From: Cypionkella sp.
GTDB taxonomy: Bacteria; Pseudomonadota; Alphaproteobacteria; Rhodobacterales; Rhodobacteraceae
Direction: 5' to 3'
Length of the DNA stretch: 64,000 nt
Assembly: GCF_030652235.1 (NCBI RefSeq)
Contig: NZ_JAUSBA010000045.1
Location: 124,001 to 188,000, forward strand
The notes beneath the pieces were generated by a model. That model did not search any database and was not told the origin of the DNA. It was given only the letters and a program-made list of their open reading frames with translations. The translations under genes and the position numbers were made by a program. Positions within the stretch are counted from its first letter, which is position 1; every line of letters begins with the position of its first letter. Shown piece by piece: positions 1 through 64,000 of the stretch.

Positions 1-159
1 ACAATCCCGTGCGAAACCCGGTTTCGGCGGATTTTCGGATCGGCAAGACACTGCCAGACTAGGCCGCAGCCCAATACAGACTGTTTCCCTCGCAGCGCGC
101 CTGTGGAATAGACACTGCCTGCGCAACCGATTACTAACCCTTATGGGGGCACATATGCT

Positions 160-486
160 ATGCTGAAGACTGCGGCCAAATATCACATCGGTCAGGTGCT
201 TCGTCATCGAAAGCACCCGTTTCGTGGTGTGGTCTTCGATGTGGACGCGATATTTTCCAACACCGAGGAATGGTATTACGCCATTCCGGAAGACGCCCGC
301 CCGTCGCGCAATCAGCCCTTTTATCACCTGCTGGCTGAAAACGACCAAAGCTACTATGTCGCCTATGTCTCCGAGCAGAATTTGGTGCCGGATGAGACGG
401 GTGAGCCGATTACCCACCCCGATCTGCCCGATCTGTTCGGCGATTTTGAGAATGGTCGCTATCCGCTGCAATTCCAGTTGAATTAA
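160..486 (+). CDS. hspQ: Heat shock protein HspQ (YccV-like, 108 aa)
   Basis: Small cytoplasmic protein of the HspQ/YccV family. In Escherichia coli, HspQ binds hemimethylated oriC DNA and acts as a specificity factor for Lon protease. The family signature is visible: an N-terminal KYHIGQVLRHRKHPFRGVVFD segment (residues 7-27), then a W-Y-x-I-P-x-D-A-R-P stretch and a C-terminal half with YHLL and YVSEQNL. The length matches the family. The gene is single, with about 85 bp to the next gene on the same strand. I saw no clear heat-shock promoter in the 159 bp upstream, so heat regulation is not shown here. Confidence 0.93.
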   Translation: MLKTAAKYHIGQVLRHRKHPFRGVVFDVDAIFSNTEEWYYAIPEDARPSRNQPFYHLLAENDQSYYVAYVSEQNLVPDETGEPITHPDLPDLFGDFENGRYPLQFQLN

Positions 487-570
487 TTGCTCTATTGTCG
501 ACCCTGCTTACGGATCAGTAACCTCTTGAGCCTAACCTGACCCCAGTTTTCCAACAAAGGGGCCAAGCAG

Positions 571-906
571 ATGGAGCTTGTGGCAGAACACCGTGGCGAA
601 ATGATTGTGGTCAGCGCTTTGGGCGACCGTATCGACGCTGCAGGCGCGATCCAATTCAAAGACCGGATGCGCGAACTCACTCAAACGCCGTCACAGCGGG
701 TGGTCTTGGATATGTCGCGGGTGGCATTTCTGGACAGCAGCGGTCTGGGCGCGGTGGTGGCGGTGATGAAGGCTTTGGGGCCCGATCGAAAACTGGAACT
801 TTCGGGCCTGACCGCGACGGTGCAAAAGGTGTTCCGGCTGACCCGGATGGACAGTATTTTCACCATCCATGACCACCTGCCCGACGGTTTGCGGCAGGCG
901 GGGTAG
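571..906 (+). CDS. STAS-domain anti-sigma factor antagonist (111 aa)
   Basis: Single STAS domain of the SpoIIAA/RsbV type. Such proteins bind an anti-sigma kinase and release it when their conserved serine is phosphorylated. The phospho-site loop is FLDSSGLGAVV, with candidate serines S56/S57 at the usual position. The next gene encodes the HATPase kinase partner and begins 5 nt after this stop, so the two are almost certainly co-transcribed. No SpoIIE-type phosphatase or sigma factor gene lies next to them, so the target of this partner switch cannot be read from the window. Confidence 0.93.
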   Translation: MELVAEHRGEMIVVSALGDRIDAAGAIQFKDRMRELTQTPSQRVVLDMSRVAFLDSSGLGAVVAVMKALGPDRKLELSGLTATVQKVFRLTRMDSIFTIHDHLPDGLRQAG

Positions 907-910
907 ACCG

Positions 911-1363
911 ATGGATGCCGAAGCGGTCGACTTCTCCTCGAGCACCCGACTGACGATTCCGGGGCGTCAAACCGCCGTGCGCGATGGTTTGCGCGCGTTG
1001 CTGGACACGCTTTTGTTGCGCAGCCTGCCCGAAGACGGTCGCGGCACCGCCGAAATCGTGCTGGCAGAGGCGTTGAACAACATCGTTGAACATGCCTATG
1101 CCCATCATGACGGCGAAATTGAAATCTCGCTGCAACTGCGGCGGAACGAACTGCTGTGCATGATATCGGACACCGGCGCGCCGATGCCCGGCGGCCAGTT
1201 GCCCGCAGGAGTGCTCGCCCCGCTGGGGGATTTTGCCGATCTGCCCGAAGGCGGTTTTGGTTGGCATTTGATTCGCAGCCTGTCGAAAGACCTTAGCTAT
1301 CGTCGGGAAGGCGGGCGCAACCTGCTCAGCTTCCGGTTGGACACGCTACAATCGCCCGCTTGA
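911..1363 (+). CDS. RsbW-like anti-sigma factor histidine-kinase-type ATPase (150 aa)
   Basis: HATPase_c protein of the RsbW/SpoIIAB serine-kinase group, the expected partner of the STAS protein just upstream. It has the N box EALNNIVEHAYAH, a D-x-G G1 box (SDTGAPMP) and a G2-like GGFGWHLI. The start at 911 (MDAEAV) was chosen because it falls 5 nt after the upstream stop. A start at 869 would add 14 residues read through the STAS gene. The 150-residue length is usual for stand-alone kinases. The role as a partner-switch kinase is family knowledge; the target is unknown. Confidence 0.9.
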   Translation: MDAEAVDFSSSTRLTIPGRQTAVRDGLRALLDTLLLRSLPEDGRGTAEIVLAEALNNIVEHAYAHHDGEIEISLQLRRNELLCMISDTGAPMPGGQLPAGVLAPLGDFADLPEGGFGWHLIRSLSKDLSYRREGGRNLLSFRLDTLQSPA

Positions 1364-1601
1364 GGCGCGATTGCTCTAACTTCGTCAGAATTGCCCCCCT
1401 TTGCCAAAATTTCCCCCCAATACAACCGCCGATAATGCCGATATCGGACCTGTAGCTGTATAGAACTTCCTTCGGCCTTGCGGATATTGCCCCAACCCAG
1501 TTCGTGGCGTCGAGGTTCATCTCTTTTTTGGAAGTCCCACAAAAACTGCTTAAATGTATGACCACGGTCTTTGATAGTGCAATCTTTTCCTTGAAATGGA
1601 A

Positions 1602-1840
1602 GATGGCGCGGTCGAACGGATGAACCGAGCGATCAAGAAAGCGACGCTCAAACGCTTCCACTAAGACGGCCATGATCAATTGCCAAATCACCTCGCCAGC
1701 CTTAGCAGCGCCTACCGCTTCAGGCGAAGGTTGAAGACCCCCACAGATCTTACACCCTACGAGTTCATCTGCAAACAATGGACAATCGACCCCGAAAGGT
1801 TCACCGTAAACTCCATCCATCAAATGCCGGGACTGAACAC
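1602..1840 (+). mobile_element. IS481-family transposase C-terminal remnant (pseudogene)
   Basis: Translating frame 3 from 1602 gives an unmistakable IS481-type transposase tail: VERMNRAIKKATLKRFH, a stop codon (TAA at 1662-1664) where family members carry tyrosine, then DGHDQL, RRLKTPTDLTPYEFICKQW, DPERF and SIHQMPGLNT. About 78 residues of the rve/integrase C-terminus survive. I did not recognise the N-terminal two thirds or either terminal inverted repeat. The 1364-1600 stretch upstream has no gene I can support. The remnant has lost its own stop and reads in frame into the following gamma-glutamyltransferase gene, which makes a false long start at 1680 possible. Confidence 0.88.
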
Positions 1841-1871
1841 CTGGGCTTGCCGCCAACGGGAGAGTTTTTCT

Positions 1872-3443
1872 ATGCGCGATTTTCAGGCTCCAGGCCGCTC
1901 GGCGATCTATGCCAGCAATGGCATCTGCGCCACCTCGCATCCCTTGGCCGCCAAAGTTGCGGTTGAGGTGCTAGAGGCGGGCGGCAATGCGGTGGACGCC
2001 GCCATCGCAGGCGCGGTTTTGCTGGGGATCTGCGAACCGCAAATGACGGGAATGGGTGGCGATTGCTTTGCCCTGATCAAACCTGCGGGCGAAGAACGAA
2101 TTGTCGCGCTGAACGGCTCTGGTCGCGCGCCCAAGGCTTATTCGGCGCAAGCGATGCGCGACCGTGGTCTTAATGCCGTGCCGCTGCGCGGCGTCGATCC
2201 GGTCACAGTGCCCGGCGCGATGGACGCGTTTTGCCGGCTGTCCACCGATTGGGGCAAATTGGGCCTCGACCGCGTACTGGCACCGGCGATTCGTTACGCC
2301 GATGAGGGTGTTCAGGTTGCCCCCCGCGTGGCCTTCGACTGGGCGGCAGATGGCCCGGACCTGACAGGCGACGCCCGCAAGTTTTACCTGTTGGATGGTC
2401 GGGTGCCAAAAATCGGTCAAGTTTTCCGCGCCCCCGGCCAAGCCGAAGTGCTGCGCCGCGTTGCCCGCGAAGGCCGCGCCGGATTTTACGAAGGCGAGGT
2501 TGCCGCAGATATGGTCGCCTCGCTGCAGGCCATGGGCGGGCTGCACACGCTGGACGATTTTGCAGCCACCGCTTGCACTTACACCGACCCCATCGCGGGC
2601 GAGTATAAGGGTATCGAACTGGTCGAGCATCCGCCAAACGGTCAGGGTGCCACCGCCATCCTGATGCTGAACATCCTCAAGCATTTCGATCTGGCGGCGA
2701 TGGAGCCGTTCGGCACCCAGCGCGCGCATATCGAGGCCGAGGCCGCCAAGCTCGCCTATGACGCCCGCAACCGCTTCATTGCCGAGGCCGCGCCCCGGCT
2801 GGATCATATGCTGTCGCCTGAAACCGCCGCCAAGCTGGCGGTGCTGATCGACCCCAAGCGCGCGATGGCAAGCGCAGCACCCCTGACCGAAGCTGTGCAC
2901 AAAGACACGATTTACATCACTGTGGTGGACCGCGACCGCATGGCCGTTTCGCTCATCTATTCGATTTTCTGGGGATTTGGCGCGGGCATTGCCTCGCAAA
3001 AGTTCGGTATCAACTTTCAGAATCGTGGCGCGGGCTTCAGCCTTGAAGCGGGTCATCCGAATGAGGCTGGTGGCGGCAAACGCCCAATGCACACGATCAT
3101 TCCCGGCATGTTGCGCAAAAATGGCAAGGTGATCATGCCCTTCGGTGTGATGGGCGGCGCTTATCAGCCCTGCGGCCATGCCCGCTTTGTCACCAACATG
3201 GTCGATTACGGCCTAGAAACCCAAGCCACCATTGACGCGCCGCGCTGTTTTTCGGGGGCGGAGGGGATGCAGGTGGAAAGCGGTTATTCGGCCCAAGTCC
3301 GCGCCGAACTGGCGCAGTTGGGGCATAATGTGTCGCTGTCACCCGAGCCGATCGGTGGCGCGCAAAGCATCTTGATCGACGAGTCTGGCATCCTGATCGG
3401 GGCGTCTGATGCGCGCAAAGACGGCTGCGCTTTGGGATATTGA
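1872..3443 (+). CDS. Gamma-glutamyltransferase family protein (523 aa)
   Basis: Ntn-hydrolase of the gamma-glutamyltranspeptidase family, which cleaves gamma-glutamyl amides such as glutathione and self-processes at a threonine. The probable nucleophile is T346, in KDTIYITVVDRD, the position of the TTHxSVVD motif of classical enzymes. N-terminal landmarks are ASNGICATSHPLAA, GGNAVDAAIA and MTGMGGDCF. There is no signal peptide, so it is probably cytoplasmic, unlike Escherichia coli Ggt. Start 1872 is preceded by GGGAGAG 7 nt upstream; the in-frame codons from 1680 encode transposase debris. The later motif MGGAYQPCGH departs from the classical MGGDxQPQ, so the substrate may not be glutathione. 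The next gene begins 1 nt after the stop. Confidence 0.9.
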   Translation: MRDFQAPGRSAIYASNGICATSHPLAAKVAVEVLEAGGNAVDAAIAGAVLLGICEPQMTGMGGDCFALIKPAGEERIVALNGSGRAPKAYSAQAMRDRGLNAVPLRGVDPVTVPGAMDAFCRLSTDWGKLGLDRVLAPAIRYADEGVQVAPRVAFDWAADGPDLTGDARKFYLLDGRVPKIGQVFRAPGQAEVLRRVAREGRAGFYEGEVAADMVASLQAMGGLHTLDDFAATACTYTDPIAGEYKGIELVEHPPNGQGATAILMLNILKHFDLAAMEPFGTQRAHIEAEAAKLAYDARNRFIAEAAPRLDHMLSPETAAKLAVLIDPKRAMASAAPLTEAVHKDTIYITVVDRDRMAVSLIYSIFWGFGAGIASQKFGINFQNRGAGFSLEAGHPNEAGGGKRPMHTIIPGMLRKNGKVIMPFGVMGGAYQPCGHARFVTNMVDYGLETQATIDAPRCFSGAEGMQVESGYSAQVRAELAQLGHNVSLSPEPIGGAQSILIDESGILIGASDARKDGCALGY

Positions 3444-3444
3444 T

Positions 3445-3891
3445 ATGCAAACAGTTACCGAAACCATCCGCGCCTTAACGCATGGCGAAACCGACACTGT
3501 GGCCCTGATGGCAACGGTGGCGTGTGAGCTGCATCACGCCCACCCCTTCGCAGACTGGACCGGATTTTACCGTGTCACTGAACCTAACCTGCTGAAAATA
3601 GGCCCCTATCAAGGTGGCCACGGTTGTCTTGTGATCCCGTTTTCGCGCGGCGTCTGTGGGGCCTGCGCGCGCACAGGTCAGGTACAGAACGTGCCGGATG
3701 TCGATGCTTTTCCCGACCACATCGCCTGTGCCACCTCGACCAAATCCGAACTGGTGCTGCCGGTCTGGAACGGCGCCGGCAAGCTGCTCGGCGTGTTGGA
3801 CCTCGACAGCAACACCCCCGCCGCCTTCACACAGGCCGATGAAGATTGGCTGGTGCCGCTGTTGGCCGAAATCTTTAAGGACGCCCAATGA
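3445..3891 (+). CDS. msrC: Free methionine-(R)-sulfoxide reductase, GAF domain (148 aa)
   Basis: GAF-fold enzyme that reduces free L-methionine-(R)-sulfoxide. Cysteines at 61, 71 and 95 sit in GGHGCLVIP, RGVCGAC and DHIACATSTKSELVLPV. Their spacing (10 and 24 residues) is the same as the catalytic Cys84/94/118 of the Escherichia coli enzyme. An extra cysteine (C74) lies next to the second. The start at 3445 lies 1 nt after the upstream stop, and the stop overlaps the next start as ATGA, so translation is probably coupled across the three genes. The name fRMsr/msrC follows the family. Confidence 0.93.
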   Translation: MQTVTETIRALTHGETDTVALMATVACELHHAHPFADWTGFYRVTEPNLLKIGPYQGGHGCLVIPFSRGVCGACARTGQVQNVPDVDAFPDHIACATSTKSELVLPVWNGAGKLLGVLDLDSNTPAAFTQADEDWLVPLLAEIFKDAQ

Positions 3892-4247
3892 AGGGCGGTT
3901 GTCTCTGCGGGCAGGTGCGGTTTGAGGCCGACGCGCCCTTACGCGACGTGTTTGCCTGCCACTGTTCGCAATGCCGCAAAACCTCGGGGCATTTCTGGGC
4001 CGCCACTTCGGTTCCGCTTGATCGCTTCCGGCTGACGGAAAGCGCGGGCCTGCGTTGGTTCCAATCCTCGGCACAAGCCCGACGCGGGTTTTGCGGCACC
4101 TGCGGCTCCAGCCTGTTTTGGGACCCTGTCGGTGAAGCCCGCATCAGCATCGCCGCGGGCGCGCTGGAGGGTGCGACTGGGCTGCAAATCACCCAAGAGC
4201 TGTGCGTCGAAGACAAAGGTGATTATTACGATATTTCAATGCCTTAA
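3888..4247 (+). CDS. GFA family (glutathione-dependent formaldehyde-activating-like) protein (119 aa)
   Basis: Compact zinc protein of the GFA/CENP-V superfamily. Metal-binding cysteines are visible in GGCLCGQVRF, CHCSQCRK and FCGTCGSSLFW, the usual three clusters. Some members were linked to adduct formation between glutathione and formaldehyde, but most have no proven activity. It overlaps the preceding gene by 4 nt (ATGA), and its neighbours act on gamma-glutamyl, methionine and homocysteine compounds. A thiol-related role is therefore reasonable but not shown. Confidence 0.9.
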   Translation: MKGGCLCGQVRFEADAPLRDVFACHCSQCRKTSGHFWAATSVPLDRFRLTESAGLRWFQSSAQARRGFCGTCGSSLFWDPVGEARISIAAGALEGATGLQITQELCVEDKGDYYDISMP

Positions 4248-4259
4248 CTAGGATTTTTT

Positions 4260-4883
4260 ATGTGGGATATCATCAACGGCATCGGCCTGCATAATCTGCT
4301 CGCTTTCATCGGCGGCGGCTTGGTTGTGAACCTGACTCCGGGACAAGATGTGTTCTTTGCCACCGCATCGGGCATCCAAGGTGGCCCGCGCGCTGGGGTT
4401 ATGGCGGGGCTTGGCGTCGGCTTGGGTGCCTTGTGGCATGTGGTGCTTTCGGCGCTTGGCCTCTCGGCGCTGATTGCCGCCAACCCCGGAGCGCTGTCGG
4501 CGATCAAATACGCAGGTGCCGCCTATCTGCTTTATATCGCTTGGAAATCTTGGCGCGACACTGGCGAAATCACCCCCGGTAAAGGCCAACGCACAGGCTG
4601 GGCGGCGTTTCGCAAGGGGGCGCTCACCAACATGTTGAACCCCAAACCTATCTTGTTCATGCTGGCCTTCCTGCCGCAATTCGTGAACCCCGGCCTTGGC
4701 CCGGTCTGGCCGCAAATCCTGCTGCTTGGTACGATCTTCGGGCTGACCGGCACCCTGATCACCGTTGGCTATGGCTATTTGGCAGGGCGCGCGGGCCATG
4801 CTATTGGCGCGCACATGGGGCGATTGAACAAGCTCGCAGCGATACTTTTCGCGGGTCTGGCGGCCCGGTTGATCACGGAGTGA
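4260..4883 (+). CDS. LysE/RhtB family amino-acid exporter (207 aa)
   Basis: Inner-membrane translocator of the LysE superfamily, which exports amino acids such as lysine, threonine or homoserine lactone. It shows the family start NLLAFIGGGLVVNLTPGQD, six hydrophobic segments, the AGVMAGLGVGLG motif and the conserved NPKPILFMLAFLPQF. Start 4260 has AGGA 8-9 nt upstream. It is followed without a gap by the homocysteine methyltransferase gene. Substrate cannot be read from sequence; the context makes a sulfur amino acid or intermediate plausible. Confidence 0.92.
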   Translation: MWDIINGIGLHNLLAFIGGGLVVNLTPGQDVFFATASGIQGGPRAGVMAGLGVGLGALWHVVLSALGLSALIAANPGALSAIKYAGAAYLLYIAWKSWRDTGEITPGKGQRTGWAAFRKGALTNMLNPKPILFMLAFLPQFVNPGLGPVWPQILLLGTIFGLTGTLITVGYGYLAGRAGHAIGAHMGRLNKLAAILFAGLAARLITE

Positions 4884-5780
4884 ATGATGCAGATTACCCT
4901 TCTCGACGGCGGCATGGGCCAAGAACTGGTCGCGCGCTCGGGCGATGAACCCACCCCGCTCTGGGCCACCCGAGTGATGATCGACCATCCCGGCTTGGTG
5001 AAGGCCATTCATGATGATTACTTTGCGGCGGGCGCTTCTGTCGCCACCACAAACACCTACAACATCCTGCATGATCGGCTTGAAGGCGTCGGCCTCGACG
5101 CTTTGTATCACGCGCTGCACCTGCGCGCTTTGATGGAGGCCCATGAGGCGAAAGCCCAAGCCGGACGCGGGATGATCGCCGGTTCGATGGGGCCTTTGGG
5201 CGAATCCTATCGCCCCGATCTAACGCCGCCCGTCGCCGTCTCCGCCCCACTGTACGCCGAAAAAGCCCGCATCCTCGCCCCGCATGTCGACGTGATCCTG
5301 CTGGAAACCATGTCATCGCTGGACCTTGCGCGCGGCGCGCTGCAAGGCGCGCAGGCGGCGGGCCTGCCGGTCTGGCTTTCGGTCTCGGTGCATGATCGTG
5401 ATGGCAGCCGCCTGCGCTCGGGCGAACCCATCACTGGCCTGCGCGATCTGATCGCCGAACACCCGACCGCCGCCGTGCTGGCAAATTGCTCGATGCCCGA
5501 GGCGATGCTGGCTGCACTGCGCGAACTGTCTACCATGGGCCTGCCCTTCGGGGCCTATGCCAATGGCTTCAGCGAAATCTCTAGCCTGCCGCTGCCCGGT
5601 GCCGTCGCTGCCCCCGATTACACCCACCGCCATGACCTGTCGCCCGAGAAATACACCGCCTTTGTGCTGGAATGGATCGCCCTTGGGGCCACCATCGTCG
5701 GCGGTTGCTGCGAGGTTGGCCCCGCCCATATCCGCCACCTTGCCGACAGCCTGAAAGCAGCAGGCCATAGCATCGTATGA
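4884..5780 (+). CDS. Homocysteine S-methyltransferase family protein (298 aa)
   Basis: TIM-barrel, zinc-dependent methyltransferase of the MmuM/BHMT type that makes methionine from homocysteine and a methyl donor such as S-methylmethionine. Zinc cysteines are visible in VLANCS and in the C-terminal GGCCEVGPAHIRHL. The N-terminus LLDGGMGQEL and TTNTYN are also typical. The start codon directly follows the LysE stop (ATG at 4884, a second ATG at 4887), and the stop overlaps the next gene by 4 nt. The methyl donor is not determinable here. Confidence 0.92.
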   Translation: MMQITLLDGGMGQELVARSGDEPTPLWATRVMIDHPGLVKAIHDDYFAAGASVATTNTYNILHDRLEGVGLDALYHALHLRALMEAHEAKAQAGRGMIAGSMGPLGESYRPDLTPPVAVSAPLYAEKARILAPHVDVILLETMSSLDLARGALQGAQAAGLPVWLSVSVHDRDGSRLRSGEPITGLRDLIAEHPTAAVLANCSMPEAMLAALRELSTMGLPFGAYANGFSEISSLPLPGAVAAPDYTHRHDLSPEKYTAFVLEWIALGATIVGGCCEVGPAHIRHLADSLKAAGHSIV

Positions 5781-6430
5781 TCCCGGATTTTATCTACAAT
5801 CCACCCGAAGTGCCGCTGGATATCTTATATCAGGATGCGCAAATCATCGTGGTGAACAAGCCTGCGGGTCTGCTGTCGGTGCCGGGCAAGCTGGAAGGGC
5901 GTGAAGATTGCCTCACATCCCGCCTGCAAGCGGCGCATTGGGATACGTTGTTGGTGCATCGTCTGGATTGTGACACCTCTGGCGTGATGATTTTTGCCCG
6001 CACCAAACAAGCACAGGGCTTTCTGGGACAGGAATTTGAAAAGCGGCGCGCCAAGAAAACGTATATCGCAGAGGTTTACGGTCAGTTAACGCCCGATCAC
6101 GGACATATTGACCTGCCTCTCTGCGCCGATTGGCCAAACCGTCCGCGCCAGATGGTCGATCACACCCACGGTCGTCCGGCGCAGACCGATTGGCAGGTGA
6201 TCTCGCGCGACCCCGACGCCACCCGCGTCCGCCTGTTCCCGCTGACCGGGCGCAGCCATCAGTTGCGCGTGCATATGCTGGCGCAGGGCTGCCCGATCTT
6301 GGGCGATCCGATCTATGCCACGGGAAAGGCGCGCGATTTTCCGCGCCTGATGCTGCATGCCGAAAGCCTGTCGCTGCACCATCCCGAGACCAAAGACTGG
6401 ATCACCTTCAGCGCCCCGCTTCCCTTTTAA
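5777..6430 (+). CDS. RluA-family pseudouridine synthase (217 aa)
   Basis: RNA pseudouridine synthase of the RluA family. The catalytic motif HRLDCDTSGVMIFA carries the nucleophile D64. VNKPAGLLSVPGK, GRSHQLRVHM and LGDPIYA complete the family pattern. No S4 domain is present, and the length fits the short RluA type that modifies 23S U746 and/or tRNA U32. It overlaps the methyltransferase gene by ATGA and ends this six-gene run. The exact target uridine is an inference from size. Confidence 0.9.
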   Translation: MIPDFIYNPPEVPLDILYQDAQIIVVNKPAGLLSVPGKLEGREDCLTSRLQAAHWDTLLVHRLDCDTSGVMIFARTKQAQGFLGQEFEKRRAKKTYIAEVYGQLTPDHGHIDLPLCADWPNRPRQMVDHTHGRPAQTDWQVISRDPDATRVRLFPLTGRSHQLRVHMLAQGCPILGDPIYATGKARDFPRLMLHAESLSLHHPETKDWITFSAPLPF

Positions 6431-6520
6431 TGTGACAAGACTCTGTGACATTCCGGCGTTAACCTGACTGCAATTTATTTGGCACTATATGGCGGTCAAA
6501 GGGCTGCCCAAAGGATCACA

Positions 6521-8146
6521 ATGCAATTTCTGCGCTATCCGTTCGAGCCTCGCTATTCTGCGATTACGCTGTCAGTCGTGCTTGCTGTGATTTTTGCCGC
6601 CCTCAGCCAGCGCTGGCTGGCCTATGCCGATGTACTGGAACTGCTGGCCGTGGTGATGCTGGGGCTGCTGGCGTTGGGGGTTTATGACCTACTGCAAACC
6701 CGCCACGCCATCCTGCGCAACTACCCGATTGTGGCGCATATGCGCTTCATTTTAGAAGATATTCGCCCCGAACTGCGGCAATATTTCTTTGAGGGCGATA
6801 AAGACGGCGCGCCCTTTCCGCGCGACAAACGCGCCATTGTCTATCAGCGCGCCAAGCGCGAGTTGGACAAGCGACCGTTCGGCACGATGTATGACGTGTA
6901 TCAGGAACAATACGAATGGCTGCATCACTCCATTGCCCCCAAACCTGCCGCCGCGATTGAGGCGATGCGGGTTGATATCGGCATCGGCCCGCGCGCCTAT
7001 TCGGCGTCGCTTTTGAACATTTCCGCGATGAGCTACGGCGCGCTCTCAGCCAATGCGATCCGGTCTCTGAACAAAGGCGCGCAGGCTGGCGGCTTTTTTC
7101 ATGACACGGGCGAGGGCGGGGTTTCGCCCTACCACCGCGAATTTGGCGGCGATCTGGTGTGGGAATTGGGTTCTGGCTATTTCGGCGCGCGCAATCTGGC
7201 GGGCGGCTTTGATGCCACGCTGTTTGCCGAGGCTGCGGCCGATCCACAGATCAAAATGGTAGAATTGAAGCTGTCGCAGGGGGCCAAACCCGGCCATGGC
7301 GGCGTGTTGCCCGCGGCGAAAGTCAGCGCAGAAATCTCAAAGATTCGCGGCGTGCCGATGGGGCAGGATTGCGTCTCGCCCGCCAGCCATTCCGAATTTT
7401 CCACCCCCGCAGGCCTGTTAGAGTTTGTCGCCCGGATGCGGGAATTGTCAGGCGGCAAGCCTGCCGGATTCAAGCTGTGCATCGGCCATCCGTGGGAGTT
7501 TATGGCGATCTGCAAGGCGATGCTGGAAACGGGCATCACCCCGGATTTCATCGTGATTGACGGCAAAGAAGGTGGCACCGGCGCCGCCCCGCTCGAATTC
7601 ATGGATCATGTCGGCATGCCATTGCGCGATGGATTGTCCTTTGCGCACAACGTGTTGATCGGCGTCGGCCTGCGCGACAAAATCAAGATCGGCGCTTCTG
7701 GCAAGATCACCTCGGCCTTTGATATGGCCAAGGTGATGGCTTTGGGGGCCGATTGGTGCAACGCCGCGCGCGGCTTTATGTTTGCGGTCGGCTGTATTCA
7801 GGCGCAGTCTTGCCATACCGGGCTGTGCCCCACCGGCGTCACCTCGCAAGACCCCGCCCGCCAACGCGCCATCGTGGTCCCCGACAAGGCCGAAAGGGTG
7901 GCCAATTTTCACCGCAACACGCTGCATGCTTTGGCCGAACTGGTCGCTGCCGCAGGGCTTTCGCATCCACAAGATCTGCGCCCGCATCACTTCCAACGCC
8001 GCGCTTCGTCCGACAAAGTAATCTCGTTTGCCGAACAATATGAGCAGCTTAAACCCGGTCAACTGCTGGCTGACCCCGCATCCTCGCCGCATTTCCGCGA
8101 TGCTTGGGCGCTGTCTTCGGCCAGCAGTTTTGCGCGGGTGGGTTAA
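6521..8146 (+). CDS. FMN-binding glutamate synthase family protein (541 aa)
   Basis: Membrane-anchored homologue of the FMN-binding domain of glutamate synthase (GOGAT large subunit). Two hydrophobic helices lie near the N-terminus (residues about 9-55). The barrel then follows, with ISAMSYGALSANAI, QGAKPGHGGVLP, VIDGKEGGTGAAP and the CHTGLCPTGVTSQDP cysteine motif. No glutaminase domain or NADPH subunit is nearby, so glutamate synthase activity is doubtful. Start 6521 has AAAGGA 5 nt upstream; the in-frame ATG at 6479 has no such site. The stop overlaps the stop of the convergent downstream gene. Confidence 0.88.
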   Translation: MQFLRYPFEPRYSAITLSVVLAVIFAALSQRWLAYADVLELLAVVMLGLLALGVYDLLQTRHAILRNYPIVAHMRFILEDIRPELRQYFFEGDKDGAPFPRDKRAIVYQRAKRELDKRPFGTMYDVYQEQYEWLHHSIAPKPAAAIEAMRVDIGIGPRAYSASLLNISAMSYGALSANAIRSLNKGAQAGGFFHDTGEGGVSPYHREFGGDLVWELGSGYFGARNLAGGFDATLFAEAAADPQIKMVELKLSQGAKPGHGGVLPAAKVSAEISKIRGVPMGQDCVSPASHSEFSTPAGLLEFVARMRELSGGKPAGFKLCIGHPWEFMAICKAMLETGITPDFIVIDGKEGGTGAAPLEFMDHVGMPLRDGLSFAHNVLIGVGLRDKIKIGASGKITSAFDMAKVMALGADWCNAARGFMFAVGCIQAQSCHTGLCPTGVTSQDPARQRAIVVPDKAERVANFHRNTLHALAELVAAAGLSHPQDLRPHHFQRRASSDKVISFAEQYEQLKPGQLLADPASSPHFRDAWALSSASSFARVG

Positions 8147-10119
8147 AGATCAAGCGCCAGCTTGCGGCCTTCATAAAACGCATAGGCTGCCAACCGAGGG
8201 GCCACGCAGTCGCCGATGCGCAGCACTTTCTTGCCAGAAAACCCCTCGGGGAACGGATCAAACGCCCGGTTGGTGGTTGCCATCACCAGACCCGAGGCGG
8301 CAATAATCTGCTCCTCGCCCGTCAACAAATTAACCAATGTCGCGCCATTGCCATGCCAGCGCGCGATGCACGCTTCGGTTTTGAACACCACCCCCAGCTT
8401 TGCCAACCTGCGCCGCGCCGCGCCATCTGCCGCCGTCCGGGCAATTTCTTTACCGACAAACGCTTCTGGCGTCACGATCGTCACCGATTTTCCAGCCTCG
8501 GCCAAAGCCCAAGCCGTGCCAACGCCGCGCCAGTTTGACCCTTCATCATAGACAATCACCGCATCGCCCAACCGCGCCTGGCGCCGCATCACATCCTCGG
8601 GCGACCACACGCCGCCCAGTTCCAGCCCTGGCAGGCTTTCCAGATGCGGCAACCAGCGCTGAAAGGCTTTTTCGTCTGGCAGAGAGCCCGTCGCCAGCAC
8701 CACCACATCCGCCTGATGATCTGCTATTGCATCAGCGTCGAGATAGGTATTCAGCCGCAGCGTCACAGCCAGTTTTTCAAACTGCCGTTCATACCAATCC
8801 ATCAACTCCAATATCTGCGCCCGGCGTGGTTGCATACCGGCCAGCCGGAACTGCCCACCAATCACCGGCAAAGCCTCGGCGATTTCCACACGGTAACCAC
8901 GTTCCGCCGCAGCCCGCGCAGCCTCTAGCCCAGCCGGACCGGCCCCCACCACCAGCACCGATTTCGGCACGACAGCCGCCTGAAACCGATCCCCGCCCCA
9001 TTCAAACTCACGCCCCACCGAAGGGTTAACCAAGCAGGAAATCCAATAATCCCGGCTGCGCCGGCCCCAGCACATCTGATTGCACGAGATACAACCACGA
9101 ATATCCTCGGCCCGACCGTCCGTCGCTTTGCGCGCCAAATGTGGATCGGCAATCTGCCCGCGCACGATAGAAACCAGATCAGCTTCGCCCGCAGCGATGA
9201 TCGCCTCGCCGTTTTCCGGCGTACGCACCCCAGCCTCTGAGGTGATTTTGGCATGCTTCACCAGCGCTTTTAGCTGTGCTGTCAGTGGCGTCGTCAGCTT
9301 TTCACCATGGGTGAACGGCGGAATGATCGCGTCAAATTCCAGATAGCTGCCGGCGCCGACGGTGACATAGTCCAGATGCCCCGTCGCATCATGCAAGGCG
9401 ATAATTTCACACATATTCTCGGCCGATAGCGTCGCGGAATAGGCGGTGGAATAGCTAACGGCCATGCCAACGATGAAATCTTCGCCACAGGCCCGGCGGA
9501 TATTTTCGATCAAAACACGCGAAAATCGCGTCCGGTTCTCTAGCGAGCCGCCCCATTTGTCATCGCGCTGGTTCGACCACGGCGTCCAAAACTGATCCAA
9601 AAGCGAATGATAGGCTGCCCAAACCTCGACTCCCTGAAAGCCAGATTTCTGCGCCCGTACCGCCGCCGCCAGATGCGCCGCCAGCAGTTCTTCAATCTCG
9701 GCTTCGGTCATCTTATGCGAGCCGTCGCTGTCGTGATACGACGGCCCGCCCGAGGGCGACCAATGCGGCGCAAAGCTGAGGTCGGAATCGCCGTGCGCGC
9801 CGACATGGTAAAGCTGTTGGCAAATTACCGCACCCGCATCTTTCACCTTTTCGGTAATGCTCTGAAAAGGCTTGATAATATCGTCTGATCCATGCAGCAT
9901 GTTGCCACGCGTCAGCACCCCGGTGCGATGTACAGGAACAGGCTCGGTCACGATCATGCCTGCACCCCCTAAAGCACGTTCAAGAAAATAGCCTTCCATC
10001 CGCGCACCCGGCAGGCCTTGATCCGCCATATTGTTGGTATGGGCACCGAAGACGATCCGATTGCGCAGGGTCTGGCCCCGCATGTGCAACGGCGAAAGCA
10101 AGCGGGGATGCGAGGTCAT
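8143..10119 (-). CDS. NADH:flavin oxidoreductase with 4Fe-4S and FAD/NAD domains (658 aa)
   Basis: Multidomain redox enzyme of the 2,4-dienoyl-CoA reductase/trimethylamine dehydrogenase family. Residues 1 to about 335 form an Old-Yellow-Enzyme-type FMN barrel. An iron-sulfur motif follows, C343-x2-C346-x3-C350-x11-C362. The C-terminal half carries a dinucleotide-binding VLVVGAGPAGLEAARAAAERG. In alphaproteobacteria such proteins often demethylate N-methylated amines or betaines; the substrate here is unknown. AGGAG lies 7 nt before the start, and TTGACA/TGCTAT promoter-like boxes lie upstream. Its stop overlaps that of the preceding gene on the opposite strand. Confidence 0.9.
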   Translation of the reverse strand: MTSHPRLLSPLHMRGQTLRNRIVFGAHTNNMADQGLPGARMEGYFLERALGGAGMIVTEPVPVHRTGVLTRGNMLHGSDDIIKPFQSITEKVKDAGAVICQQLYHVGAHGDSDLSFAPHWSPSGGPSYHDSDGSHKMTEAEIEELLAAHLAAAVRAQKSGFQGVEVWAAYHSLLDQFWTPWSNQRDDKWGGSLENRTRFSRVLIENIRRACGEDFIVGMAVSYSTAYSATLSAENMCEIIALHDATGHLDYVTVGAGSYLEFDAIIPPFTHGEKLTTPLTAQLKALVKHAKITSEAGVRTPENGEAIIAAGEADLVSIVRGQIADPHLARKATDGRAEDIRGCISCNQMCWGRRSRDYWISCLVNPSVGREFEWGGDRFQAAVVPKSVLVVGAGPAGLEAARAAAERGYRVEIAEALPVIGGQFRLAGMQPRRAQILELMDWYERQFEKLAVTLRLNTYLDADAIADHQADVVVLATGSLPDEKAFQRWLPHLESLPGLELGGVWSPEDVMRRQARLGDAVIVYDEGSNWRGVGTAWALAEAGKSVTIVTPEAFVGKEIARTAADGAARRRLAKLGVVFKTEACIARWHGNGATLVNLLTGEEQIIAASGLVMATTNRAFDPFPEGFSGKKVLRIGDCVAPRLAAYAFYEGRKLALDL

Positions 10120-10142
10120 GTTGGCTCCTGCAGTGGCTGCCT

Positions 10143-10173
10143 ATAGCAGAACCCGAATCGACATATGTGTCAA
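10143..10173 (-). promoter_or_regulatory. Putative promoter of the flavin oxidoreductase gene
   Basis: On the - strand TTGACA (10173-10168) is followed after 19 bp by TGCTAT (10148-10143), 24 bp from the start codon. The -35 box lies in the partial dyad GACATATGTGTC, which could be an operator. The long spacer makes this tentative. Confidence 0.35.
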
Positions 10174-10197
10174 GTTTTGCAGTAGCCCCAGAAATGC

Positions 10198-10228
10198 AAA
10201 ACGCCGCCCCGTGAAGGGCGGCGCTTTT
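10198..10228 (-). terminator. Rho-independent terminator after the aldehyde dehydrogenase gene
   Basis: Eight-base-pair stem CGCCGCCC/GGGCGGCG (10202-10209 and 10216-10223) with a CGTGAA loop, followed on the - strand by TTTT. It lies 16 bp past the aldehyde dehydrogenase stop and separates it from the flavin oxidoreductase gene. TTTT also flanks the other side, but no + strand gene ends here. Confidence 0.8.
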
Positions 10229-10243
10229 GGCGATCTTTAGCGC

Positions 10244-11689
10244 CTAAGCCAGTTCAGGATCCCAGCCCGAGATCGCCTTGACCTCAAGGAACTCCTCAAG
10301 CCCCCAATGGCCGCCCTCACGCGCCCGACCCGACGATTTCACGCCACCAAAAGGCGATCCTGCCCCGCGCGAATTGCCGTTCATCTCAACCATGCCAGAC
10401 CGCAGCTGCCGCGAAAGCCGATTGCGCCGCGCGCCGTCACTCGATTGCACATAATTGGCTAAGCCATAGGGCGTATCATTTGCAATCCGCACGGCGTCTT
10501 CTTCGGTATCGAAAGGAATTATCGACAGCACCGGGCCAAAGATTTCTTCGCGCTCAATCGTCATGCCCGGCACAACATCAGCGAACACCGTCGGCTTCAC
10601 GTAGAAGCCCCGGTTGAAACCGTCTGGCAGACCCGGACCACCGGCCACCAGCCGTGCCCCCTCGTCGATGCCCTTCTGGATAAAGCCCTGAATCTGCTCC
10701 CACTGGCGTTTGTTCACCACCGGGCCGATGTGCTTGCCCGCATCATGCGCCGAGCCAACCTTAATGGAATCCGCGACTTGTGCGGCGATCTCAACCGCGC
10801 GGTCATAAATAGGGCGTTCCACCAGCATCCGGCTGGGCGCATTACAGCTTTGCCCGGAATTGTTCATCATATGCCGGACGCCACGCTCCACCGCTTTGTC
10901 ATCGGCATCTGCGAAAATCAGATTGGCACCTTTGCCGCCCAATTCCAGCGTCACGCGCTTCAACGTCTGCGCTGCGGCCGCTGAAATCGCCCGGCCTGCG
11001 CGGGTCGACCCCGTGAAGGAAATCATCTCAACATCCGGGTGCGCCGACAGCACGGCGCCCACCCCCGGGCCATCGCCATTCACCAAGTTGAACACGCCAG
11101 CGGGCACACCCGCGTCATGACAAAACTCGGCGAACAGCAGCGCATCCAATGGGCTTTCTTCCGACGGCTTCAACACGCATGTGCAGCCCGCCAAAATCGC
11201 CGGGATCACCTTCAGCGCGATCTGGTTCATCGGCCAGTTCCACGGTGTGATCAGCCCCACCACGCCAATCGGTTCCAGTGCAATCCGGTCATTCGGCGCG
11301 TGCGGGCCCAGCGGGCGCACCCATTCCAGCGCATCAAACGCCGTCAGAAAGTTGGTCGCGTGCCACGGCAGGCAGGGCGCCTGAGATCTACGCGCCATAT
11401 CAATCGGCGCACCCATCTCAATCGCGATGGCATGCGCAAGTTCTTCCAGACGCAGCTCGTATTGCTGCAAAATCTTCACCACAACCTCACGCCGCACCGC
11501 AGGCGGGGTCGCAGCCCAAGCCGGGAACGCTGCCTTCGCCGCCGCTACCGCCGCGTTGGTATCAGCCTCGGACCCAAGTGAAATAATCGCGCAGGCTTCC
11601 TCGGTTGAGGGGTCAATCACCTCGCAATCGCGCGGGGTGACCGGGGCGACCCATGTGCCGTTGATGTAGAAATCGCGCTTGATGATCAT
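10244..11689 (-). CDS. NAD(P)-dependent aldehyde dehydrogenase (481 aa)
   Basis: Soluble aldehyde dehydrogenase superfamily enzyme that oxidises an aldehyde to its acid. Visible are the cofactor-binding GLITPWNWPMNQ, the GSTRAG nucleotide loop, the general base in LELGGKG, and the catalytic cysteine in NNSGQSCNAPSRM. IFGPVLSIIPF and PFGGVKSSG complete the set. The 481-residue length is standard. AGGAG precedes the start. It has its own terminator and is divergent from the peroxiredoxin gene. The substrate cannot be deduced from this sequence. Confidence 0.93.
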   Translation of the reverse strand: MIIKRDFYINGTWVAPVTPRDCEVIDPSTEEACAIISLGSEADTNAAVAAAKAAFPAWAATPPAVRREVVVKILQQYELRLEELAHAIAIEMGAPIDMARRSQAPCLPWHATNFLTAFDALEWVRPLGPHAPNDRIALEPIGVVGLITPWNWPMNQIALKVIPAILAGCTCVLKPSEESPLDALLFAEFCHDAGVPAGVFNLVNGDGPGVGAVLSAHPDVEMISFTGSTRAGRAISAAAAQTLKRVTLELGGKGANLIFADADDKAVERGVRHMMNNSGQSCNAPSRMLVERPIYDRAVEIAAQVADSIKVGSAHDAGKHIGPVVNKRQWEQIQGFIQKGIDEGARLVAGGPGLPDGFNRGFYVKPTVFADVVPGMTIEREEIFGPVLSIIPFDTEEDAVRIANDTPYGLANYVQSSDGARRNRLSRQLRSGMVEMNGNSRGAGSPFGGVKSSGRAREGGHWGLEEFLEVKAISGWDPELA

Positions 11690-11915
11690 GCCAGGCTCCT
11701 AAGATTTGATCATAATATGGCAGTGGAAACCCATCCGTACAAGTGTGTGCCCGACAGAAAATGTCGCGAAACACCCCCCGTAAATCAAGGCAGCTTTCCT
11801 AGCATCGCAGAACAGACAGAATTTCCTTCCCTTCTGACGGCAAAGTCACGCGACATGGTGAAATTCCGTTCCAAATCGCTTACATAAACCGCATCAGACA
11901 GCCGCAGGAGAACTC

Positions 11916-12572
11916 ATGTCTATCCGCATCAACGACCTAGCCCCCGATTTCACCGCTGAATCCACCGCTGGCACCATCCATTTTCATGATTGGCTGGCAG
12001 GCGGCTATGCGATCATCTTCAGCCATCCGCGCGATTTCACGCCCGTTTGCACCACGGAATTTGGTGCGGTCGCCCAACTTGCGCCCGAATGGGCCAAGCG
12101 CAACACCAAGGTGATCGGCGTTTCGGTCGACTCAGTCGCCGATCATGGCAAATGGAAACGCGATATTGAGGCGTTTGGGGGTGCCCCCGCCGATTTTCCG
12201 ATCATCGACGACACCAACCTGACCGTCGCCAAAGCCTTCGACATGCTGCCCGCCGATTACTACCTGCCAGCCGAGGGCCGCACCCCCGCCAACACCGCCA
12301 CAGTGCGCACGGTTTACATCATCGGCCCGGATAAGAAGGTTCGCCTGTCGATGACCTATCCGATGTCGGTGGGCCGCAACTTCGCCGAGATTCTACGCGC
12401 GTTGGATGCCGTACAAGCCACCGACGGCGTCCCGATTGCCACCCCAGCCAACTGGCAACCCGGCCAAGATGTGATCGTGGCACTGAGCCTGAACAACGAG
12501 CAAGCCACCGAGAAATTCGGCGCGCTGGATATCAAACTGCCGTATCTGCGGTTTGCGAAACAGCCGAAGTAA
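11916..12572 (+). CDS. 1-Cys peroxiredoxin, Prx6 type (218 aa)
   Basis: Thiol peroxidase of the AhpC/Prx6 group that reduces peroxides. The peroxidatic cysteine is C45 in HPRDFTPVCTTEFG. No second cysteine occurs anywhere in the chain, so this is a true 1-Cys enzyme needing an external reductant. The C-terminal extension (PANWQPGQDVIVALSL) is typical of Prx6. AGGAG lies 6 nt before the start. Its last 41 bp overlap the 3' end of the convergent RgpF-like gene. Confidence 0.94.
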   Translation: MSIRINDLAPDFTAESTAGTIHFHDWLAGGYAIIFSHPRDFTPVCTTEFGAVAQLAPEWAKRNTKVIGVSVDSVADHGKWKRDIEAFGGAPADFPIIDDTNLTVAKAFDMLPADYYLPAEGRTPANTATVRTVYIIGPDKKVRLSMTYPMSVGRNFAEILRALDAVQATDGVPIATPANWQPGQDVIVALSLNNEQATEKFGALDIKLPYLRFAKQPK

Positions 12573-13647
12573 CCAACGGATCCATTGCGTCCCATCGTGC
12601 GATTTCTGCAAGCATGACCGGATTGCACTCTGGTCCGACTGACTGAATAAAATAGGGGCGGTGCTGTGCAAAGCGCCGCTCTTTCGATTTTTTGAGAAAC
12701 GGGAAATTCAGCGGCAGCCACACCGAAGGGTGGAGCAGCAGAATGAATTTGCGGAATTTTGGCGAGTTGATATAGGCCTCGACCTCAACACGCCAGCCGG
12801 GCTGACCATGCCGGGCAACCAGCGGGCCAATCACCTCGCCACGCTTTTGTTCCAGTTTCGCCTCTAACTGAAGCACCGCGATCAAATCAGCATCGCCGAG
12901 TTGACGCAACGCCTTCTCAACATCCGGGAAATCCCAGCGCGCGCCAATCTTGTGGCCAGCAGAGCGGAAAACAGCTGTCATTTTGCGTTCACAGCGCCGA
13001 ATGGTCCACTCCCGATCACTTTGCAGGTTCAGATGCTGCCAGTAGCGCTTGAACAGCGCCGTCTCAACCAGTTTGCCGCTGAACCCAAAGGCATAGGATT
13101 GCACATAGCGGTCACTCACATGACGTTTTCGTTGTGACATGATCGCGCCGTAAAGATCGCAATCGCTGGCAAGAAGTTGCGCCAGAAAATCCTCACCGGG
13201 CAACGTCGGAAACCAGACAGAATCGTTCAGCAGCAGCAGACGGGTCACGGGCCCCGGATTATCCAGCAACCACAGGACACCGTCACGATAGCCGCCAAAA
13301 TCATAGCCGAAATTCGGACGTTCGATCATGGCGAAACAATACGGGGCAAGCGCTTGGCGATCCGCTTCCGCAAGCGGCGTGTTCGACACGATCAGCGTAG
13401 AAAACCCTTTTGCGGCAAGATGCTGGCAGGTTTCAAAGGTAGAAGCCAGCAGGGCGTCTTTCTGATGCAACAGATACAAAGCCAGTTGCGCACCACGCGG
13501 CTGCAAACCCGGTGTAAAACGGCTGTTCTGGGCTTTGCTGCGATCATGCAGGTAGCGCTGGATCGGCGCAGCAATGGCATAGAACGGAAACTTCAGGTGC
13601 CGCGCGCTGCGCGCCAACTCGCGCTTGATCACCCATTTTTGCACCAT
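12532..13647 (-). CDS. RgpF-like (rhamnan synthesis F family) protein (371 aa)
   Basis: Resembles the rhamnan-synthesis protein F family of glycosyltransferase-like enzymes found in cell-surface polysaccharide loci. The diagnostic core is RPNFGYDFGGYRDGVLWLL followed by LLLNDSVWFP. Upstream lies a Rossmann-like segment with LIVSNTPL. Start 13647 is backed by GGAG 6-7 nt upstream, and a longer start at 13770 would run through the pnp terminator. It is a lone gene with no other polysaccharide genes beside it, so its product is unknown. It overlaps the peroxiredoxin gene tail to tail by 41 bp. Confidence 0.78.
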   Translation of the reverse strand: MVQKWVIKRELARSARHLKFPFYAIAAPIQRYLHDRSKAQNSRFTPGLQPRGAQLALYLLHQKDALLASTFETCQHLAAKGFSTLIVSNTPLAEADRQALAPYCFAMIERPNFGYDFGGYRDGVLWLLDNPGPVTRLLLLNDSVWFPTLPGEDFLAQLLASDCDLYGAIMSQRKRHVSDRYVQSYAFGFSGKLVETALFKRYWQHLNLQSDREWTIRRCERKMTAVFRSAGHKIGARWDFPDVEKALRQLGDADLIAVLQLEAKLEQKRGEVIGPLVARHGQPGWRVEVEAYINSPKFRKFILLLHPSVWLPLNFPFLKKSKERRFAQHRPYFIQSVGPECNPVMLAEIARWDAMDPLVTSAVSQTADTAV

Positions 13648-13736
13648 AGTCAGCTCCGCTTCCCGTACCAATCCGTGTGCAGACGTATCGCAAAGGCGCT
13701 GGCAGTCCAAGCGCACAGCGCGCGCATCGCTGATGC

Positions 13737-13764
13737 AAAACGGCGCCAGAAAGCTCTGGCGCCG
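13737..13764 (-). terminator. Rho-independent terminator of pnp
   Basis: Perfect 10-bp stem CGGCGCCAGA/TCTGGCGCCG (13741-13750, 13755-13764) with a 4-nt loop, followed on the - strand by TTTTGC. It lies 20 bp past the pnp stop. Confidence 0.88.
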
Positions 13765-13783
13765 TTTCATCTGTCACAAAAAC

Positions 13784-15925
13784 TTACGCCTCGGCAGCTT
13801 CTTCTTTGCCTTCAGCGATTTCCAGACCAGTTTCCTGATCGACCATCTTCATGCCCAAACGCACCTTGCCGCGATCGTCGAAGCCCAACAGCTTGACCTT
13901 CACTTCTTGGCCTTCTTTCAGGATTTCGTTCGGGTGGTTCAGGCGCTTGTTGGCGATCTGGCTGACATGCACCAGACCGTCACGCTTGCCGAAGAAGTTC
14001 ACGAAAGCACCGAAATCGACCAGTTTTACCACTTTGCCGGTGTAAACTTGGCCTTCTTCCGGCTCTGCCACGATCGACCAGATCATGTCATAGGCCTTCT
14101 TGATCGACGCCGCATCCGACGAGGCAATCTTGATCACGCCGTCGTCGTTGATATCAACCTTGGCACCCGAAAGCTCGACGATCTCACGGATCACTTTGCC
14201 GCCCGAGCCAATCACTTCGCGGATTTTGTCGGTCGGGATTTGCAGCGTTTCGATTTTCGGAGCGTATTCCGAGAAACCTTGCGGAGCCGACAGTGCCTTG
14301 TTCATCTCACCAAGGATGTGCAAACGCCCGTCTTTGGCCTGCGCCAAAGCCTGCGCCATGATTTCCGGCGTAATGCCAGCCACCTTGATATCCATCTGCA
14401 TCGTGGTGATGCCGTTGGCGGTGCCTGCAACCTTGAAGTCCATGTCGCCCAAGTGATCTTCATCACCCAAGATATCGGTCAGAATAGCAAAGCGGCCATC
14501 GTCTTCCAGAATCAGACCCATCGCGACGCCAGCCACTGGCGATTTCAGCGGAACGCCCGCGTCCATCATCGACAAGCTGCCACCGCAAACCGAAGCCATC
14601 GAGGACGAGCCGTTCGATTCGGTGATCTCGGACACCAAACGGATGGTGTAAGGGAAGTCGGTCGATGCTGGCAGAACCGCCTGCAACGCGCGCCATGCCA
14701 GTTTACCATGGCCAATCTCACGACGACCCGGGCTGCCCACACGACCAACTTCGCCGACCGAATAGGGAGGGAAGTTATAGTGCAGCAGGAAGTTCGAACG
14801 CGAATTGCCGTGCAAAGCGTCGATGATCTGCTCGTCTTCGCCAGTGCCAAGCGTGGTCACAACCAGACCTTGAGTCTCGCCACGGGTGAACAAAGCCGAA
14901 CCATGGGTGCGCGGCAAAATCCCGGTTTCCGACACGATCGGACGCACGGTTTTGTTGTCACGCCCGTCAATCCGCGCGCCACCGTTGATGATGTCGCCGC
15001 GCAGGATCGAAGCTTCCAGCTTTTTGATTGCCGAACCTAGGTTCGCATCGGCCTTGTCCTCGTCAGACAACACGCCTTTGATCGCCGCAACCGCCGCCGA
15101 AATTGCCCCCGTGCGTTCTTGCTTATCGCGAATAGCGAAAGCCGCGCGCATCTGCACTTCGCCAGCCGCTTTCACGCGACCATAAAGCTCGGAATAATCC
15201 GGCGCATGGAAGTCGAACGGCTCTTTGGCGCAATCTTCGGCAAAATCGATGATCAGGTCGATCACCGGCTGCATCGCCGCATGGCCGAACTTTACAGCGC
15301 CCAGCATTTCTTCTTCGGTCAGCTCATAGGCTTCCGATTCCACCATCATCACGGCATCTTTGGTGCCAGCAATCACCAGATCCAACCGCTGATCCGGGTT
15401 GTTGCGCAGCTGATGCATGTCATCCACGCTTGGGTTCAGCTTGTATTCACCACCCGAGAAACCAACCCGCGCGGCGCCAATCGGCCCCATGAACGGCACA
15501 CCAGAAATCGTCAGCGCCGCCGAAACCGCGATCATTGCAACGATATCCGGGTCATTCTCAAGGTCATGGCTCAGCACGGTCGCCATCACCAGAACTTCGT
15601 TTTTGAAGCCTTCGACAAACAGCGGACGGCACGGACGGTCGATCAGACGCGAGGTCAGCGTCTCTTTCTCGCTCGGACGGGCTTCGCGTTTGAAAAAACC
15701 GCCCGGAATTTTCCCAGCGGCGTAGTATTTCTCTTGATAATGCACGGTCAGCGGGAAGAAATCCTGCCCCGGTTTCGGCGCGCGCGCATAGGTCACGTTG
15801 GCCATGACACTGGTTTCGCCCAGAGTGGCGATCACCGAGCCGTCAGCCTGACGGGCAACCTTGCCCGATTCCAGCGTCAGCGTTTCTTCGCCCCACTGGA
15901 TTGATTTTTTAGTCACGTTGAACAT
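13784..15925 (-). CDS. pnp: Polyribonucleotide nucleotidyltransferase (PNPase, 713 aa)
   Basis: Phosphorolytic 3'-5' exoribonuclease and degradosome component. Domains in order are two RNase PH-like domains (about 1-225 and 310-540) with [21 protein letters not shown] and [28 protein letters not shown], a KH domain with [11 protein letters not shown] (about 555-615), and an S1 domain with [15 protein letters not shown] (about 620-690). Length is normal. Its leader carries a hairpin that could serve autoregulation. pnp usually follows rpsO directly; here a lipoprotein gene intervenes. Confidence 0.98.
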
Positions 15926-15942
15926 CTATCGTTCCCTGTATG

Positions 15943-15970
15943 AGAGCACCCACGACCCCTGTCGTGTCTC
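15943..15970 (-). promoter_or_regulatory. Hairpin in the pnp 5' leader
   Basis: A stem-loop, CACGAC-AGGG-GTCGTG on the - strand (15951-15966), flanked by GAGA/TCTC that can extend the stem, lies 26 bp upstream of the pnp start. In other bacteria a leader hairpin cut by RNase III mediates PNPase autocontrol. The same role here is inference. Confidence 0.4.
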
Positions 15971-16096
15971 CCGTTTGCTAAAGCGGCCCCATTGCCGCCG
16001 CCCCCTATCCTGATGCATGCGGCCGGGGGCAGGCCTCATATCGCAGATTGCGCGCGTTTACAGGAAAAGCGGGGGTTTGGGAAGGGGGAGGGTTGA

Positions 16097-16603
16097 CTAC
16101 TGGGCCCGAGGTTGCGGCACCGAAACCCCATTGGGATAGGCGGCGCCTCGACTGCACGACCCAGTGTAGTGTGTTGTGTGCGTCGTGAGGATTGTCAGGC
16201 GGTAGGCATCATAAGTATTGTCGTAAACCTGCATCCGAGCCGATCCATCCGTCGCAATTCTAATGGTCTTGTAAGTCGGGAGGTCAAAAACTTCGACTCC
16301 ACCGCGAACGGTGCGATCAAAGCAGGCCATCCCGTCGGTAAAAGTTGGCTCGCAATACAGGATATTCGGCGCTCCATCTCCATCAGAAATATACTGGCGC
16401 AACGGTTCAGCCTTTTGACCCTTTACCACAGGGTCGAAAAGACAGTCATAGATCACGCCCTCTTGAAACTCCGGCGACGAGAGATGCGCTTTGATTTCCG
16501 ATTCAGAAGAATGAGGAAAGCCCATTTGAGACTGCGACCCAACACAAGCGCACAGAACACCGAGGGCAGCGACACAGAAAAATCGTTCGACTGAGATGTA
16601 CAC
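16097..16603 (-). CDS. Putative lipoprotein of unknown function (168 aa)
   Basis: Not recognised. The N-terminus is a lipoprotein-type signal (hydrophobic FFCVAALGVLCAC, with a lipobox-like LCAC at about residues 17-20). The mature part has four further cysteines that could form disulfides (YDCLF, LYCEP, MACFD, GSCSRG). The gene sits between rpsO and pnp, which are normally neighbours, and has lower GC than its flanks by eye. rpsO has its own terminator ahead of it, so this gene needs its own promoter. It may be a recent insertion. Confidence 0.6.
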   Translation of the reverse strand: MYISVERFFCVAALGVLCACVGSQSQMGFPHSSESEIKAHLSSPEFQEGVIYDCLFDPVVKGQKAEPLRQYISDGDGAPNILYCEPTFTDGMACFDRTVRGGVEVFDLPTYKTIRIATDGSARMQVYDNTYDAYRLTILTTHTTHYTGSCSRGAAYPNGVSVPQPRAQ

Positions 16604-16676
16604 TGATTACCCATGCCCAAGACCACTAAGGCTACAAGATGTTCAATCAGCCAAGCTGTCAACTAATCCCCAAACG

Positions 16677-16707
16677 CAAAACGCCCGCAGCTTGCACCAC
16701 GGGCGTT
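16677..16707 (-). terminator. Rho-independent terminator of rpsO
   Basis: Stem ACGCCCG/CGGGCGT (16681-16687, 16700-16706) with a 12-nt loop and TTTTG following on the - strand, about 25 bp past the rpsO stop. A second small stem, CTAAGC/GCTTAG (16718-16734), abuts the stop codon. Confidence 0.75.
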
Positions 16708-16730
16708 CCAACAAAACCTAAGCGAAAAGC

Positions 16731-17000
16731 TTAGCGACGCAGGCCGAGGCGTGCGATCAGCGAAGCGTAACGGGGCTCATCTTTGCCCTTCAGATAGTCC
16801 AACAGCTTACGACGCTGAGCAACCTGCATCAGCAGGCCGCGGCGCGAGTGGTTGTCTTTCTTGTGGGTTTTGAAGTGCTCGGTCAGCGTAGCGATACGCG
16901 ACGACAGAATGGCAACCTGAACTTCCGGCGAGCCGGTGTCATGTTCTTTGGTGGCATATTCTTTGATAAGGCGGGCTTTTTCTTCGACGGTGATCGACAT
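16731..17000 (-). CDS. rpsO: 30S ribosomal protein S15 (89 aa)
   Basis: Primary-binding protein of the 30S platform that contacts 16S rRNA helix 22. Full-length 89 residues with the family landmarks [29 protein letters not shown] and [12 protein letters not shown]. Its terminator follows directly. The 326 bp upstream hold its promoter region and, further on, the regulatory region of the divergent RTX gene; I saw no other gene in that stretch. Confidence 0.98.
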
Positions 17001-17263
17001 CGAAATCTCCTGTTAAGAGGGTTGCGGCACAAGCCGGGATGTCGTCCAGCAGGGCCAATGACACCGCCATCGCTGACGGATGCACGCATATAGGGGGATT
17101 CTGCGGCAAAGAGAAGCCGATTCGTCGACTACAGCCAGCTGCGCGCGCCCTGCACCTTTTCTTTACCAAGGACAGATTATCCAGACCGTCGCCCACAAAA
17201 CCCTTTTGAACCACACGGGATTCTGTGATAGCGTTTCGACTGAAATATCCCATATAACCAGAA

Positions 17264-17297
17264 GGTTAACGGGAAATATGGTTAACGAAAGGTTAAC
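17264..17297 (+). promoter_or_regulatory. CtrA-type box (TTAA-N7-TTAAC) upstream of the RTX gene
   Basis: GGTTAAC occurs three times, at 17264, 17280 and 17291. The last two form TTAACGAAAGGTTAAC (17282-17297), an exact match to the full CtrA consensus TTAA-N7-TTAAC of alphaproteobacteria; the first copy adds a half site. The box ends 29 bp before the RTX start codon. CtrA control is an inference from the motif. Confidence 0.6.
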
Positions 17298-17326
17298 ACC
17301 ACCCGTTCCCGCCGGAGGTTATCATC

Positions 17327-18385
17327 ATGCTTGGTTTGCTCGGTCTGCTCGGAGCGGTGTTCGCTGGCGTCATGGTCGATTCGTTCACCGCACCGGATGA
17401 CAGCCCGGAGGGAACCGATGATCACCCCGATGAAGCCCAAGACGACAGTGGCGATGAAAGCAACATCTTCCAGATGTTGTCTTCCCGCGATACCAACGCT
17501 GCGGCTTCTGATAATACCCCCATTGAAGGCGATGATCCCGAGCAAGACGGCGTGATCCCCTCCAATGACGGGATCGTCGCCCCCCCCGAAGACCTCTGGC
17601 TCACCGGTGATGACCTCGCCAATATGCTAAGTGGCGATGCGGGCGATGATCTGATCAGTGGCCAAGGTGGCGATGATGCGCTGGCCGGCAATGCTGGCAA
17701 TGATCACCTCGATAGCGGCGATGGCGCTGATGCCCTGAACGGTGGCGCGGGCGAAGATAGCCTGTCAGGCGGTGCAGGCGCTGATCTGCTGCATGGCGAG
17801 GCGGGTAATGACAGCCTCGACGGCGGCACCGATGCCGACACCCTGCAAGGCTGCGAGGGCGACGATAACCTCGTCGGCGGCGATGGCAACGACAGCCTGA
17901 CGGGCGGCGAGGGCGAAGACACCCTCCACGGCGATACAGGCGACGATCACTTGGACGGCGGCTATGGCAACGACCTTCTGGAAGCCGGGGTGGGCAGCGA
18001 CACGCTCGACGGCGGGGCGGGCAATGACACGATCTGGGGCCAGACCGAAGACCCATCCGACCACACACAGGATTTCATCAACGGACAGTCGGGCGATGAC
18101 ACTCTGATGCTGGGCGCGGGCGATTACGGCAATGGTGGAGAAGGCGCGGATAGCTTCCACCTGCTCGACATTTGCGCGGATGACCCGCCGATGCAAATCA
18201 CCGACTTCAACCCACAAGAAGATTCGCTGCTGGTAATGTATGACGCCGCCTTGCACCCCGACCCACAACTGACGATGGAAACCTCCGCCTCCGGCACCAC
18301 CTTGCTGCTCGACGGCGTACCACTCGCCAATCTGCAATCCATCGCCGGGCTTGATCTGGGTAGCATCACGCTGCAGGCGGCTTAA
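17327..18385 (+). CDS. RTX (haemolysin-type calcium-binding repeat) protein (352 aa)
   Basis: Acidic protein with about 15 tandem nonapeptides of the GGxGxDxLx type (residues about 101-245, such as AGNDSLDGG and YGNDLLEAG), which bind calcium in a parallel beta-roll. The N-terminus is a short hydrophobic stretch (residues 1-20) and then a disordered acidic linker. The C-terminal 100 residues (ITDFNPQEDSLLVMYD) resemble the tail seen in type I-secreted proteins. No catalytic domain is visible and no type I secretion genes lie nearby. GGAGG lies 8 nt before the start. It interrupts the usual truB-rpsO order on the opposite strand. Confidence 0.88.
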   Translation: MLGLLGLLGAVFAGVMVDSFTAPDDSPEGTDDHPDEAQDDSGDESNIFQMLSSRDTNAAASDNTPIEGDDPEQDGVIPSNDGIVAPPEDLWLTGDDLANMLSGDAGDDLISGQGGDDALAGNAGNDHLDSGDGADALNGGAGEDSLSGGAGADLLHGEAGNDSLDGGTDADTLQGCEGDDNLVGGDGNDSLTGGEGEDTLHGDTGDDHLDGGYGNDLLEAGVGSDTLDGGAGNDTIWGQTEDPSDHTQDFINGQSGDDTLMLGAGDYGNGGEGADSFHLLDICADDPPMQITDFNPQEDSLLVMYDAALHPDPQLTMETSASGTTLLLDGVPLANLQSIAGLDLGSITLQAA

Positions 18386-18424
18386 AAAAATTGGCGCTTT
18401 CAGTTGCCAAGCACCAGAAAGCGC
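18384..18424 (-). terminator. Terminator of the DUF1643 gene, overlapping the RTX stop
   Basis: Stem GCGCTTTC/GAAAGCGC (18394-18401, 18417-18424) followed on the - strand by seven T residues (18390-18384). The T-run shares bases with the RTX stop codon. On the + strand the same stem could end RTX transcription but lacks a T-run. Confidence 0.7.
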
Positions 18425-18476
18425 ACTCCGCTAAGGCCAAAGGCCGCGCTTGCCGATTCCATGCCAGAGGAATGAC

Positions 18477-18983
18477 CTATGGCCACAGCTCCGGCTGCAC
18501 CTGATAGCCAATATACAACGGATGCTTCGGCGCGCCTGCAAGGGTCAGCCCCAGATGATACAGCGGCAGCCCCGTGCCCCGCAGCAATGACGTCACAGCG
18601 TCACCCCGCGCCAGATGGGCACCATGCGCGCCCCAACCGCACATCACCTGATCCGCCCAAGCTGCACCTTCAGCAATCGCCTGATCATTGAGCGGCCCCA
18701 CCGGGTCCACTTGCGCCCGCATCACCTTCGGGTCGGTCGCCCGGTAAGCAAAGATATTGGTCACCCGAAACGCGCCAAACCCCAAAGCCCGCGCGCGGCG
18801 CTCACAGCGCTCTACCGTCGGATCGTTCTGCACCTCGGTGGCGGTAGATGGGTTTAGCATCACAAACAAAGCCTTACGCCCGCTCGGCCGCCAAACCCGC
18901 GTCAAACTATACCGAAATGCCTCGCAGGGCGAATACACTGCCACACTTTCCGCATCCCCCTTCAGAAACCGCCGCGTGATCAT
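18477..18983 (-). CDS. DUF1643 domain protein (168 aa)
   Basis: Full-length DUF1643 protein. Family landmarks are YRYSL-like FRYSLTRVW, ALFVMLNPSTA, DPTVERCERRA, NIFAYRATDP and the C-terminal KHPLYIG. The biochemical function of the family is unknown. It lies on the same strand as truB, rpsO and pnp but has its own terminator. Start 18983 (MITRRFLKGD) is the natural choice. No membrane segment or signal is present. Confidence 0.88.
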   Translation of the reverse strand: MITRRFLKGDAESVAVYSPCEAFRYSLTRVWRPSGRKALFVMLNPSTATEVQNDPTVERCERRARALGFGAFRVTNIFAYRATDPKVMRAQVDPVGPLNDQAIAEGAAWADQVMCGWGAHGAHLARGDAVTSLLRGTGLPLYHLGLTLAGAPKHPLYIGYQVQPELWP

Positions 18984-19032
18984 AAGCGCCCCTCACATCA
19001 CCCCTGGTGCCGTCCAAACCGCCGGAGCGCGC

Positions 19033-19187
19033 CGCGCGGGAGTATTTCAAAAAGAGCAATTGCTTCAGGTTTGCTCTTTTCAAAATACTCCCCGCGGAGC
19101 GTCCGCACGCACAACCTGCGCACCACCCCAAACCCATCCCCCGGCAGCGCCGCCGCGTGGGGCCTCGATGGCCCCCAAGGCGGCACC
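19033..19187. repeat. Dispersed intergenic repeat, copy 1 (3' of truB)
   Basis: A composite non-coding element. Part one is a long inverted repeat around GAGTATTTCAAAAAGAGCAA (19040-19059) and its near-complement (19071-19090, 18 of 20 paired), then CCCGCGGAGCGT. Part two is a hairpin ending 5 bp before the truB stop, with outer GCCGCC/GGCGGC and inner GGGGCC-TCGAT-GGCCCC. A second copy lies at 39449-39579. The inner stem differs between copies by a compensatory pair change. Confidence 0.75.
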
Positions 19188-19192
19188 CCGTT

Positions 19193-20095
19193 TCAGTTAA
19201 ACACCCGGCTTGGGTGCAACTCGCCGGATCTATAAATCCCCACCGCCACCGCCCGACCCTGATAACTCGCCCAAGCCTCATCGCCGTAGCCAACCGACGA
19301 GGCCAAAACCATCCCCGGATTGCCATTCTTCAACCGTGCAGCACCCTCGGGCGTGCAGGGCAGTTCTGGCAAATCCGCCAGCCCCAACTCCAACGGCTTC
19401 AAAAACGCATCCAACTCCGCAGTTTTGGCCAAAGCATCAATCTGCTCCAACGAAATCCCCTCAGCCGCCGTAAACGGCCCCGACCACTCCCGCCGCAGCC
19501 AAGCCACATGCCCCAGACAGCCCAAAACTGCCCCCAGATCGCGGGCGATTGAGCGGACGTAGCCGCCCTTGCCACAAACCATCTCCAGCTCCACTTGATC
19601 CGCCGAGGGCCGCGACAGAACCTCCAGCCGCTCCACCCACAACGGCCGCGCCGCCAAATCCATCGCCTCGCCCTGCCGCGCCAGATCATAGGCGCGCTCG
19701 CCATCAACCTTCACAGCCGAAAACTGCGGCGGCACCTGCTGAATATCGCCGCGAAACGCCACCAGCGCCGCTTCAATCGCACCGTCCGAAGGCCGCAGTG
19801 CAGATTCCGAAATCACCGTCCCCTCGGCATCATCCGTCGTCGTCGTCGCCCCCAAATTCACCGTGAAGCGGTAGCATTTCAGCGCATCCGTCACATAGGG
19901 CACGGTCTTGGTGGCCTCGCCTAAAGCAATCGCCAACACCCCGGTCGCCGCCGGATCAAGCGTGCCCGCATGGCCCGCCTTCTGCGCGTCCATCGCCCAT
20001 TTCACCTTGTTGACCACGGCCGTCGAAGTGATTCCGGCAGGCTTGTCCACCACCAGCCAGCCCGAAACCGCCCTACCCTTTTTGCCGCGCGCCAT
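19193..20095 (-). CDS. truB: tRNA pseudouridine(55) synthase TruB (300 aa)
   Basis: Makes pseudouridine 55 in the T-loop of tRNAs. The catalytic aspartate is D47 in [30 protein letters not shown] and [12 protein letters not shown] are family landmarks. Start 20095 (MARGKK) is chosen for its AGGAG 6-7 nt upstream; an in-frame ATG 18 nt earlier has none. It follows rbfA and the DUF2233 gene on the same strand, as in the common ribosome-maturation cluster. Confidence 0.96.
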
Positions 20096-20143
20096 CGTGA
20101 TCTCCTGTTGCAAACCGCCCGATAGCCCCCGCCCCCGCGCGCG

Positions 20144-20860
20144 TCAACGCCGAACGACAACGCCCACCATCGGCCCCATCGGAAACCCGGCATCATGCCG
20201 CCCGCTGTCGTGGTCATACAGCCGCGAGATCGAGCCATCGAAATACAGCGCATCCGGCATCCCCAGCCCATCGCGGAACAACCGCGCGAAGGTGTAGAAA
20301 TTGACCTGATCATTCGAAACCGCAAACACCGCCCGGCTGCCATCGACAGAAACCCCAACGCCATTGCGGATATTCAACGAATCCGAATCAGCCAAAAACT
20401 TCGGATGCAGCTTGCCGGCAATCACCAGCATCGGCCCCGATTGCGTCGCAAAGCGGCAGGCAGGCTTTTCAGCGGCAAACGCCAAAGTCTCAATCACCCG
20501 CAGCCTGTCAGCGATACAAAACACCCCGTTCGGCACCAGCCCGAAATTTCCCGGCCCCGCCCGCGTCACCAGTGGCGTAGCCTGCACGCCATCCTCAACA
20601 TAAAGCCCTACCGGCGCCAAATCGCGGTGATACATCCCGGCATTCATCGCGAAATCCAGCCGCAAACCCTGCGGCTCCAACGCCTGATCCACCGCCGCGA
20701 AACTGCCCAAAGCCCCCTCCGGCCCGGCATGAAACAGCTGCAGATCGTCAGCAGCGCTCACCTCGCAAACGGTATAAGAAGCGCCCTCAAACGCCACAAC
20801 CCGGCAGCCCGCCGCAGCGTGTTCCGCCCAAACAGCCAGCATAAACGCCAGCCGCCACAT
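20144..20860 (-). CDS. Phosphodiester glycosidase family (DUF2233/NAGPA) protein (238 aa)
   Basis: Exported protein of the family that includes the mammalian phosphodiester glycosidase (uncovering enzyme). The signal peptide is short (MWRLAFMLAVWAEHAAAG). Family landmarks are FAMNAGMYHRDLAPVGLYVE, LVPNGVFCI, ATQSGPMLVI, RNGVGVSVDG and ALYFDGSISRLY. Bacterial members are thought to act on envelope glycans, but the substrate is not established. It starts 3 bp after the rbfA stop and precedes truB, so it is probably co-transcribed with both. Confidence 0.9.
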   Translation of the reverse strand: MWRLAFMLAVWAEHAAAGCRVVAFEGASYTVCEVSAADDLQLFHAGPEGALGSFAAVDQALEPQGLRLDFAMNAGMYHRDLAPVGLYVEDGVQATPLVTRAGPGNFGLVPNGVFCIADRLRVIETLAFAAEKPACRFATQSGPMLVIAGKLHPKFLADSDSLNIRNGVGVSVDGSRAVFAVSNDQVNFYTFARLFRDGLGMPDALYFDGSISRLYDHDSGRHDAGFPMGPMVGVVVRR

Positions 20861-20862
20861 GG

Positions 20863-21306
20863 TTATTCTTCAGTTGCAGCGGGCTTGTCACCCTCAGCCG
20901 CATCATCCGGCTTGGCAATATCCGCCTGCACTTTGGGGTCGGCAAACAACCGCCGTGCTTCTTCCAGCCGATCAAACGTATCATCGGGCCGAAAGCGCAA
21001 CTCGGGCGAGTGCCGCAAAGTCATCTCGGCCGAAACCCGCTTGCGCAGCTCCCAAGCGTTCTTGGCAAGCGACGCAATCGCCTGCTCGACCGTCGCGCCA
21101 CCCAGCAGCGGCATCACATACACCGTCGCCACTTTCAGATCGACCGAGACGGAAACTTCCCCCACCGTGATCGACATGTCGTTCAAGACCGGATCATGCA
21201 CCTCGCCGCGTGCCAAAATCTCCGACAACGTGCGCCGGATCAATTCGCCAACCCGAAGTTGACGCTGCGAAGGCCCCTTGGCCGAATAAGAACGTGTGTT
21301 TGCCAT
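20863..21306 (-). CDS. rbfA: 30S ribosome-binding factor RbfA (147 aa)
   Basis: Late-stage 30S maturation factor that binds near 16S helix 1. A KH-type fold is recognisable: [17 protein letters not shown], then a [13 protein letters not shown]-like strand (residues about 50-65) and [17 protein letters not shown]. Start 21306 (MANTRS) was preferred over 21402, which would reach into the divergent dapB start region. The C-terminus is an acidic, low-complexity tail ([11 protein letters not shown]). It heads the rbfA-DUF2233-truB run. Confidence 0.95.
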
Positions 21307-21400
21307 GCCGCCCCATACGCCAATCTGCCCCGGCCCGCAACGGCGGGCTTTCATGCCCCCATCAAAACCGCTAAACCGCACAAAACTTCGGAGCACCCCC

Positions 21401-22210
21401 ATGACCTACACCCCCGGCATCACCGTCACCGGAGCCTCAGGCCGCATGGGTCAAATGCTGGTCAAAGGCATCACCGCCCACCCAAGCGCCCACCTTGTCG
21501 GCTGCATCGAGCGCCCTGGCCACGCTTGGATCGGCCAAGATATCGGCCTGTGCATGGGCGGCCCCGCCCTCGGCGTCAAAGTCACCGACGATCCGCTGGA
21601 AGCCTTCGCGATCTCGCAAGCCGTGATCGACTTCACTGCCCCAAGCGCATCGGTCGCATTCGCCGCCCTCGCCGCCCAAGCCCGCGCCGTGCATGTCGTC
21701 GGCACCACCGGGCTAGAGCCTGCGCACCATGCCAAGCTCGATCTAGCCGCGCATCATGCCGTGATCATCCAAGCCGGCAACATGAGCCTTGGCGTCAACT
21801 TGCTCACTCGTCTCACGCAAAAAGTCGCCGCCGCCCTCGATGAAGATTGGGATATCGAAATCATCGAAGCCCACCACCGCATGAAGGTCGATGCGCCCTC
21901 GGGCACCGCTTTGATGCTCGGTCATGCCGCCGCGACAGGCCGTGGCATCGACTTCGATCAGGCGAAAGTTTCAGGTCGCGATGGCATCACCGGCGCGCGC
22001 AACCGTGGCGATATCGGCTTCTCCGCCATTCGCGGCGGCGATATCGTCGGGGAACATGACGTGCTGTTCGCCGCCGACGGCGAGCGAATCATGCTGCGCC
22101 ACCTCGCCACCGATCGCTCGATCTTCGTGCGCGGCGCGTTGAAAGCCGCGCTCTGGGGCCAAAACCAAAAACCCGGCCGGTACGATATGATGGACGTGCT
22201 CGGCATCTAA
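21401..22210 (+). CDS. dapB: 4-hydroxy-tetrahydrodipicolinate reductase (269 aa)
   Basis: NAD(P)H-dependent reductase of the diaminopimelate/lysine pathway. The N-terminal nucleotide-binding GASGRMGQ, the GTTG loop (VVGTTGLEP), the catalytic [14 protein letters not shown] segment and the C-terminal [11 protein letters not shown] are all present. Start 21401 (MTYTPG) sits before the conserved ITVTGASGR; an upstream ATG at 21296 would add 35 residues not seen in the family. It is divergent from rbfA. Confidence 0.97.
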
Positions 22211-22266
22211 CTGCCTAAAACTTATCTAAAATTTGCGCTTCATACTGGCTTAACTATCCTGGGGGT

Positions 22267-22284
22267 TTGGGGGCGAGCCCCCAA
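22267..22284 (+). terminator. GC-rich hairpin after dapB
   Basis: TTGGGGGC-GA-GCCCCCAA, 57 bp past the dapB stop. No T-run follows, so termination here is likely but weaker than at the canonical terminators in this window. Confidence 0.45.
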
Positions 22285-22369
22285 TCCACGCCTCCCAAAA
22301 ATCACCCTATAATCTGATCCAAACCACTTTCCCCTACGTAAGCGCAAGGTACCCACAACAGGTGTCATC

Positions 22370-22723
22370 ATGCGCAGCCTCGCCGCTTTCGTGCTTCTAA
22401 CCGCGCCGGCTTTGGCGGAAACCTACCAGCCCATCACCGATCGCACCGCTTTTGTGGACATCATTGCCAAGCACGAGTTGCGCATCGGCCTCTATAATCT
22501 CAGCCTCATCATCACGCCCAAAGGCCAAATCACCGGCAGTGCTTTGGGCTGGCAGATTACTGGCGATTGGACATGGAAAGACGGCTATTTCTGTCGCAAG
22601 TTGGATTGGAGCGGCACACAGATCCCCTACAACTGCCAGCTTGTTGAAGCCAAAGGCACCAAAAAACTACGCTTTACCACGGACAAAGGCGCAGGCGATT
22701 CTGCCGCTTTTGATTTGCGGTGA
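22370..22723 (+). CDS. Small exported protein of unknown function (117 aa)
   Basis: A signal peptide (MRSLAAFVLLTAPALAE, cleavage likely after ALA) is followed by a 100-residue periplasmic domain. Notable features are GQITGSALGWQITGDWTWKD and two cysteines (FCRKLDW, YNCQL) that could form a disulfide. Similar short proteins occur in related genomes, but I know no function. It stands alone between dapB and the opposite-strand DUF1674 gene. Confidence 0.72.
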   Translation: MRSLAAFVLLTAPALAETYQPITDRTAFVDIIAKHELRIGLYNLSLIITPKGQITGSALGWQITGDWTWKDGYFCRKLDWSGTQIPYNCQLVEAKGTKKLRFTTDKGAGDSAAFDLR

Positions 22724-22781
22724 AAACTGCACAAGCTTTTGTCACTACCAGATTTTGTAGTTAATAGGCGATAGACCACAA

Positions 22782-22803
22782 GTCACTCCCCGTGGGGAAG
22801 GCC
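22782..22803. repeat. Short palindromic repeat, copy 1
   Basis: TCCCCGTGGGGAAGGCC preceded by AGTC, 4 bp from the DUF1674 stop. A closely related copy with a perfect TTCCCCGCGGGGAA palindrome occurs at 60501-60522. Function unknown. Confidence 0.5.
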
Positions 22804-22807
22804 AAGA

Positions 22808-22978
22808 TCAAAAATCGACCGCAAGGCCCTTCTTCTCCCAATCGCCATAGCGCACAGGCTCTGGCCCGTTGCGCCCGCCCAGTTCTACGGGCCGCTCAAC
22901 AAGATCCGCCAAACGACGACGCTCCTCGGCTTCGGCCAAAGCCCGCAGCGCTGCAGGCGGAAGTTCAGATGTGCTCAT
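22808..22978 (-). CDS. DUF1674 / SDHAF4-like succinate dehydrogenase assembly factor (56 aa)
   Basis: Very short gene read on the - strand. It ends in the family signature [20 protein letters not shown], the conserved C-terminus of DUF1674 proteins (eukaryotic SDHAF4/Sdh8, which protects flavinylated SdhA). The N-terminal half is charged and helical ([13 protein letters not shown]). The length of 56 residues fits bacterial members. It is divergent from rsmB, 67 bp away. The assembly role is inferred from the eukaryotic homologues. Confidence 0.9.
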
Positions 22979-23045
22979 CGCGGTTTCCTTGCGGCTTCAT
23001 CTTTGTTGATATACGGCCAAGCCAGACAATCTCAAGGGTGAGCAG

Positions 23046-24302
23046 ATGGCAGAGGCAAACGCAGGCTTGGCAGCACGGGCCGCCACCTTGGCAATTCTGT
23101 CCGCAATCATGGAGGAAGGCCAGACCATGGCCGTGGTCCTCGCCAACAAAAACGGTGCGCTAAAAGGCACAGGCCCGCAAGACCGCGCCCGCGCCCAGCG
23201 CCTTGCCTTGCAAGTCATCCGCCTGCTGGAACCGATTGACCGCTTGCTGGAACCGCATTTGCGCAAAGCGCCGCCACTGGCCGTGATGAACATCCTGCGG
23301 TTGGCCGTGACAGAGTTGCATGAGGGCACAGCCGCGCATGGCGTGGTCAACGCCGCTGTTGAACTCGCCCGCAAGGGTCAGAAAACCACGCATATGGCGG
23401 GCCTGATCAACGCAGTGCTACGCAAAATCCCCGAAGGCGCGCCGCTGACTGGCCCTGCGCAGATGATGCCGCGCTGGTTGCGGCAGCCCTTGGTTCACGC
23501 CTATGGGCGCGAGGTCGTCACCGCCATTGAAACCCTGCAAGCCAAGGCCCCGCCCCTCGACATCACCCCGCGGGGCCAAACCCTGCCCGAAGGCACCGCA
23601 CTGCCGACAGGCTCGATCCGCCTGACGGAACCCGGCCAAGTCTCCACCCTGCCGGGCTTCGCCACTGGCGATTGGTGGGTGCAAGACGCCGCTGCCGCAT
23701 TGGCGGCACCGCTGCTGGGCGCAAAACCCGGCGAGAAGGTGCTAGATCTCTGCGCCGCCCCCGGTGGCAAAACCCTGCAACTTTCCGCCGCTGGTGCGCA
23801 TGTCACCGCGCTGGATATTTCCGCGCCTCGGATGGAAAAGTTGCGCGAGAACCTTACCCGCACCCGTCTGCAAGCCAAACTGGTGGTCGCAGATGCGCTG
23901 CATTGGCAGCCCGAGCATCTGTTCGATGCCGTCCTGCTTGATGCCCCCTGCTCGGCCACAGGCACCATTCGCCGCCACCCGGAATTGCCGTTCCTGAAAG
24001 ATGGCTCAGAGCTCGCGGAACTCACCGCGCTGCAAGCGGCGCTGATCGACCGCGCCTTGATGTTCCTGAAACCCGGCGGGCGTTTGGTGTTTTGCACGTG
24101 CTCGCTTTTGCCCGATGAGGGTGAGGCGCAGTTGACCGCAGCTTTGGCCCGCCACCCCGGTCTCACGGTGCAGCGCCCCGATCTGCCGGGACTAGATCCG
24201 GCTTGGATCACGCCTGAAGGCGGGCTGCGCCTGCGGCCGGATTATTGGGCCGATATTGGTGGGATGGACGGATTTTTCATGGCGCGGGTTTCGCGGCGAT
24301 AA
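23046..24302 (+). CDS. rsmB: RsmB/NOP family 16S rRNA cytosine-5 methyltransferase (418 aa)
   Basis: SAM-dependent RNA m5C methyltransferase. Residues 1 to about 130 form a NusB-like RNA-binding domain. The Rossmann methyltransferase domain follows, with VLDLCAAPGGKTLQL, the first cysteine motif DAPCSATGTIRRHPE and the catalytic CTCSLLPDEGE. These two cysteines define the RsmB/Nop2 mechanism. C967 of 16S rRNA is the known RsmB target, and the NusB-like domain supports RsmB over RsmF. Start 23046 (MAEANAG) is used. Confidence 0.92.
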   Translation: MAEANAGLAARAATLAILSAIMEEGQTMAVVLANKNGALKGTGPQDRARAQRLALQVIRLLEPIDRLLEPHLRKAPPLAVMNILRLAVTELHEGTAAHGVVNAAVELARKGQKTTHMAGLINAVLRKIPEGAPLTGPAQMMPRWLRQPLVHAYGREVVTAIETLQAKAPPLDITPRGQTLPEGTALPTGSIRLTEPGQVSTLPGFATGDWWVQDAAAALAAPLLGAKPGEKVLDLCAAPGGKTLQLSAAGAHVTALDISAPRMEKLRENLTRTRLQAKLVVADALHWQPEHLFDAVLLDAPCSATGTIRRHPELPFLKDGSELAELTALQAALIDRALMFLKPGGRLVFCTCSLLPDEGEAQLTAALARHPGLTVQRPDLPGLDPAWITPEGGLRLRPDYWADIGGMDGFFMARVSRR

Positions 24303-24307
24303 TGGAT

Positions 24308-24328
24308 GGTCCCGCGTTGGGACCTTTT
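24308..24328 (+). terminator. Rho-independent terminator of rsmB
   Basis: Stem GGTCCC/GGGACC (24308-24313, 24319-24324), loop GCGTT, then TTTT, 5 bp past the rsmB stop. Confidence 0.75.
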
Positions 24329-24391
24329 CACACTCGTTTTATTTCAATGCCTTGAGAAGCCAATTTAGGGAATTTTTAATACGCTGTCCTG

Positions 24392-25132
24392 TCAGCTGGC
24401 CTTTTTCGGTGCGAAAATCCGATAGTAAAGCCAATCCGGCAGCAACTGACTGCCGCGGAATACCCATGAGAATACCCTCGGAAAGCTGCGCTTAAAGCGC
24501 CCCGACTTCATCAAAGCCAGCATCTCTGCCGCCGCCTGTTCAGGTTCCATCAAAAACGGCATTGAAAAGTCATTCTTCGCGGTCAGCCGTGTGCGGATAA
24601 ACCCCGGGTTGGCCAGCTGCACACGCACCCCAGACCCCCGCAAATCCGCGTATAGGCTCTCGGCCAAGACCATAACCCCCGCTTTGCTGGCGGCATATCC
24701 CAAAGCCCCCGGCAAGCCTCGAAATCCAGACAACGACCCGGTAATAACCAGATGCCCAGCCCCTCGCGCAACCATCGCGGGTAGCACCGCCGCCACCACC
24801 CGCGCGCAGCCCGTGAAGTTCACATCGCACATCGCCTCTAGCTGCACGGCATCCACCGTCTGCGCGGTCATCGGCCAGTAAACCCCTGCCAAAAACACCA
24901 TGCCATCGACTGCGCCCACTTCCGCCACCGCCGCCTTGACCGAAAGCCCATCGGCGACATCGACCACCACAGCAGAAGCCCGAGGCACTTTGCCACAAGC
25001 TTCGGCCAGCCGTTCGGGATCGCGGGCGGACAGGATCACCTTCGCCCCCTCCGCCGCCAAAGCCTGCGCCAGCGCCAAACCAAGGCCTTCACTTGCTCCG
25101 ACCAGCCAATACCGTTTGCCTGCGAAATACAT
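24392..25132 (-). CDS. Short-chain dehydrogenase/reductase (246 aa)
   Basis: Classical SDR: cofactor-binding VGASEGLGLALA near the N-terminus, the catalytic serine in ITGSLSG and the Tyr-x3-Lys motif YAASKAG. The last 40 residues carry a hydrophobic segment (FSWVFRGSQLLPDWLYY). It is the third gene of the FAD protein-DUF1365-SDR operon transcribed from an RpoE-type promoter. Start 25132 (MYFAGKR) is favoured because AGGA is correctly spaced for it; the ATG at 25138 is too close. The substrate is unknown; the context suggests lipid or fatty-acid chemistry under singlet-oxygen stress. Confidence 0.9.
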   Translation of the reverse strand: MYFAGKRYWLVGASEGLGLALAQALAAEGAKVILSARDPERLAEACGKVPRASAVVVDVADGLSVKAAVAEVGAVDGMVFLAGVYWPMTAQTVDAVQLEAMCDVNFTGCARVVAAVLPAMVARGAGHLVITGSLSGFRGLPGALGYAASKAGVMVLAESLYADLRGSGVRVQLANPGFIRTRLTAKNDFSMPFLMEPEQAAAEMLALMKSGRFKRSFPRVFSWVFRGSQLLPDWLYYRIFAPKKAS

Positions 25133-25141
25133 CGCCATTTC

Positions 25142-25891
25142 CTAACGTGAGATTTCATCGCGGGGCGGCACAGGCGGACTGCGGTAGCGCGCGCCTTTCC
25201 ACCACAGTTTCAGCGCCTGCCAATGGATCAGCGCCTGCACCCGGCGCGAGCCAAACGGGCGCCGCAGACAGGCCAGCAGGATCGCCCTGTTGGTCAGCGG
25301 CGTACGCGGCCCGGTCAGGGTGGCAATCAAGCCGTTGTCACCCGCGCTATAGTCGATCCAGATGCCAATCTTGTCGGCGGCAATGTCAAAGCGGAAGCGA
25401 TAGTTGCCCTCAACCGGCTGAAACGGTGAAACATGGAAGATTTTCTGTGCCGTCACCGTGTCGTCGCGGGTCAAGGGCGCCAGATCATCGCGGTGGCAAA
25501 GATAGCAGTGCCGCTGACCAAAGGTGTTTGACACTTCGGCAATCACCACCCGCAAGCCTTTGGCATCGCTGCATAACCAGAATGACACCGGATTGAAGAC
25601 GTGACCCAACACCCGCGGCTGTGCGAGCAACAAAATCTGAGACGCCGCGGGTAATCCCGCTTCCGCCAACACCTGCCGCACCCAAGCCACACCGCGCCCG
25701 GCTTTTGGCGCGCCGCCATGATCGATGTCATGCAGCGAAGTCAGATTGCCACGGTTGCGCGAAAACAACCAAGGCCCGCGCGCAGTTTCCGGATTGAGCA
25801 GCACATAATCAACGCCATAAGCGAAACGGTTTTTTGTACTGCCGCGCCGACCGTGAAAGGTCATACCCGCGATATAGTCTACGCCACTCAT
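25142..25891 (-). CDS. DUF1365 domain protein (249 aa)
   Basis: Full-length DUF1365 protein: SGVDYIAGMTFHGRRG, then FAYGVDYVLL, FNPVSFWLC, EVSNTFGQRH and FHVSPFQPVEGNYRF, the recognisable family blocks. The biochemical function is not established, but these genes commonly sit beside FAD amine-oxidase-like and cyclopropane-fatty-acid-synthase-like genes. It overlaps the FAD protein gene by ATGA and is followed within 10 bp by the SDR gene, so the three are one operon. A role in membrane-lipid modification is an inference. Confidence 0.92.
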   Translation of the reverse strand: MSGVDYIAGMTFHGRRGSTKNRFAYGVDYVLLNPETARGPWLFSRNRGNLTSLHDIDHGGAPKAGRGVAWVRQVLAEAGLPAASQILLLAQPRVLGHVFNPVSFWLCSDAKGLRVVIAEVSNTFGQRHCYLCHRDDLAPLTRDDTVTAQKIFHVSPFQPVEGNYRFRFDIAADKIGIWIDYSAGDNGLIATLTGPRTPLTNRAILLACLRRPFGSRRVQALIHWQALKLWWKGARYRSPPVPPRDEISR

Positions 25892-27189
25892 CCAGCCAGA
25901 ACCCGCGCCGCGTTCGGTTGGGCGCGCATCGCCTGCACCACATCGACCGCACTGGCAAAGCCATCTTCATGGAAGCCATTGCGCATCCACGCGCCACAGA
26001 ACCAAGTATTATGCTTGCCGTTCATCGCCCGAATATCCTTCTGCGCCCGTAGCGCAGCCCCATCATAGACCGGATGCCGGAACGTCACCTGATCATAGAT
26101 CAGTTTTTGACGAATTGGTTGATTGGCGTTCAGGGTCACGAACAGCGGATCATCCTGCGGGATCGGTTGCAGCGAGTTCATCCAATAGGTCAGATCAATC
26201 TTGTCTGGTCGCGCACCTTTCGGTTCGGTGTAAACCCATGACGACCAGCACTTGCGCAGACTTGGCATCACATTGGCGTCGGCGTGCAGGATCGCATGGT
26301 TTGGCTGATAGCGGATCGCCGAAAGGGCAGCGGTTTCAGCCTCGGTCGGATCAGACAACAGCCGCAACGCATCATCGGAATGAGTGGCGAGGATCAGATC
26401 GTCAAACAACTCCCACTCCCCGCCCTTCGCGCGCACCAGCACACCGTCAGGCAGACGCTTGATGCCCGCGATCGGGGTGGACAGGCGAAGTTCGACACCG
26501 TGGCGTTGCAGATGATCCGAAAGGCGGCTGACGTATTGGACAGAGCCGCCCTGCACGGTAAACCATTGGTGTTGGTCAGAGATTTGCATCAGCGCGTGGT
26601 TTTGGAAGAACGCGATCAGGGCTTGGGCTGGAAAGTCGAGAATGCCTTGCGGCGGGGTGGACCAGATCGCACCAGAAAGCGGCAAGATATAGTAATCGCG
26701 GAAATAGGGCCCCGTGCCCAGGGCTTGCAGCAGTTCAGCGATGGTCATGCTGGGGTCTTGGGCAAGAGCGCCTGCGTGTTTGTTGAAATGGGTGATGTCA
26801 CGACACATCCGCAGGAATGCCGGACTGAAAAGGTTGCGGCGCTGCGCAAACAGGCTGTCGAGATCGCGCAACGCATATTGCAGCCGACCGCCGTTGATTG
26901 AGGCACCAAAGCTCATGTTGCTGGGTGCGATGGGGACGTTGAGGCTTTCGAACATCTTCAACAGATGCGGATAGTTCACCTTGTTGAACACGATAAAGCC
27001 GGTATCGACGGGCTGATCGCCACGCTTTCCGGCGAGAACGGTGCGAGCATGGCCGCCCAAACGCGGCGCGGCTTCAAACAGCACCACGGCGTTGTCGGAC
27101 GCCAGTTGATGTGCGGCTGCCATGCCAGAGATGCCGCCCCCGACGATGGCAATCCGGCGTGGCGCTTGGCCGAAAGTCTCGAAGGGCAT
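25888..27189 (-). CDS. FAD-dependent amine-oxidase-like oxidoreductase (433 aa)
   Basis: Flavoprotein of the NAD(P)-binding/amine oxidase superfamily. It has the dinucleotide-binding IAIVGGGISGMAAAHQL, FEAAPRLGGHARTV, DTGFIVFN and a C-terminal FAD-contact FCGAWMRNGFHEDGFASA. Start 27189 (MPFETF) was chosen because the longer reading to 27312 would run back through both divergent RpoE promoters. It is the first gene of the operon with DUF1365 and SDR. Members of this group are found in RpoE/ChrR regulons; the actual substrate is unproven. Confidence 0.9.
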   Translation of the reverse strand: MPFETFGQAPRRIAIVGGGISGMAAAHQLASDNAVVLFEAAPRLGGHARTVLAGKRGDQPVDTGFIVFNKVNYPHLLKMFESLNVPIAPSNMSFGASINGGRLQYALRDLDSLFAQRRNLFSPAFLRMCRDITHFNKHAGALAQDPSMTIAELLQALGTGPYFRDYYILPLSGAIWSTPPQGILDFPAQALIAFFQNHALMQISDQHQWFTVQGGSVQYVSRLSDHLQRHGVELRLSTPIAGIKRLPDGVLVRAKGGEWELFDDLILATHSDDALRLLSDPTEAETAALSAIRYQPNHAILHADANVMPSLRKCWSSWVYTEPKGARPDKIDLTYWMNSLQPIPQDDPLFVTLNANQPIRQKLIYDQVTFRHPVYDGAALRAQKDIRAMNGKHNTWFCGAWMRNGFHEDGFASAVDVVQAMRAQPNAARVLAG

Positions 27190-27214
27190 GGGGCATCCTG
27201 TGCTGCTGTTTGTA

Positions 27215-27244
27215 GTGATACGCGGGTGCTCTGGCGATGGATCA
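27215..27244 (-). promoter_or_regulatory. RpoE (ECF11)-type promoter for the FAD protein operon
   Basis: On the - strand TGATCC (27244-27239), an 18-bp spacer and TATCAC (27220-27215). TGATCC is the -35 box known for Rhodobacter RpoE promoters. The -10 ends 26 bp before the chosen start codon. Confidence 0.72.
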
Positions 27245-27254
27245 TCTTTTATTG

Positions 27255-27284
27255 TGATCCAGATACGCAATCCCTGCGTAAAGG
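27255..27284 (+). promoter_or_regulatory. RpoE (ECF11)-type promoter for rpoE-chrR (autoregulation)
   Basis: TGATCC (27255-27260), an 18-bp spacer and TAAAGG (27279-27284). It mirrors the divergent promoter on the other strand; the two -35 boxes are 10 bp apart. It implies that the sigma factor drives its own gene, as in Rhodobacter. Confidence 0.72.
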
Positions 27285-27363
27285 TCTTATGTTGCTTGAC
27301 CTTGCCCCTCATGCGCCCATGTATGGGTCAATACCCCCGCCGATGCGGGTCGTTTTGCGTGGA

Positions 27364-27918
27364 ATGGGTAATGCAGTGATTGAGATCGTGACCGAAACCG
27401 ACTTTACGGCGCTTATGATCGCTGTGCGGGATCGTCAGGACAAGACCGCCTTTGCGGCGCTGTTTCAGCATTTCGCGCCGCGGGTCAAGGGATTCTTGAT
27501 GAAATCCGGCACCGATGCGGCTTTGGCCGAAGACTGCGCGCAGGATGTGATGGCGGTGCTGTGGCACAAGGCCGCGCTTTATGATCCGGCGCGGGCGTCA
27601 GTGGCGACTTGGGTGTTCACCATTGCCCGTAACCGCCGCATTGATGTCGCCCGCAAGGCGCGCAGGCCGGAACCTGAGGAATTGGATTGGGGCGAGACTG
27701 AGCCTGATCAGGCGGATGTTTATGAGGCCGGTCAGGAAACCGCGCGGCTGGTGGCGGCGATGGCCGATCTGCCTGAAAAGCAACGTGCACTAATCCAGCG
27801 CGCCTTTTACGCAGATCTGTCACATTCCGAAATCGCGGCTGAGACCGGTCTGCCCTTGGGCACGATCAAATCTCGGATCCGGCTGGCGCTGGACCGTCTG
27901 CGTCAAAATCTAAGCTGA
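27364..27918 (+). CDS. rpoE: ECF RNA polymerase sigma factor RpoE, singlet-oxygen type (184 aa)
   Basis: Group IV sigma factor. Region 2 is FAALFQHFAPRVKGFLMKSG through AEDCAQDVMAVLWHKA and TWVFTIARNRRID; region 4 is LPEKQRALIQRAFYADLSH and LPLGTIKSRIRLALDRLR. The next gene encodes a ChrR anti-sigma with the Rhodobacter zinc ligands, which places this in the ECF11 RpoE group that controls the singlet-oxygen response. Start 27364 (MGNAVIE) lies 80 bp after the -10 box; the open frame further upstream crosses both promoters. chrR follows within 10 bp. Confidence 0.93.
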   Translation: MGNAVIEIVTETDFTALMIAVRDRQDKTAFAALFQHFAPRVKGFLMKSGTDAALAEDCAQDVMAVLWHKAALYDPARASVATWVFTIARNRRIDVARKARRPEPEELDWGETEPDQADVYEAGQETARLVAAMADLPEKQRALIQRAFYADLSHSEIAAETGLPLGTIKSRIRLALDRLRQNLS

Positions 27919-27927
27919 GGCATGTAT

Positions 27928-28575
27928 ATGAGCATCCGTCACCACCTGTCTGACCCTTTGCTGATGGCCTACGCAGCGGGAAACCTGCCCGAGGCGTTTA
28001 GTCTTGTGGTCGCCACCCATGTATCGATGTGCGACGGCTGCCGCGCCCAGTTGGCCGCGTTCGAGGCTGTGGGCGGCGCCGTGTTGGAAGGCACGGTGTT
28101 GGAAGGCGATTATGTGGCTATGGCGGATGGCGCTTTAGAATCACTGATCGCCCGACTGGGCGTGCCAGATATGGCTAAACCATTGCCAAAACGTGGTGAT
28201 TTTCCGGCTCCTTTGCAGGATTACATCGGCGGCGGTCTGGCGGAAGTGAAATGGCGCAACTTGGGGTTGGGCGTGCGGCAGGCCATTTTGCCCACCGCAA
28301 AAGGGGCCACCGCGCGGCTTTTGTATATTCCGGCGGGCCAAGCCGTGCCCGACCACGGTCATCGTGGCACCGAGTTGACGCTGGTTCTGCGCGGTGCCTT
28401 CCGCGATGCCGCTGACCGCTTCGGGCCGGGCGATGTTGAGGTTGCCAATGAAGATTTGCAGCATACGCCCGTGGCGGAAGCGGGCGAGGCTTGCATTTGT
28501 CTGGCAGCCACCGACGCGCCCTTGCGGTTTAACGCACTGATTCCACGCTTGTTGCAGCCGTTGTTTCGGATTTAA
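27928..28575 (+). CDS. chrR: ChrR zinc-binding anti-sigma factor with cupin domain (215 aa)
   Basis: Anti-sigma factor that holds RpoE until singlet oxygen is sensed. The N-terminal zinc anti-sigma domain has H6, H31, C35 and C38 (ATHVSMCDGC), the same numbering as Rhodobacter sphaeroides ChrR. The C-terminal cupin carries a second metal site, H143-x-H145-x3-E149, plus a histidine in NEDLQHTP. Numbering supports the start at 27928, which also has GAGG 8 nt upstream; an ATG at 27922 is too close to it. It is in an operon with rpoE. Confidence 0.95.
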   Translation: MSIRHHLSDPLLMAYAAGNLPEAFSLVVATHVSMCDGCRAQLAAFEAVGGAVLEGTVLEGDYVAMADGALESLIARLGVPDMAKPLPKRGDFPAPLQDYIGGGLAEVKWRNLGLGVRQAILPTAKGATARLLYIPAGQAVPDHGHRGTELTLVLRGAFRDAADRFGPGDVEVANEDLQHTPVAEAGEACICLAATDAPLRFNALIPRLLQPLFRI

Positions 28576-28599
28576 ACCGGTGGAGCGCTGAAGCCCACC

Positions 28600-29118
28600 C
28601 TACCGAAAAAGCCTGACAGCGATCATTTGGCCAGCCAGAATGGCGGGTTGATCTGTTAGAATCATGTCATAGGGGCCTATCGCGCGGCCATTCACCGTAG
28701 CTTCGGTCAGCGCGAAGATCGCCAGCATATCGCCGCCGCGCAGCTGCGCGAAGCCTGTGATAACGGCCACGTCGGGGCGTGGCAAGTGGCGGGCGGTCAT
28801 CACGTTGAAATCGTCGCTGGGTGCGGTAACGGCTGCGGCGAAGATCGGGATGTCTCCCGGAAAAGCCACGGGGATCAGCGGCTTGGCGGGCAGATGCAGG
28901 CCGTCGCTGATCAGATCAAAGCCGGGGCCAGTGATGACGGTCAGGTTACGCTCGATGCCTGGAAATAGCGAGAAATCACCGTTCTCAACCACGGAAGCCC
29001 GCGACAGCCGCCACAGAAATTGGCCGTTCTCCTCGTCCTTCAACATCTCGACCGTGACACCTTTGCCATTGGCCCAAGGCATGGTCTTGTAGTCGGCGGG
29101 GGTCAGGTGACGGATCAT
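28600..29118 (-). CDS. hutD: HutD/Ves family protein (172 aa)
   Basis: Cupin-fold protein of the HutD/Ves family. Landmarks are LTPADYKTMPWANGKG, FLWRLSRASVVENGDFSLFPG and ERNLTVITG. HutD is linked to histidine utilisation in some bacteria, perhaps limiting pathway flux, but no hut genes lie here, so the name gives family and not proven role. It is convergent with chrR and separated from it by 24 bp, with rmuC starting upstream on the same strand. Confidence 0.85.
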   Translation of the reverse strand: MIRHLTPADYKTMPWANGKGVTVEMLKDEENGQFLWRLSRASVVENGDFSLFPGIERNLTVITGPGFDLISDGLHLPAKPLIPVAFPGDIPIFAAAVTAPSDDFNVMTARHLPRPDVAVITGFAQLRGGDMLAIFALTEATVNGRAIGPYDMILTDQPAILAGQMIAVRLFR

Positions 29119-29138
29119 AGGCGGATACTCTGCTAGGG

Positions 29139-30314
29139 TTATTCTGCGGCCTGCGGCCCTAAAAGAGGCGTCGGATCGCTGGCCTTCACGTCGACCGGGC
29201 CGAGTTCCTCAAAATCGAAATTATCCAAGCGCGCCGCACGTTTGCCTGCGCGCTCGGCGGCGGTTGAGATGCCCTCCAGATCGGCGCGGGCTTGGTTGAA
29301 ATGGGTCGAGAGTTTCTCGACCCGTTCGACCACCAGTTCCACATCGCGGTGCAACTGCCGCAGGGTCATGCGGATGGCGCCCGCCTGTTCGCGCATCCGC
29401 GCATCTTTCAGCACGGCGCGCATGGTGTTCAGCGTCGCCATGCAGGTGGTGGGCGAGACGATCCAGACCCGTGCGGTGAAGCCATCGCGCACCACTTCGG
29501 GGAAGTTGGCGTGCAACTCGGCATAGACGGCTTCCGAGGGCAAAAACATCAGCGCGCCATCGGCGGTTTCGCCGTCGAGGATGTATTTCTCGGAAATCGC
29601 TTTGATATGGACGCGCACTGCCGCGCGCAGTTGCGCTTGGGCTTCGGTCACAGCACGCGGATTGTCGGCGCGGCGCAAAGCCTCATAGGCCTCCAGCGGG
29701 AATTTCGCGTCGATCACGATCGGGCCGGGTGGATTGGGCAGGTGGATCAGACAATCGGCACGCTTGCCGTTCGATAGCGTCGCTTGCATCGTGTAGGCGT
29801 CCGAGGGCAGCGCCTTTTGCACGATGTCGTTAAGTTGAATTTCGCCGAAAGCCCCGCGTGCCTGCTTGTTTGCAAGAATGTCTTGCAGGTTCAGCACGTT
29901 GCCCGACAGCTTTTCGATATTGGCTTGGGCTTTGTCGATGGTCAGCAGGCGTTGCTGCAACTCGCCCAGACTGTGCGCGGTGCGGGTGGCGGTGCCGTGC
30001 AGGCTTTCGCCCATCGCGCGCTGCACTTCGGCAAGACGCTTTTCCATCAGTTGCAGCATGGCAGTTTGGGCGTTGGTTTGGTTTTCGCTGACATGATGCA
30101 GACCACCTGCGAGGCGTTCTTGCCCCTCACCCAAAGCCTGCACCCGGCTGCCCAGCCAACCCATTTCCCGCATCAAAGGTGCTGCCATAGTGGCAGAACG
30201 ACCAGCGGCACGCAGGATCAGGATGAGGAGGGCCGCAAGCGCCAGAACAGCCCCGCCAACCAGCAGGACTTCCGGCGCGTTCCACGCGTAGGTTTGGCCA
30301 AAAAGAGTGATCAT
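29139..30314 (-). CDS. rmuC: DNA recombination protein RmuC (391 aa)
   Basis: Membrane-tethered, coiled-coil nuclease-like protein that limits inverted-repeat-induced rearrangements in Escherichia coli. One transmembrane helix lies near the N-terminus (VLLVGGAVLALAALLILIL). A heptad-rich region follows, then the RmuC core with ARGAFGEIQLNDIV, IDAKFPLEAYEAL and LMFLPSEAVYAEL. Start 30314 overlaps the mutL stop as ATGA, so the two are coupled. A longer reading to 30476 would lie inside mutL. Confidence 0.93.
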   Translation of the reverse strand: MITLFGQTYAWNAPEVLLVGGAVLALAALLILILRAAGRSATMAAPLMREMGWLGSRVQALGEGQERLAGGLHHVSENQTNAQTAMLQLMEKRLAEVQRAMGESLHGTATRTAHSLGELQQRLLTIDKAQANIEKLSGNVLNLQDILANKQARGAFGEIQLNDIVQKALPSDAYTMQATLSNGKRADCLIHLPNPPGPIVIDAKFPLEAYEALRRADNPRAVTEAQAQLRAAVRVHIKAISEKYILDGETADGALMFLPSEAVYAELHANFPEVVRDGFTARVWIVSPTTCMATLNTMRAVLKDARMREQAGAIRMTLRQLHRDVELVVERVEKLSTHFNQARADLEGISTAAERAGKRAARLDNFDFEELGPVDVKASDPTPLLGPQAAE

Positions 30315-32158
30315 CTGCGCCCGAAAAGCCTTTCGATGTCGTGCAGTTTCAGTTCGACATAGGTGGGACGTCCATGGTTGCACTGGCCGGAATGGGGGGT
30401 CGCCTCCATCTCGCGCAGCAGCGCGTTCATCTCCTCGGCGCGCATCTGGCGACCCGAGCGGATCGAGCCGTGGCAAGCCATACGGGACAGGATCGCCTCC
30501 ATCTTGGTTTGCAGCGATTGGCTTTGGCCAAGGTCGGTAAGTTCATCCAACACGTCGCGCAGCAGCGCGGCAGCCGAGACATTTCCAAGGATGGCGGGGG
30601 TTTCGCGCACAGCGATGGCATTGCCGCCAAAGGGTTCGATGGTCAATCCCAATGCCGTCAAGTCTTGCGCTATGTCAAGCAGGCGGGTGGCATCGCTGGG
30701 GGAAAGTTCAACGATTTCAGGGATCAGCAGGGCTTGGGCTGTGATGCCAGTTTCCACCATCTGACGTTTCAGCCGCTCGTAAACCAGCCGCTCATGCGCC
30801 GCGTGTTGATCAACGATCACCATGCCGGTGGCGGTTTGGGCGATGATGTAGTTCTCATGCACCTGCGCGCGGGCGGCCCCCAATGGGCGGTCGGTGGTCT
30901 CTTCCAAAGCGGGTTCGATGCGCGCGGAGGGGGCTTCGGCAAAACCTGGGGTCTGAAAGCCATGCGCCTCGGGCGCTTGATAGGCGTAGGCGCGGCCCAA
31001 GCTGGCGGCGCTGGGGCGGTGCATTTGGTAGATGCGGGGGGAGTTGAGACTGGTTTGCGCTGTGGCTTCCGGGCGCATTGCGGCCAAGGTGGCATCGGCG
31101 ACGGTAGAGCTGGCGCGGTGGCCTGCGGTGGACAGGGCGGTGCGCAACCCGGTGATGATCAGGCTGCGGGCGGCTTCGGGTTCACGAAACCGCACCTCGG
31201 ATTTGGCGGGGTGGACGTTAACGTCAACCCGCTCGGGGTCGCAGATCAGGTTCAGCACGGCGGCGGGGTGGCGATCCCGGCTGAGAAAGTCGTAATAGGC
31301 GACGCGCAGCGCCCCGAGCAGATTGCGGTCCAGCACCGGACGACCGTTGACGCAGACGAATTGTTGCACCGAAGATCCGCGCGAATAGGTCGGCAGGGCG
31401 GCGTAGCCTGTCAGACGCAGGCCATCGCGTTCCACGTCGATTTTCAGGGCATTGTCGATGAAATCGCGGCCCAAGACATGGGCAAGGCGGCTGTGCAGCG
31501 CGTCGAAGAAATCCCCCGATTGGCGATCGGCGCGGAACAGGATGCGGGGGGAGTCGGCTTCGCTGATTTCCGTCAGGGTGAAGCCGACTTGCGGTTCGGC
31601 CATCGCAAGGCGTTTGATCACTTCAGCAATGGCTTGGGATTCGCTGCGGTCGGTGCGCAGAAATTTCAGCCGGGCCGGGGTGGCGTAGAACAGATCGCGC
31701 AGTTCAACGGTGGTGCCACGGGTGGCTGCGGCGGGGCGAACTTCGGCTTGGCGGCCGCCAGAGACGGTAAGGCTGGCCCCGTCGTAGCCTTCCGCGCGGG
31801 AGGTCAGGGTGAGGCGGCCGACAGAACCGAGGCTTGCCAGCGCCTCGCCCCGGAAACCGAAAGAACGGATGTTCAGCAGGTCGGAGCCGTCGATTTTCGA
31901 GGTGGCATGGCGGGCGATGGCAAGCGGAAGGTCATCGGGCGTCATGCCGCAACCGTCATCACTGACCCGAATCAACACCTTGCCGCCTGCGGAATATTCG
32001 ACCGCGATGCGCTGAGCGCCTGCGTCTAAGGCGTTTTCGACCAGTTCTTTGACGGCAGAAGCCGGACGTTCGACCACTTCCCCCGCTGCGATGCGGTTGA
32101 TGGCGGCTTCATCCAGCGCGCGAATGATGGGGCGTATGTTGGGGGCATGCAGCGTCAT
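30311..32158 (-). CDS. mutL: DNA mismatch repair protein MutL (615 aa)
   Basis: Mismatch-repair ATPase. The N-terminal GHKL domain has ELVENALDAGA, SDDGCGM and RGEALASLGSV. The C-terminal domain contains DQHAAHERLVYE at about residues 450-461, the DQHA(x)2E(x)4E metal motif of MutL proteins with intrinsic nicking activity. That fits alphaproteobacteria, which lack MutH. It is coupled by ATGA to rmuC and lies 45 bp from the M16 peptidase gene on the same strand. Confidence 0.97.
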   Translation of the reverse strand: MTLHAPNIRPIIRALDEAAINRIAAGEVVERPASAVKELVENALDAGAQRIAVEYSAGGKVLIRVSDDGCGMTPDDLPLAIARHATSKIDGSDLLNIRSFGFRGEALASLGSVGRLTLTSRAEGYDGASLTVSGGRQAEVRPAAATRGTTVELRDLFYATPARLKFLRTDRSESQAIAEVIKRLAMAEPQVGFTLTEISEADSPRILFRADRQSGDFFDALHSRLAHVLGRDFIDNALKIDVERDGLRLTGYAALPTYSRGSSVQQFVCVNGRPVLDRNLLGALRVAYYDFLSRDRHPAAVLNLICDPERVDVNVHPAKSEVRFREPEAARSLIITGLRTALSTAGHRASSTVADATLAAMRPEATAQTSLNSPRIYQMHRPSAASLGRAYAYQAPEAHGFQTPGFAEAPSARIEPALEETTDRPLGAARAQVHENYIIAQTATGMVIVDQHAAHERLVYERLKRQMVETGITAQALLIPEIVELSPSDATRLLDIAQDLTALGLTIEPFGGNAIAVRETPAILGNVSAAALLRDVLDELTDLGQSQSLQTKMEAILSRMACHGSIRSGRQMRAEEMNALLREMEATPHSGQCNHGRPTYVELKLHDIERLFGRR

Positions 32159-32202
32159 GCCCCCAGTTCTAGCAGCCTGCGGGGAAAACCTCCACAGATT
32201 CG

Positions 32203-33531
32203 CTATTCGTTCGCCACGCCAGTCGGTTGGCCCACCACGATGAAATGCAGATCATCGGGTTTGATCAAGCGGGCGGCGACGCGTTTGACATCTTCCAGTG
32301 TGACGGCTTCAACCCGGGCGTTGCGGGTTTTCGCATAGTCAGACGGAAGACCCAGATCTTGCATCCCGACAAGAATCGACGCGATGGTGTCGTTGCCGTC
32401 AAACCGCAGCGGATAGGCCCCGGTCATATAGGTTTTGGCGTTGGCGAGTTCGTCAGCCGTCACGCCATCCATGGCGATTTTCGCCCATTCGTCGCGGATG
32501 ACCTTGATCGCTTCGGCGACCTTTTCATTGCTGGCTTGGAACTGGCCCACCAGCACTTCGGCATGATCATAGGCCGCCAAGCTGGTGCCGATGCCATAGG
32601 TAAGGCCGCGTTTTTCACGCACTTCGGACATCAAGCGGGCAGAAAAACGCCCGCCGCCCAGAATTTCGTTCAGCAGGCTTGCGGCGAAATAATCGGGGTC
32701 AGAGAACTTCAGACCACCTTGGCCGAAAATAATCATCGACTGCGGGCCGGGGAAGTCTTGCACGGTGATGCCGCCTTTGGTCTGCAAAGTGGCATCTGGC
32801 GGCTGCGGTGCGCCCTGAGCGGGCAGATCGCCAAGCAATTTGTCGAGAAGTTCGCCCAACTCGATCGCGGTAATGTCGCCAGCAGCGGCAACGGTGATGC
32901 GATCGCGCGCGATGGCCTCGTGAAACGCCAGTTCAATGTCATCGCGGGTGAGGGCGGTGACGCTTTTGATCGTGCCAGAGCCATCCGATGCGTAGGGATG
33001 GTCGCCAAAGCTGCGCGCGCGCTCAAGGTTTGCGGCAATGGCGCCGGGGTCTTTGGCATCAGAGCGCAGACCCGACAAAACCTGTTCGCGCACCCGGTCT
33101 ACCGCGTCTTGGTCAAAGCGCGGTTTGGTCAAAGCCTCGTGCAGCAGGGCCGTCGCCTGATCCCGATTCTCGGTCAGGAAATGGCTTGAAACAGAAATGC
33201 CATCCTGATCGCTGCTGAACTGGAAGCTGGCGGCAAGGCCATCACGGGCGGCGGCAAAACCCTGGCTATCCAGCGCGCCGGCACCTTCCTCGATCAGCGC
33301 GGTCATCAGATTGACCGCACCACGGGCCTCGGGCGCATCCAATGACGTGCCGCCCTTGAAGCGAATTTCCAGCGCGGTGAACGGGATGCCGTGATCTTCG
33401 ACCAGCCAGGCTTTGATGCCACCCGGAGAGGTGACAGGCTGGATATTCACCTCGGCGTGCAAAGGCGAGGTCAAGGCCAGCAGCACGGCAGCCGCGCGCC
33501 AGATCATACGCGGGAAGATGTGGCGGGTCAT
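32203..33531 (-). CDS. M16-family peptidase homologue lacking the zinc motif (442 aa)
   Basis: Exported insulinase/MPP-type protein. A signal peptide is clear (MIWRAAAVLLALTSPLHAE). Family folds are recognisable in FTALEIRFKGGTSLDAP, ILGGGRFSARLMSEVREKRGL and GQFQASNEKV. At the position of the HxxEH zinc motif it reads NLMTALIEEGAG, so it should be inactive alone. The start overlaps the stop of the active M16 gene (ATGA at 33528-33531). Such pairs usually act as an active/inactive heterodimer in the periplasm. Substrate unknown. Confidence 0.92.
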   Translation of the reverse strand: MTRHIFPRMIWRAAAVLLALTSPLHAEVNIQPVTSPGGIKAWLVEDHGIPFTALEIRFKGGTSLDAPEARGAVNLMTALIEEGAGALDSQGFAAARDGLAASFQFSSDQDGISVSSHFLTENRDQATALLHEALTKPRFDQDAVDRVREQVLSGLRSDAKDPGAIAANLERARSFGDHPYASDGSGTIKSVTALTRDDIELAFHEAIARDRITVAAAGDITAIELGELLDKLLGDLPAQGAPQPPDATLQTKGGITVQDFPGPQSMIIFGQGGLKFSDPDYFAASLLNEILGGGRFSARLMSEVREKRGLTYGIGTSLAAYDHAEVLVGQFQASNEKVAEAIKVIRDEWAKIAMDGVTADELANAKTYMTGAYPLRFDGNDTIASILVGMQDLGLPSDYAKTRNARVEAVTLEDVKRVAARLIKPDDLHFIVVGQPTGVANE

Positions 33532-34862
33532 TGTGCGGCCTCCTTGGTGGTCAACCAGCCGGTCACGGCCTGATCGCGGTTGAAGACCAGCTTGGCTGCG
33601 GCCATCACATCTTCGGGCGTCACGGCTTGCAGCACATCGGGCCAATCCTGCACATCCTTGACCGAAAGCCCAACGGCGAGCGCCTCACCATAGCTGCGTG
33701 CCAAGCCGCCTGCATCGTCGCGGGCATAGATTTGGCCGGCGCGAATTTGGGTTTTGATGCGGGCGAAATCGTCGGCGTTGACGCCATCCTTCATGAATGT
33801 GGCGATCACTTTGTCCATCGCAGCTTCGGCATCTGCCAAGGACACACCCTCGGCAGGCACCACAACAAGGCCGAAGGTTTGCGGATCTACCGAAACGCCA
33901 TCGTAATAGGCCGAGGAATAAACCGCAGTTTGGCTGTCAAACTGCAAGGCTTTGGTCAGCACCGAGGTGGTGCCAGAGCCACCCAGAAGATCGGCCAGCA
34001 CCGCCAAAGCGGCGGCCTGCTTTTGGTCGCCGGGGTTGCGCTCGGGGGCCATATAGCTGCGCGCGACATAGGGTTGGGCGACACGCTGATCTGCCAGCAC
34101 CAAGCGGCGCTCGGCCAGTTGTGGCGGCTCTTGCGGGCGCTCACGCGGCTTGATTTTATCAGATGGCGGCAACGGACCGTAGTATTTTTGCGCCAAAGCC
34201 AACACATCATCCGGCTTCACATCGCCCGCGACAATCAGGATGGCGTTGTTCGGCGCGTAATAGGCGCGATAAAAGTTGATCGCATCGTCGCGCGTCAGCC
34301 CCGCGATTTCTGCGCGCCAACCGATCACCGGGATGCCGTAGGGGTGGTTCAGATATTGCGCGGCGGACATTTGTTCTTGCAGCAGGCTGCCGGGATCAGA
34401 ATCGGTGCGCTGACCGCGTTCTTCCAAGATCACCTGACGCTCGGTGGTCACATCTTCTTCCGACATGTTCAGATTGAGCATGCGGTCGGATTCCATCTGC
34501 ATCATCAGATCAAGCCGATCAGCAGCAACCCGCTGGAAATACGCTGTATAATCCTGAGTGGTGAAGGCGTTGTCATTGCCGCCCTGCTTTTCGACCGTGG
34601 CCGAAAACTCACCCGTGGGCACTTTCGCGGTGCCTTTGAACATCAGATGTTCAAAGAAATGCGCGATGCCGGAATGGCCTGCGACCTCATCAGCGCGGCC
34701 GATCTTGTACCAGACCATTTGGGTGACAACAGGCGCGCGGTGATCTTCAATCACCACAACTTGCAGGCCGTTATCTAGGGTGAAACTGCTGACCGTGTCG
34801 GCGCTTGCGGGCATAGACAGGCAAAGAAGGCCGAGCATAGCGCGGCCAAGGGGGCGAAGCAT
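33528..34862 (-). CDS. M16-family zinc metallopeptidase (444 aa)
   Basis: Exported pitrilysin/processing-peptidase-type protease with signal peptide (GRAMLGLLCLSMPASAD). The zinc site HFFEH (H68, E71, H72) lies in HSGIAHFFEHLMFKGT, and TTERQVILEERGQR provides the downstream glutamate ligand. It is the catalytic partner of the zinc-less homologue whose gene overlaps its stop by 4 nt. Periplasmic location follows from the signal peptide. Confidence 0.94.
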   Translation of the reverse strand: MLRPLGRAMLGLLCLSMPASADTVSSFTLDNGLQVVVIEDHRAPVVTQMVWYKIGRADEVAGHSGIAHFFEHLMFKGTAKVPTGEFSATVEKQGGNDNAFTTQDYTAYFQRVAADRLDLMMQMESDRMLNLNMSEEDVTTERQVILEERGQRTDSDPGSLLQEQMSAAQYLNHPYGIPVIGWRAEIAGLTRDDAINFYRAYYAPNNAILIVAGDVKPDDVLALAQKYYGPLPPSDKIKPRERPQEPPQLAERRLVLADQRVAQPYVARSYMAPERNPGDQKQAAALAVLADLLGGSGTTSVLTKALQFDSQTAVYSSAYYDGVSVDPQTFGLVVVPAEGVSLADAEAAMDKVIATFMKDGVNADDFARIKTQIRAGQIYARDDAGGLARSYGEALAVGLSVKDVQDWPDVLQAVTPEDVMAAAKLVFNRDQAVTGWLTTKEAAQ

Positions 34863-34939
34863 CGCGGTCCTCCGTGGATTACAGGACGCACGCTAACCGC
34901 AATGCCCGCCCTGCGAAAGCCGGGGCAACGGGGTTGTGA

Positions 34940-35461
34940 TCACTCGCCCTTGTTGCGCGGTGGGGCCGAGGGGGTGCGCGCACCGGCTGCCCGCCAACGT
35001 GCCAGTTCGGCATGCTGGTCCAGCGACTGTTTGGCATAGGCTTTGTAATAGACGTTCAGGTTGAACAGGCGCTCTAACGGGCGGCCATTGTTCTTCTTGC
35101 GGAATTCCAGATCTTCAGAGGCCAGCGTGGCGCGGATACCGGGGGTCACGCCCTGCCGGGTGGCATAGTTGTACAGCCCCGCATCGCTGACGCCGTTGGT
35201 GGCGGGGGGGGTGCCGCCCAAAGCGGTGATGGCGTCGCCCTGCGGGTTCGGATCTGTCAGGTTGGCACCGCCCGGCGTGGGGGCGGGCAGGTCGGCAAGC
35301 GAGATCGGCAGATCCAACGCCTTCGGCGGCAGAATTGCGAATTCATCCGGGCCGTTGCTGTCAGACCGCAGGTTCATCAGATCGGGCGCTTTGTCGCTGC
35401 AGGCCGCAAGCGCCAACAACGCTGCGCCCGCGAACGCGAGAACCACCTTTGCTGATCGCAT
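34940..35461 (-). CDS. DUF3035 outer-membrane lipoprotein (173 aa)
   Basis: Lipoprotein with signal VVLAFAGAALLALAAC and lipidated cysteine in LAAC-SD. The mature chain begins with the typical APDLMNLRSDSNGPDEFAILPPK of this alphaproteobacterial family (proline-rich, little secondary structure). DUF3035 has been linked to the beta-barrel assembly complex (BamF) in related bacteria; that role is family knowledge. Start 35461 has GGAGG 7 nt upstream. It lies between lspA, the signal peptidase for lipoproteins, and the M16 pair. Confidence 0.88.
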   Translation of the reverse strand: MRSAKVVLAFAGAALLALAACSDKAPDLMNLRSDSNGPDEFAILPPKALDLPISLADLPAPTPGGANLTDPNPQGDAITALGGTPPATNGVSDAGLYNYATRQGVTPGIRATLASEDLEFRKKNNGRPLERLFNLNVYYKAYAKQSLDQHAELARWRAAGARTPSAPPRNKGE

Positions 35462-35517
35462 ATTGCTGCCTCCACCAAGCCTTACCATCGTCGTCTTAGC
35501 CTATGATCCCGCCCGCG

Positions 35518-36015
35518 TCACGGGGTCTTTCGCCGCTTGACGCGCGCGGGCTTGGTGGATTTGCCGCCAAACACCACCAAACCCAAGGCACCTGCAAAGA
35601 TTGCGATATCGGCGACGTTGAACGAATAGGGGTTTTCATACCCGCAGCACGACATCGTCAGAAAATCCGCGACATAACCGTAAGCGATGCGGTCCACCAC
35701 ATTGCCCAAAGCGCCACCGATCAGCAGCCCGCCCGAGATCATTGCCCATTTGCCGGGGCGTTCGCGCCGCAACCAGATCAGCACCCAAGCCGAGATGGCT
35801 ATGGCCACCGCGATCAGCACCCAGCGCATGAGATCAGCGCTGTTGGCGAACAGGCCAAAGTTGACGCCGCGATTCTCGGCCCAGCGGAAATTGAGCAGCG
35901 GATCAAGCACTTCGATCTCGCCACGCTCGCGGATCGACAGCAGGCGGATGACGCCGAGTTTGCTCAGCTGATCCAGCAGAAACACGACAATCGCGGTGAG
36001 GGAAAGTGCGCGCAT
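35518..36015 (-). CDS. lspA: Lipoprotein signal peptidase II (165 aa)
   Basis: Inner-membrane aspartyl protease that cleaves prolipoproteins. Four hydrophobic helices are visible. Conserved boxes are LDQLSK, NFRWAENRGVNFGLF, GALGNVVDR (first aspartate) and SFNVADIAIFAG (second aspartate). Start 36015 (MRALSLT) directly follows the purH stop; a longer reading would overlap purH by 60 bp. The C-terminus has a short basic tail. Confidence 0.96.
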   Translation of the reverse strand: MRALSLTAIVVFLLDQLSKLGVIRLLSIRERGEIEVLDPLLNFRWAENRGVNFGLFANSADLMRWVLIAVAIAISAWVLIWLRRERPGKWAMISGGLLIGGALGNVVDRIAYGYVADFLTMSCCGYENPYSFNVADIAIFAGALGLVVFGGKSTKPARVKRRKTP

Positions 36016-36016
36016 C

Positions 36017-37603
36017 CTAGTGCCGGAAATGCCGCTGATCGGTGAACACCATGGCAAGGCCCGCTGCATCGGCTGCCGCAATCACCTCATCATCGCGCAT
36101 CGAGCCGCCGGGTTGGATGATCGCCGTAGCGCCTGCTTCCGCCGCAGCCAACAGCCCATCGGCGAACGGGAAGAACGCATCCGACGCCACAACCGACCCC
36201 ACCGTGGGGCTTTGGCTTAGGCTCAAAACGTCGGCCATATCACCGGCTTTGCGCGCCGCGATACGGGTCGAATCAATCCGGCTCATCTGGCCTGCCCCCA
36301 CACCCACGGTCGCGCCATCCTTCACATAGACGATGGCGTTCGATTTCACATGCTTGGCAACTTTCCATGCAAACAACAGGTCCGCAAGCTCTGCCTCGGT
36401 CGGTGCGCGTTTGGTGACCACTTTCAGATCGGCAGCGGTGATGCTGTCCACATCGCGGTCCTGCACAAGAAACCCGCCCGCAACCTGCTTGAAAGCCAAA
36501 GATTTCTCGGCAGGGTCCGGCAGGCCCTTGGTGGTCAACAGCCGCAGGTTTTTCTTGGCCGCAAAGATCGCCTTGGCTTCATCTGACGCCCCCGGCGCAA
36601 TCACCACTTCGGTGAAAATCTTCACGATCTCCTCGGCGGTTTCGGCATCCAGTGGCTGGTTCAACGCGACAATACCACCAAAAGCACTGGTCTGATCGCA
36701 GGCATAAGCGCGCAAGTAAGCCTCTTTCAGCGACGCCGCCTTACCCACCCCGCACGGGTTCGCATGCTTGATAATCGCACAAGCCGGGCCCGCCCCCGCA
36801 AACTCTGCCACCAGTTCAAACGCCGCGTCGGTGTCGTTGATGTTGTTGTAAGACAGTTCCTTGCCCTGCCATTGCTTTGCGGTCGCCACACCTTCGCGCT
36901 TCGATCCATCGGTATAAAACGCCGCCGCCTGATGCGGATTCTCGCCATAGCGCAAGCCCTGTGCCAGCACACCCCCGAAGGATTTAGAGCGCGTGAACGG
37001 CTGATTGAACTGCCCCGACAACCAGCCCGCAACAGCAGTATCATAGGCAGCAGTGCGGGAATAAGCCGCCAGCGCCAGCTTTTGACGGAAGGCCAAAGTG
37101 GTCGCGCCATCATGCGCCTTCATCTGATCAATCAAACCCGCATAATCGGCAGGATCGGTCACAACCGTGACAAAGCGGTGGTTCTTTGACGCCGCCCTGA
37201 TCATCGCAGGCCCGCCGATGTCGATATTCTCGATGCAGGTGTCATGATCGGCGCCTTTGGCGACGGTTTCCTCAAACGGGTAAAGATTGACGATCAGCAG
37301 ATCAATCGGCTCAATGCCATGCGCCGCCATCGCCAGCAAATGCTCATCATCGTCGCGCAGCGCCAGCAAAGCGCCATGCACATTCGGGTGCAGGGTCTTG
37401 ACCCGGCCATCCATCATCTCGGGGAAACCCGTCACATCAGACACATCGCGCACTTTCAGCCCTGCGGTCCGCAACATGCCGCTGGTGCCGCCGGTAGAGA
37501 TCAACTCCACCCCTTGTGCGGCCAACGCGCGGGCAAGGTCCAACAATCCAGATTTATCGGATACGGAAATCAGCGCGCGGCCAATGGGAACAAGATTGGT
37601 CAT
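36017..37603 (-). CDS. purH: Bifunctional AICAR formyltransferase / IMP cyclohydrolase (528 aa)
   Basis: Catalyses the last two steps of IMP synthesis. The N-terminal MGS-like cyclohydrolase domain has [11 protein letters not shown] and STGGTSGML. The C-terminal transformylase domain has [34 protein letters not shown] and the DAFFPFADG end motif. Length and order are standard. lspA follows immediately. Confidence 0.98.
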
Positions 37604-37618
37604 GTCAGCCCTTTCAAG

Positions 37619-39358
37619 TCAGATCGGAACCGGCATCTCGTCGCGGTCCAGATCCCGGATGGCCAGCGGAGTATCCTGTGCTTTCGCCAAGGTCCAGCCG
37701 ATCTGCGTCTCTAACTCCGTCGCGCGGGCCGAAAGGACGATCTGCCGCGTCAGACGCGGTTTCAGACGACCCTTTTCCAGAAAAACCGAAGGCTCCAGCG
37801 TCAAAGTCGCGATACCATCATGTCGGAACACCCAAATTTCGCCGCTTTTTAAGGCAAGGGAAACCGCCGCCCCACCCATATCCAGCGCCGCATCGACATC
37901 CGGGTGCAAATGGAATCGCACGGCAAAGCCCGCGCCCTGCAGTTGCGCTTCATTCATCAGCCGCTCAAACCGGGCGCGCTCGGCCTGCGTACGGGCAGTC
38001 AGCGCATCAAGTCCCGACAACTTCCGCCCGTTCGTCGTCAGCAACAATTCGCGCGAATGCGTCAACCCGTGCGTGGCCGACCAGCCCGAATGCGCCATAT
38101 ATAGGTGCAGGCCATCGGACATCTGGCCCTGACGCAGCGACGTGACCTGCGCGCGCTCCACCAAAGCATCCTGCCCAAACGCCAGCCTCGGCCCCGGCTT
38201 CAAGCGGCTTGAAGAATAGCCCTCCACCGCCAAAGTCGCATGCGACGCCGTGGCCCGCCCCGCCTGCCGCCACTCCGCTCCAAACGGCGCACCTGATCCA
38301 CAGTTGACGATCACCGGACGCCGCCCCGAAGTCAGCTCAAACGCCGCAGTCGAGGCATGCGCCCAGATCCCCGCCGCCCCCCCCGGCGGGCGCGCCGCAT
38401 CCACAATCACCGTGGTGCGCGCTTCCGCCAACCGCGCAAACCCCATGGCCAAACCAAGCCCCACACTCGGCCCCGGCTTTACCCCGGTTGCCGCCAGCGC
38501 CAGATCCAGCCGCCCCTCCATCCCGCGCCCGCCGCCATGAAACCGCGCCAGCCCACCATCGGCATGCCGCAATGCCCGCAATGACGGCGCAATCCGCTCC
38601 AACGCCGCGACCAAAGCAGGCGGAGGCGTATGCCCGGCTTCCGACAACGCCTGCTCGGCCCAAGTCAGCAGCGTGAACACCTCCAGCAACTCCTCAGGGT
38701 TCCGCGTTGGAATCCCGCCCATTGCGTCAATCTCGCGGCCACATTCCAGCGCCAGCGCCGCCACCGCAGGCCGCACCCGCGCCTCCATCCCGGTCAGCGC
38801 CAACCCGGCATAGATCAGCCCGGTCAGCGCCTCAAACCGCGGCAACCCCGGTGCCGAATAGGCCCAGCGCCGCGACAAAAACACCACCTGCGCCGACAGA
38901 CTGCGATAATACGCCTCTGATTGTGCCCGATCCCGCCCCTGCAACAACAGCAGCGCATGGTTGATCCAGCGGATCAGCCGCCGACCCGTCAGATCCGGCG
39001 TCCACCCCGGCCCCTGACCCCGACCAAACCGCGTGATCCAGCCCCAAGTCCAGTCCTGTGCGCGGGTTCGGGCGGCGAAATCGCCCAAGGCTGCCAGATC
39101 ATCCAGCCACAAAAACCCGTGCGTCTCGGCAGGTGCCCCCGGATCATCCAGCGCTACATCCCAAATCGAGGCCCCCGGCGCTGCCACCAACTGCCCGGCA
39201 AACTGGAAATTCCCCGCCACCAACTGCCGCCCGCGCGCGTAAAGCCCGATCGAGCGCGGCTCTGGCTGCGACACAAACCCGGTCGCAGCTTGGGCCCGCA
39301 ACGCGCGCCACATCGCCAGCCGATTGCCAAGCCTTGCCCTGCCGGGGGTGCGTTTCAT
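37619..39358 (-). CDS. Heparinase II/III-like family protein (579 aa)
   Basis: Resembles alphaproteobacterial heparinase II/III-like proteins. The N-terminal half is an alpha/alpha-toroid-type region (WDVALDDPGAPAETHGFLWLDDLAAL). The C-terminal half is the beta-rich heparinase II/III region with RPVIVNCGSG, SHATLAVEGYSSSRL and VRFHLHPDVDA. No signal peptide is seen, so it may act in the cytoplasm. Start 39358 (MKRTPG) is preferred over 39436. It is commonly found just after purH in related genomes, but the substrate is unknown. Confidence 0.88.
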   Translation of the reverse strand: MKRTPGRARLGNRLAMWRALRAQAATGFVSQPEPRSIGLYARGRQLVAGNFQFAGQLVAAPGASIWDVALDDPGAPAETHGFLWLDDLAALGDFAARTRAQDWTWGWITRFGRGQGPGWTPDLTGRRLIRWINHALLLLQGRDRAQSEAYYRSLSAQVVFLSRRWAYSAPGLPRFEALTGLIYAGLALTGMEARVRPAVAALALECGREIDAMGGIPTRNPEELLEVFTLLTWAEQALSEAGHTPPPALVAALERIAPSLRALRHADGGLARFHGGGRGMEGRLDLALAATGVKPGPSVGLGLAMGFARLAEARTTVIVDAARPPGGAAGIWAHASTAAFELTSGRRPVIVNCGSGAPFGAEWRQAGRATASHATLAVEGYSSSRLKPGPRLAFGQDALVERAQVTSLRQGQMSDGLHLYMAHSGWSATHGLTHSRELLLTTNGRKLSGLDALTARTQAERARFERLMNEAQLQGAGFAVRFHLHPDVDAALDMGGAAVSLALKSGEIWVFRHDGIATLTLEPSVFLEKGRLKPRLTRQIVLSARATELETQIGWTLAKAQDTPLAIRDLDRDEMPVPI

Positions 39359-39448
39359 ACTGTTCCTGTAACCTGCCAGCCCGCTTATACGCGGATCATA
39401 GGCAGCCAGCATAGCGCCGCCCGGCCAATATGTCACCCGCCCCGGCGA

Positions 39449-39579
39449 TTGCTCTTTCTGAAATACTCCCCGCGGAGCGTTCAGCCGCCGATGCCAGCCA
39501 AAGGCCGGGCATCACGCCCGGCCCGCCAACCCGCGCCAAAGCCGCCGAGCGGGGGCTCGATGCCCCCCAAGGCGGCACC
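39449..39579. repeat. Dispersed intergenic repeat, copy 2 (3' of saccharopine dehydrogenase)
   Basis: Carries one arm of the copy-1 inverted repeat (TTGCTCTTTCTGAAATACTC, then CCCGCGGAGCGT; 39449-39480). A GGCCGGGC/GCCCGGCC hairpin follows (39502-39522), then the terminal hairpin with outer GCCGCC/GGCGGC and inner GGGGGC-TCGAT-GCCCCC. As in copy 1 it ends a few bases before the stop codon of a - strand gene. Confidence 0.72.
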
Positions 39580-39589
39580 GCCTATCAGG

Positions 39590-40726
39590 TCAGTGCTGCA
39601 CCCGCTCCATATACTGCGCCAACCCGCGCACCTGACCCAACCAGCCGTCCAGCAATTTTGGATCATGTGGCGCACCATGCACGCCCACCGCAATCTCGCG
39701 CTTCATCACCGATTCCACCGCGAAAGACACCGGGGTCGACACCAGCCGCGCCATAGCAGAACCCCGTGCATCGCCCCAGGCATCCATCGCCCAGGTCTCA
39801 TGGAACACCGGGCGACCATCGCGCTCGGCCTTCAGCGACACGAACAAGATCACCCGATCCGGCTCGCCCGGCGCGTAGGAGTTCTCGGCGACAAACTGCG
39901 CCGCCATCTCGGCCAACCGCGCATCACCCGACGGGCCTTCCAGCGTTTCAATTTCGCGGAACACCGGGGTCCACGCGTCCTGCCAGCCGTTCAAGCGGAT
40001 GGTGCCACGCACAAAATCCTTGACCTTCCAGTCGGGATCAAACCGGTAATCTTCCATGAACGGATAGCTGTCGCGGTTGGGATACACCTCAAAGCTTTCC
40101 GGCACCGGCAGCGGCGCGTCATACTTGGTGATCGCATCCCAAGGCCGGTTGACCCGCAACTCGCTGAAATTCCGCAGGCTGCGCGACGGCGAACGCAACG
40201 CCTTCAACACTCCCAGCGGAGCCCAGGAAAACTTATAGCGGAACGGGTTCGGAATCTTCGGCACACCGCCGCAATAGCTGGTGAAAGACAGCACGTTATC
40301 AACGTGATAGGCTTTTGAAGCCCGATAGCGCGCCACCAGATCATGCGCCATCAAATGGTCAATGCCGGGGTCTAAGCCCACCTCATTGACCGAGACCAAA
40401 CCCGCATCGCGGAACGCCTGATCCAACGCCTTCATCTCGGGGGCGATGTAGGACGACGACACAAAATGCGCGCCTTTATCCAGACAAGTCTGCGCAATCG
40501 CCACATGCTGATCGGCGGGCAGCATCGAAATCGCAATATCGCCCGGCTGCAAAGCGCTCGCCAAAGCCTCTAGCGAATAGGCGCGAATATCCGCGCCCAG
40601 ATCGCCCACCGCCTCCTGCGCCTTCTCAACGGTGCGGTTCCACACCACAACCTGATGGCCATTCTCAATCAGCCGCCGCAGACCCGGAGCCGAGGACAAC
40701 CCCGTACCGCACCAATGAATCGTCAT
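39590..40726 (-). CDS. Saccharopine dehydrogenase family protein, LYS9-like (378 aa)
   Basis: NAD(P)-dependent enzyme of the saccharopine dehydrogenase/carboxynorspermidine dehydrogenase family. The N-terminus reads MTIHWCGTGLSSAPGLRRL, a variant nucleotide-binding loop. The substrate domain has VNEVGLDPGIDHLMAHDL and FTSYCGGVPKIPNPFRYKFSW, both diagnostic of saccharopine reductases. It follows a LYS1-like gene by 13 bp. Together they suggest lysine breakdown or synthesis through saccharopine; the direction cannot be told from sequence. Confidence 0.9.
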   Translation of the reverse strand: MTIHWCGTGLSSAPGLRRLIENGHQVVVWNRTVEKAQEAVGDLGADIRAYSLEALASALQPGDIAISMLPADQHVAIAQTCLDKGAHFVSSSYIAPEMKALDQAFRDAGLVSVNEVGLDPGIDHLMAHDLVARYRASKAYHVDNVLSFTSYCGGVPKIPNPFRYKFSWAPLGVLKALRSPSRSLRNFSELRVNRPWDAITKYDAPLPVPESFEVYPNRDSYPFMEDYRFDPDWKVKDFVRGTIRLNGWQDAWTPVFREIETLEGPSGDARLAEMAAQFVAENSYAPGEPDRVILFVSLKAERDGRPVFHETWAMDAWGDARGSAMARLVSTPVSFAVESVMKREIAVGVHGAPHDPKLLDGWLGQVRGLAQYMERVQH

Positions 40727-40739
40727 ATTCGCACTCTCC

Positions 40740-41792
40740 CTAAAGGCCCGCCGAATGACGGATATATTCCGCCTCAGCCCGACCCCAAACCCCAGAATTC
40801 AGATCACCCAATGTCGCCAAAGAAGCCAACAATTGTGCCGCATAATCTTCGCTGCTTTCCACCGGCAACAGCGATGGCAGGTTGTCAATCGCTGTGACAT
40901 CCAGCACCGGATGCTCCGCCACCCGCAACGCCGGCGCATCCCATTCCGTCACCCGGTCATAAACCTTGATCGGTGAGAAATCTGATGTCGGATCGCAGGC
41001 AATATCGCCAATCACCGTCAGTTTTCGCGCGGTATCCTGCTTGGCCGAGGCGGGCACAAACACCGGGCAACCGGGCCGCGCAAGGATGCAGTTCAGGAAA
41101 ATCTCGTGCTGCAAAATTTGCGGAAACGGCCCGCCGCTGGCGGTTTCCGCCTGATCCCATTGCGTCACCGCCACCCCCAGCGCCGCACATAGGTCCGACG
41201 CCCCGGTGCCGACCCGACCCAGCGCCCCGATCACGATGGCTTTCGGTCGGTTGAAGCCCGCCAGTTCCGCCTCTAAATCCGCCAGCAACGCCGCCTTGCC
41301 GGGATACTTCGCCACCGGCCCCGCTATGCCGCCGCGCTGCTGCGCCGCCCAGCATTTCAGACTGACAGCAGCCCCCGCATATCCCGCCCAATAGCCAAAC
41401 GCCGCCACCCGGCGACCGTCTGCGCCCACCAGATACTCCAGATCATACAAAGTGCCACCGCCCGCCTTGAAGCGTTTCAGCAACACCTGCCCGGCAGGCT
41501 GGCCCTTATAGGCATGACCAAACATAATGTGGCGATGGGTCAGCTGCGTGCCATCCTCTGGCAGCTCTTTCAGCCCAAAGATAATCGCATCGGCGGGGGC
41601 TGCTGGCCACAGGTTCTGCGCCGCAATCTCACAGCCCGCCGCCTTGTACCCCTCAATCGCAATGGCGCGGACCGAGCTTTGCTCGACCGTCACCCGGATG
41701 CCTGCCTTGACCAGCGCCGCAGCGCCGTCTGGCGTCAGGCCAACGCGCTCCTCATTCGGACGCTGCTCTGCCCGGACCCAAAGATGCGTCAT
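40740..41792 (-). CDS. Saccharopine dehydrogenase (L-lysine-forming type, LYS1-like, 350 aa)
   Basis: Homologue of fungal LYS1. The N-terminal alanine-dehydrogenase-like domain starts THLWVRAEQRPNEERVGLTP. Then come HIMFGHAYKGQPAG, YDLEYLVGADGRRVAAFGYW, the nucleotide-binding AIVIGALGRVGTGA and ITQWDQAET-like strand ends. Start 41792 (MTHLWV) has GAGGGA upstream; a further ATG at 41813 is possible. It heads the two-gene operon and faces a 19-bp dyad in the divergent intergenic region. Confidence 0.9.
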   Translation of the reverse strand: MTHLWVRAEQRPNEERVGLTPDGAAALVKAGIRVTVEQSSVRAIAIEGYKAAGCEIAAQNLWPAAPADAIIFGLKELPEDGTQLTHRHIMFGHAYKGQPAGQVLLKRFKAGGGTLYDLEYLVGADGRRVAAFGYWAGYAGAAVSLKCWAAQQRGGIAGPVAKYPGKAALLADLEAELAGFNRPKAIVIGALGRVGTGASDLCAALGVAVTQWDQAETASGGPFPQILQHEIFLNCILARPGCPVFVPASAKQDTARKLTVIGDIACDPTSDFSPIKVYDRVTEWDAPALRVAEHPVLDVTAIDNLPSLLPVESSEDYAAQLLASLATLGDLNSGVWGRAEAEYIRHSAGL

Positions 41793-41937
41793 GCCAATCC
41801 CTCGCGCTGTCATCGTTTGGCGGCTGAATACCAGATCAGGGGGCAAGAAACAGGGGGGGCGTGACCGCATGGCCCGAATTTCGCCCAAACTGCGGCAACA
41901 CGCAACGTACTCAGGCCGCACTTCTGTTGTATTTCCT

Positions 41938-41956
41938 TCGATCTGATTCAGATCGA
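41938..41956. promoter_or_regulatory. Perfect 19-bp dyad, candidate operator
   Basis: TCGATCTGATTCAGATCGA is a perfect inverted repeat around one central base. It lies between the divergent LYS1-like gene (start 41792) and the SGNH/GH gene (start 42037). Size and symmetry fit a dimeric repressor or activator site. The regulator is unknown. Confidence 0.5.
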
Positions 41957-42036
41957 CAGAAATCCGCTCTAGTCAACGTGGCAAGGCGGCGGCGTTCCGG
42001 CTATCGTCATCGCAATCCGTTTCAAAGAGGCGCGTC

Positions 42037-44541
42037 ATGTCCCTGTTGTCTTTGCTGACCGATGTGCTGTTCATTGGTCATTCGCTGGTTGGCCCGACGT
42101 TGCCCACCGTGCTGGATGCCACGTTGCGCGCGATGGGCCAGCCCTCGGTGGTGCAGGCGCAGATCATCAACGGCTCATCTCTGGCCTATAACTGGGACAA
42201 TTCCGCCAATGCCGAAGGCGTCGATGCCAAAGCCCGGCTGAAAGCTAAAGCGACCGATGTGCTGATCATGACCGAAGCCCAGCCGCTCAAGGGCCAAATT
42301 CAGTATAACGACACAGCGGGTTACGTCGCAAAATTCGCGGGCCTCGCTTTGGAGGCCAATCCCCACACCCGGCTTTATGTCTATGAAACCTGGCCCAGCC
42401 TGAACTCTGGCCCCGGCAATATCACCAAGGACGATCCCGATGCGGGTATTCCGTGGCGCGAACGCATCGCGCTGGATGTGCCGTTGTGGGAAGGCATCGT
42501 CGCCGATGCGTCAGCCAAGGCGGGGCATGAGGTCAAGCTGCTTCCCGTCGGCCAAGCGATGGGGCATTTGGCCGATGCGATCAAGGCGGGCCGGGTGCCG
42601 GGGGTCAGCGATATCAAACAGATGTTCGTCGATGACATTCACCCCAACGGCAAGGGTTTGTATTTTGTCGCCATGGTGCAGGCGGCAGCTATTGTCGGCA
42701 AAAGCCCCGAAGGCGTGCCTGCCAAAGTCACCCGCGCCTGGACGTCGCGCGATGCGGTGATCACGCAAGAGCAGGCAGAGGTGTTTCAGCGCATCGCATG
42801 GGAGGCCTTGGAGGGCTATGTTCCCGGCCAAATCGCCGCCCAGATCGCGCCTGTGGTGGTGCCTGAACCCACCTCGACCACCACTTCAGACGCCCAGAAC
42901 CCGCCGTTCCCGGCCTTCAAACCGATCACCAACACCCACCTTGCCTTGGGTCTGGCGGGCGTCAACGACTGGTCGGTGCAGCAACCCTTCCTGAACCTGA
43001 TGAAAACCGCGCGGCCTTGGATCGGCCATCTGCCCGACCAGTTCGGCGGCTGGACCGAAGCTGATCTGGCTAAAGCAGGCGCCTTGGGGCCAAACGGCTG
43101 GCCCACCAAAATCCCGCCGGAACTGGCGAAGATTTCCACCCTGATCCTGACCGATTTGCCCGAAGATGCCGCAGGCGTCGCCGGGCGCTACCTGTTGACC
43201 TACCAAGGCAAAGGCACGCTGAAAGTCGAAGGCCGCGCGCAGGTGGTCGAAGAAACCTCCGGCAAAATCCTGTTCGATTACACCCCCGGCGAAGGCCTTG
43301 TTGCCGTCACCCTGCTGGCCTTGGACGCCACCGATCCGATCCACGACATCGTGGTCGTCCGCGCGGCGCGGGCGCAGATGCTGGCGGATGGCGCGATCTT
43401 CAACCCCGATTGGCTGGCCCGCATCCGGGGCGTCAAGGGCATCCGCTTCATGGATTGGATGATGACCAACGATTCCACCTTGGCCGCGGTCAAAGATCGC
43501 CCGAAACCCGAAGACTACTCCTACGCCCGCAACGGTGTGCCGATCGAAGTCATGGTGACACTGGCCAACGAACTGCACGCCGACCCGTGGTTCACCCTGC
43601 CGCATCTGGCCTCGGATGACCTGATCCGCACCTACGCCCAGATCACCCACGACCACCTTGACCCCAGCCTCAAAGCCCAAGTCGAATACTCCAACGAAGT
43701 CTGGAACTGGCAATTCGCCCAAGCCCGCTGGGCCGAAGAACAGGGCATCGCGCGCTGGGGCCAAGATAAAACCTGGGTGCAATTCTACGGTCTGCGCGCG
43801 GCACAAGTGATGGCGATCTGGTCGGATATGTTCAAAGACGCCCCCACCCGCCTGACCCGCATCGTCTCGGTGCAAACCGGCTGGCTGGGGCTGGAAGAGC
43901 AAATTCTCGATGCGCCCTTGGTGGTGGCCGAAGGCTTGCCACCCCCCGCAGCCAGCTTTGACGCCTATGCGATCACCGGCTATTTCAGCGCCGAACTCGG
44001 CGGCGACCAGAAATATACCACCGTAAAGGGCTGGCTGAAACAATCCGCTGATGCCGCCCGCAAAGCCGCGACAGATGCCGGATTGACAGGGACCAAGGCA
44101 GACAGCTATTTCGCCCAACACCGCTATGATCTGGCCGATAAACTGGCGGGCCAAGACCTCCGCGATGGGTCGCTCACCGGTAATCCCGCCAACAGCCTGA
44201 CGCAAGTTTTGGCCGAAACCCTGCCCTATCACGCCGCAATCGCCGCCAACCGGGGGTTGCAACTGATGATGTACGAGGGCGGCAGTCATGTGGTGGGCTA
44301 CGGCGCATTGGTCGATGATGAGGAGTTGACCGCGTTTTTCACCCATTTCAACTTCACCCCCGAAATGGGCGCGCTTTACGCCGAACTGCTGGCAGGCTGG
44401 CAGTTGGTCAGCGACCAGCCGTTCAATGCCTTTGTCGACACCTACCGCCCCGGCAAATGGGGAAGCTGGGGCGCATTGCGGCACTTGGGCGACAACAACC
44501 CGCGCTGGGATGCCTTGGCGAAGGGCTGCATTACGTGTTGA
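42037..44541 (+). CDS. SGNH-hydrolase / glycoside-hydrolase-like fusion protein (834 aa)
   Basis: Two-part protein. Residues 1 to about 235 look like an SGNH/GDSL hydrolase, with the nucleophile block LFIGHSLVG (S16) and the D-x-x-H-like VDDIHPNG (D199, H202). A Pro/Ser/Thr linker follows (about 272-290). The C-terminal 540 residues contain VEYSNEVWNW (E554 as candidate acid/base) and LMMYEGGSH (E747 as candidate nucleophile), the arrangement of clan GH-A glycosidases. No signal peptide is visible. AGAGG precedes the start. The GT2 gene overlaps its stop, which suggests a shared carbohydrate pathway. Specific substrate unknown. Confidence 0.78.
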   Translation: MSLLSLLTDVLFIGHSLVGPTLPTVLDATLRAMGQPSVVQAQIINGSSLAYNWDNSANAEGVDAKARLKAKATDVLIMTEAQPLKGQIQYNDTAGYVAKFAGLALEANPHTRLYVYETWPSLNSGPGNITKDDPDAGIPWRERIALDVPLWEGIVADASAKAGHEVKLLPVGQAMGHLADAIKAGRVPGVSDIKQMFVDDIHPNGKGLYFVAMVQAAAIVGKSPEGVPAKVTRAWTSRDAVITQEQAEVFQRIAWEALEGYVPGQIAAQIAPVVVPEPTSTTTSDAQNPPFPAFKPITNTHLALGLAGVNDWSVQQPFLNLMKTARPWIGHLPDQFGGWTEADLAKAGALGPNGWPTKIPPELAKISTLILTDLPEDAAGVAGRYLLTYQGKGTLKVEGRAQVVEETSGKILFDYTPGEGLVAVTLLALDATDPIHDIVVVRAARAQMLADGAIFNPDWLARIRGVKGIRFMDWMMTNDSTLAAVKDRPKPEDYSYARNGVPIEVMVTLANELHADPWFTLPHLASDDLIRTYAQITHDHLDPSLKAQVEYSNEVWNWQFAQARWAEEQGIARWGQDKTWVQFYGLRAAQVMAIWSDMFKDAPTRLTRIVSVQTGWLGLEEQILDAPLVVAEGLPPPAASFDAYAITGYFSAELGGDQKYTTVKGWLKQSADAARKAATDAGLTGTKADSYFAQHRYDLADKLAGQDLRDGSLTGNPANSLTQVLAETLPYHAAIAANRGLQLMMYEGGSHVVGYGALVDDEELTAFFTHFNFTPEMGALYAELLAGWQLVSDQPFNAFVDTYRPGKWGSWGALRHLGDNNPRWDALAKGCITC

Positions 44542-45362
44542 ACCCTAGCCTCAGCGTCATCATTCCGGCGTCAAACGAGGCGGGCTACATCGGCACCTGC
44601 CTCGCCGCAGTATTGGCCTCGGGCCCAATCAATGCCGAATGTATCGTCGTCGCCAATGGTTGCCGCGATGCAACCGCAGATATAGCACAGGGATTTGCCT
44701 TGCAGGCCGGTGCGACAGGCTGGGCGCTGTCTGTGTTGGACTTGGCAGCAGGCGGCAAACCGAACGCATTGAACGCAGGCGACCAGATCGCCCGCGCGCC
44801 GCTGCGGGCTTACCTTGATGCCGATGTCATCGTCTCGCCCCACCTGATGGCCGAACTGATCGCAGCCCTTGGCGGCACTGCCCCGCTTTATGCCACCGGA
44901 ACCGCGCGCATCCCCCGCGCCAAAAGCGCCGTGACCCGCGCCTATGCCGGTTTCTGGCAGCGCCTGCCCTTCGCGCAAAGCCCTGCCCCCGGTTATGGGC
45001 TGTTCGCCACCAATGCCGCAGGCCGCGCGCGCTGGCGGGATTTTCCGGCGATCATCTCAGACGACACCTTTGTGCGGTTGCAGTTCGAACCGCACGAGCG
45101 GGTACAGGTGGCCCCGACCTATGATTGGCCGATGATCGAGGGCTTTGCCGCACTCACGAAAGTGCGCAGACGCCAAGATGCGGGCGTGGCCGAGATTGAA
45201 CGGCTTTACCCCGGCCTTCTGCTGCGCGAAGCCAAAGCCCGGCTCAGCAAAGCCCGCCTGTTGGCTCTGGCCCTGCGCGATCCTGTGGGCTTTGCCACTT
45301 ACGTCGCCGTATCGCTCGTGGTGCGCCGCACATCGGGCCAAGACTGGGCGCGCGGTCGTTGA
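44535..45362 (+). CDS. Family 2 glycosyltransferase (275 aa)
   Basis: GT-A fold glycosyltransferase: LSVIIPASNEAGYIGTCLAAVL at the N-terminus, CIVVANGCRDAT, and the metal-binding LDADVIVSP. No transmembrane segment is evident. The start is a GTG at 44535, with AAGGG 9 nt upstream, and overlaps the stop of the SGNH/GH gene, so translation is coupled. The acceptor and donor sugars are unknown. The pair with the upstream fusion protein hints at making and trimming one glycan. Confidence 0.88.
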   Translation: MLNPSLSVIIPASNEAGYIGTCLAAVLASGPINAECIVVANGCRDATADIAQGFALQAGATGWALSVLDLAAGGKPNALNAGDQIARAPLRAYLDADVIVSPHLMAELIAALGGTAPLYATGTARIPRAKSAVTRAYAGFWQRLPFAQSPAPGYGLFATNAAGRARWRDFPAIISDDTFVRLQFEPHERVQVAPTYDWPMIEGFAALTKVRRRQDAGVAEIERLYPGLLLREAKARLSKARLLALALRDPVGFATYVAVSLVVRRTSGQDWARGR

Positions 45363-45402
45363 CGGGTTGGGGGCCAGAAAACCACACTTACAAGTCACCT
45401 TA

Positions 45403-45513
45403 CCACAATATATTGTGGCGGATGCCCTGAAAAACACAAGTCCCTCCCAGCTGGGAGAGCCTCAGCTAAATCCAAACATGCGCGCCACGAAACCGGAATT
45501 CGCACGAATTCCG
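45403..45513. repeat. Cluster of three inverted repeats between convergent genes
   Basis: In the 177-bp gap between the GT2 and xth genes lie CCACAATATATTGTGG (45403-45418, perfect), CTCCCAGCTGGGAG (45444-45457, perfect) and a CGGAATTCG/CGAATTCCG stem (45494-45513). The first resembles a NrdR box, but it lies between gene ends. No canonical T-run terminator is visible. Confidence 0.6.
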
Positions 45514-45539
45514 TGCACGATTTCCGCGCGAAAATCGCT

Positions 45540-46328
45540 TTACAGATCAAACGTCGCGAACACCGGGGCATGGTCAGAGGGTTGCTCCCATCCGCGCACG
45601 CTGCGCAAAATGCGGCTGCCATGGGCGGATTTGGCAATATCAGGTGTGGCCCAGATGTGATCCAGCCGCCGACCTTTATCGGCAGCATCCCAATCGGGCG
45701 AGCGATAGCTCCACCAACTGTAGAGATTGCCGGTTGGAATATCGGCACGGGTCACATCAACCCAAGCCCCCGAGTCCATCGCCGCCCCAAAATGCTCGAC
45801 CTCAATCGGGGTGTGGCTGACGATCTTCAACAGCGCCTTGTGGTTCCACACATCATCCTCACGCGGAGCGATGTTCAGATCGCCCACCAGAATGGATTTG
45901 CTGGGTTTTTCACCATGAAACCAATCCCGCATCTCGGTCAGGAAATCCAGCTTTTGGCCAAATTTCACGTTCAGCACGCGGTCTGGGATATCACCCCCTG
46001 CTGGCACATAGCAGTTGTGGATCACCACGCCGTTTTCCAGCCGACCTGCAACATGCCGCGCATGACCCATGGCGACGAAATCGCGGCCACCCGCATCCTC
46101 CAGCGGCAGCTTGGAAAGAATTGCCACGCCGTTGTAACCCTTCTGGCCGCGCGCCACCATATAATGGTAGCCCAGCGCGCGGAACTGCTCGACCGGGATC
46201 AACGCGACCGGGCTTTTACATTCCTGCAAGCACAGCACATCAGGGGATTCATCCGCCATCAGCTTGGCCACCAGCCCTTCGCGCAGACGGACCGAATTGA
46301 TGTTCCAAGTGGCAAGGGTGAAGGTCAT
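45540..46328 (-). CDS. xth: Exodeoxyribonuclease III (262 aa)
   Basis: AP endonuclease/3'-5' exonuclease of base-excision repair. Family motifs are LATWNINSVRLR, CLQECK, ILVGDLNIAPREDDVWN, the DYSW-like LYSWWSYRS and the C-terminal PSDHAPVFATFDL. Start 46328 (MTFTLA) has AGGAG 8 nt upstream. The length is normal. It is a single gene with hemP and a candidate sRNA upstream on the same strand. Confidence 0.95.
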   Translation of the reverse strand: MTFTLATWNINSVRLREGLVAKLMADESPDVLCLQECKSPVALIPVEQFRALGYHYMVARGQKGYNGVAILSKLPLEDAGGRDFVAMGHARHVAGRLENGVVIHNCYVPAGGDIPDRVLNVKFGQKLDFLTEMRDWFHGEKPSKSILVGDLNIAPREDDVWNHKALLKIVSHTPIEVEHFGAAMDSGAWVDVTRADIPTGNLYSWWSYRSPDWDAADKGRRLDHIWATPDIAKSAHGSRILRSVRGWEQPSDHAPVFATFDL

Positions 46329-46423
46329 TGGCTGCTCCTGATCCAGACCAATCAGCCTAAGCCGCACCGCCACCGTTCTCAAGAGGGCAAAGCCCCCGAC
46401 GATAAGCTAAGGACCCGGCACAC

Positions 46424-46480
46424 AAAAAGTCGCCCAGCCAACGTGGCCGGGCGGAAGGTCCAACAGGGAGGTAATGTCCA
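46424..46480 (-). ncRNA. Candidate anti-Shine-Dalgarno small RNA / hemP 3' element, copy A
   Basis: Read on the - strand: ACCTCCCTGTTGGACC (46472-46457), then a 9-bp stem CGCCCGGCC/GGCTGGGCG with one mismatch, then TTTTTG. This is an intrinsic terminator with an exposed CCUCCC motif in front. It may end the hemP transcript 100 bp upstream or release a short 3' RNA. A TATGAT sequence (46492-46487) could serve as -10, but no -35 is evident. A second copy is at 54025-54138. Confidence 0.5.
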
Positions 46481-46578
46481 ACATATATCATAGAATACCG
46501 GGCATTTTCGCGCGCTGTTACAAATTACCCAAGCCATGGCTTTTTGGCCACAACCCAAGATTGCGCCGGGCTTTGCGC

Positions 46579-46761
46579 CTATTTGGTCAGGATCAGCTTC
46601 GCCGATTTGGTGATGCGCAGGGTGTAAATCTGCCCGTCCAACTCGATCAACGCGGTGCCCGCCCCGCCAGTCAGCGCCCGCGCGTCGTAGCGAAGAGTCC
46701 GATCAGAAGGAACAAGTTCCGGCGCAGGGTTCTGGGGCGAAAGAATTTGAGTTTCGTACAT
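46579..46761 (-). CDS. hemP: Hemin uptake protein HemP (60 aa)
   Basis: Small protein of the HemP family. The C-terminal part gives the signature: SDRTLRYDARALTGG, LIELDGQIYTLRITKS and KLILTK. In rhizobia and related bacteria hemP is iron-regulated and promotes expression of haem-uptake genes. Start 46761 has GGAG 7 nt upstream; the longer open frame to 47013 runs through the promoter box. An iron-type box shared with the imelysin operon lies 93 bp upstream. Confidence 0.92.
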   Translation of the reverse strand: MYETQILSPQNPAPELVPSDRTLRYDARALTGGAGTALIELDGQIYTLRITKSAKLILTK

Positions 46762-46853
46762 GATGTGCTCCGCAGCAGCTAGGATTGGCACTGAAAGACC
46801 GGCTTCCCAAAGGCGGGTGGCATGGCAATACTTAATACTTATCAAATTAGTCA

Positions 46854-46876
46854 GGAATGTAAATCCCGATTCTTTT
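46854..46876 (-). promoter_or_regulatory. Shared iron-regulation-type box upstream of hemP
   Basis: GGAATGTAAATCCCGATTC plus TTTT (given on the + strand), 93 bp upstream of hemP. Nearly the same sequence recurs at 52691-52712, upstream of the imelysin operon and the MFS gene. Shared use by iron-acquisition genes suggests binding by an iron regulator such as Irr, RirA or Fur; which one is unknown. The remaining 46877-46999 sequence shows nothing I can name. Confidence 0.65.
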
Positions 46877-46999
46877 ACTTGTCTTTCACAAGCTGCCCTG
46901 ATGTGGGGAGGGCGACGGGCGAGCCAGACAGCAACAGCCAAGTGCCGCTTCTTGGCAGTGGTGGGCTTTGCAATCTCAGCCAACGGCGGTCTGTCACTG

Positions 47000-47137
47000 A
47001 TGAAGATCGTCAAAAGTTTCAGCGCAGCAACGTTCGACGCAGCAGCGTTGAAGCATATCCAAGGCTCCGCCCCTTTCGCGCCGCCGCCTGCGGGTGCCTC
47101 AGCCCGGTTTCGCCTGAGTTTGTTGGGAGGTAATTAG
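47000..47137 (+). CDS. Possible small ORF of unknown function (45 aa)
   Basis: Open frame MKIVKSFSAATFDAAALKHI followed by a proline/alanine-rich stretch and LSLLGGN, ending in TAG. It overlaps the stop of the DUF1513 gene by 4 bp on the opposite strand. No ribosome-binding site is convincing and I recognise no family. It is listed because it fills an otherwise empty gap and has a plausible amphipathic start. Confidence 0.2.
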   Translation: MKIVKSFSAATFDAAALKHIQGSAPFAPPPAGASARFRLSLLGGN

Positions 47138-48192
47138 CTAAGGGCGATCAAATGGTTATCCCAAGCCGTCGCATTGCGGCTGAGGGATGCCAAACCAGTG
47201 CGGCCATAACTCCACACCCCGCCTTGCCCATCGGTTAGCCGCAACCCGTCGCCCACAGCCGCAGCGCCCGAGACATCGGCACGCGGGTCGGTTGCAAGCC
47301 ACTGGCCCGTGCCGTCAAACAGCATCACCACCCCCGCCGGGGCCGAAGTCAGCGCAATCAGATCACCCGCACGGGCAACAGCAATCGACCCGGCATAGCC
47401 CTTCATCGCAAACGACTGCTCGTCCGGTGGTGGGCACAACAGCGGCGCGGCACCCGGCACCCAAAGCCCCAGTTGCGCGACAGGCTCAGATTTATCCCCT
47501 TCCCACTGCATTGCAAACGCCACGCCGTCGCCATGCAAAGCCAGGTGGCGGATCGAGTTTTGGTGAAACTCATCCGCCAAGGCCACCTGATCCAGCACCG
47601 CGCCATCGGCCGAGAGTAGCGTCAGATTGGGTCGCATCGTGTCGATGTTCAGCTTGGTGCGGTCGCCCGGATCCGTTTCAATCCCGCCATTGGCGACCAC
47701 AATCCGGCCATCCGCCAGCCGCCGGATATCATGCGGGCCAATGCCACCACTGTTCCATTCACCGATGCGCGTGAAACCCGCCGTCTCCCACAGCCCAATC
47801 CGCCCTGCCGAGCCTTCTGCCACCACTTCGGACGTCATCAGCAGCGCGCCATCCGCCGAGAACGCACCATGGCCATTGAATTGCCGCCCCTCTGGCGGGG
47901 CCAAGCGGTGCCGCACCACCCCGGTCAAACAATCCAGCACCAACGCAAAAGTGCCGGGACGGCGGGCAAACGCAACCGCCAAGGCCTGCGATGGATGCGC
48001 CGCCGCCGCATGACCGCGCGCGGGCAAGGCAATCTCGAACAAGCTTTCGCCCGCGGCACTTAGCCCATGCAGGACAAATTCATCGCCCAGCTTTCCTGCC
48101 GCAAGGCAAGCAGGCCAGCCGACCTCCGCCCAAGACACCCGCGGCAAACTGGCCACAGCCAACCCTGCCAGAAACACCCGCCGCGTTGCCAT
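47134..48192 (-). CDS. DUF1513 domain protein, exported (352 aa)
   Basis: Beta-propeller-like DUF1513 protein. A twin-arginine-type signal is visible at the start (ATRRVFLAGLAVASLPRVSWAE). Landmarks are GRQFNGHGAFSADG, RIGEWNSGGIGPHDIRRLADG, VANGGIETDP and NSIRHLALHGDGVAFAMQWEG. It is the last gene of the imelysin/di-heme operon, in which DUF1513 genes are regularly found, and is thought to help iron uptake; the mechanism is unknown. Start 48192 is 1 nt past the upstream stop. Confidence 0.9.
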   Translation of the reverse strand: MATRRVFLAGLAVASLPRVSWAEVGWPACLAAGKLGDEFVLHGLSAAGESLFEIALPARGHAAAAHPSQALAVAFARRPGTFALVLDCLTGVVRHRLAPPEGRQFNGHGAFSADGALLMTSEVVAEGSAGRIGLWETAGFTRIGEWNSGGIGPHDIRRLADGRIVVANGGIETDPGDRTKLNIDTMRPNLTLLSADGAVLDQVALADEFHQNSIRHLALHGDGVAFAMQWEGDKSEPVAQLGLWVPGAAPLLCPPPDEQSFAMKGYAGSIAVARAGDLIALTSAPAGVVMLFDGTGQWLATDPRADVSGAAAVGDGLRLTDGQGGVWSYGRTGLASLSRNATAWDNHLIALS

Positions 48193-48193
48193 C

Positions 48194-49165
48194 TTAGTCT
48201 CCATCCGCCGCGTTAAAGCCGATGCCGACATCCAGTTCCGGCCCAAGTTCAGCCACCACGGTATCGGTCAAAGCGCTGATCGCCTGCTGCAAAATCTCTA
48301 CCTTCAGATGGCCCTGTGGCGTGGCAACCCCCGCAAAGGCGGGATCGTCAAACGTTTCGGCCAGCTTGATCGCGTGATCAAACCCGGCCAAAGTCAGCGA
48401 CGCATCCGGCGTCAGCGTCACCACCATCGCGCGCAAGCTTTGCAGTGAGATCAACACGTTGCGCTGACTGCGCGCCGAGGCAACTGCCTCAGCGCGTTCC
48501 GGACGTGGCTTGTCAAACGTGCCCAAGGGGCGGCCAAGCCGTTGATCTTTATCAAACTCCAATGCTGACACTATTTGCGTGAACAGCGTCTGGCGCACTT
48601 CGGGTCGGGTTTGGAATGTGGTGTTGCCCAAATCGCCCGCCGTCAAAATGGTCGTGGAATAGGTATTGATCCAGTTGTCGTTGATGATCTTCGCCATCCG
48701 GGCCAAATCCAGCGTCGTCGCTTGGATCAACGCGCAGGGGTCGGCGGGCAAAGCCTCTGCCGGATACAGCAACCGCTCCAACCCGGTCAGTCCGCGCGCG
48801 GCGACCGATTGATCTGGGAAATGCGCAGGGGTCAGTTGCGACGGATCGCCCTGCAGCAAAGCCCGCTGCGATTTCGCACCCGAGCCCTTTGGGTCAGGCC
48901 AAAACGCAATAGCCACCGATAGCCCATCTGCCTCGGCAGGGCCAAAGCGCAGGTGCTGCACAGCGGCCCAGGCATCATAGGCGGTGTGGAATGCGGGTTT
49001 CAGGCTGTCGGCCTTACAATTCTTTGCGGCGGCGTCGGACAAAGCCTGCGTGCTGGCCGCGAAAGCCGCGTAACCGGGCAGGATATGGTCGGACAAGGTC
49101 TGTTCAAAATCCGCCAGTGCTGGGGTGGCGAGGCATACAGACAGCAAGAATGAGCGCAGCAGCAT
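48194..49165 (-). CDS. Imelysin family protein (323 aa)
   Basis: Periplasmic all-helical protein of the imelysin (EfeO/IrpA-like) family. The signal peptide is MLLRSFLLSVCLATPALAD. The core has LSDHILPGYAAFAAST, AYDAWAAVQHLRFGPAEADG and ARGLTGLERLLYPAEALP. The G-x-H-x-x-E motif of canonical imelysins is replaced here by G-L-T-G-L-E, so metal binding may differ from the larger paralogue in the same operon. It sits between the di-heme oxidoreductase and DUF1513 genes. Confidence 0.9.
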   Translation of the reverse strand: MLLRSFLLSVCLATPALADFEQTLSDHILPGYAAFAASTQALSDAAAKNCKADSLKPAFHTAYDAWAAVQHLRFGPAEADGLSVAIAFWPDPKGSGAKSQRALLQGDPSQLTPAHFPDQSVAARGLTGLERLLYPAEALPADPCALIQATTLDLARMAKIINDNWINTYSTTILTAGDLGNTTFQTRPEVRQTLFTQIVSALEFDKDQRLGRPLGTFDKPRPERAEAVASARSQRNVLISLQSLRAMVVTLTPDASLTLAGFDHAIKLAETFDDPAFAGVATPQGHLKVEILQQAISALTDTVVAELGPELDVGIGFNAADGD

Positions 49166-49167
49166 GA

Positions 49168-50676
49168 TTACAAACTTTCCAGAAATGCGAGAATAGCGTC
49201 GCGGTCGTCTTTCGGCAAAGCCACCACGGCATCGCGGCTGGCCTGCGCCTCGCCGCCATGCCACAGCACCGCTTCCAAAAAGTTCCGCGCCCGCCCGTCG
49301 TGCAGAAATTCAGTGTGGCCCGAAACTTGGCTCGTCAACCCGATCCCCCACAAAGGTGGCGTTTTCCATTCCTGCCCGGTCGCGCGACCTTCGGGGCGGT
49401 TGTCGGCAAGCCCCACCCCCATGTCATGTAGCAGCAGATCGGTATAGGGCCAGATCAGTTGGAAACTTTGCTCGGGCTGGTCTTTCAGACGATTGGTGAC
49501 ATATTTCGGCGTATGGCAGGACGTGCAGCCGATGTCATAAAACACCCGCTTGCCGCGCAAAACCATGGGGTCATCAATGTTACGCCGCGATGGCACGCCC
49601 AGATTACGGGCATAAAACGTCACCAGATCAAGGCTTTGATGATCCACTTCCAGCCCACCCCGCACGCCCGGCTCTTGCCCGCTGATCGCCACGCGGCAGG
49701 CATCCTGTGCCGTGGTGCAGTCGCCCCACGGATCAGGATGCAAAGCGGTGGAAAGCCCCATATCGCCCTGAAACGCCGCCGCCGACTGATCGCGGATCGT
49801 GGCTTTGCCGCCTTTGAAACCAAAGCGGCCCAACATCGGCTTGCCGCCAGACCCGCCCGGCACAATGCTTGCGCGGCCCGAAATGCCATTGCCATCGGCG
49901 TCAGTCTCGTCGACGCGCGCCAGAATATCGGCCTCGGGGATCGCCTCTAGCAGCCCCAAGCCGATCATCTGCGGCGCGACACGCGGCGACAGCATGACGT
50001 GCGCAGCCATCGGGCCATAAGCCAAATCCGCCACCGAATACGCAGGCGCGCGCAAGCGGACCACGGTGCCATCGCCCAGCGTCACCGGAACCTCGGTATA
50101 GTCGATCACCATACGGCCTTCAGAGGCAACGCCAGCCGAAGCGAAGTCCTGGAATTGCCCGCCATAGGTCGGCTCATCCTGCGTCGCCAGCCAATCCTTG
50201 ATCGCGGCCGGGTTACTTCCCCCCGGAACCGAAAGCCGCAAGAACATCGACACAGCACTTTCGTCGGGGCCCGCGGGCACATGCCCGCGCCCGTCTTTCA
50301 GGTGGCAATCCTGACAACCACGCGCGTTGAACAATGGCCCCAGCCCGTCCGACGCTAAGGTTGAAGCCGGTGCTGGCACCCATGTCTTGGTGAATAAAGC
50401 ATTGCCAAGGTTGAAATTCATCTGCCGATCAAATGGCATATTGCCGGAGTATTGCGAAAACGCATCCGCCGTAGGCCGTGCCCGCACCGTCGCAGCCCCG
50501 CCCGGTTTCGCCTCAAACTTCTCAGATGCGCTAAAATCTTTAAGGGCCGCTAGCACGCCTGCAATTCGCGCAGCCTCGGCCTTGGTGCGGGGGATCACTG
50601 TCAAAGACTGATCCTGTAGGCCTTGCGCAAAGGCAGGCCCTGCCAACAGCGGCAGTATCAATAGGACGCGCAGCAT
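49168..50676 (-). CDS. Di-heme oxidoreductase, DUF1111 family (502 aa)
   Basis: Periplasmic c-type cytochrome of the DUF1111 'thiol oxidoreductase' family. A signal peptide (MLRVLLILPLLAGPAFAQG) precedes two haem-binding motifs, CQDCH (in FNARGCQDCHLKDGRGH) and CTSCH (in DIGCTSCHTPKY). Further landmarks are QMIGLGLLEAIPEADIL and RFGFKGGKATIRDQSA. It lies between two imelysin genes. A role as a redox partner for periplasmic iron handling is inferred from this recurrent context. Confidence 0.92.
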   Translation of the reverse strand: MLRVLLILPLLAGPAFAQGLQDQSLTVIPRTKAEAARIAGVLAALKDFSASEKFEAKPGGAATVRARPTADAFSQYSGNMPFDRQMNFNLGNALFTKTWVPAPASTLASDGLGPLFNARGCQDCHLKDGRGHVPAGPDESAVSMFLRLSVPGGSNPAAIKDWLATQDEPTYGGQFQDFASAGVASEGRMVIDYTEVPVTLGDGTVVRLRAPAYSVADLAYGPMAAHVMLSPRVAPQMIGLGLLEAIPEADILARVDETDADGNGISGRASIVPGGSGGKPMLGRFGFKGGKATIRDQSAAAFQGDMGLSTALHPDPWGDCTTAQDACRVAISGQEPGVRGGLEVDHQSLDLVTFYARNLGVPSRRNIDDPMVLRGKRVFYDIGCTSCHTPKYVTNRLKDQPEQSFQLIWPYTDLLLHDMGVGLADNRPEGRATGQEWKTPPLWGIGLTSQVSGHTEFLHDGRARNFLEAVLWHGGEAQASRDAVVALPKDDRDAILAFLESL

Positions 50677-50817
50677 CCAGGTCTTTCCTATATCAGTTGG
50701 CAGCGCTGTGTCCCGTTTCCTGCCCGGACCCGCAGCACCACCTGCTTACTCAGAGTGGGTTTCAGCAAACTTTGTCAATCGCAGCTTACGACCGACAAAG
50801 CCCCGTTAAGCCAAGCG

Positions 50818-52083
50818 TTACTGGAACACAGCACCCGGATTATCAAGACTTTCCGAGCCTTCAATGCTGGTGCCGGTCAGCCCCAAAGTGGTGATCGCGC
50901 GCTCAATCGAGGCGGTTTGCGTGACCAAAGTGTTTACGCCGCCCATCACCAAAGCCTCACCCTCTTTGTTGCCCGCCGCCAGCATCTGATCATAGGCCAT
51001 TCCGCCATCCGACGCTGCTTTGATCGCGCCCAAAGCGGTGACCGTAGCCGCCAATTCGCCCTTCAACTGCGTATCCACCGCAGGGTCCGCCGCCGCGACC
51101 AGCTCCGAAATCGAAGCCCCCGACACCACGCTGCCATCGACGCGCGTATACTTGCCCAGATAGACGTTCTGAATTCCAACGCCGTCATAATAATGGCTGT
51201 TGGCGGTGTTGTCCGAGAAGCAATCGTGCTCCTCCTCTGGGTCGTTCAGCATCAGGCCCAAACGCATCCGCTGGCCCGCAACCTCGCCATAAGACAGGCT
51301 GCCCATACCGGTCAGGATCGCCGACAAAGCCGCCTTAGGGTCTTTTTCAATCACCGCGCGCGCCGCGCCGCCAGCAGCCCATTGCCCGGCCATATCTGCC
51401 AAATCCATCACCAACAAATCGGTCGCCGCCTTTAAATACGCCGCGCGACGATCACAGTTGCCGCCCGTACAGCCCTCGCCCTGAACGTAATCCGTGAACG
51501 GCCGATTGCCCGCTCCCGGCCCGGTGCCGTTCAAATCCTGCCCCCAGAGCAGAAATTCAATCGCGTGATAGCCCGAAGCCACATTCGCCTCGATCCCGCC
51601 CGCCTCTTGCAACGTGCCCGAGATCAATTCCGGCGTGAGCGTGGTCGCATCCACCTCAACACCCGAGATGGTAAACTTCGGGGTCGCAATCACGTTCAGC
51701 GTCGCAAGGTCGTTTTCCTGTGACTTGCCATAAGACGGGTCAACATAGTCGATCAGCCCCTCATCCAGCGGCCAAGCGTTGATCTTGCCCTCCCAATCAT
51801 CCACCGCAACGTTGCCAAACCGAAACGCCTCGGTCTGCATGTAGGACGGGCGCGAGGCGATCCATGCGGCGCGCGCGGCTTTCAGGTTGTCTTCGCTGGG
51901 CGCTGCGGTCAACGCATCGACGGCCCCTTGCAGCGCCTTGGCAGTGATCAGGCTGTCGTCATAGCCCGCAGCGGCGATATCGGCGTAAGTCTTTGCAACC
52001 GCTGCCGGATCGGCGGCAAACACGGGCTGGACAGCCGACACAAAGGCGGTGGTGGCAAGCAGGGCTAAAAACGAGTTGCGCAT
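50818..52083 (-). CDS. Imelysin family iron-regulated protein IrpA-like (421 aa)
   Basis: Larger imelysin: signal peptide (LALLATTAFVSAVQPVFAAD), then a duplicated helical domain. The metal-type motif G-x-H-x-x-E is intact in SGYHAIEFLLWGQD. AARAAWIASRPSYMQTEAFRFG and DCFSDNTANSHYYDGVGIQN are also typical of IrpA. It binds or helps take up iron in related systems. It is the second gene of the operon that starts at 52602; the di-heme gene follows after 141 bp that hold no other gene. Confidence 0.93.
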   Translation of the reverse strand: MRNSFLALLATTAFVSAVQPVFAADPAAVAKTYADIAAAGYDDSLITAKALQGAVDALTAAPSEDNLKAARAAWIASRPSYMQTEAFRFGNVAVDDWEGKINAWPLDEGLIDYVDPSYGKSQENDLATLNVIATPKFTISGVEVDATTLTPELISGTLQEAGGIEANVASGYHAIEFLLWGQDLNGTGPGAGNRPFTDYVQGEGCTGGNCDRRAAYLKAATDLLVMDLADMAGQWAAGGAARAVIEKDPKAALSAILTGMGSLSYGEVAGQRMRLGLMLNDPEEEHDCFSDNTANSHYYDGVGIQNVYLGKYTRVDGSVVSGASISELVAAADPAVDTQLKGELAATVTALGAIKAASDGGMAYDQMLAAGNKEGEALVMGGVNTLVTQTASIERAITTLGLTGTSIEGSESLDNPGAVFQ

Positions 52084-52095
52084 AAGGGGTCTTTC

Positions 52096-52602
52096 CTAGT
52101 GACGTGTGGCTGAAGGGACGGAATATCCGTCGTTGGCAGAGGTGCGGTGAAGGATATCCAGCATCGCGCGGCCGACATATTCGGCGATCTGCACAGCCTC
52201 ATATGCAATGTCGGGTGGCAGCATAGTCAACGCAAAGGCCATCGCATCTTCGCGATCCCCCGCTGTGGCAGCCGCCACCATCTGGGCAAACGCACTTTCG
52301 TCACCGCCGAGGCAAGCGCATTGGGTGTGGTGCCGCATCAGGGGCCTGCGCCCCATCTGCACCATCAGCCTGATCAAATGCGCGAGGTTGTTCACCTCAA
52401 TCGCCGCCTGATCTGCCCCAAAAATCGCGGTGAAATCTTCGGCGACCGCGATCCGGCCCGCCTCGCCATCACACCATTGCCGCAACAGTTGTATCACGCC
52501 GCGCTCCAATGCTGGCATATCGGCCAGCATCCCCACCGCAGCACCGCCCCGCACTGGGCTGGCATCGGTGACCTTCGACGATTTGAACCAAGAATAGCTC
52601 AT
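52096..52602 (-). CDS. Conserved hypothetical protein heading the iron operon (168 aa)
   Basis: Not recognised beyond its context. Soluble, no signal peptide. It has a helical core (LERGVIQLLRQWCDGEAGR, EVNNLAHLIRLMVQMGRRPL) and a Cys/His cluster MRHHTQCACLGGDE that could bind metal. Start 52602 (MSYSWFKSS) has GGAAG upstream; a longer reading to 52641 adds 13 residues. Position as first gene after the iron-type box suggests iron control and perhaps a regulatory or metal-sensing role, which is speculation. Confidence 0.72.
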   Translation of the reverse strand: MSYSWFKSSKVTDASPVRGGAAVGMLADMPALERGVIQLLRQWCDGEAGRIAVAEDFTAIFGADQAAIEVNNLAHLIRLMVQMGRRPLMRHHTQCACLGGDESAFAQMVAAATAGDREDAMAFALTMLPPDIAYEAVQIAEYVGRAMLDILHRTSANDGYSVPSATRH

Positions 52603-52690
52603 AACTTCCAACTGCCTTTCGAGACTGCACGTTGCAACCAACGCCCTGCCGACAGGTTGGGCCTTGCGGTATTAGCTGACGGATTCTCTC

Positions 52691-52712
52691 GGAAATGTAA
52701 ATCCGATTCTTT
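52691..52712. promoter_or_regulatory. Shared iron-regulation-type box between the imelysin operon and the MFS gene
   Basis: GGAAATGTAAATCCGATTC plus TTT, 89 bp upstream of the 168-aa gene (- strand) and 64 bp upstream of the MFS gene (+ strand). It matches the hemP box at 46854-46876 except for one inserted and one missing base. Confidence 0.65.
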
Positions 52713-52776
52713 CTGTCGGCTAATCGCAGCCAAAGCCAGCTTGACCCGTCCCCGCAGGGCATGCAGTCATGCCGCC

Positions 52777-54012
52777 ATGACCCAAATCTCGCTCTGGCAA
52801 AACCGCAACTTCCGCCTGATGTTCGCCTCATCCGCCGCCACCAACCTTGGCGATGGCTTGATCACGGTTGCGGTGGCATGGCTGGCGACGCTGCTGACGC
52901 ATGATCCTTTCCTGATCGGCCTTGTCGCCACCGCCCGCAGCTTGCCATGGTTTCTGTTCGCTTTGCCCGCAGGCGTGATCACCGACCGAGTCGATCACCG
53001 CCGCTTGATCATCGGCGCCGATTGCCTGCGGATTGTGATTTCAGTGGCCTTGCTGACTTTGGCGCTGACAGCCAGCCCCGGCACGGGTCCGGTGCTGCTG
53101 ATGGCCGCCCTATCCTTCGTCTTAGGCAGCGCCGAGGTGTTGCGCGACAACACAGCACAAACCTTCACGCCCGCCGTTGTTGAGAAATCGCAACTGGAGC
53201 AAGCCAATGGCGCGATGTGGAGCACAGAACAACTTGCAGGCCAGTTCATCGGCCCACCGCTTGCGGGCCTGCTGATCGGCATATCTGTGGCGCTGCCGTT
53301 CGGCATCCAAGCCGCGATGCTGGTCACAGCCGTCGCCCTGATCGCAAGTGTCAGGCTGCCAGAACGCGCCCCAACCTCCCCGCATCTGCCCATGCTGGCT
53401 GCCTTAAAAGAAGGCATGCTCTGGCTCTGGCGCGACATGCCCCTGCGCCGCCTTGCCTTCATTCTGGGCGGCTTCAACTTCATCGGCTACGGTTTCGCCG
53501 CCGTACTGGTGCTGTACAGCCAACGCGTTCTCGGCTTGGATGCTTTCGGTTTCGGCATCTTCCTGACCCTTCCGGCGATTGGAGGCCTCGCCGCCACCCT
53601 GATCGGCCCGCGCATCCTGCGCCACGTTACCCCAAGAACGGCCATTCTGCTTGGCATGACTGGATTCACCGCCGCCGCTTTGGTTTTGGCGCTGCAATCT
53701 CCGCTCTGGCTGATCGCCATTTTCTTGGTACTCGACGGCTTTTCCGGCATGCTGTGGAACATCGCCCAAGTCAGCTACCGCCAACGCCACATCCCCGCGC
53801 CGCTGCTGGGCCGCGTCAACTCCGCCTTCCGCTTCATCGGCACAGGCCCTGCGGCGTTTGGTGCCTTCACCTTCGGCGGTCTGATCGCATGGGCGGGTTC
53901 GGGGGCAGAGCCTTGGGGCACGGCGCAAGCCGTGTTGCTGCCCTACTGGGTGGCCGCCGCCATCGCCGGGGCATTGACGCTTTACGCCGCCGCCCGTCTG
54001 CAGCTGCGATAG
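52777..54012 (+). CDS. Major facilitator superfamily transporter (411 aa)
   Basis: Twelve-helix MFS transporter, close in layout to the EntS-like exporter group. Landmarks are NRNFRLMFASSAATNLGDG, PWFLFALPAGVITDRVDHRR and EQLAGQFIGPPLAG. Start 52777 (MTQISLW) begins just before the first conserved block. The gene shares its upstream region and the iron-type box with the imelysin operon, so an iron-linked role such as siderophore or metal-chelate export is possible. No siderophore biosynthesis gene is in the window. Confidence 0.85.
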   Translation: MTQISLWQNRNFRLMFASSAATNLGDGLITVAVAWLATLLTHDPFLIGLVATARSLPWFLFALPAGVITDRVDHRRLIIGADCLRIVISVALLTLALTASPGTGPVLLMAALSFVLGSAEVLRDNTAQTFTPAVVEKSQLEQANGAMWSTEQLAGQFIGPPLAGLLIGISVALPFGIQAAMLVTAVALIASVRLPERAPTSPHLPMLAALKEGMLWLWRDMPLRRLAFILGGFNFIGYGFAAVLVLYSQRVLGLDAFGFGIFLTLPAIGGLAATLIGPRILRHVTPRTAILLGMTGFTAAALVLALQSPLWLIAIFLVLDGFSGMLWNIAQVSYRQRHIPAPLLGRVNSAFRFIGTGPAAFGAFTFGGLIAWAGSGAEPWGTAQAVLLPYWVAAAIAGALTLYAAARLQLR

Positions 54013-54024
54013 CAAGATCGGGAT

Positions 54025-54138
54025 AAAAAAGACCGGGCACAAGGCCCGGCCAGGTCCAACAGGGAGGGTGCTGTGCCATAACCCCGACACAGCAAGGGGA
54101 ACTTTTGGCCGCCGGGCGGGGAGGACGCGCTTTGGCCT
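54025..54138 (-). ncRNA. Candidate anti-Shine-Dalgarno small RNA, copy B
   Basis: In the 207-bp gap between convergent genes, the - strand carries TTATTG-N17-TATCTA (54173-54145) as a weak promoter, then CCTCCCC (54124-54118), a GCTGTG/CACAGC hairpin, and CCCTCCCTGTTGGACC. It ends in a CCGGGC/GCCCGG terminator stem followed by T6 (54030-54025). The predicted RNA is about 110 nt. The CCTCCCTGTTGGACC-hairpin-T block is shared with 46424-46480. It may instead be the 3' end of the response-regulator transcript. Confidence 0.5.
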
Positions 54139-54219
54139 GATCCGTAGATAGTCATTCAATCGGGCAACAATAAGACCCGTAAGGGACGAAAATCTTACCT
54201 GAAGCGCCCAATCTTAAGC

Positions 54220-54906
54220 TTACGCGACCAGCTTATAGCCGCCATTCTCGGTCACCAGCAGCCGCGCGTTGCTTGGATCAGACTCAATCTTCTGCCGCAG
54301 ACGGTAGATGTGGGTCTCAAGTGTGTGCGTTGTAACGCCAGCATTATAGCCCCAAACCTCGTGCAGCAGCACATCGCGCGCCACCACGCCTTGTTGCGCG
54401 CGGTAGAGATACTTCAGGATGTTGGTTTCCTTTTCAGTCAACCGCACCTTCTTATCCTTGGCATCGACCAGCATTTTCTGCGCGGGCTTGAACGTATACG
54501 GCCCCATCTGGAACACCGCGTCTTCGGATTGTTCATGCGTGCGCAACTGCGCGCGTATCCGCGCTAACAGCACCGGAAACTTGAACGGCTTGGTCACATA
54601 ATCATTGGCACCCGAATCAAGGCCCAAAATCGTGTCGCTGTCGGTGTCATGCCCGGTCAGCATCATGATCGGGCATTTCACCCCGGCCTTGCGCATCCGG
54701 CGACACAATTCGCGCCCATCCGTATCGGGCAAGCCCACATCCAGAATAACCAGATCGAACAGACCCGCCTTGACCTTCTCCATGCCCTCAGCCCCGGTGC
54801 GGCCCTCAAACACGTCGAAATCTTCGGTCATCACCAACTGCTCGCTCAGCGCTTCGCGCAGATCGTCATCGTCATCGACCAGCAAAATTTTCCGCAACGT
54901 TGCCAT
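54220..54906 (-). CDS. OmpR/PhoB-family response regulator (228 aa)
   Basis: Two-domain DNA-binding response regulator. The receiver domain has the acidic pocket DDDDD (residues 11-15), phospho-acceptor D56 in [13 protein letters not shown], the MMLTG switch and K in VTKPFK. The C-terminal winged helix has [35 protein letters not shown] and NGGYKLVA. Start 54906 (MATLRK) has GGAGG 7 nt upstream. No histidine kinase gene lies beside it. It is not CtrA, whose receiver and motif sequences differ. Divergent from ribA. Confidence 0.92.
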
Positions 54907-55057
54907 GTGGGCCTCCATCAGCCGAGCGGTTTGCTCTTGCGCTAACACATGCGCCCCCCTCACGGTTCCGACAAGATTTGCTACAATCGTCTCACGCGGT
55001 CGTGTCGCGCGCATGGCAAATGTTTCAATCCGTTCCAGTTTCGCCTATGTAGCCTGC

Positions 55058-56143
55058 ATGAGCCTGCGCCCCTCCACCCCCGAAATCCTCGCCCGCGCCC
55101 GCGCTGACCTGCGGCTTGGGCTGGCCATTGTGTTGACGGGCGGTGGCCAAGCCATGCTGTGCGCCGCTGTTGAAGAGCTGACCGAAACCCGCCTCACAGC
55201 ATTGCGCGCCGAGGGCCAGCCAGAACTGGCGCTGACTACGCGGCGCGCTGAGACGCTGAAAGCCATCCCCTATGACGGCGATCTCGCCCGCCTGCGCGTG
55301 CCAGTGGATGCCGATCTGCGCTGGCTGCGCGCCGTGGCTGATCCCGCTGACGATTTGAACGTGCCGATGAAAGGCCCGCTGGTCGCCTTGCGCGACGGCC
55401 CCGCCACCCTGCACCGCACCGCCATCGCGCTGGCAAAATCCGCACAATTGCTACCCGCGATGCTGCTGGTTCCGATCAACGATGGCTTGGCGCTGGCCGC
55501 CCGTAACAACCTGACCCTGCTGGCGCATACTGATTGCGCCGACCTTGACCGGCTCGCGCCCTTGGCCCCGGTGATCTCTGCCCGCCTGCCGATGGCCGCA
55601 ACGCAGGCAGGCCGCTTGCACATCTTCCGCCCCGACGATGGCAGCGCCGAGCATTACGCCATAGAAATCGGCCGCCCTGACCGCAACAAACCCGTCCTCG
55701 CCCGCCTGCATTCTGCCTGCTTTACGGGCGACGTTTTGGGCAGCCTGAAATGCGACTGCGGCCCACAACTCCACGCCGCCCTCGCACGGATGGGGCATGA
55801 AGGCGTAGGCGTTCTGCTTTATCTGAACCAAGAAGGCCGCGGCATTGGCCTGGCCAACAAAATGCGCGCCTATTCGTTGCAAGATCAAGGCTTTGACACC
55901 GTGGAAGCCAACCATCGTCTCGGCTTTGAAGATGATGAACGCGACTTCCGCATCGGTGCTGAAATCCTGCAAAAGATGGGTTTCAACCAAGTCCGCCTGC
56001 TCACCAACAACCCCAAAAAGCTGGCCATGTTGCAAGCCTGCGGCCTGACTGTGACCGAACGCGTGCCGCTGAAAGTCGGCCAAACGGCGCACAACCAAGG
56101 CTATCTCGCCACAAAAGCCGCCAAATCCGGGCATTTGCTATGA
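55058..56143 (+). CDS. ribA: GTP cyclohydrolase II with N-terminal extension (361 aa)
   Basis: First enzyme of riboflavin synthesis. The RibA domain lies at about residues 180-355: zinc cysteines in [22 protein letters not shown]-contact [14 protein letters not shown], then [11 protein letters not shown] and [10 protein letters not shown]. The first 175 residues resemble a degenerate RibB-like region ([14 protein letters not shown]) but lack clear RibB catalytic motifs. Start 55058 (MSLRPS) is used; the open frame extends upstream through the response regulator gene and is rejected. The stop overlaps the next gene (ATGA). Confidence 0.93.
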
Positions 56144-56640
56144 AATCATCCGACATGATCCTGACCCCTATGGGTTTGCGGTTCCAAAACCGCCGCTTCC
56201 CCTGCACCGTGGGGCGCGGCGGCATCACAACAGACAAGCGCGAAGGCGACGGCGGCACCCCCACCGGAACCCACCGCATCGTTGGCATGCTTTACCGACC
56301 CGACCGCATCGCACGCGCAGCACTGCCCGATTGGGCTCTGCCGATCCGCCCGAATGACATGTGGTCCGATGATCCCAACGACATCGACTATAACCAGATG
56401 GTGCGCGCACCCTATCCCTACAGCCACGAAAATCTGACGCGCAGCGATCCACAGTATGACCTGATCCTGATCACCGATTGGAACTGGGTAGAGCCGACCC
56501 CCGGTCGCGGCTCGGCCATTTTCATCCACACTTGGCGCAGCCCAAGCCACCCCACCGCCGGCTGTATTGGCCTTGCCCGCCAAAGCCTGCTTTGGATCGC
56601 AAACCGTTTGCGCCACGAGTCTCGGCTGGTCGTGCGCTGA
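56140..56640 (+). CDS. L,D-transpeptidase (YkuD)-like protein without signal peptide (166 aa)
   Basis: Protein with the L,D-transpeptidase catalytic pattern: [18 protein letters not shown], with H130 and C142 matching the H-(x)n-S/T-x-G-C motif. The N-terminal [19 protein letters not shown] is also family-typical. No signal peptide or membrane anchor is visible, so a standard periplasmic cross-linking role is uncertain; a cytosolic member of the fold is possible. Coupled to ribA by a 4-nt overlap. Confidence 0.88.
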
Positions 56641-56691
56641 CACTTTCCAAAGCGGTTCGACCATCCTATCCTGACCCAAATGGGGGACACG

Positions 56692-58563
56692 ATGGCCAAA
56701 ACTGTAAAACCGGACGACCAGATTTTTGCCCTGCGCATGGCGCGATCGGCCCCTGATCTGTGGCCGATGCTGGATCAGCTTTACGGCCAACACCCCGGCT
56801 ACAACCAATTCTGCACCGATCTGAAGACCGTCCTTGCCGAGGGTTGGAAAGACCGCCCCGCCGACCTTAAACTGCTGGACCTAAAGCGCGATTTGGAACC
56901 CGACTGGTTCCAGCGCGCTGATATGGCGGGCTATGTGTTCTACATCGACCGTTTTGCAGGCAACCTGCGCGGCGTGCTCGATCACCTCGACTACCTCGAA
57001 GATCTCGGCATCACCTACGTTCATTTTATGCCCTGCCTGACCCCCCGCCCCGGCGATTCCGATGGCGGCTATGCGGTGATGGATTACCGCAGCATCAACC
57101 CGGCTTACGGCACGCTTGACGATTTCAAAGCGGTTTCAACCGAACTGCGCAAGCGTGGCATCTCGCTGTGTATCGACCTTGTGCTGAACCACACCGCCAA
57201 GGAACACCCTTGGGCGCAGGCGGCGGCCACTGGCGACAAAGCGGCGCAAGACCTGTATTGGATGTTTGACACCACCGACGAACCGCAGGCTTTTTCCAGA
57301 ACCTTAGTCGAGGTTTTCCCCGACAACGCCCCCGGCAATTTCACCTACTACCCCGATTTCGATAAATGGGTCTGGACCACCTTTAACGAACATCAATGGG
57401 ATCTGAACTGGTCTAACCCGCAGGTTTTCCTTGAGATTACGAAAATCATGTTGCACCTCGCCAACGCAGGCGTTGACGTTCTCCGCCTCGATGCCGTGGC
57501 CTTCATGTGGAAGCGTCTTGGCACCCTCTGCCAGTCGGAACCCGAGGTGCATATGCTGCTTCGCGCCTTGCGCGCCTGTTGTCGGATTACGGCGCCTGCG
57601 GTGATCCATCTGGAAGAAGCCATCGTTTCCCCGCAAGAAATGCTGCCCTATTTCGGGCGCGGCACGCATGACGGGCGCGAAGGCAATCTGGCTTATCACA
57701 ACTCGCTGATGGTGCAATTCTGGAGCGCGCTTGCCACCCGTGACACCCGCCTGATGACGCATGTGCTGGCCAGCCACTTTCCGGACCGTTTGACCAACGC
57801 CACCTATGCCACCTATATCCGCTGCCACGATGACATTGGCTGGGCGGTCACCGACGAAGATGCAGCCGCCTGCGGGCTTTCCGGCGCAGCGCACCGCCGC
57901 TTTCTGTCCGATTTCTACCAGGGCAGCTTTCCGGGCAGTTTCGCCGAAGGGGCCCCGTTTCAGATCAATGAGGCCACCGGAGACAAGCGGATTTCCGGCA
58001 GCTTTGCGTCGCTTGCTGGGCTAGAGGCGACAGACGCGCATGACCGGGAAATGGCCGTGCAACGGATGTTGATGGGCCATGCGCTGATCGCGGCGTTTGG
58101 GGGGATTCCCTTGATCTATATGGGCGATGAATTGGCGATGCTGAACGACCACAGCTATCTGGCCGACCCCGCCCACGCCCATGACAGCCGCTGGATGCAC
58201 CGTCCTCAAATGGATTGGGCGCTGGCGCAAGCGCGCCATTCAGGCAATTCCCTGTCGTCGCAATGCTTTCTTGGCACCCAACACATCCTTGCCAGACGCC
58301 GCGCCACGCCGGGGTTGCATGGTGGGCATCCGACGCAGATCGTGCAAACTGGCAACCCCACCCTGTTCGCGGTGCAAAGGGGCGCCCCAACTGGGCCGAT
58401 TCTGTGCCTGTTCAACTTTTCGCATCACTGGCAGCATGTCGCGGGTGGCTGGTTGCAAGCCCACGGCATCACGCATTGGCATGATGCCTTGTCGGATCAG
58501 ATCGTGACGCTGCATGGCGATTATCTGGCGCTGCCGCCCTATGCGCGGGTTTGGCTGACTTAG
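56692..58563 (+). CDS. Amylosucrase-like GH13 alpha-glucan enzyme (623 aa)
   Basis: Alpha-amylase superfamily enzyme most like amylosucrase (GH13_4), which moves glucose from sucrose onto glucan. Catalytic residues are visible: nucleophile D267 in DVLRLDAVAF, acid/base E309 in VIHLEEAIV, and transition-state D380 in IRCHDDIGW. HFMPCLTPRPGDSDGGYAVMD and LVLNHTAKEHPWA are also amylosucrase-typical. Start 56692 (MAKTVK) has GGGGGA just upstream; the ATG at 56680 has no site. No sucrose transporter or other glycogen genes are near, so sucrose phosphorylase-like or hydrolase activity cannot be excluded. Confidence 0.9.
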   Translation: MAKTVKPDDQIFALRMARSAPDLWPMLDQLYGQHPGYNQFCTDLKTVLAEGWKDRPADLKLLDLKRDLEPDWFQRADMAGYVFYIDRFAGNLRGVLDHLDYLEDLGITYVHFMPCLTPRPGDSDGGYAVMDYRSINPAYGTLDDFKAVSTELRKRGISLCIDLVLNHTAKEHPWAQAAATGDKAAQDLYWMFDTTDEPQAFSRTLVEVFPDNAPGNFTYYPDFDKWVWTTFNEHQWDLNWSNPQVFLEITKIMLHLANAGVDVLRLDAVAFMWKRLGTLCQSEPEVHMLLRALRACCRITAPAVIHLEEAIVSPQEMLPYFGRGTHDGREGNLAYHNSLMVQFWSALATRDTRLMTHVLASHFPDRLTNATYATYIRCHDDIGWAVTDEDAAACGLSGAAHRRFLSDFYQGSFPGSFAEGAPFQINEATGDKRISGSFASLAGLEATDAHDREMAVQRMLMGHALIAAFGGIPLIYMGDELAMLNDHSYLADPAHAHDSRWMHRPQMDWALAQARHSGNSLSSQCFLGTQHILARRRATPGLHGGHPTQIVQTGNPTLFAVQRGAPTGPILCLFNFSHHWQHVAGGWLQAHGITHWHDALSDQIVTLHGDYLALPPYARVWLT

Positions 58564-59213
58564 CCGTAACTCCGCGCGCCGAAAATCGCGCTGCCGACCC
58601 GCACATGGGTGGCACCCGCCGCGATTGCGGCTTCAAAATCGCCGCTCATCCCCATCGACAAGCCCGTCAGCCCGTTGCGCGCGGCCATCCCGGCCAGGGC
58701 CGCAAAATGCGGGCCTGCATCCTCGCCCTCGGGGGGGATGCACATCAGGCCCGCCAAGCTGAGATCCATCGCGCGGCAGTCGGCGATAAAGCCATCCAGC
58801 GCTGCGGGCAAAACCCCGGCCTTCTGCGGCTCGGCCCCGGTATTCACCTGCACGAACATCTGCGGACAGGCCCCGCGCGCCTGCGCCAGTTTCGCCAGTT
58901 TGTCAGCCAAAGAAGCGCGATCCACGGTATGGATCGCATCGAACAACTCGACCGCCAGTTTTGCTTTGTTGGTTTGCAGTGGCCCGATCATATGCACCTG
59001 CACCGCGTCAAATTCGGCGCGAAACCCCGGCCATTTCGCCTGCGCTTCCTGCACATAATTTTCGCCAAACAGCCGATGGCCGGCAATCAGCACGTCACGC
59101 ACCCGCGCGTCGGGTTGCACTTTGCTGACTGCGATCAGGTGTACCGAACCAAGGCCACGTCCCGCCAGTGCCTCGGCCGCCCGCACCCGCGCTAAAATTG
59201 CCTGCAACGCCAT
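58560..59213 (-). CDS. YggS-family pyridoxal-phosphate homeostasis protein (217 aa)
   Basis: PLP-binding protein of the YggS/PROSC family, which buffers pyridoxal phosphate. The PLP lysine is in HLIAVSKVQP; other landmarks are FGENYVQEAQAK, HMIGPLQTNK, VQVNTGAEPQKAG, GLMCIPP and the C-terminal HVRVGSAIFGARSYG. Start 59213 (MALQAI) is chosen; the frame to 59276 runs into the porin terminator. Its stop overlaps the stop of the convergent amylosucrase-like gene. Confidence 0.94.
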   Translation of the reverse strand: MALQAILARVRAAEALAGRGLGSVHLIAVSKVQPDARVRDVLIAGHRLFGENYVQEAQAKWPGFRAEFDAVQVHMIGPLQTNKAKLAVELFDAIHTVDRASLADKLAKLAQARGACPQMFVQVNTGAEPQKAGVLPAALDGFIADCRAMDLSLAGLMCIPPEGEDAGPHFAALAGMAARNGLTGLSMGMSGDFEAAIAAGATHVRVGSAIFGARSYG

Positions 59214-59256
59214 GCCATCCCCCCTGTGTGACGGCACTTGATCACTGCGCCGCACA

Positions 59257-59288
59257 AAAGAAAAGAGCGGGCACAAGGCCCGCTCTTT
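59257..59288 (-). terminator. Rho-independent terminator of the porin gene
   Basis: Perfect 11-bp stem AAAGAGCGGGC/GCCCGCTCTTT (59262-59272, 59278-59288), loop ACAAG on the + strand, with CTTTTCTTTT following on the - strand. It lies 24 bp past the porin stop. Confidence 0.9.
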
Positions 59289-59311
59289 CCGAAGTGTTTT
59301 GATCGGTTAGA

Positions 59312-60244
59312 TCAGAACGACATACGCACGCCGAGGTCAGCGTAGGTTTCGCCAGCGAAGCCCGAGTGGATTGCGCCAGCAAGGGTTGCGCCGCCGAGGT
59401 CGTAGGCAGCGCCCAGACCGTAAGCGGTGTCAGCTGCAGCAGCGTCCGAGTCAGACACATATGCACCCAAGGTGATGCCGTTGATGGTGTAGTTGCCATA
59501 GATCGTGGTGGTTTTGCCGAAACCGGACGTACCGTTGTCGTTGTAGTTCAAGCCAACGTTTGCGACGTCGTTCACTTTGTAAGCCACGCCAACGAAGGTC
59601 ACGTAGTTGCCGACAATGCCTGCGCCTTTGTCAGCGTAAGCCGCTGCAACGGTGAACTGACCCATGGTGTAGTCAGCTGCGATCGAAGTTTCGTTCGCGT
59701 CATCGGTCGTGTCGTTCTGGTCTGCTTGAACGTACGAAGCTTTCAGGTTCACACCCGAAACCGAGTAAGCTGCATAGACACCAACGCGATTTACTGCGTA
59801 TGGGCCGCTGCTGAACGAGAAGAACGAGCCTTGCGGATCGCCGTAGGACGATTCGGTGAAGCCAATTTCCGGGTTGTACATCAGAGCAACCGAGTCGATT
59901 GCGGTGTTGGCGTTACCAACTTCGACGCGAACGCCGCTTGCTTCAACGTACAGCATTGCCGGGCTGAACTCAGCAGCATTACGGTCGCCGCCAGTGTCCG
60001 CCACGGCGGTGTTTTGGGCGTTCTGGAAACGGATACGACCACCGTAGGTGACGCCGTTGTCAGCTTCGAATTTTGCGTTCACGTTCACACGCAAACGGTA
60101 GGCCAGTGTGGTTTCGGCTTGGCCGACACCAGCTGTGTCGTCATAGACCAGACCGAAACGGCCCGAACCGCTCAGGGTGATTTCAGCCGAAGCTGCGCCA
60201 GCGGTTGCTGCGAGCAGCGCGGTGGTGAGAAGAAGTTTGTTCAT
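59312..60244 (-). CDS. Outer-membrane porin, Rhodobacter type (310 aa)
   Basis: General porin of the Gram-negative type 4 family. The signal peptide is MNKLLLTTALLAATAGAASA, and the mature protein begins EITLSGSGRFGLVYDD. The chain is beta-strand-rich with alternating residues and ends in the phenylalanine-terminated TYADLGVRMSF needed for outer-membrane assembly. GAGGA lies 7 nt before the start. A strong terminator and well-placed leader suggest high expression. Solutes carried are not deducible. Confidence 0.93.
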   Translation of the reverse strand: MNKLLLTTALLAATAGAASAEITLSGSGRFGLVYDDTAGVGQAETTLAYRLRVNVNAKFEADNGVTYGGRIRFQNAQNTAVADTGGDRNAAEFSPAMLYVEASGVRVEVGNANTAIDSVALMYNPEIGFTESSYGDPQGSFFSFSSGPYAVNRVGVYAAYSVSGVNLKASYVQADQNDTTDDANETSIAADYTMGQFTVAAAYADKGAGIVGNYVTFVGVAYKVNDVANVGLNYNDNGTSGFGKTTTIYGNYTINGITLGAYVSDSDAAAADTAYGLGAAYDLGGATLAGAIHSGFAGETYADLGVRMSF

Positions 60245-60694
60245 GGTGTTTCCTCGTTTTTTCTCAAAGACGCGACCATACTCAAGCGATGCTGAAGCAG
60301 GTATGACGCCGTTTTCCCCTGCCACGGGCCTGATTGCAACGGCAAGCGCAGCAATCGGGCCAATCGGGCAATCGGTGATGCACGCTTGCCACAGTCGCAG
60401 CGCCCGCCACGGCCGCAGCTTTTGGTGCAAAAACCTTGAACTGTGGATGCGTGCAGGCGCGCTTTTACCAGAAGCGCGGTTGGTTGCGCGCGATTCTTAA
60501 GTCTTTCCCCGCGGGGAAGGCCTATGGTTTTTTGCATACAGGGCACCATGCGCAGACCTAAGCCCCACTTTTGGTAGAGAGGCCCTGCTGTGCCACAAGC
60601 TGTGCGTGGGCTGAAACCCTGCGTCCGGCGGAAAAGCCTTGGCACGCCCGAGGCTGTCAGTATAAACAGCGACAGGTTGGCATGGGGAAACCGG
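60245..60694. other. 450-bp intergenic region between porin and DUF3576 genes
   Basis: No gene is supported here. It holds the porin leader and promoter, tandem AATCGGGC units near 60353-60373, and the palindromic element at 60501-60522 followed by TTTTTT at 60528-60533. An open frame from 60590 enters the DUF3576 gene but is not needed for it. Confidence 0.5.
60501..60522. repeat. Short palindromic repeat, copy 2
   Basis: GTCTTTCCCCGCGGGGAAGG with perfect palindrome TTCCCCGCGGGGAA (60505-60518). It resembles the copy at 22782-22803. Six T residues at 60528-60533 would allow it to act as a weak + strand terminator. Confidence 0.5.
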
Positions 60695-61210
60695 ATGATC
60701 TTGCGTCGTATCATGGGTAAAGCGCTGAATTTTGGGCTGATGGCCGCGCTTTTGACCGGGATTTCCGCCTGTGGCCTGTTGGGTAAAGCTGGCGGCGGGT
60801 CGTATGACCCGAAAGTGCAGGCCGAACTGTCGCGCGAAAACCGCGAAGCGGCGAAGGGTCGCCAAACCGGGATCGGTCAGTTGTTTCGCAAATCGGACAA
60901 CCCCAACACCACGGTTGAAGTCAACAAATACCTCTGGAAGGCCAGCCTCGACATTCTGAACTTTCTGCCCATCGAATCGGTAGACCCGTTCACCGGGGTG
61001 ATCGTGACCGGGTATGGCACGCCTCCGGGTGGGGGCCGCTCGGTGCGCGCGACGATCTATGTGCAGGACCCGGCCCTGGATGCGCGCAGTCTGAAAGTGG
61101 CGATGCAGGGCAGCGGTGGCGGTGCGGTGTCGCCTGAAACCATCCGCGCGGTGGAAGATGCGATTTTGACCCGCGCGCGTCAGTTGCGTATTCAAGACAG
61201 CGGGCTGTAA
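60695..61210 (+). CDS. DUF3576 lipoprotein (171 aa)
   Basis: Outer-membrane-type lipoprotein of the DUF3576 family, widespread in alphaproteobacteria next to leuS. The signal is FGLMAALLTGISAC with the lipidated cysteine in ISAC. Conserved blocks are VNKYLWKASLDILNFLPIES, DPFTGVIVTGYG and ATIYVQDPALDARSLKV. Start 60695 (MILRRI) has GGGGA upstream; the ATG at 60713 is an alternative. Function unknown; the position suggests an envelope role shared with the following leuS-lptE-type operon. Confidence 0.88.
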   Translation: MILRRIMGKALNFGLMAALLTGISACGLLGKAGGGSYDPKVQAELSRENREAAKGRQTGIGQLFRKSDNPNTTVEVNKYLWKASLDILNFLPIESVDPFTGVIVTGYGTPPGGGRSVRATIYVQDPALDARSLKVAMQGSGGGAVSPETIRAVEDAILTRARQLRIQDSGL

Positions 61211-61381
61211 GCGCGCTTCTTTGCTCAAGTTGGGGCCAGCCCCCGCTTCAGCGTTTCTTCGCTGCTACGCAGCAAACGCCTACGTACCCCGGGATATTTG
61301 AGCACAGAGGATGTGGGCAGGCTGGACCTTGGCCCCCAAGCCAGTGTAATTGCGCCAAGGAACTAGCCTGAGGGGCCTGAT

Positions 61382-64000
61382 ATGTCGCGCTACGAACCCA
61401 AGACCATCGAAGCTAAATGGCAAGCGGCTTGGGATAGCGCCGAGACGTTCAAGGCGCGGCGCGACCCGTCCAAGCCGAAGTATTATGTTTTGGAGATGTT
61501 TCCCTATCCGTCGGGCCGCATCCATATGGGCCATGTGCGCAACTATACCATGGGCGATGTGGTGGCGCGCTATAAGGCGGCGCAGGGGTTCAGCGTTTTG
61601 CATCCGATGGGCTGGGACGCCTTCGGGATGCCCGCCGAAAACGCCGCGATGGAACGCGGCGGTCATCCGAAAGAATGGACTTACGGCAACATCGCCGAGA
61701 TGCGCAAGCAGATGAAGCCACTGGGCCTGTCGATTGACTGGTCCCGCGAATTCGCCACCTGCGATCCGGAATATTACGGCCAGCAGCAGGCAATGTTCAT
61801 CGACATGATGGCCAAGGGCCTTGTGTACCGCAAGAACGCCGTGGTGAACTGGGACCCGGTCGATATGACCGTGCTGGCGAATGAACAGGTGATTGACGGC
61901 AAGGGCTGGCGCTCGAATGCCGCCGTTGAGCGGCGTGAGTTGACGCAATGGTTCTTCAAGATCAGCGATTATTCCGCCGAATTGCTGAGCGCGCTGGACG
62001 GGTTGAAGGATTGGCCCGAAAAGGTCCGCTTGATGCAAGCCAACTGGATCGGCCAATCGCGCGGCCTGCAATTTGCGTTTAGCACCACAGGCGCGCCGGA
62101 TGGCTTTGACCGGATTGAGGTGTACACCACCCGCCCCGACACCCTGCTGGGTGCGTCGTTTGCGGCGATCTCGCCCGATCACCCGTTGGCAAAACACCTG
62201 GAGCGTCACGACTCTGCCGTGGCCGCCTTCACCGCCGAATGTCGCAAGGGTGGCACCACCGCCGAAGCGATGGAAACCGCCACGAAGATTGGCATGGATA
62301 CTGGCATCCGCGTGCTGCATCCGTTTGATAACACCGTCGAACTTCCGGTTTATATCGCCAATTTCGTGCTGATGGATTACGGCACCGGGGCGATCTTTGG
62401 TTGCCCCGCGCATGACGCCCGCGACTTTGAATTTGCCACCAAATACGGCCTGCCGATCCCTGCGGTGTTCCTCCCCGAAGGCGCAGAAGAAGTGGCACTG
62501 GATGAAGCCTACGTCCCGATGAAATCCGAGCGTGTGCAGTATATCCGCGGCTTTGCAGGCAATGATCTGCAAACTGGCGAAGACGCCGTCGCCGCCGCCA
62601 TCGCGGAATGTGAAGCCCGGGGCATCGGTCGCGGTGTGACCAACTACCGCCTGCGCGATTGGGGCATCAGCCGTCAACGCTATTGGGGTTGTCCTATTCC
62701 GGTGATCCATTGCGCGGTTTGCGGTGTGGTGGCCGAAAAGAAAGAAAACCTGCCCGTCAAGCTGCCGGATGATGTCACGTTCGACATCCCCGGCAATCCG
62801 CTGGACCGTCACCCGACATGGCGGAACTGCACCTGCCCGAATTGCGGCGCCGATGCCCGCCGCGAGACCGACACGATGGACACCTTCGTGGACAGCAGCT
62901 GGTATTACGCCCGCTTCACCGCCCCCCATGCGACAACGCCAACCATCGCGGAAGATGCCGACTACTGGATGAACGTCGATCAATACATCGGCGGCATCGA
63001 ACACGCGATTCTGCACCTGCTGTATTCCCGCTTTTTCGCCCGCGCTATGCACGCCACGGGCCACTTGCCCGCGAAAGCCATCGAACCGTTCAACGCCTTG
63101 TTCACCCAAGGCATGGTGACGCATGAGATTTACAAAACCACCGACGCCAACGGCCGCCCAGTCTATCATTTGCCGGAAGATGTGACGAGTTTCAGCTTGG
63201 CTGACCGCCGCATCACCGTGCTCGGCGATGTGCCGCCGCCCGATCCCGATATGATCGCCGACATTGACGCATGGCTTCAGGGCCTGAACGACGAAGGCGC
63301 GCTGGTTGAGGTGATCCCCTCTGCCAAAATGTCGAAATCGAAGAAAAACGTTGTCGATCCGATGAATATCATCGAGGCGTTCGGGGCCGATACCGCCCGC
63401 TGGTTCGTGATGTCCGACTCTCCCCCGGAGCGCGATGTGGAATGGACAGCCTCGGGTGCCGAAGCCACCTTCAAACATCTGTCCCGCGTCTGGGCCCTGT
63501 GTTCGCGCATCGGCGACATGCCCGCCGACCATCAGGGCGTCGGTGATCAAGACATCGCAAAAGCCACCGCCCGCGCCGTCGAGGACGTCACCCGCAGCAT
63601 CGAAACCTTCGCCTTCAACAAGGCCATCGCGGCGCTTTACGGCCTGACCAACACGCTGGCCAAAGCCAACGGCTCTACCCATGCTATGAAACATGCCATC
63701 CGCACGCTGGCGCAACTGATGTGCCCGATGACGCCCCACATCGCCGAATCGATCTGGACCTATCAGGGCGGCGCGGGCCTGTGTGCCACAGCCCCCTGGC
63801 CGAAAGCCGACCCGGCCCTGCTGGTGGATGATACCGTCACTCTGCCGATCCAGATCAACGGCAAACGCCGCGCGGAAATCAGCGTGCCAAAAGATATGCC
63901 CGCGTCCGAGGTTGAAAAGATCGCGCTGGCGGATGAAGCTGTGGTGAAGTTCCTCGCAGGTGCGCCTGTGAAGAAGATCATCGTTGTGCCGGGGCGCATC
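61382..64000 (+). CDS. leuS: Leucyl-tRNA synthetase, 3' end cut by the window edge (873 aa visible)
   Basis: Class I aminoacyl-tRNA synthetase that charges tRNA-Leu. The HIGH-type motif is HMGH at residues 48-51 ([20 protein letters not shown]). The CP1 editing domain follows, with [20 protein letters not shown] and [24 protein letters not shown] is at 649-653, and the C-terminal anticodon-binding region starts near [13 protein letters not shown]. The frame is open to the last base; only a few residues should be missing after VVPGRI. Start 61382 (MSRYEPK) is the family start. Long open frames on the opposite strand here are not genes. Confidence 0.98.

Follow-up and report, generated by a model that had tools for sequence, protein, structure and literature searches.

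Two short elements that carry a CCTCCC motif ahead of a hairpin and a T-run lie some distance apart in a Cypionkella genome, and the question they raise is whether both encode small RNAs and how they are related. The window (the whole 64,000-nt stretch of DNA that was analysed) contains CCTCCCTGTTGGACC exactly twice, at 46471-46457 (copy A) and 54067-54053 (copy B), both on the - strand, in agreement with the original prediction. A GC hairpin and then a T-run follow each motif, as had also been noticed, and the tail of copy B ends at 54025 (Table 1). The whole 4.8-Mb genome likewise holds two occurrences of CCTCCCTGTTGGACC and none of its pattern read backwards. The exact 13-nt core occurs three times in the genome, always inside small-RNA genes, the third being a SorY-type gene located between LysR and PurL genes. 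This 13-mer is found in 231 of 246 family genomes and its reversed pattern in about 5 of 246, so its conservation is far beyond chance. Both copies are members of a group of anti-Shine-Dalgarno small RNAs in the Rhodobacteraceae, in which the core is strictly conserved and the stems are variable, as had been proposed.

Table 1. Coordinates of copy A, copy B and the genes and elements around them
Feature	Position	Strand	Remarks
xthA-type exonuclease III gene, downstream neighbour of copy A	45540..46325	-	PF03372
Copy A, predicted ~52-nt small RNA	46424..46475	-	start inferred from -10 element
Copy A intrinsic terminator	46424..46453	-	10-pair stem 46453-46431, T-run 46428-46424
Copy A seed ACCTCCCTGTTGGACCT	46456..46472	-	17/17 columns invariant, 10 sequences
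Extended -10 element TG-A-TATATG	46482..46490	-	TGnTA invariant in 10/10 Cypionkella second copies
Conserved upstream block GTTGTGGCCAAAAAGCCATG, possible regulator site	46535..46554	-	GTTGTGGC invariant in 10/10
hemP, upstream neighbour of copy A	46582..46761	-	PF10636, 55.9 bits
DUF1513, imelysin, di-haem oxidoreductase and imelysin genes between SorX and copy A	47134..52083	-	PF07433, PF09375, PF06537, PF09375
SorX small RNA (copy B)	54025..54101	-	5' hairpin, CCTCCCTGTTGGACC, terminator; RF02784
OmpR-family response regulator, CenR type (SorX parent gene)	54220..54906	-	PF00072 + PF00486

Copy B and the SorX family

Copy B is SorX, a stress-response small RNA already known from purple bacteria and bacteria related to them. 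It matches the full length of the SorX model RF02784 (positions 1-73 of 73) with 78 bits (E 1.8e-17), above the Rfam gathering cut-off of 46.6. The original prediction named the right kind of RNA, but copy B is a known element, not a new one. The extra hairpin that had been reported in copy B exists and is the ordinary SorX 5' hairpin, and the end points given earlier were too short for SorX, whose start falls near 54101. Copy B is located directly downstream of the CenR-type gene on the same strand, as in Rhodobacter sphaeroides. The CenR-type protein shares 89% identity with the protein whose gene precedes SorX in genome G079 (taken as R. sphaeroides 2.4.1), and in that genome the start of the SorX model lies within 1 nt of the mature 5' end published for R. 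sphaeroides SorX. A separate locus with 26.3 bits to SorX (L003) was rejected; it lacks the seed core and lies inside a coding sequence by ORF reading.

R. sphaeroides SorX is described as derived from a 3' UTR (PMC9438474), as processed by RNase E to a 75-nt RNA and as regulating potA (PMC6238624, PMC9438474). In R. sphaeroides, an FnrL ChIP-seq peak is reported at the presumed promoter region of RSs2461, the former name of SorX (PMC4263372, PMC5036791). By analogy, copy B would be processed from the 3' end of the cenR mRNA and would presumably pair with target mRNAs via CCUCCCUGUUGGACC.

Structure, neighbourhood and upstream DNA of copy A

Copy A contains the core ACCUCCCUGUUGGACCU followed by a terminator, as does SorX. 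An alignment of 10 copy-A sequences reveals flanks that vary around the invariant 17-nt seed and a terminator stem in which 94.9% of cells are paired. Covariation in this stem does not exceed that of shuffles, 46 of 500 of which reach the observed value. The 55-nt form is predicted to fold with -21.6 kcal/mol (z -3.8), leaving the seed unpaired in the centroid. Its 3' oligo-U, a feature of Hfq-dependent small RNAs, amounts to only 5 U, followed by a G. The SorX-type 5' hairpin is absent from the centroid folds of copy A, and the 5' stem of the model is marked as non-pairing on copy A, with 19 bases versus 5 in the SorX model. In the covariance-model search, copy A stays below every Rfam cut-off, with 21.9 bits to SorX (RF02784, cut-off 46.6), 19.5 bits to SorY (RF02651, cut-off 111) and 26.8 bits to suhB / mmgR (RF00519, cut-off 41). 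Rfam-based annotation would miss copy A because of these scores.

Pfam places hemP (PF10636) upstream of copy A, as had been predicted, and the xthA-type gene (PF03372) downstream. An A-type copy precedes xthA in 10 of 15 Cypionkella genomes and in some other Rhodobacteraceae. Four Cypionkella genomes have the order cenR-SorX-A-xthA with a spacing of 149-191 nt, and in a fifth an MFS gene lies between SorX and A. The order hemP-A-xthA is found in five of the 10 A-bearing Cypionkella genomes; the other five have no hemP beside A. hemP is incidental and not essential to copy A. Nor need it be the parent of copy A, because those five genomes have A together with the same upstream block but no hemP at that place. 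In G079 the order is cenR-SorX-xthA, and no second core was found between SorX and xthA. Copy A is not universal, since one of the five genus genomes that lack it (G014) is 99% complete and has SorX and SorY cores. Spaced tandem core patterns were found in at least 5 and at least 5 of 394 family genomes, which are lower bounds because the searches demanded exact cores and a T within the gap and missed the pairs of G051 and G226 (among the matches listed).

Promoter elements were counted at 110 distinct loci (42 SorX, 31 SorY, 23 tandem second copies, 5 hemP-linked and 9 unclassified), after sequence duplicates and loci with less than 130 nt upstream or less than 50 nt downstream had been left out. 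The second copies were sought deliberately, and 28 of 110 is not a frequency. TGnTA located 16-19 nt before CCTCCC is present in 13 of 28 second copies, a count inflated by kinship among the sequences, versus 0 of 42 SorX, 0 of 31 SorY and 0 of 9 unclassified loci. Among the 18 second copies from outside Cypionkella, it occurs in only three. An FNR box with at most one mismatch lies within 130 nt upstream of 8 of 28 second copies (again raised by kinship) versus 1 of 42 SorX, 0 of 31 SorY and 0 of 9 unclassified loci. The box stands 41-42 nt before CCTCCC in six of the 28, the window's copy not among them; at 40-43 nt, the 6 of 28 compare with 0 in each of 300 shuffle rounds. Twelve distinct second copies gathered after the FNR pattern had been noticed include three with a box, one of them at 41 nt. 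Widening the search to 300 nt upstream added one more box, at 186 nt in the hemP-linked locus L043. The window's copy A has no FNR box near -41, the best candidate within 130 nt having two mismatches at 118 nt. In 11 of the 28 second copies, TGnTA at 16-19 nt and the FNR box at 41-42 nt are both missing. Several of these 11 resemble whole-SorX duplicates.

The conserved upstream block has one match in the window versus 0.06 expected (at most 3 mismatches). Elsewhere in the genome the block has no match below 3 mismatches, and reversed controls give 3, so that no regulon is visible. A sigma-70 scan of 46380-46900 detected no -35/-10 promoter; the same scan returned a weak terminator-like hairpin at 46559-46528. 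Because this hairpin overlaps the block, the block in the window could be an RNA structure instead of an operator. Its interpretation as a CenR site (TGA-N8-TGA) is ruled out by sequence reading.

Proposed origin and expression of copy A

Copy B being SorX, we consider it probable that copy A arose from SorX by tandem duplication, retained the seed and a terminator but not the 5' hairpin, and acquired a promoter of its own. In relatives it stands after SorX and ahead of xthA, which argues for this origin, and the duplication would have taken place between SorX and xthA. Judged from sequence, copy A appears to be a previously undescribed, shortened SorX duplicate with an unchanged target-binding stretch, and it seems to have gained its own on-switch. 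We infer a transcript that would begin only a few bases ahead of the seed and run for about 50 nt to the terminator. The conserved DNA upstream of copy A is its own and contains promoter elements, so copy A probably yields a minimal primary transcript of ~52 nt whose 5' end carries the anti-Shine-Dalgarno seed. The promoter would bear an FNR-type box in a class II position in some relatives, and in the window's copy the GTTGTGGCnAAAAAGYCATG block may replace that box.

It is unlikely that copy A is instead a small RNA that RNase E releases from the hemP mRNA 3' UTR and that would be expressed under iron limitation. This origin would suit the end of hemP, which lies 110-178 nt upstream of A on the same strand in five genomes, the nearby imelysin genes and the precedent of SorX, itself described as 3'-UTR derived (PMC9438474). 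Moreover, the only terminator-like sites in 46380-46900 are A's own and the one weak hairpin. However, A and its block are equally conserved in the five genus genomes without hemP there, ten hemP loci elsewhere (in nine genomes) have no exact core, and the -10 element sits between hemP and the seed. Promoter-born and hemP-derived transcripts of copy A could coexist.

Lower still is the probability that copy A merely terminates transcription of hemP or the SorX region and that its seed is a relic of duplication. The intrinsic terminator is good and lone terminators are common, but a mere terminator would not require an invariant seed of 17 nt, the seed is constant across variable stems, and TGnTA at the promoter position was seen only at second copies. 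Least probable of all, and by our estimate very improbable, is a truncated SorX pseudogene in decay. Loss of the SorX 5' hairpin, a score under the Rfam cut-off, the lack of a second core after SorX in G079 and the tandem patterns in at least 5 and at least 5 of 394 family genomes would be compatible with decay, which would not be expected to leave the seed invariant in 10 of 10 sequences and the block and -10 element conserved in the same ten.

Tentatively, and with more doubt than confidence, we suggest that Rhodobacteraceae have, perhaps repeatedly, turned the tail of a processed 3'-UTR RNA into a minimal gene that starts at the seed, its input swapped for an FnrL box at -41.5 (several genera) or another operator (Cypionkella). 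One target set would then respond to stress-sigma and cenR inputs via SorX/SorY and to oxygen or another signal via second copies. SorX is a studied case of a 3'-UTR-derived small RNA, and a natural series of duplicates, some with promoter elements and some lacking them, would reveal how small RNAs gain independence and new regulators with the same seed. Three RNAs with the same 13-nt core and different inputs in one cell would allow a direct test of the purpose of the shared SorX/SorY seed.

Targets and comparison with known small RNAs

The copy A RNA would block ribosome binding, probably with Hfq, where the Shine-Dalgarno region of an mRNA reads about AACAGGGAGG. Leaders carrying the longer GGTCCAACAGGGAGG, which had been suggested as specific partners, were not found in a genome search; the genome has this sequence nowhere except in the two genes. 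A search for shorter leaders (AACAGGGAGG followed after 3-11 nt by ATG) produced nine matches in 6 of 15 genus genomes, one of them being SorX read backwards. Three of the nine (in G000, G007 and G012) precede a cytochrome c gene, with duplex energies of -21.4, -20.7 and -22.2 kcal/mol. In G004 and G001 the equivalent leaders do not contain the exact 10-mer, and their energies are -16.1 and -19.7 kcal/mol; the comparison leaders of hemP, xthA and cenR give -13.3, -15.0 and -13.6 kcal/mol. The cytochrome c leader is no more than a candidate target, because leaders rich in Shine-Dalgarno sequence pair with any CCUCC RNA and the energies have only these few leaders as their background. For potA, a TIGR01187 search matched very many ABC ATPases. 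Potential potA-type leaders at 21 of 30 fetched loci, several with doubtful start codons, gave -9.0 to -20.2 kcal/mol, the two strongest in G079, and clear pairing was not found among these 21.

The CcsR RNAs of R. sphaeroides carry a CCUCC anti-Shine-Dalgarno motif, which they have in common with both copies. They are described as cotranscribed with ccaF1 (PMC8307010). The two copies had been likened to the CcsR type, but their group is that of SorX/SorY, and Pfam names no ccaF1 among the nine neighbouring proteins (small ORFs partly covered), eight of which match other Pfam families and one none. FnrS of E. coli is a small RNA made upon oxygen exhaustion, and second copies with an FNR box would have a similar role if activated by FnrL. 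The window's copy A differs in having no such box, and the likeness proposed here is one of role. FnrS is named in PMC4263372.

The suhB / mmgR family (RF00519) shares with copy A, by alignment, a CCUCCCU core before the terminator, but the sequence of copy A diverges after the core. SorX (RF02784; former RSs2461) is like copy A in the ACCUCCCUGUUGGACCU core, the terminator layout and the ancestral neighbourhood. Unlike SorX, which originates in the cenR mRNA, copy A has no 5' hairpin and apparently has its own promoter. SorY (RF02651; former RSs1543) has the core CCUCCCUGUUGGAC in common with copy A. In G079, as in the window's genome, it is flanked by LysR and PurL genes, whereas copy A lies between hemP and xthA. 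SorY is reported to have its own promoter (PMC6238624), which parallels the arrangement proposed for copy A.

A shared core in copy A and SorX

The original observation of two sequence-hairpin-T copies proved correct: the window contains the 15-mer CCTCCCTGTTGGACC at two sites, each on the minus strand, and in copies A and B alike a GC hairpin and then a T-run come after it. Its count across the whole 4.8-Mb genome is also two. Copy B is almost certainly SorX, a Rhodobacteraceae small RNA, and it was the sole match over the cut-off in an Rfam scan of the window (78 bits; cut-off, 46.6). The gene on its 5' side encodes an OmpR-family regulator (Pfam), and copy B is ordinary; the extra hairpin ascribed to it is the normal SorX 5' hairpin. 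The second CCTCCCC noticed earlier falls between cenR and SorX, inside a GC-rich stretch common to G004, G005, and G007 and absent from the other genus genomes shown.

Features of the window discussed in the text
Feature	Position	Strand	Basis
Copy A RNA	about 46475 to 46424 (predicted)	-	core, hairpin, T-run
Genes for DUF1513, imelysin, di-haem oxidoreductase, and a second imelysin, separating hemP-copy A from SorX	47134-52083	-	Pfam
Copy B (SorX)	54101-54025	-	Rfam RF02784
GC-rich stretch	54108-54128	-
Second CCTCCCC	54124-54118	-

In excerpts of published work on Rhodobacter sphaeroides, the SorX parent gene is RSP_0847 (PMC6238624), which is CenR (PMC9275681), and SorX is an Hfq-dependent RNA cut from the cenR mRNA that lowers spermidine uptake via inhibition of potA translation (PMC9438474). 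Genome G079 was taken as R. sphaeroides 2.4.1 because its SorX and SorY cores, at 2,598,257 and 1,632,683, fit the positions in the published excerpt (SorX 5' end, 2,598,224; SorY start, 1,632,642; PMC6238624) and each RNA scores above its own Rfam cut-off. The proteins encoded before SorX in G079 and the window are 89% identical. SorY, a related small RNA, lies between LysR and PurL genes in both G079 and the window's genome. In G079, xthA comes after SorX, with no second core between them.

Distribution and origin of copy A

Copy A falls below every Rfam cut-off (suhB, 26.8/41 bits; SorX, 21.9/46.6; SorY, 19.5/111). The exact 13-nt core was surveyed in 41 genomes, and most copies, sorted by fetched neighbourhoods and protein comparison, fall into three places: SorX after cenR, SorY next to the LysR and PurL genes, and a third before xthA. 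This third position is occupied in 10 of the 15 genus genomes. The copy there follows SorX at 149-191 nt in G001, G002, G003, and G006, an MFS gene intervenes in G012, and hemP precedes it in the window's genome (7.6 kb from SorX) and in G004, G005, G007, and G009 (about 15 kb). G014 has SorX and SorY cores only and no third copy, G008, G010, and G011 have a SorY-type core only and neither a SorX nor a third-position core, and no core was found in G013 (75% complete). Elsewhere, the exact core is absent from ten hemP loci in nine genomes. The simplest history would be a tandem SorX duplication, after which gene insertions separated the two copies in some members of the genus, and copy A is very probably a SorX duplicate.

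Across ten Cypionkella copy A sequences, the 17 positions ACCTCCCTGTTGGACCT are invariant and the stem keeps 94.9% of its pairing. Stem covariation in these ten is not above that of shuffles (46/500 reach it); support for the structure therefore comes from its terminator form, not from covariation.

A scan of named genomes for TACCTCCCTGTTGGACCT returned 22 loci, assigned by context to 14 second SorX copies, 4 SorY-type, 3 SorX, and 1 unclassified. The second copies include those of Cypionkella psychrotolerans, C. aquatica, Tabrizicola, Gemmobacter, and Pseudorhodobacter. Searches of 394 family genomes with two spaced-pair patterns gave five matching genomes each, with none in common and hence ten in all, which is a lower bound for tandem pairs. 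Short second copies score under the 46.6-bit SorX cut-off (L061, 34.4; L115, 30.5; L125, 45.7; L132, 44.1; L148, 46.2; L190, 28.2), those in L057 and L135 gave no SorX-model match at E 0.01, and that in L151, with the 5' hairpin retained, scores 69.8 bits.

The core CCTCCCTGTTGGA with a terminator-like stem also occurs at L091 (1525), L131 (319), L191, L193, L198, and L200, loci without the marker genes used for sorting; these copies may also belong to the group. In G002, the second copy has a sub-threshold match to the sX6 sRNA family downstream of it (L061, 2450-2577; 30.4/40 bits).

Predicted targets

The copy A seed, near the RNA's 5' end, would pair with Shine-Dalgarno regions near AACAGGGAGG and block translation, and the terminator hairpin would stabilise the 3' end. 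Leaders bearing a perfect complement of the 15-mer, as originally proposed, do not exist in the genome. A 10-nt complement covers the Shine-Dalgarno region before a cytochrome c gene in three genus genomes, including the window's (duplex, -21.4 kcal/mol); the matching leaders in two other genus genomes are without it. For potA-type leaders at 21 loci, duplex energies spanned -9.0 to -20.2 kcal/mol, and no pairing stood out clearly. Among the matches listed in the searchable literature, no report was found of a second SorX copy, of a hemP-associated small RNA in Rhodobacteraceae, or of small RNAs in Cypionkella. The claim of novelty for copy A is limited to that literature, and the primary SorX and SorY papers might mention such copies.

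Upstream elements of the second copies

Upstream of copy A, GTTGTGGC and an extended -10 element, TGnTA, are invariant in the ten Cypionkella sequences. Promoter elements were counted over 110 distinct loci (28 second copies, 42 SorX, 31 SorY, and 9 unclassified). In 13 of the second copies, versus none of the SorX, SorY, or unclassified loci, TGnTA precedes CCTCCC by 16-19 nt. It was first noticed in Cypionkella, the source of 10 of the 13 positives; outside Cypionkella it occurs in 3/18 second copies. A standard promoter scan at the window's copy A was negative, and 11/28 second copies have neither TGnTA at 16-19 nt nor an FNR box at 41-42 nt. On the sequence evidence, copy A probably has its own promoter.

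The conserved block upstream of copy A, a possible regulator site, has no other match with fewer than three mismatches in the window's genome, and reversed controls give three. In the window, it overlaps a weak terminator-like hairpin. At L190 (G143, another genus), the second copy lies about 1.4 kb after SorX, and upstream of it are a close variant of the block (GTTGTGACCGAAAAACCATGG) and TGGTATGCAT. This variant suggests that the putative operator extends beyond a single genus.

FNR-type boxes with at most one mismatch occur within 130 nt upstream of 8/28 second copies, and by the same criterion of 1/42 SorX, 0/31 SorY, and 0/9 unclassified loci. In six of the eight, the box centre is 41 or 42 nt before CCTCCC. 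Over 300 dinucleotide-shuffle rounds of the 28 second copies, no box arose at 40-43 nt, and boxes anywhere in the 130 nt appeared in a mean of 0.1 and a maximum of 2 sequences. Twelve distinct second copies fetched after the pattern was noticed yielded a box in three, at 41 nt in one. By the usual geometry of class II FNR promoters, transcription would presumably begin near the A of ACCTCCC when the box sits at -41.5. The boxes of L149 and L151 lie at 74 and 78 nt, before the 5' hairpin, and these second copies look like whole-SorX tandem duplicates instead of the short form. The window's copy A has no FNR box near -41.

Published excerpts place a ChIP-seq peak of FnrL in the putative RSs2461 promoter region of R. 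sphaeroides without establishing how it affects the RNA (PMC4263372), and identify RSs2461 as SorX (PMC5036791). A link between FnrL and the SorX locus thus has some precedent; what is added here is the position of the FNR box in the SorX duplicates.
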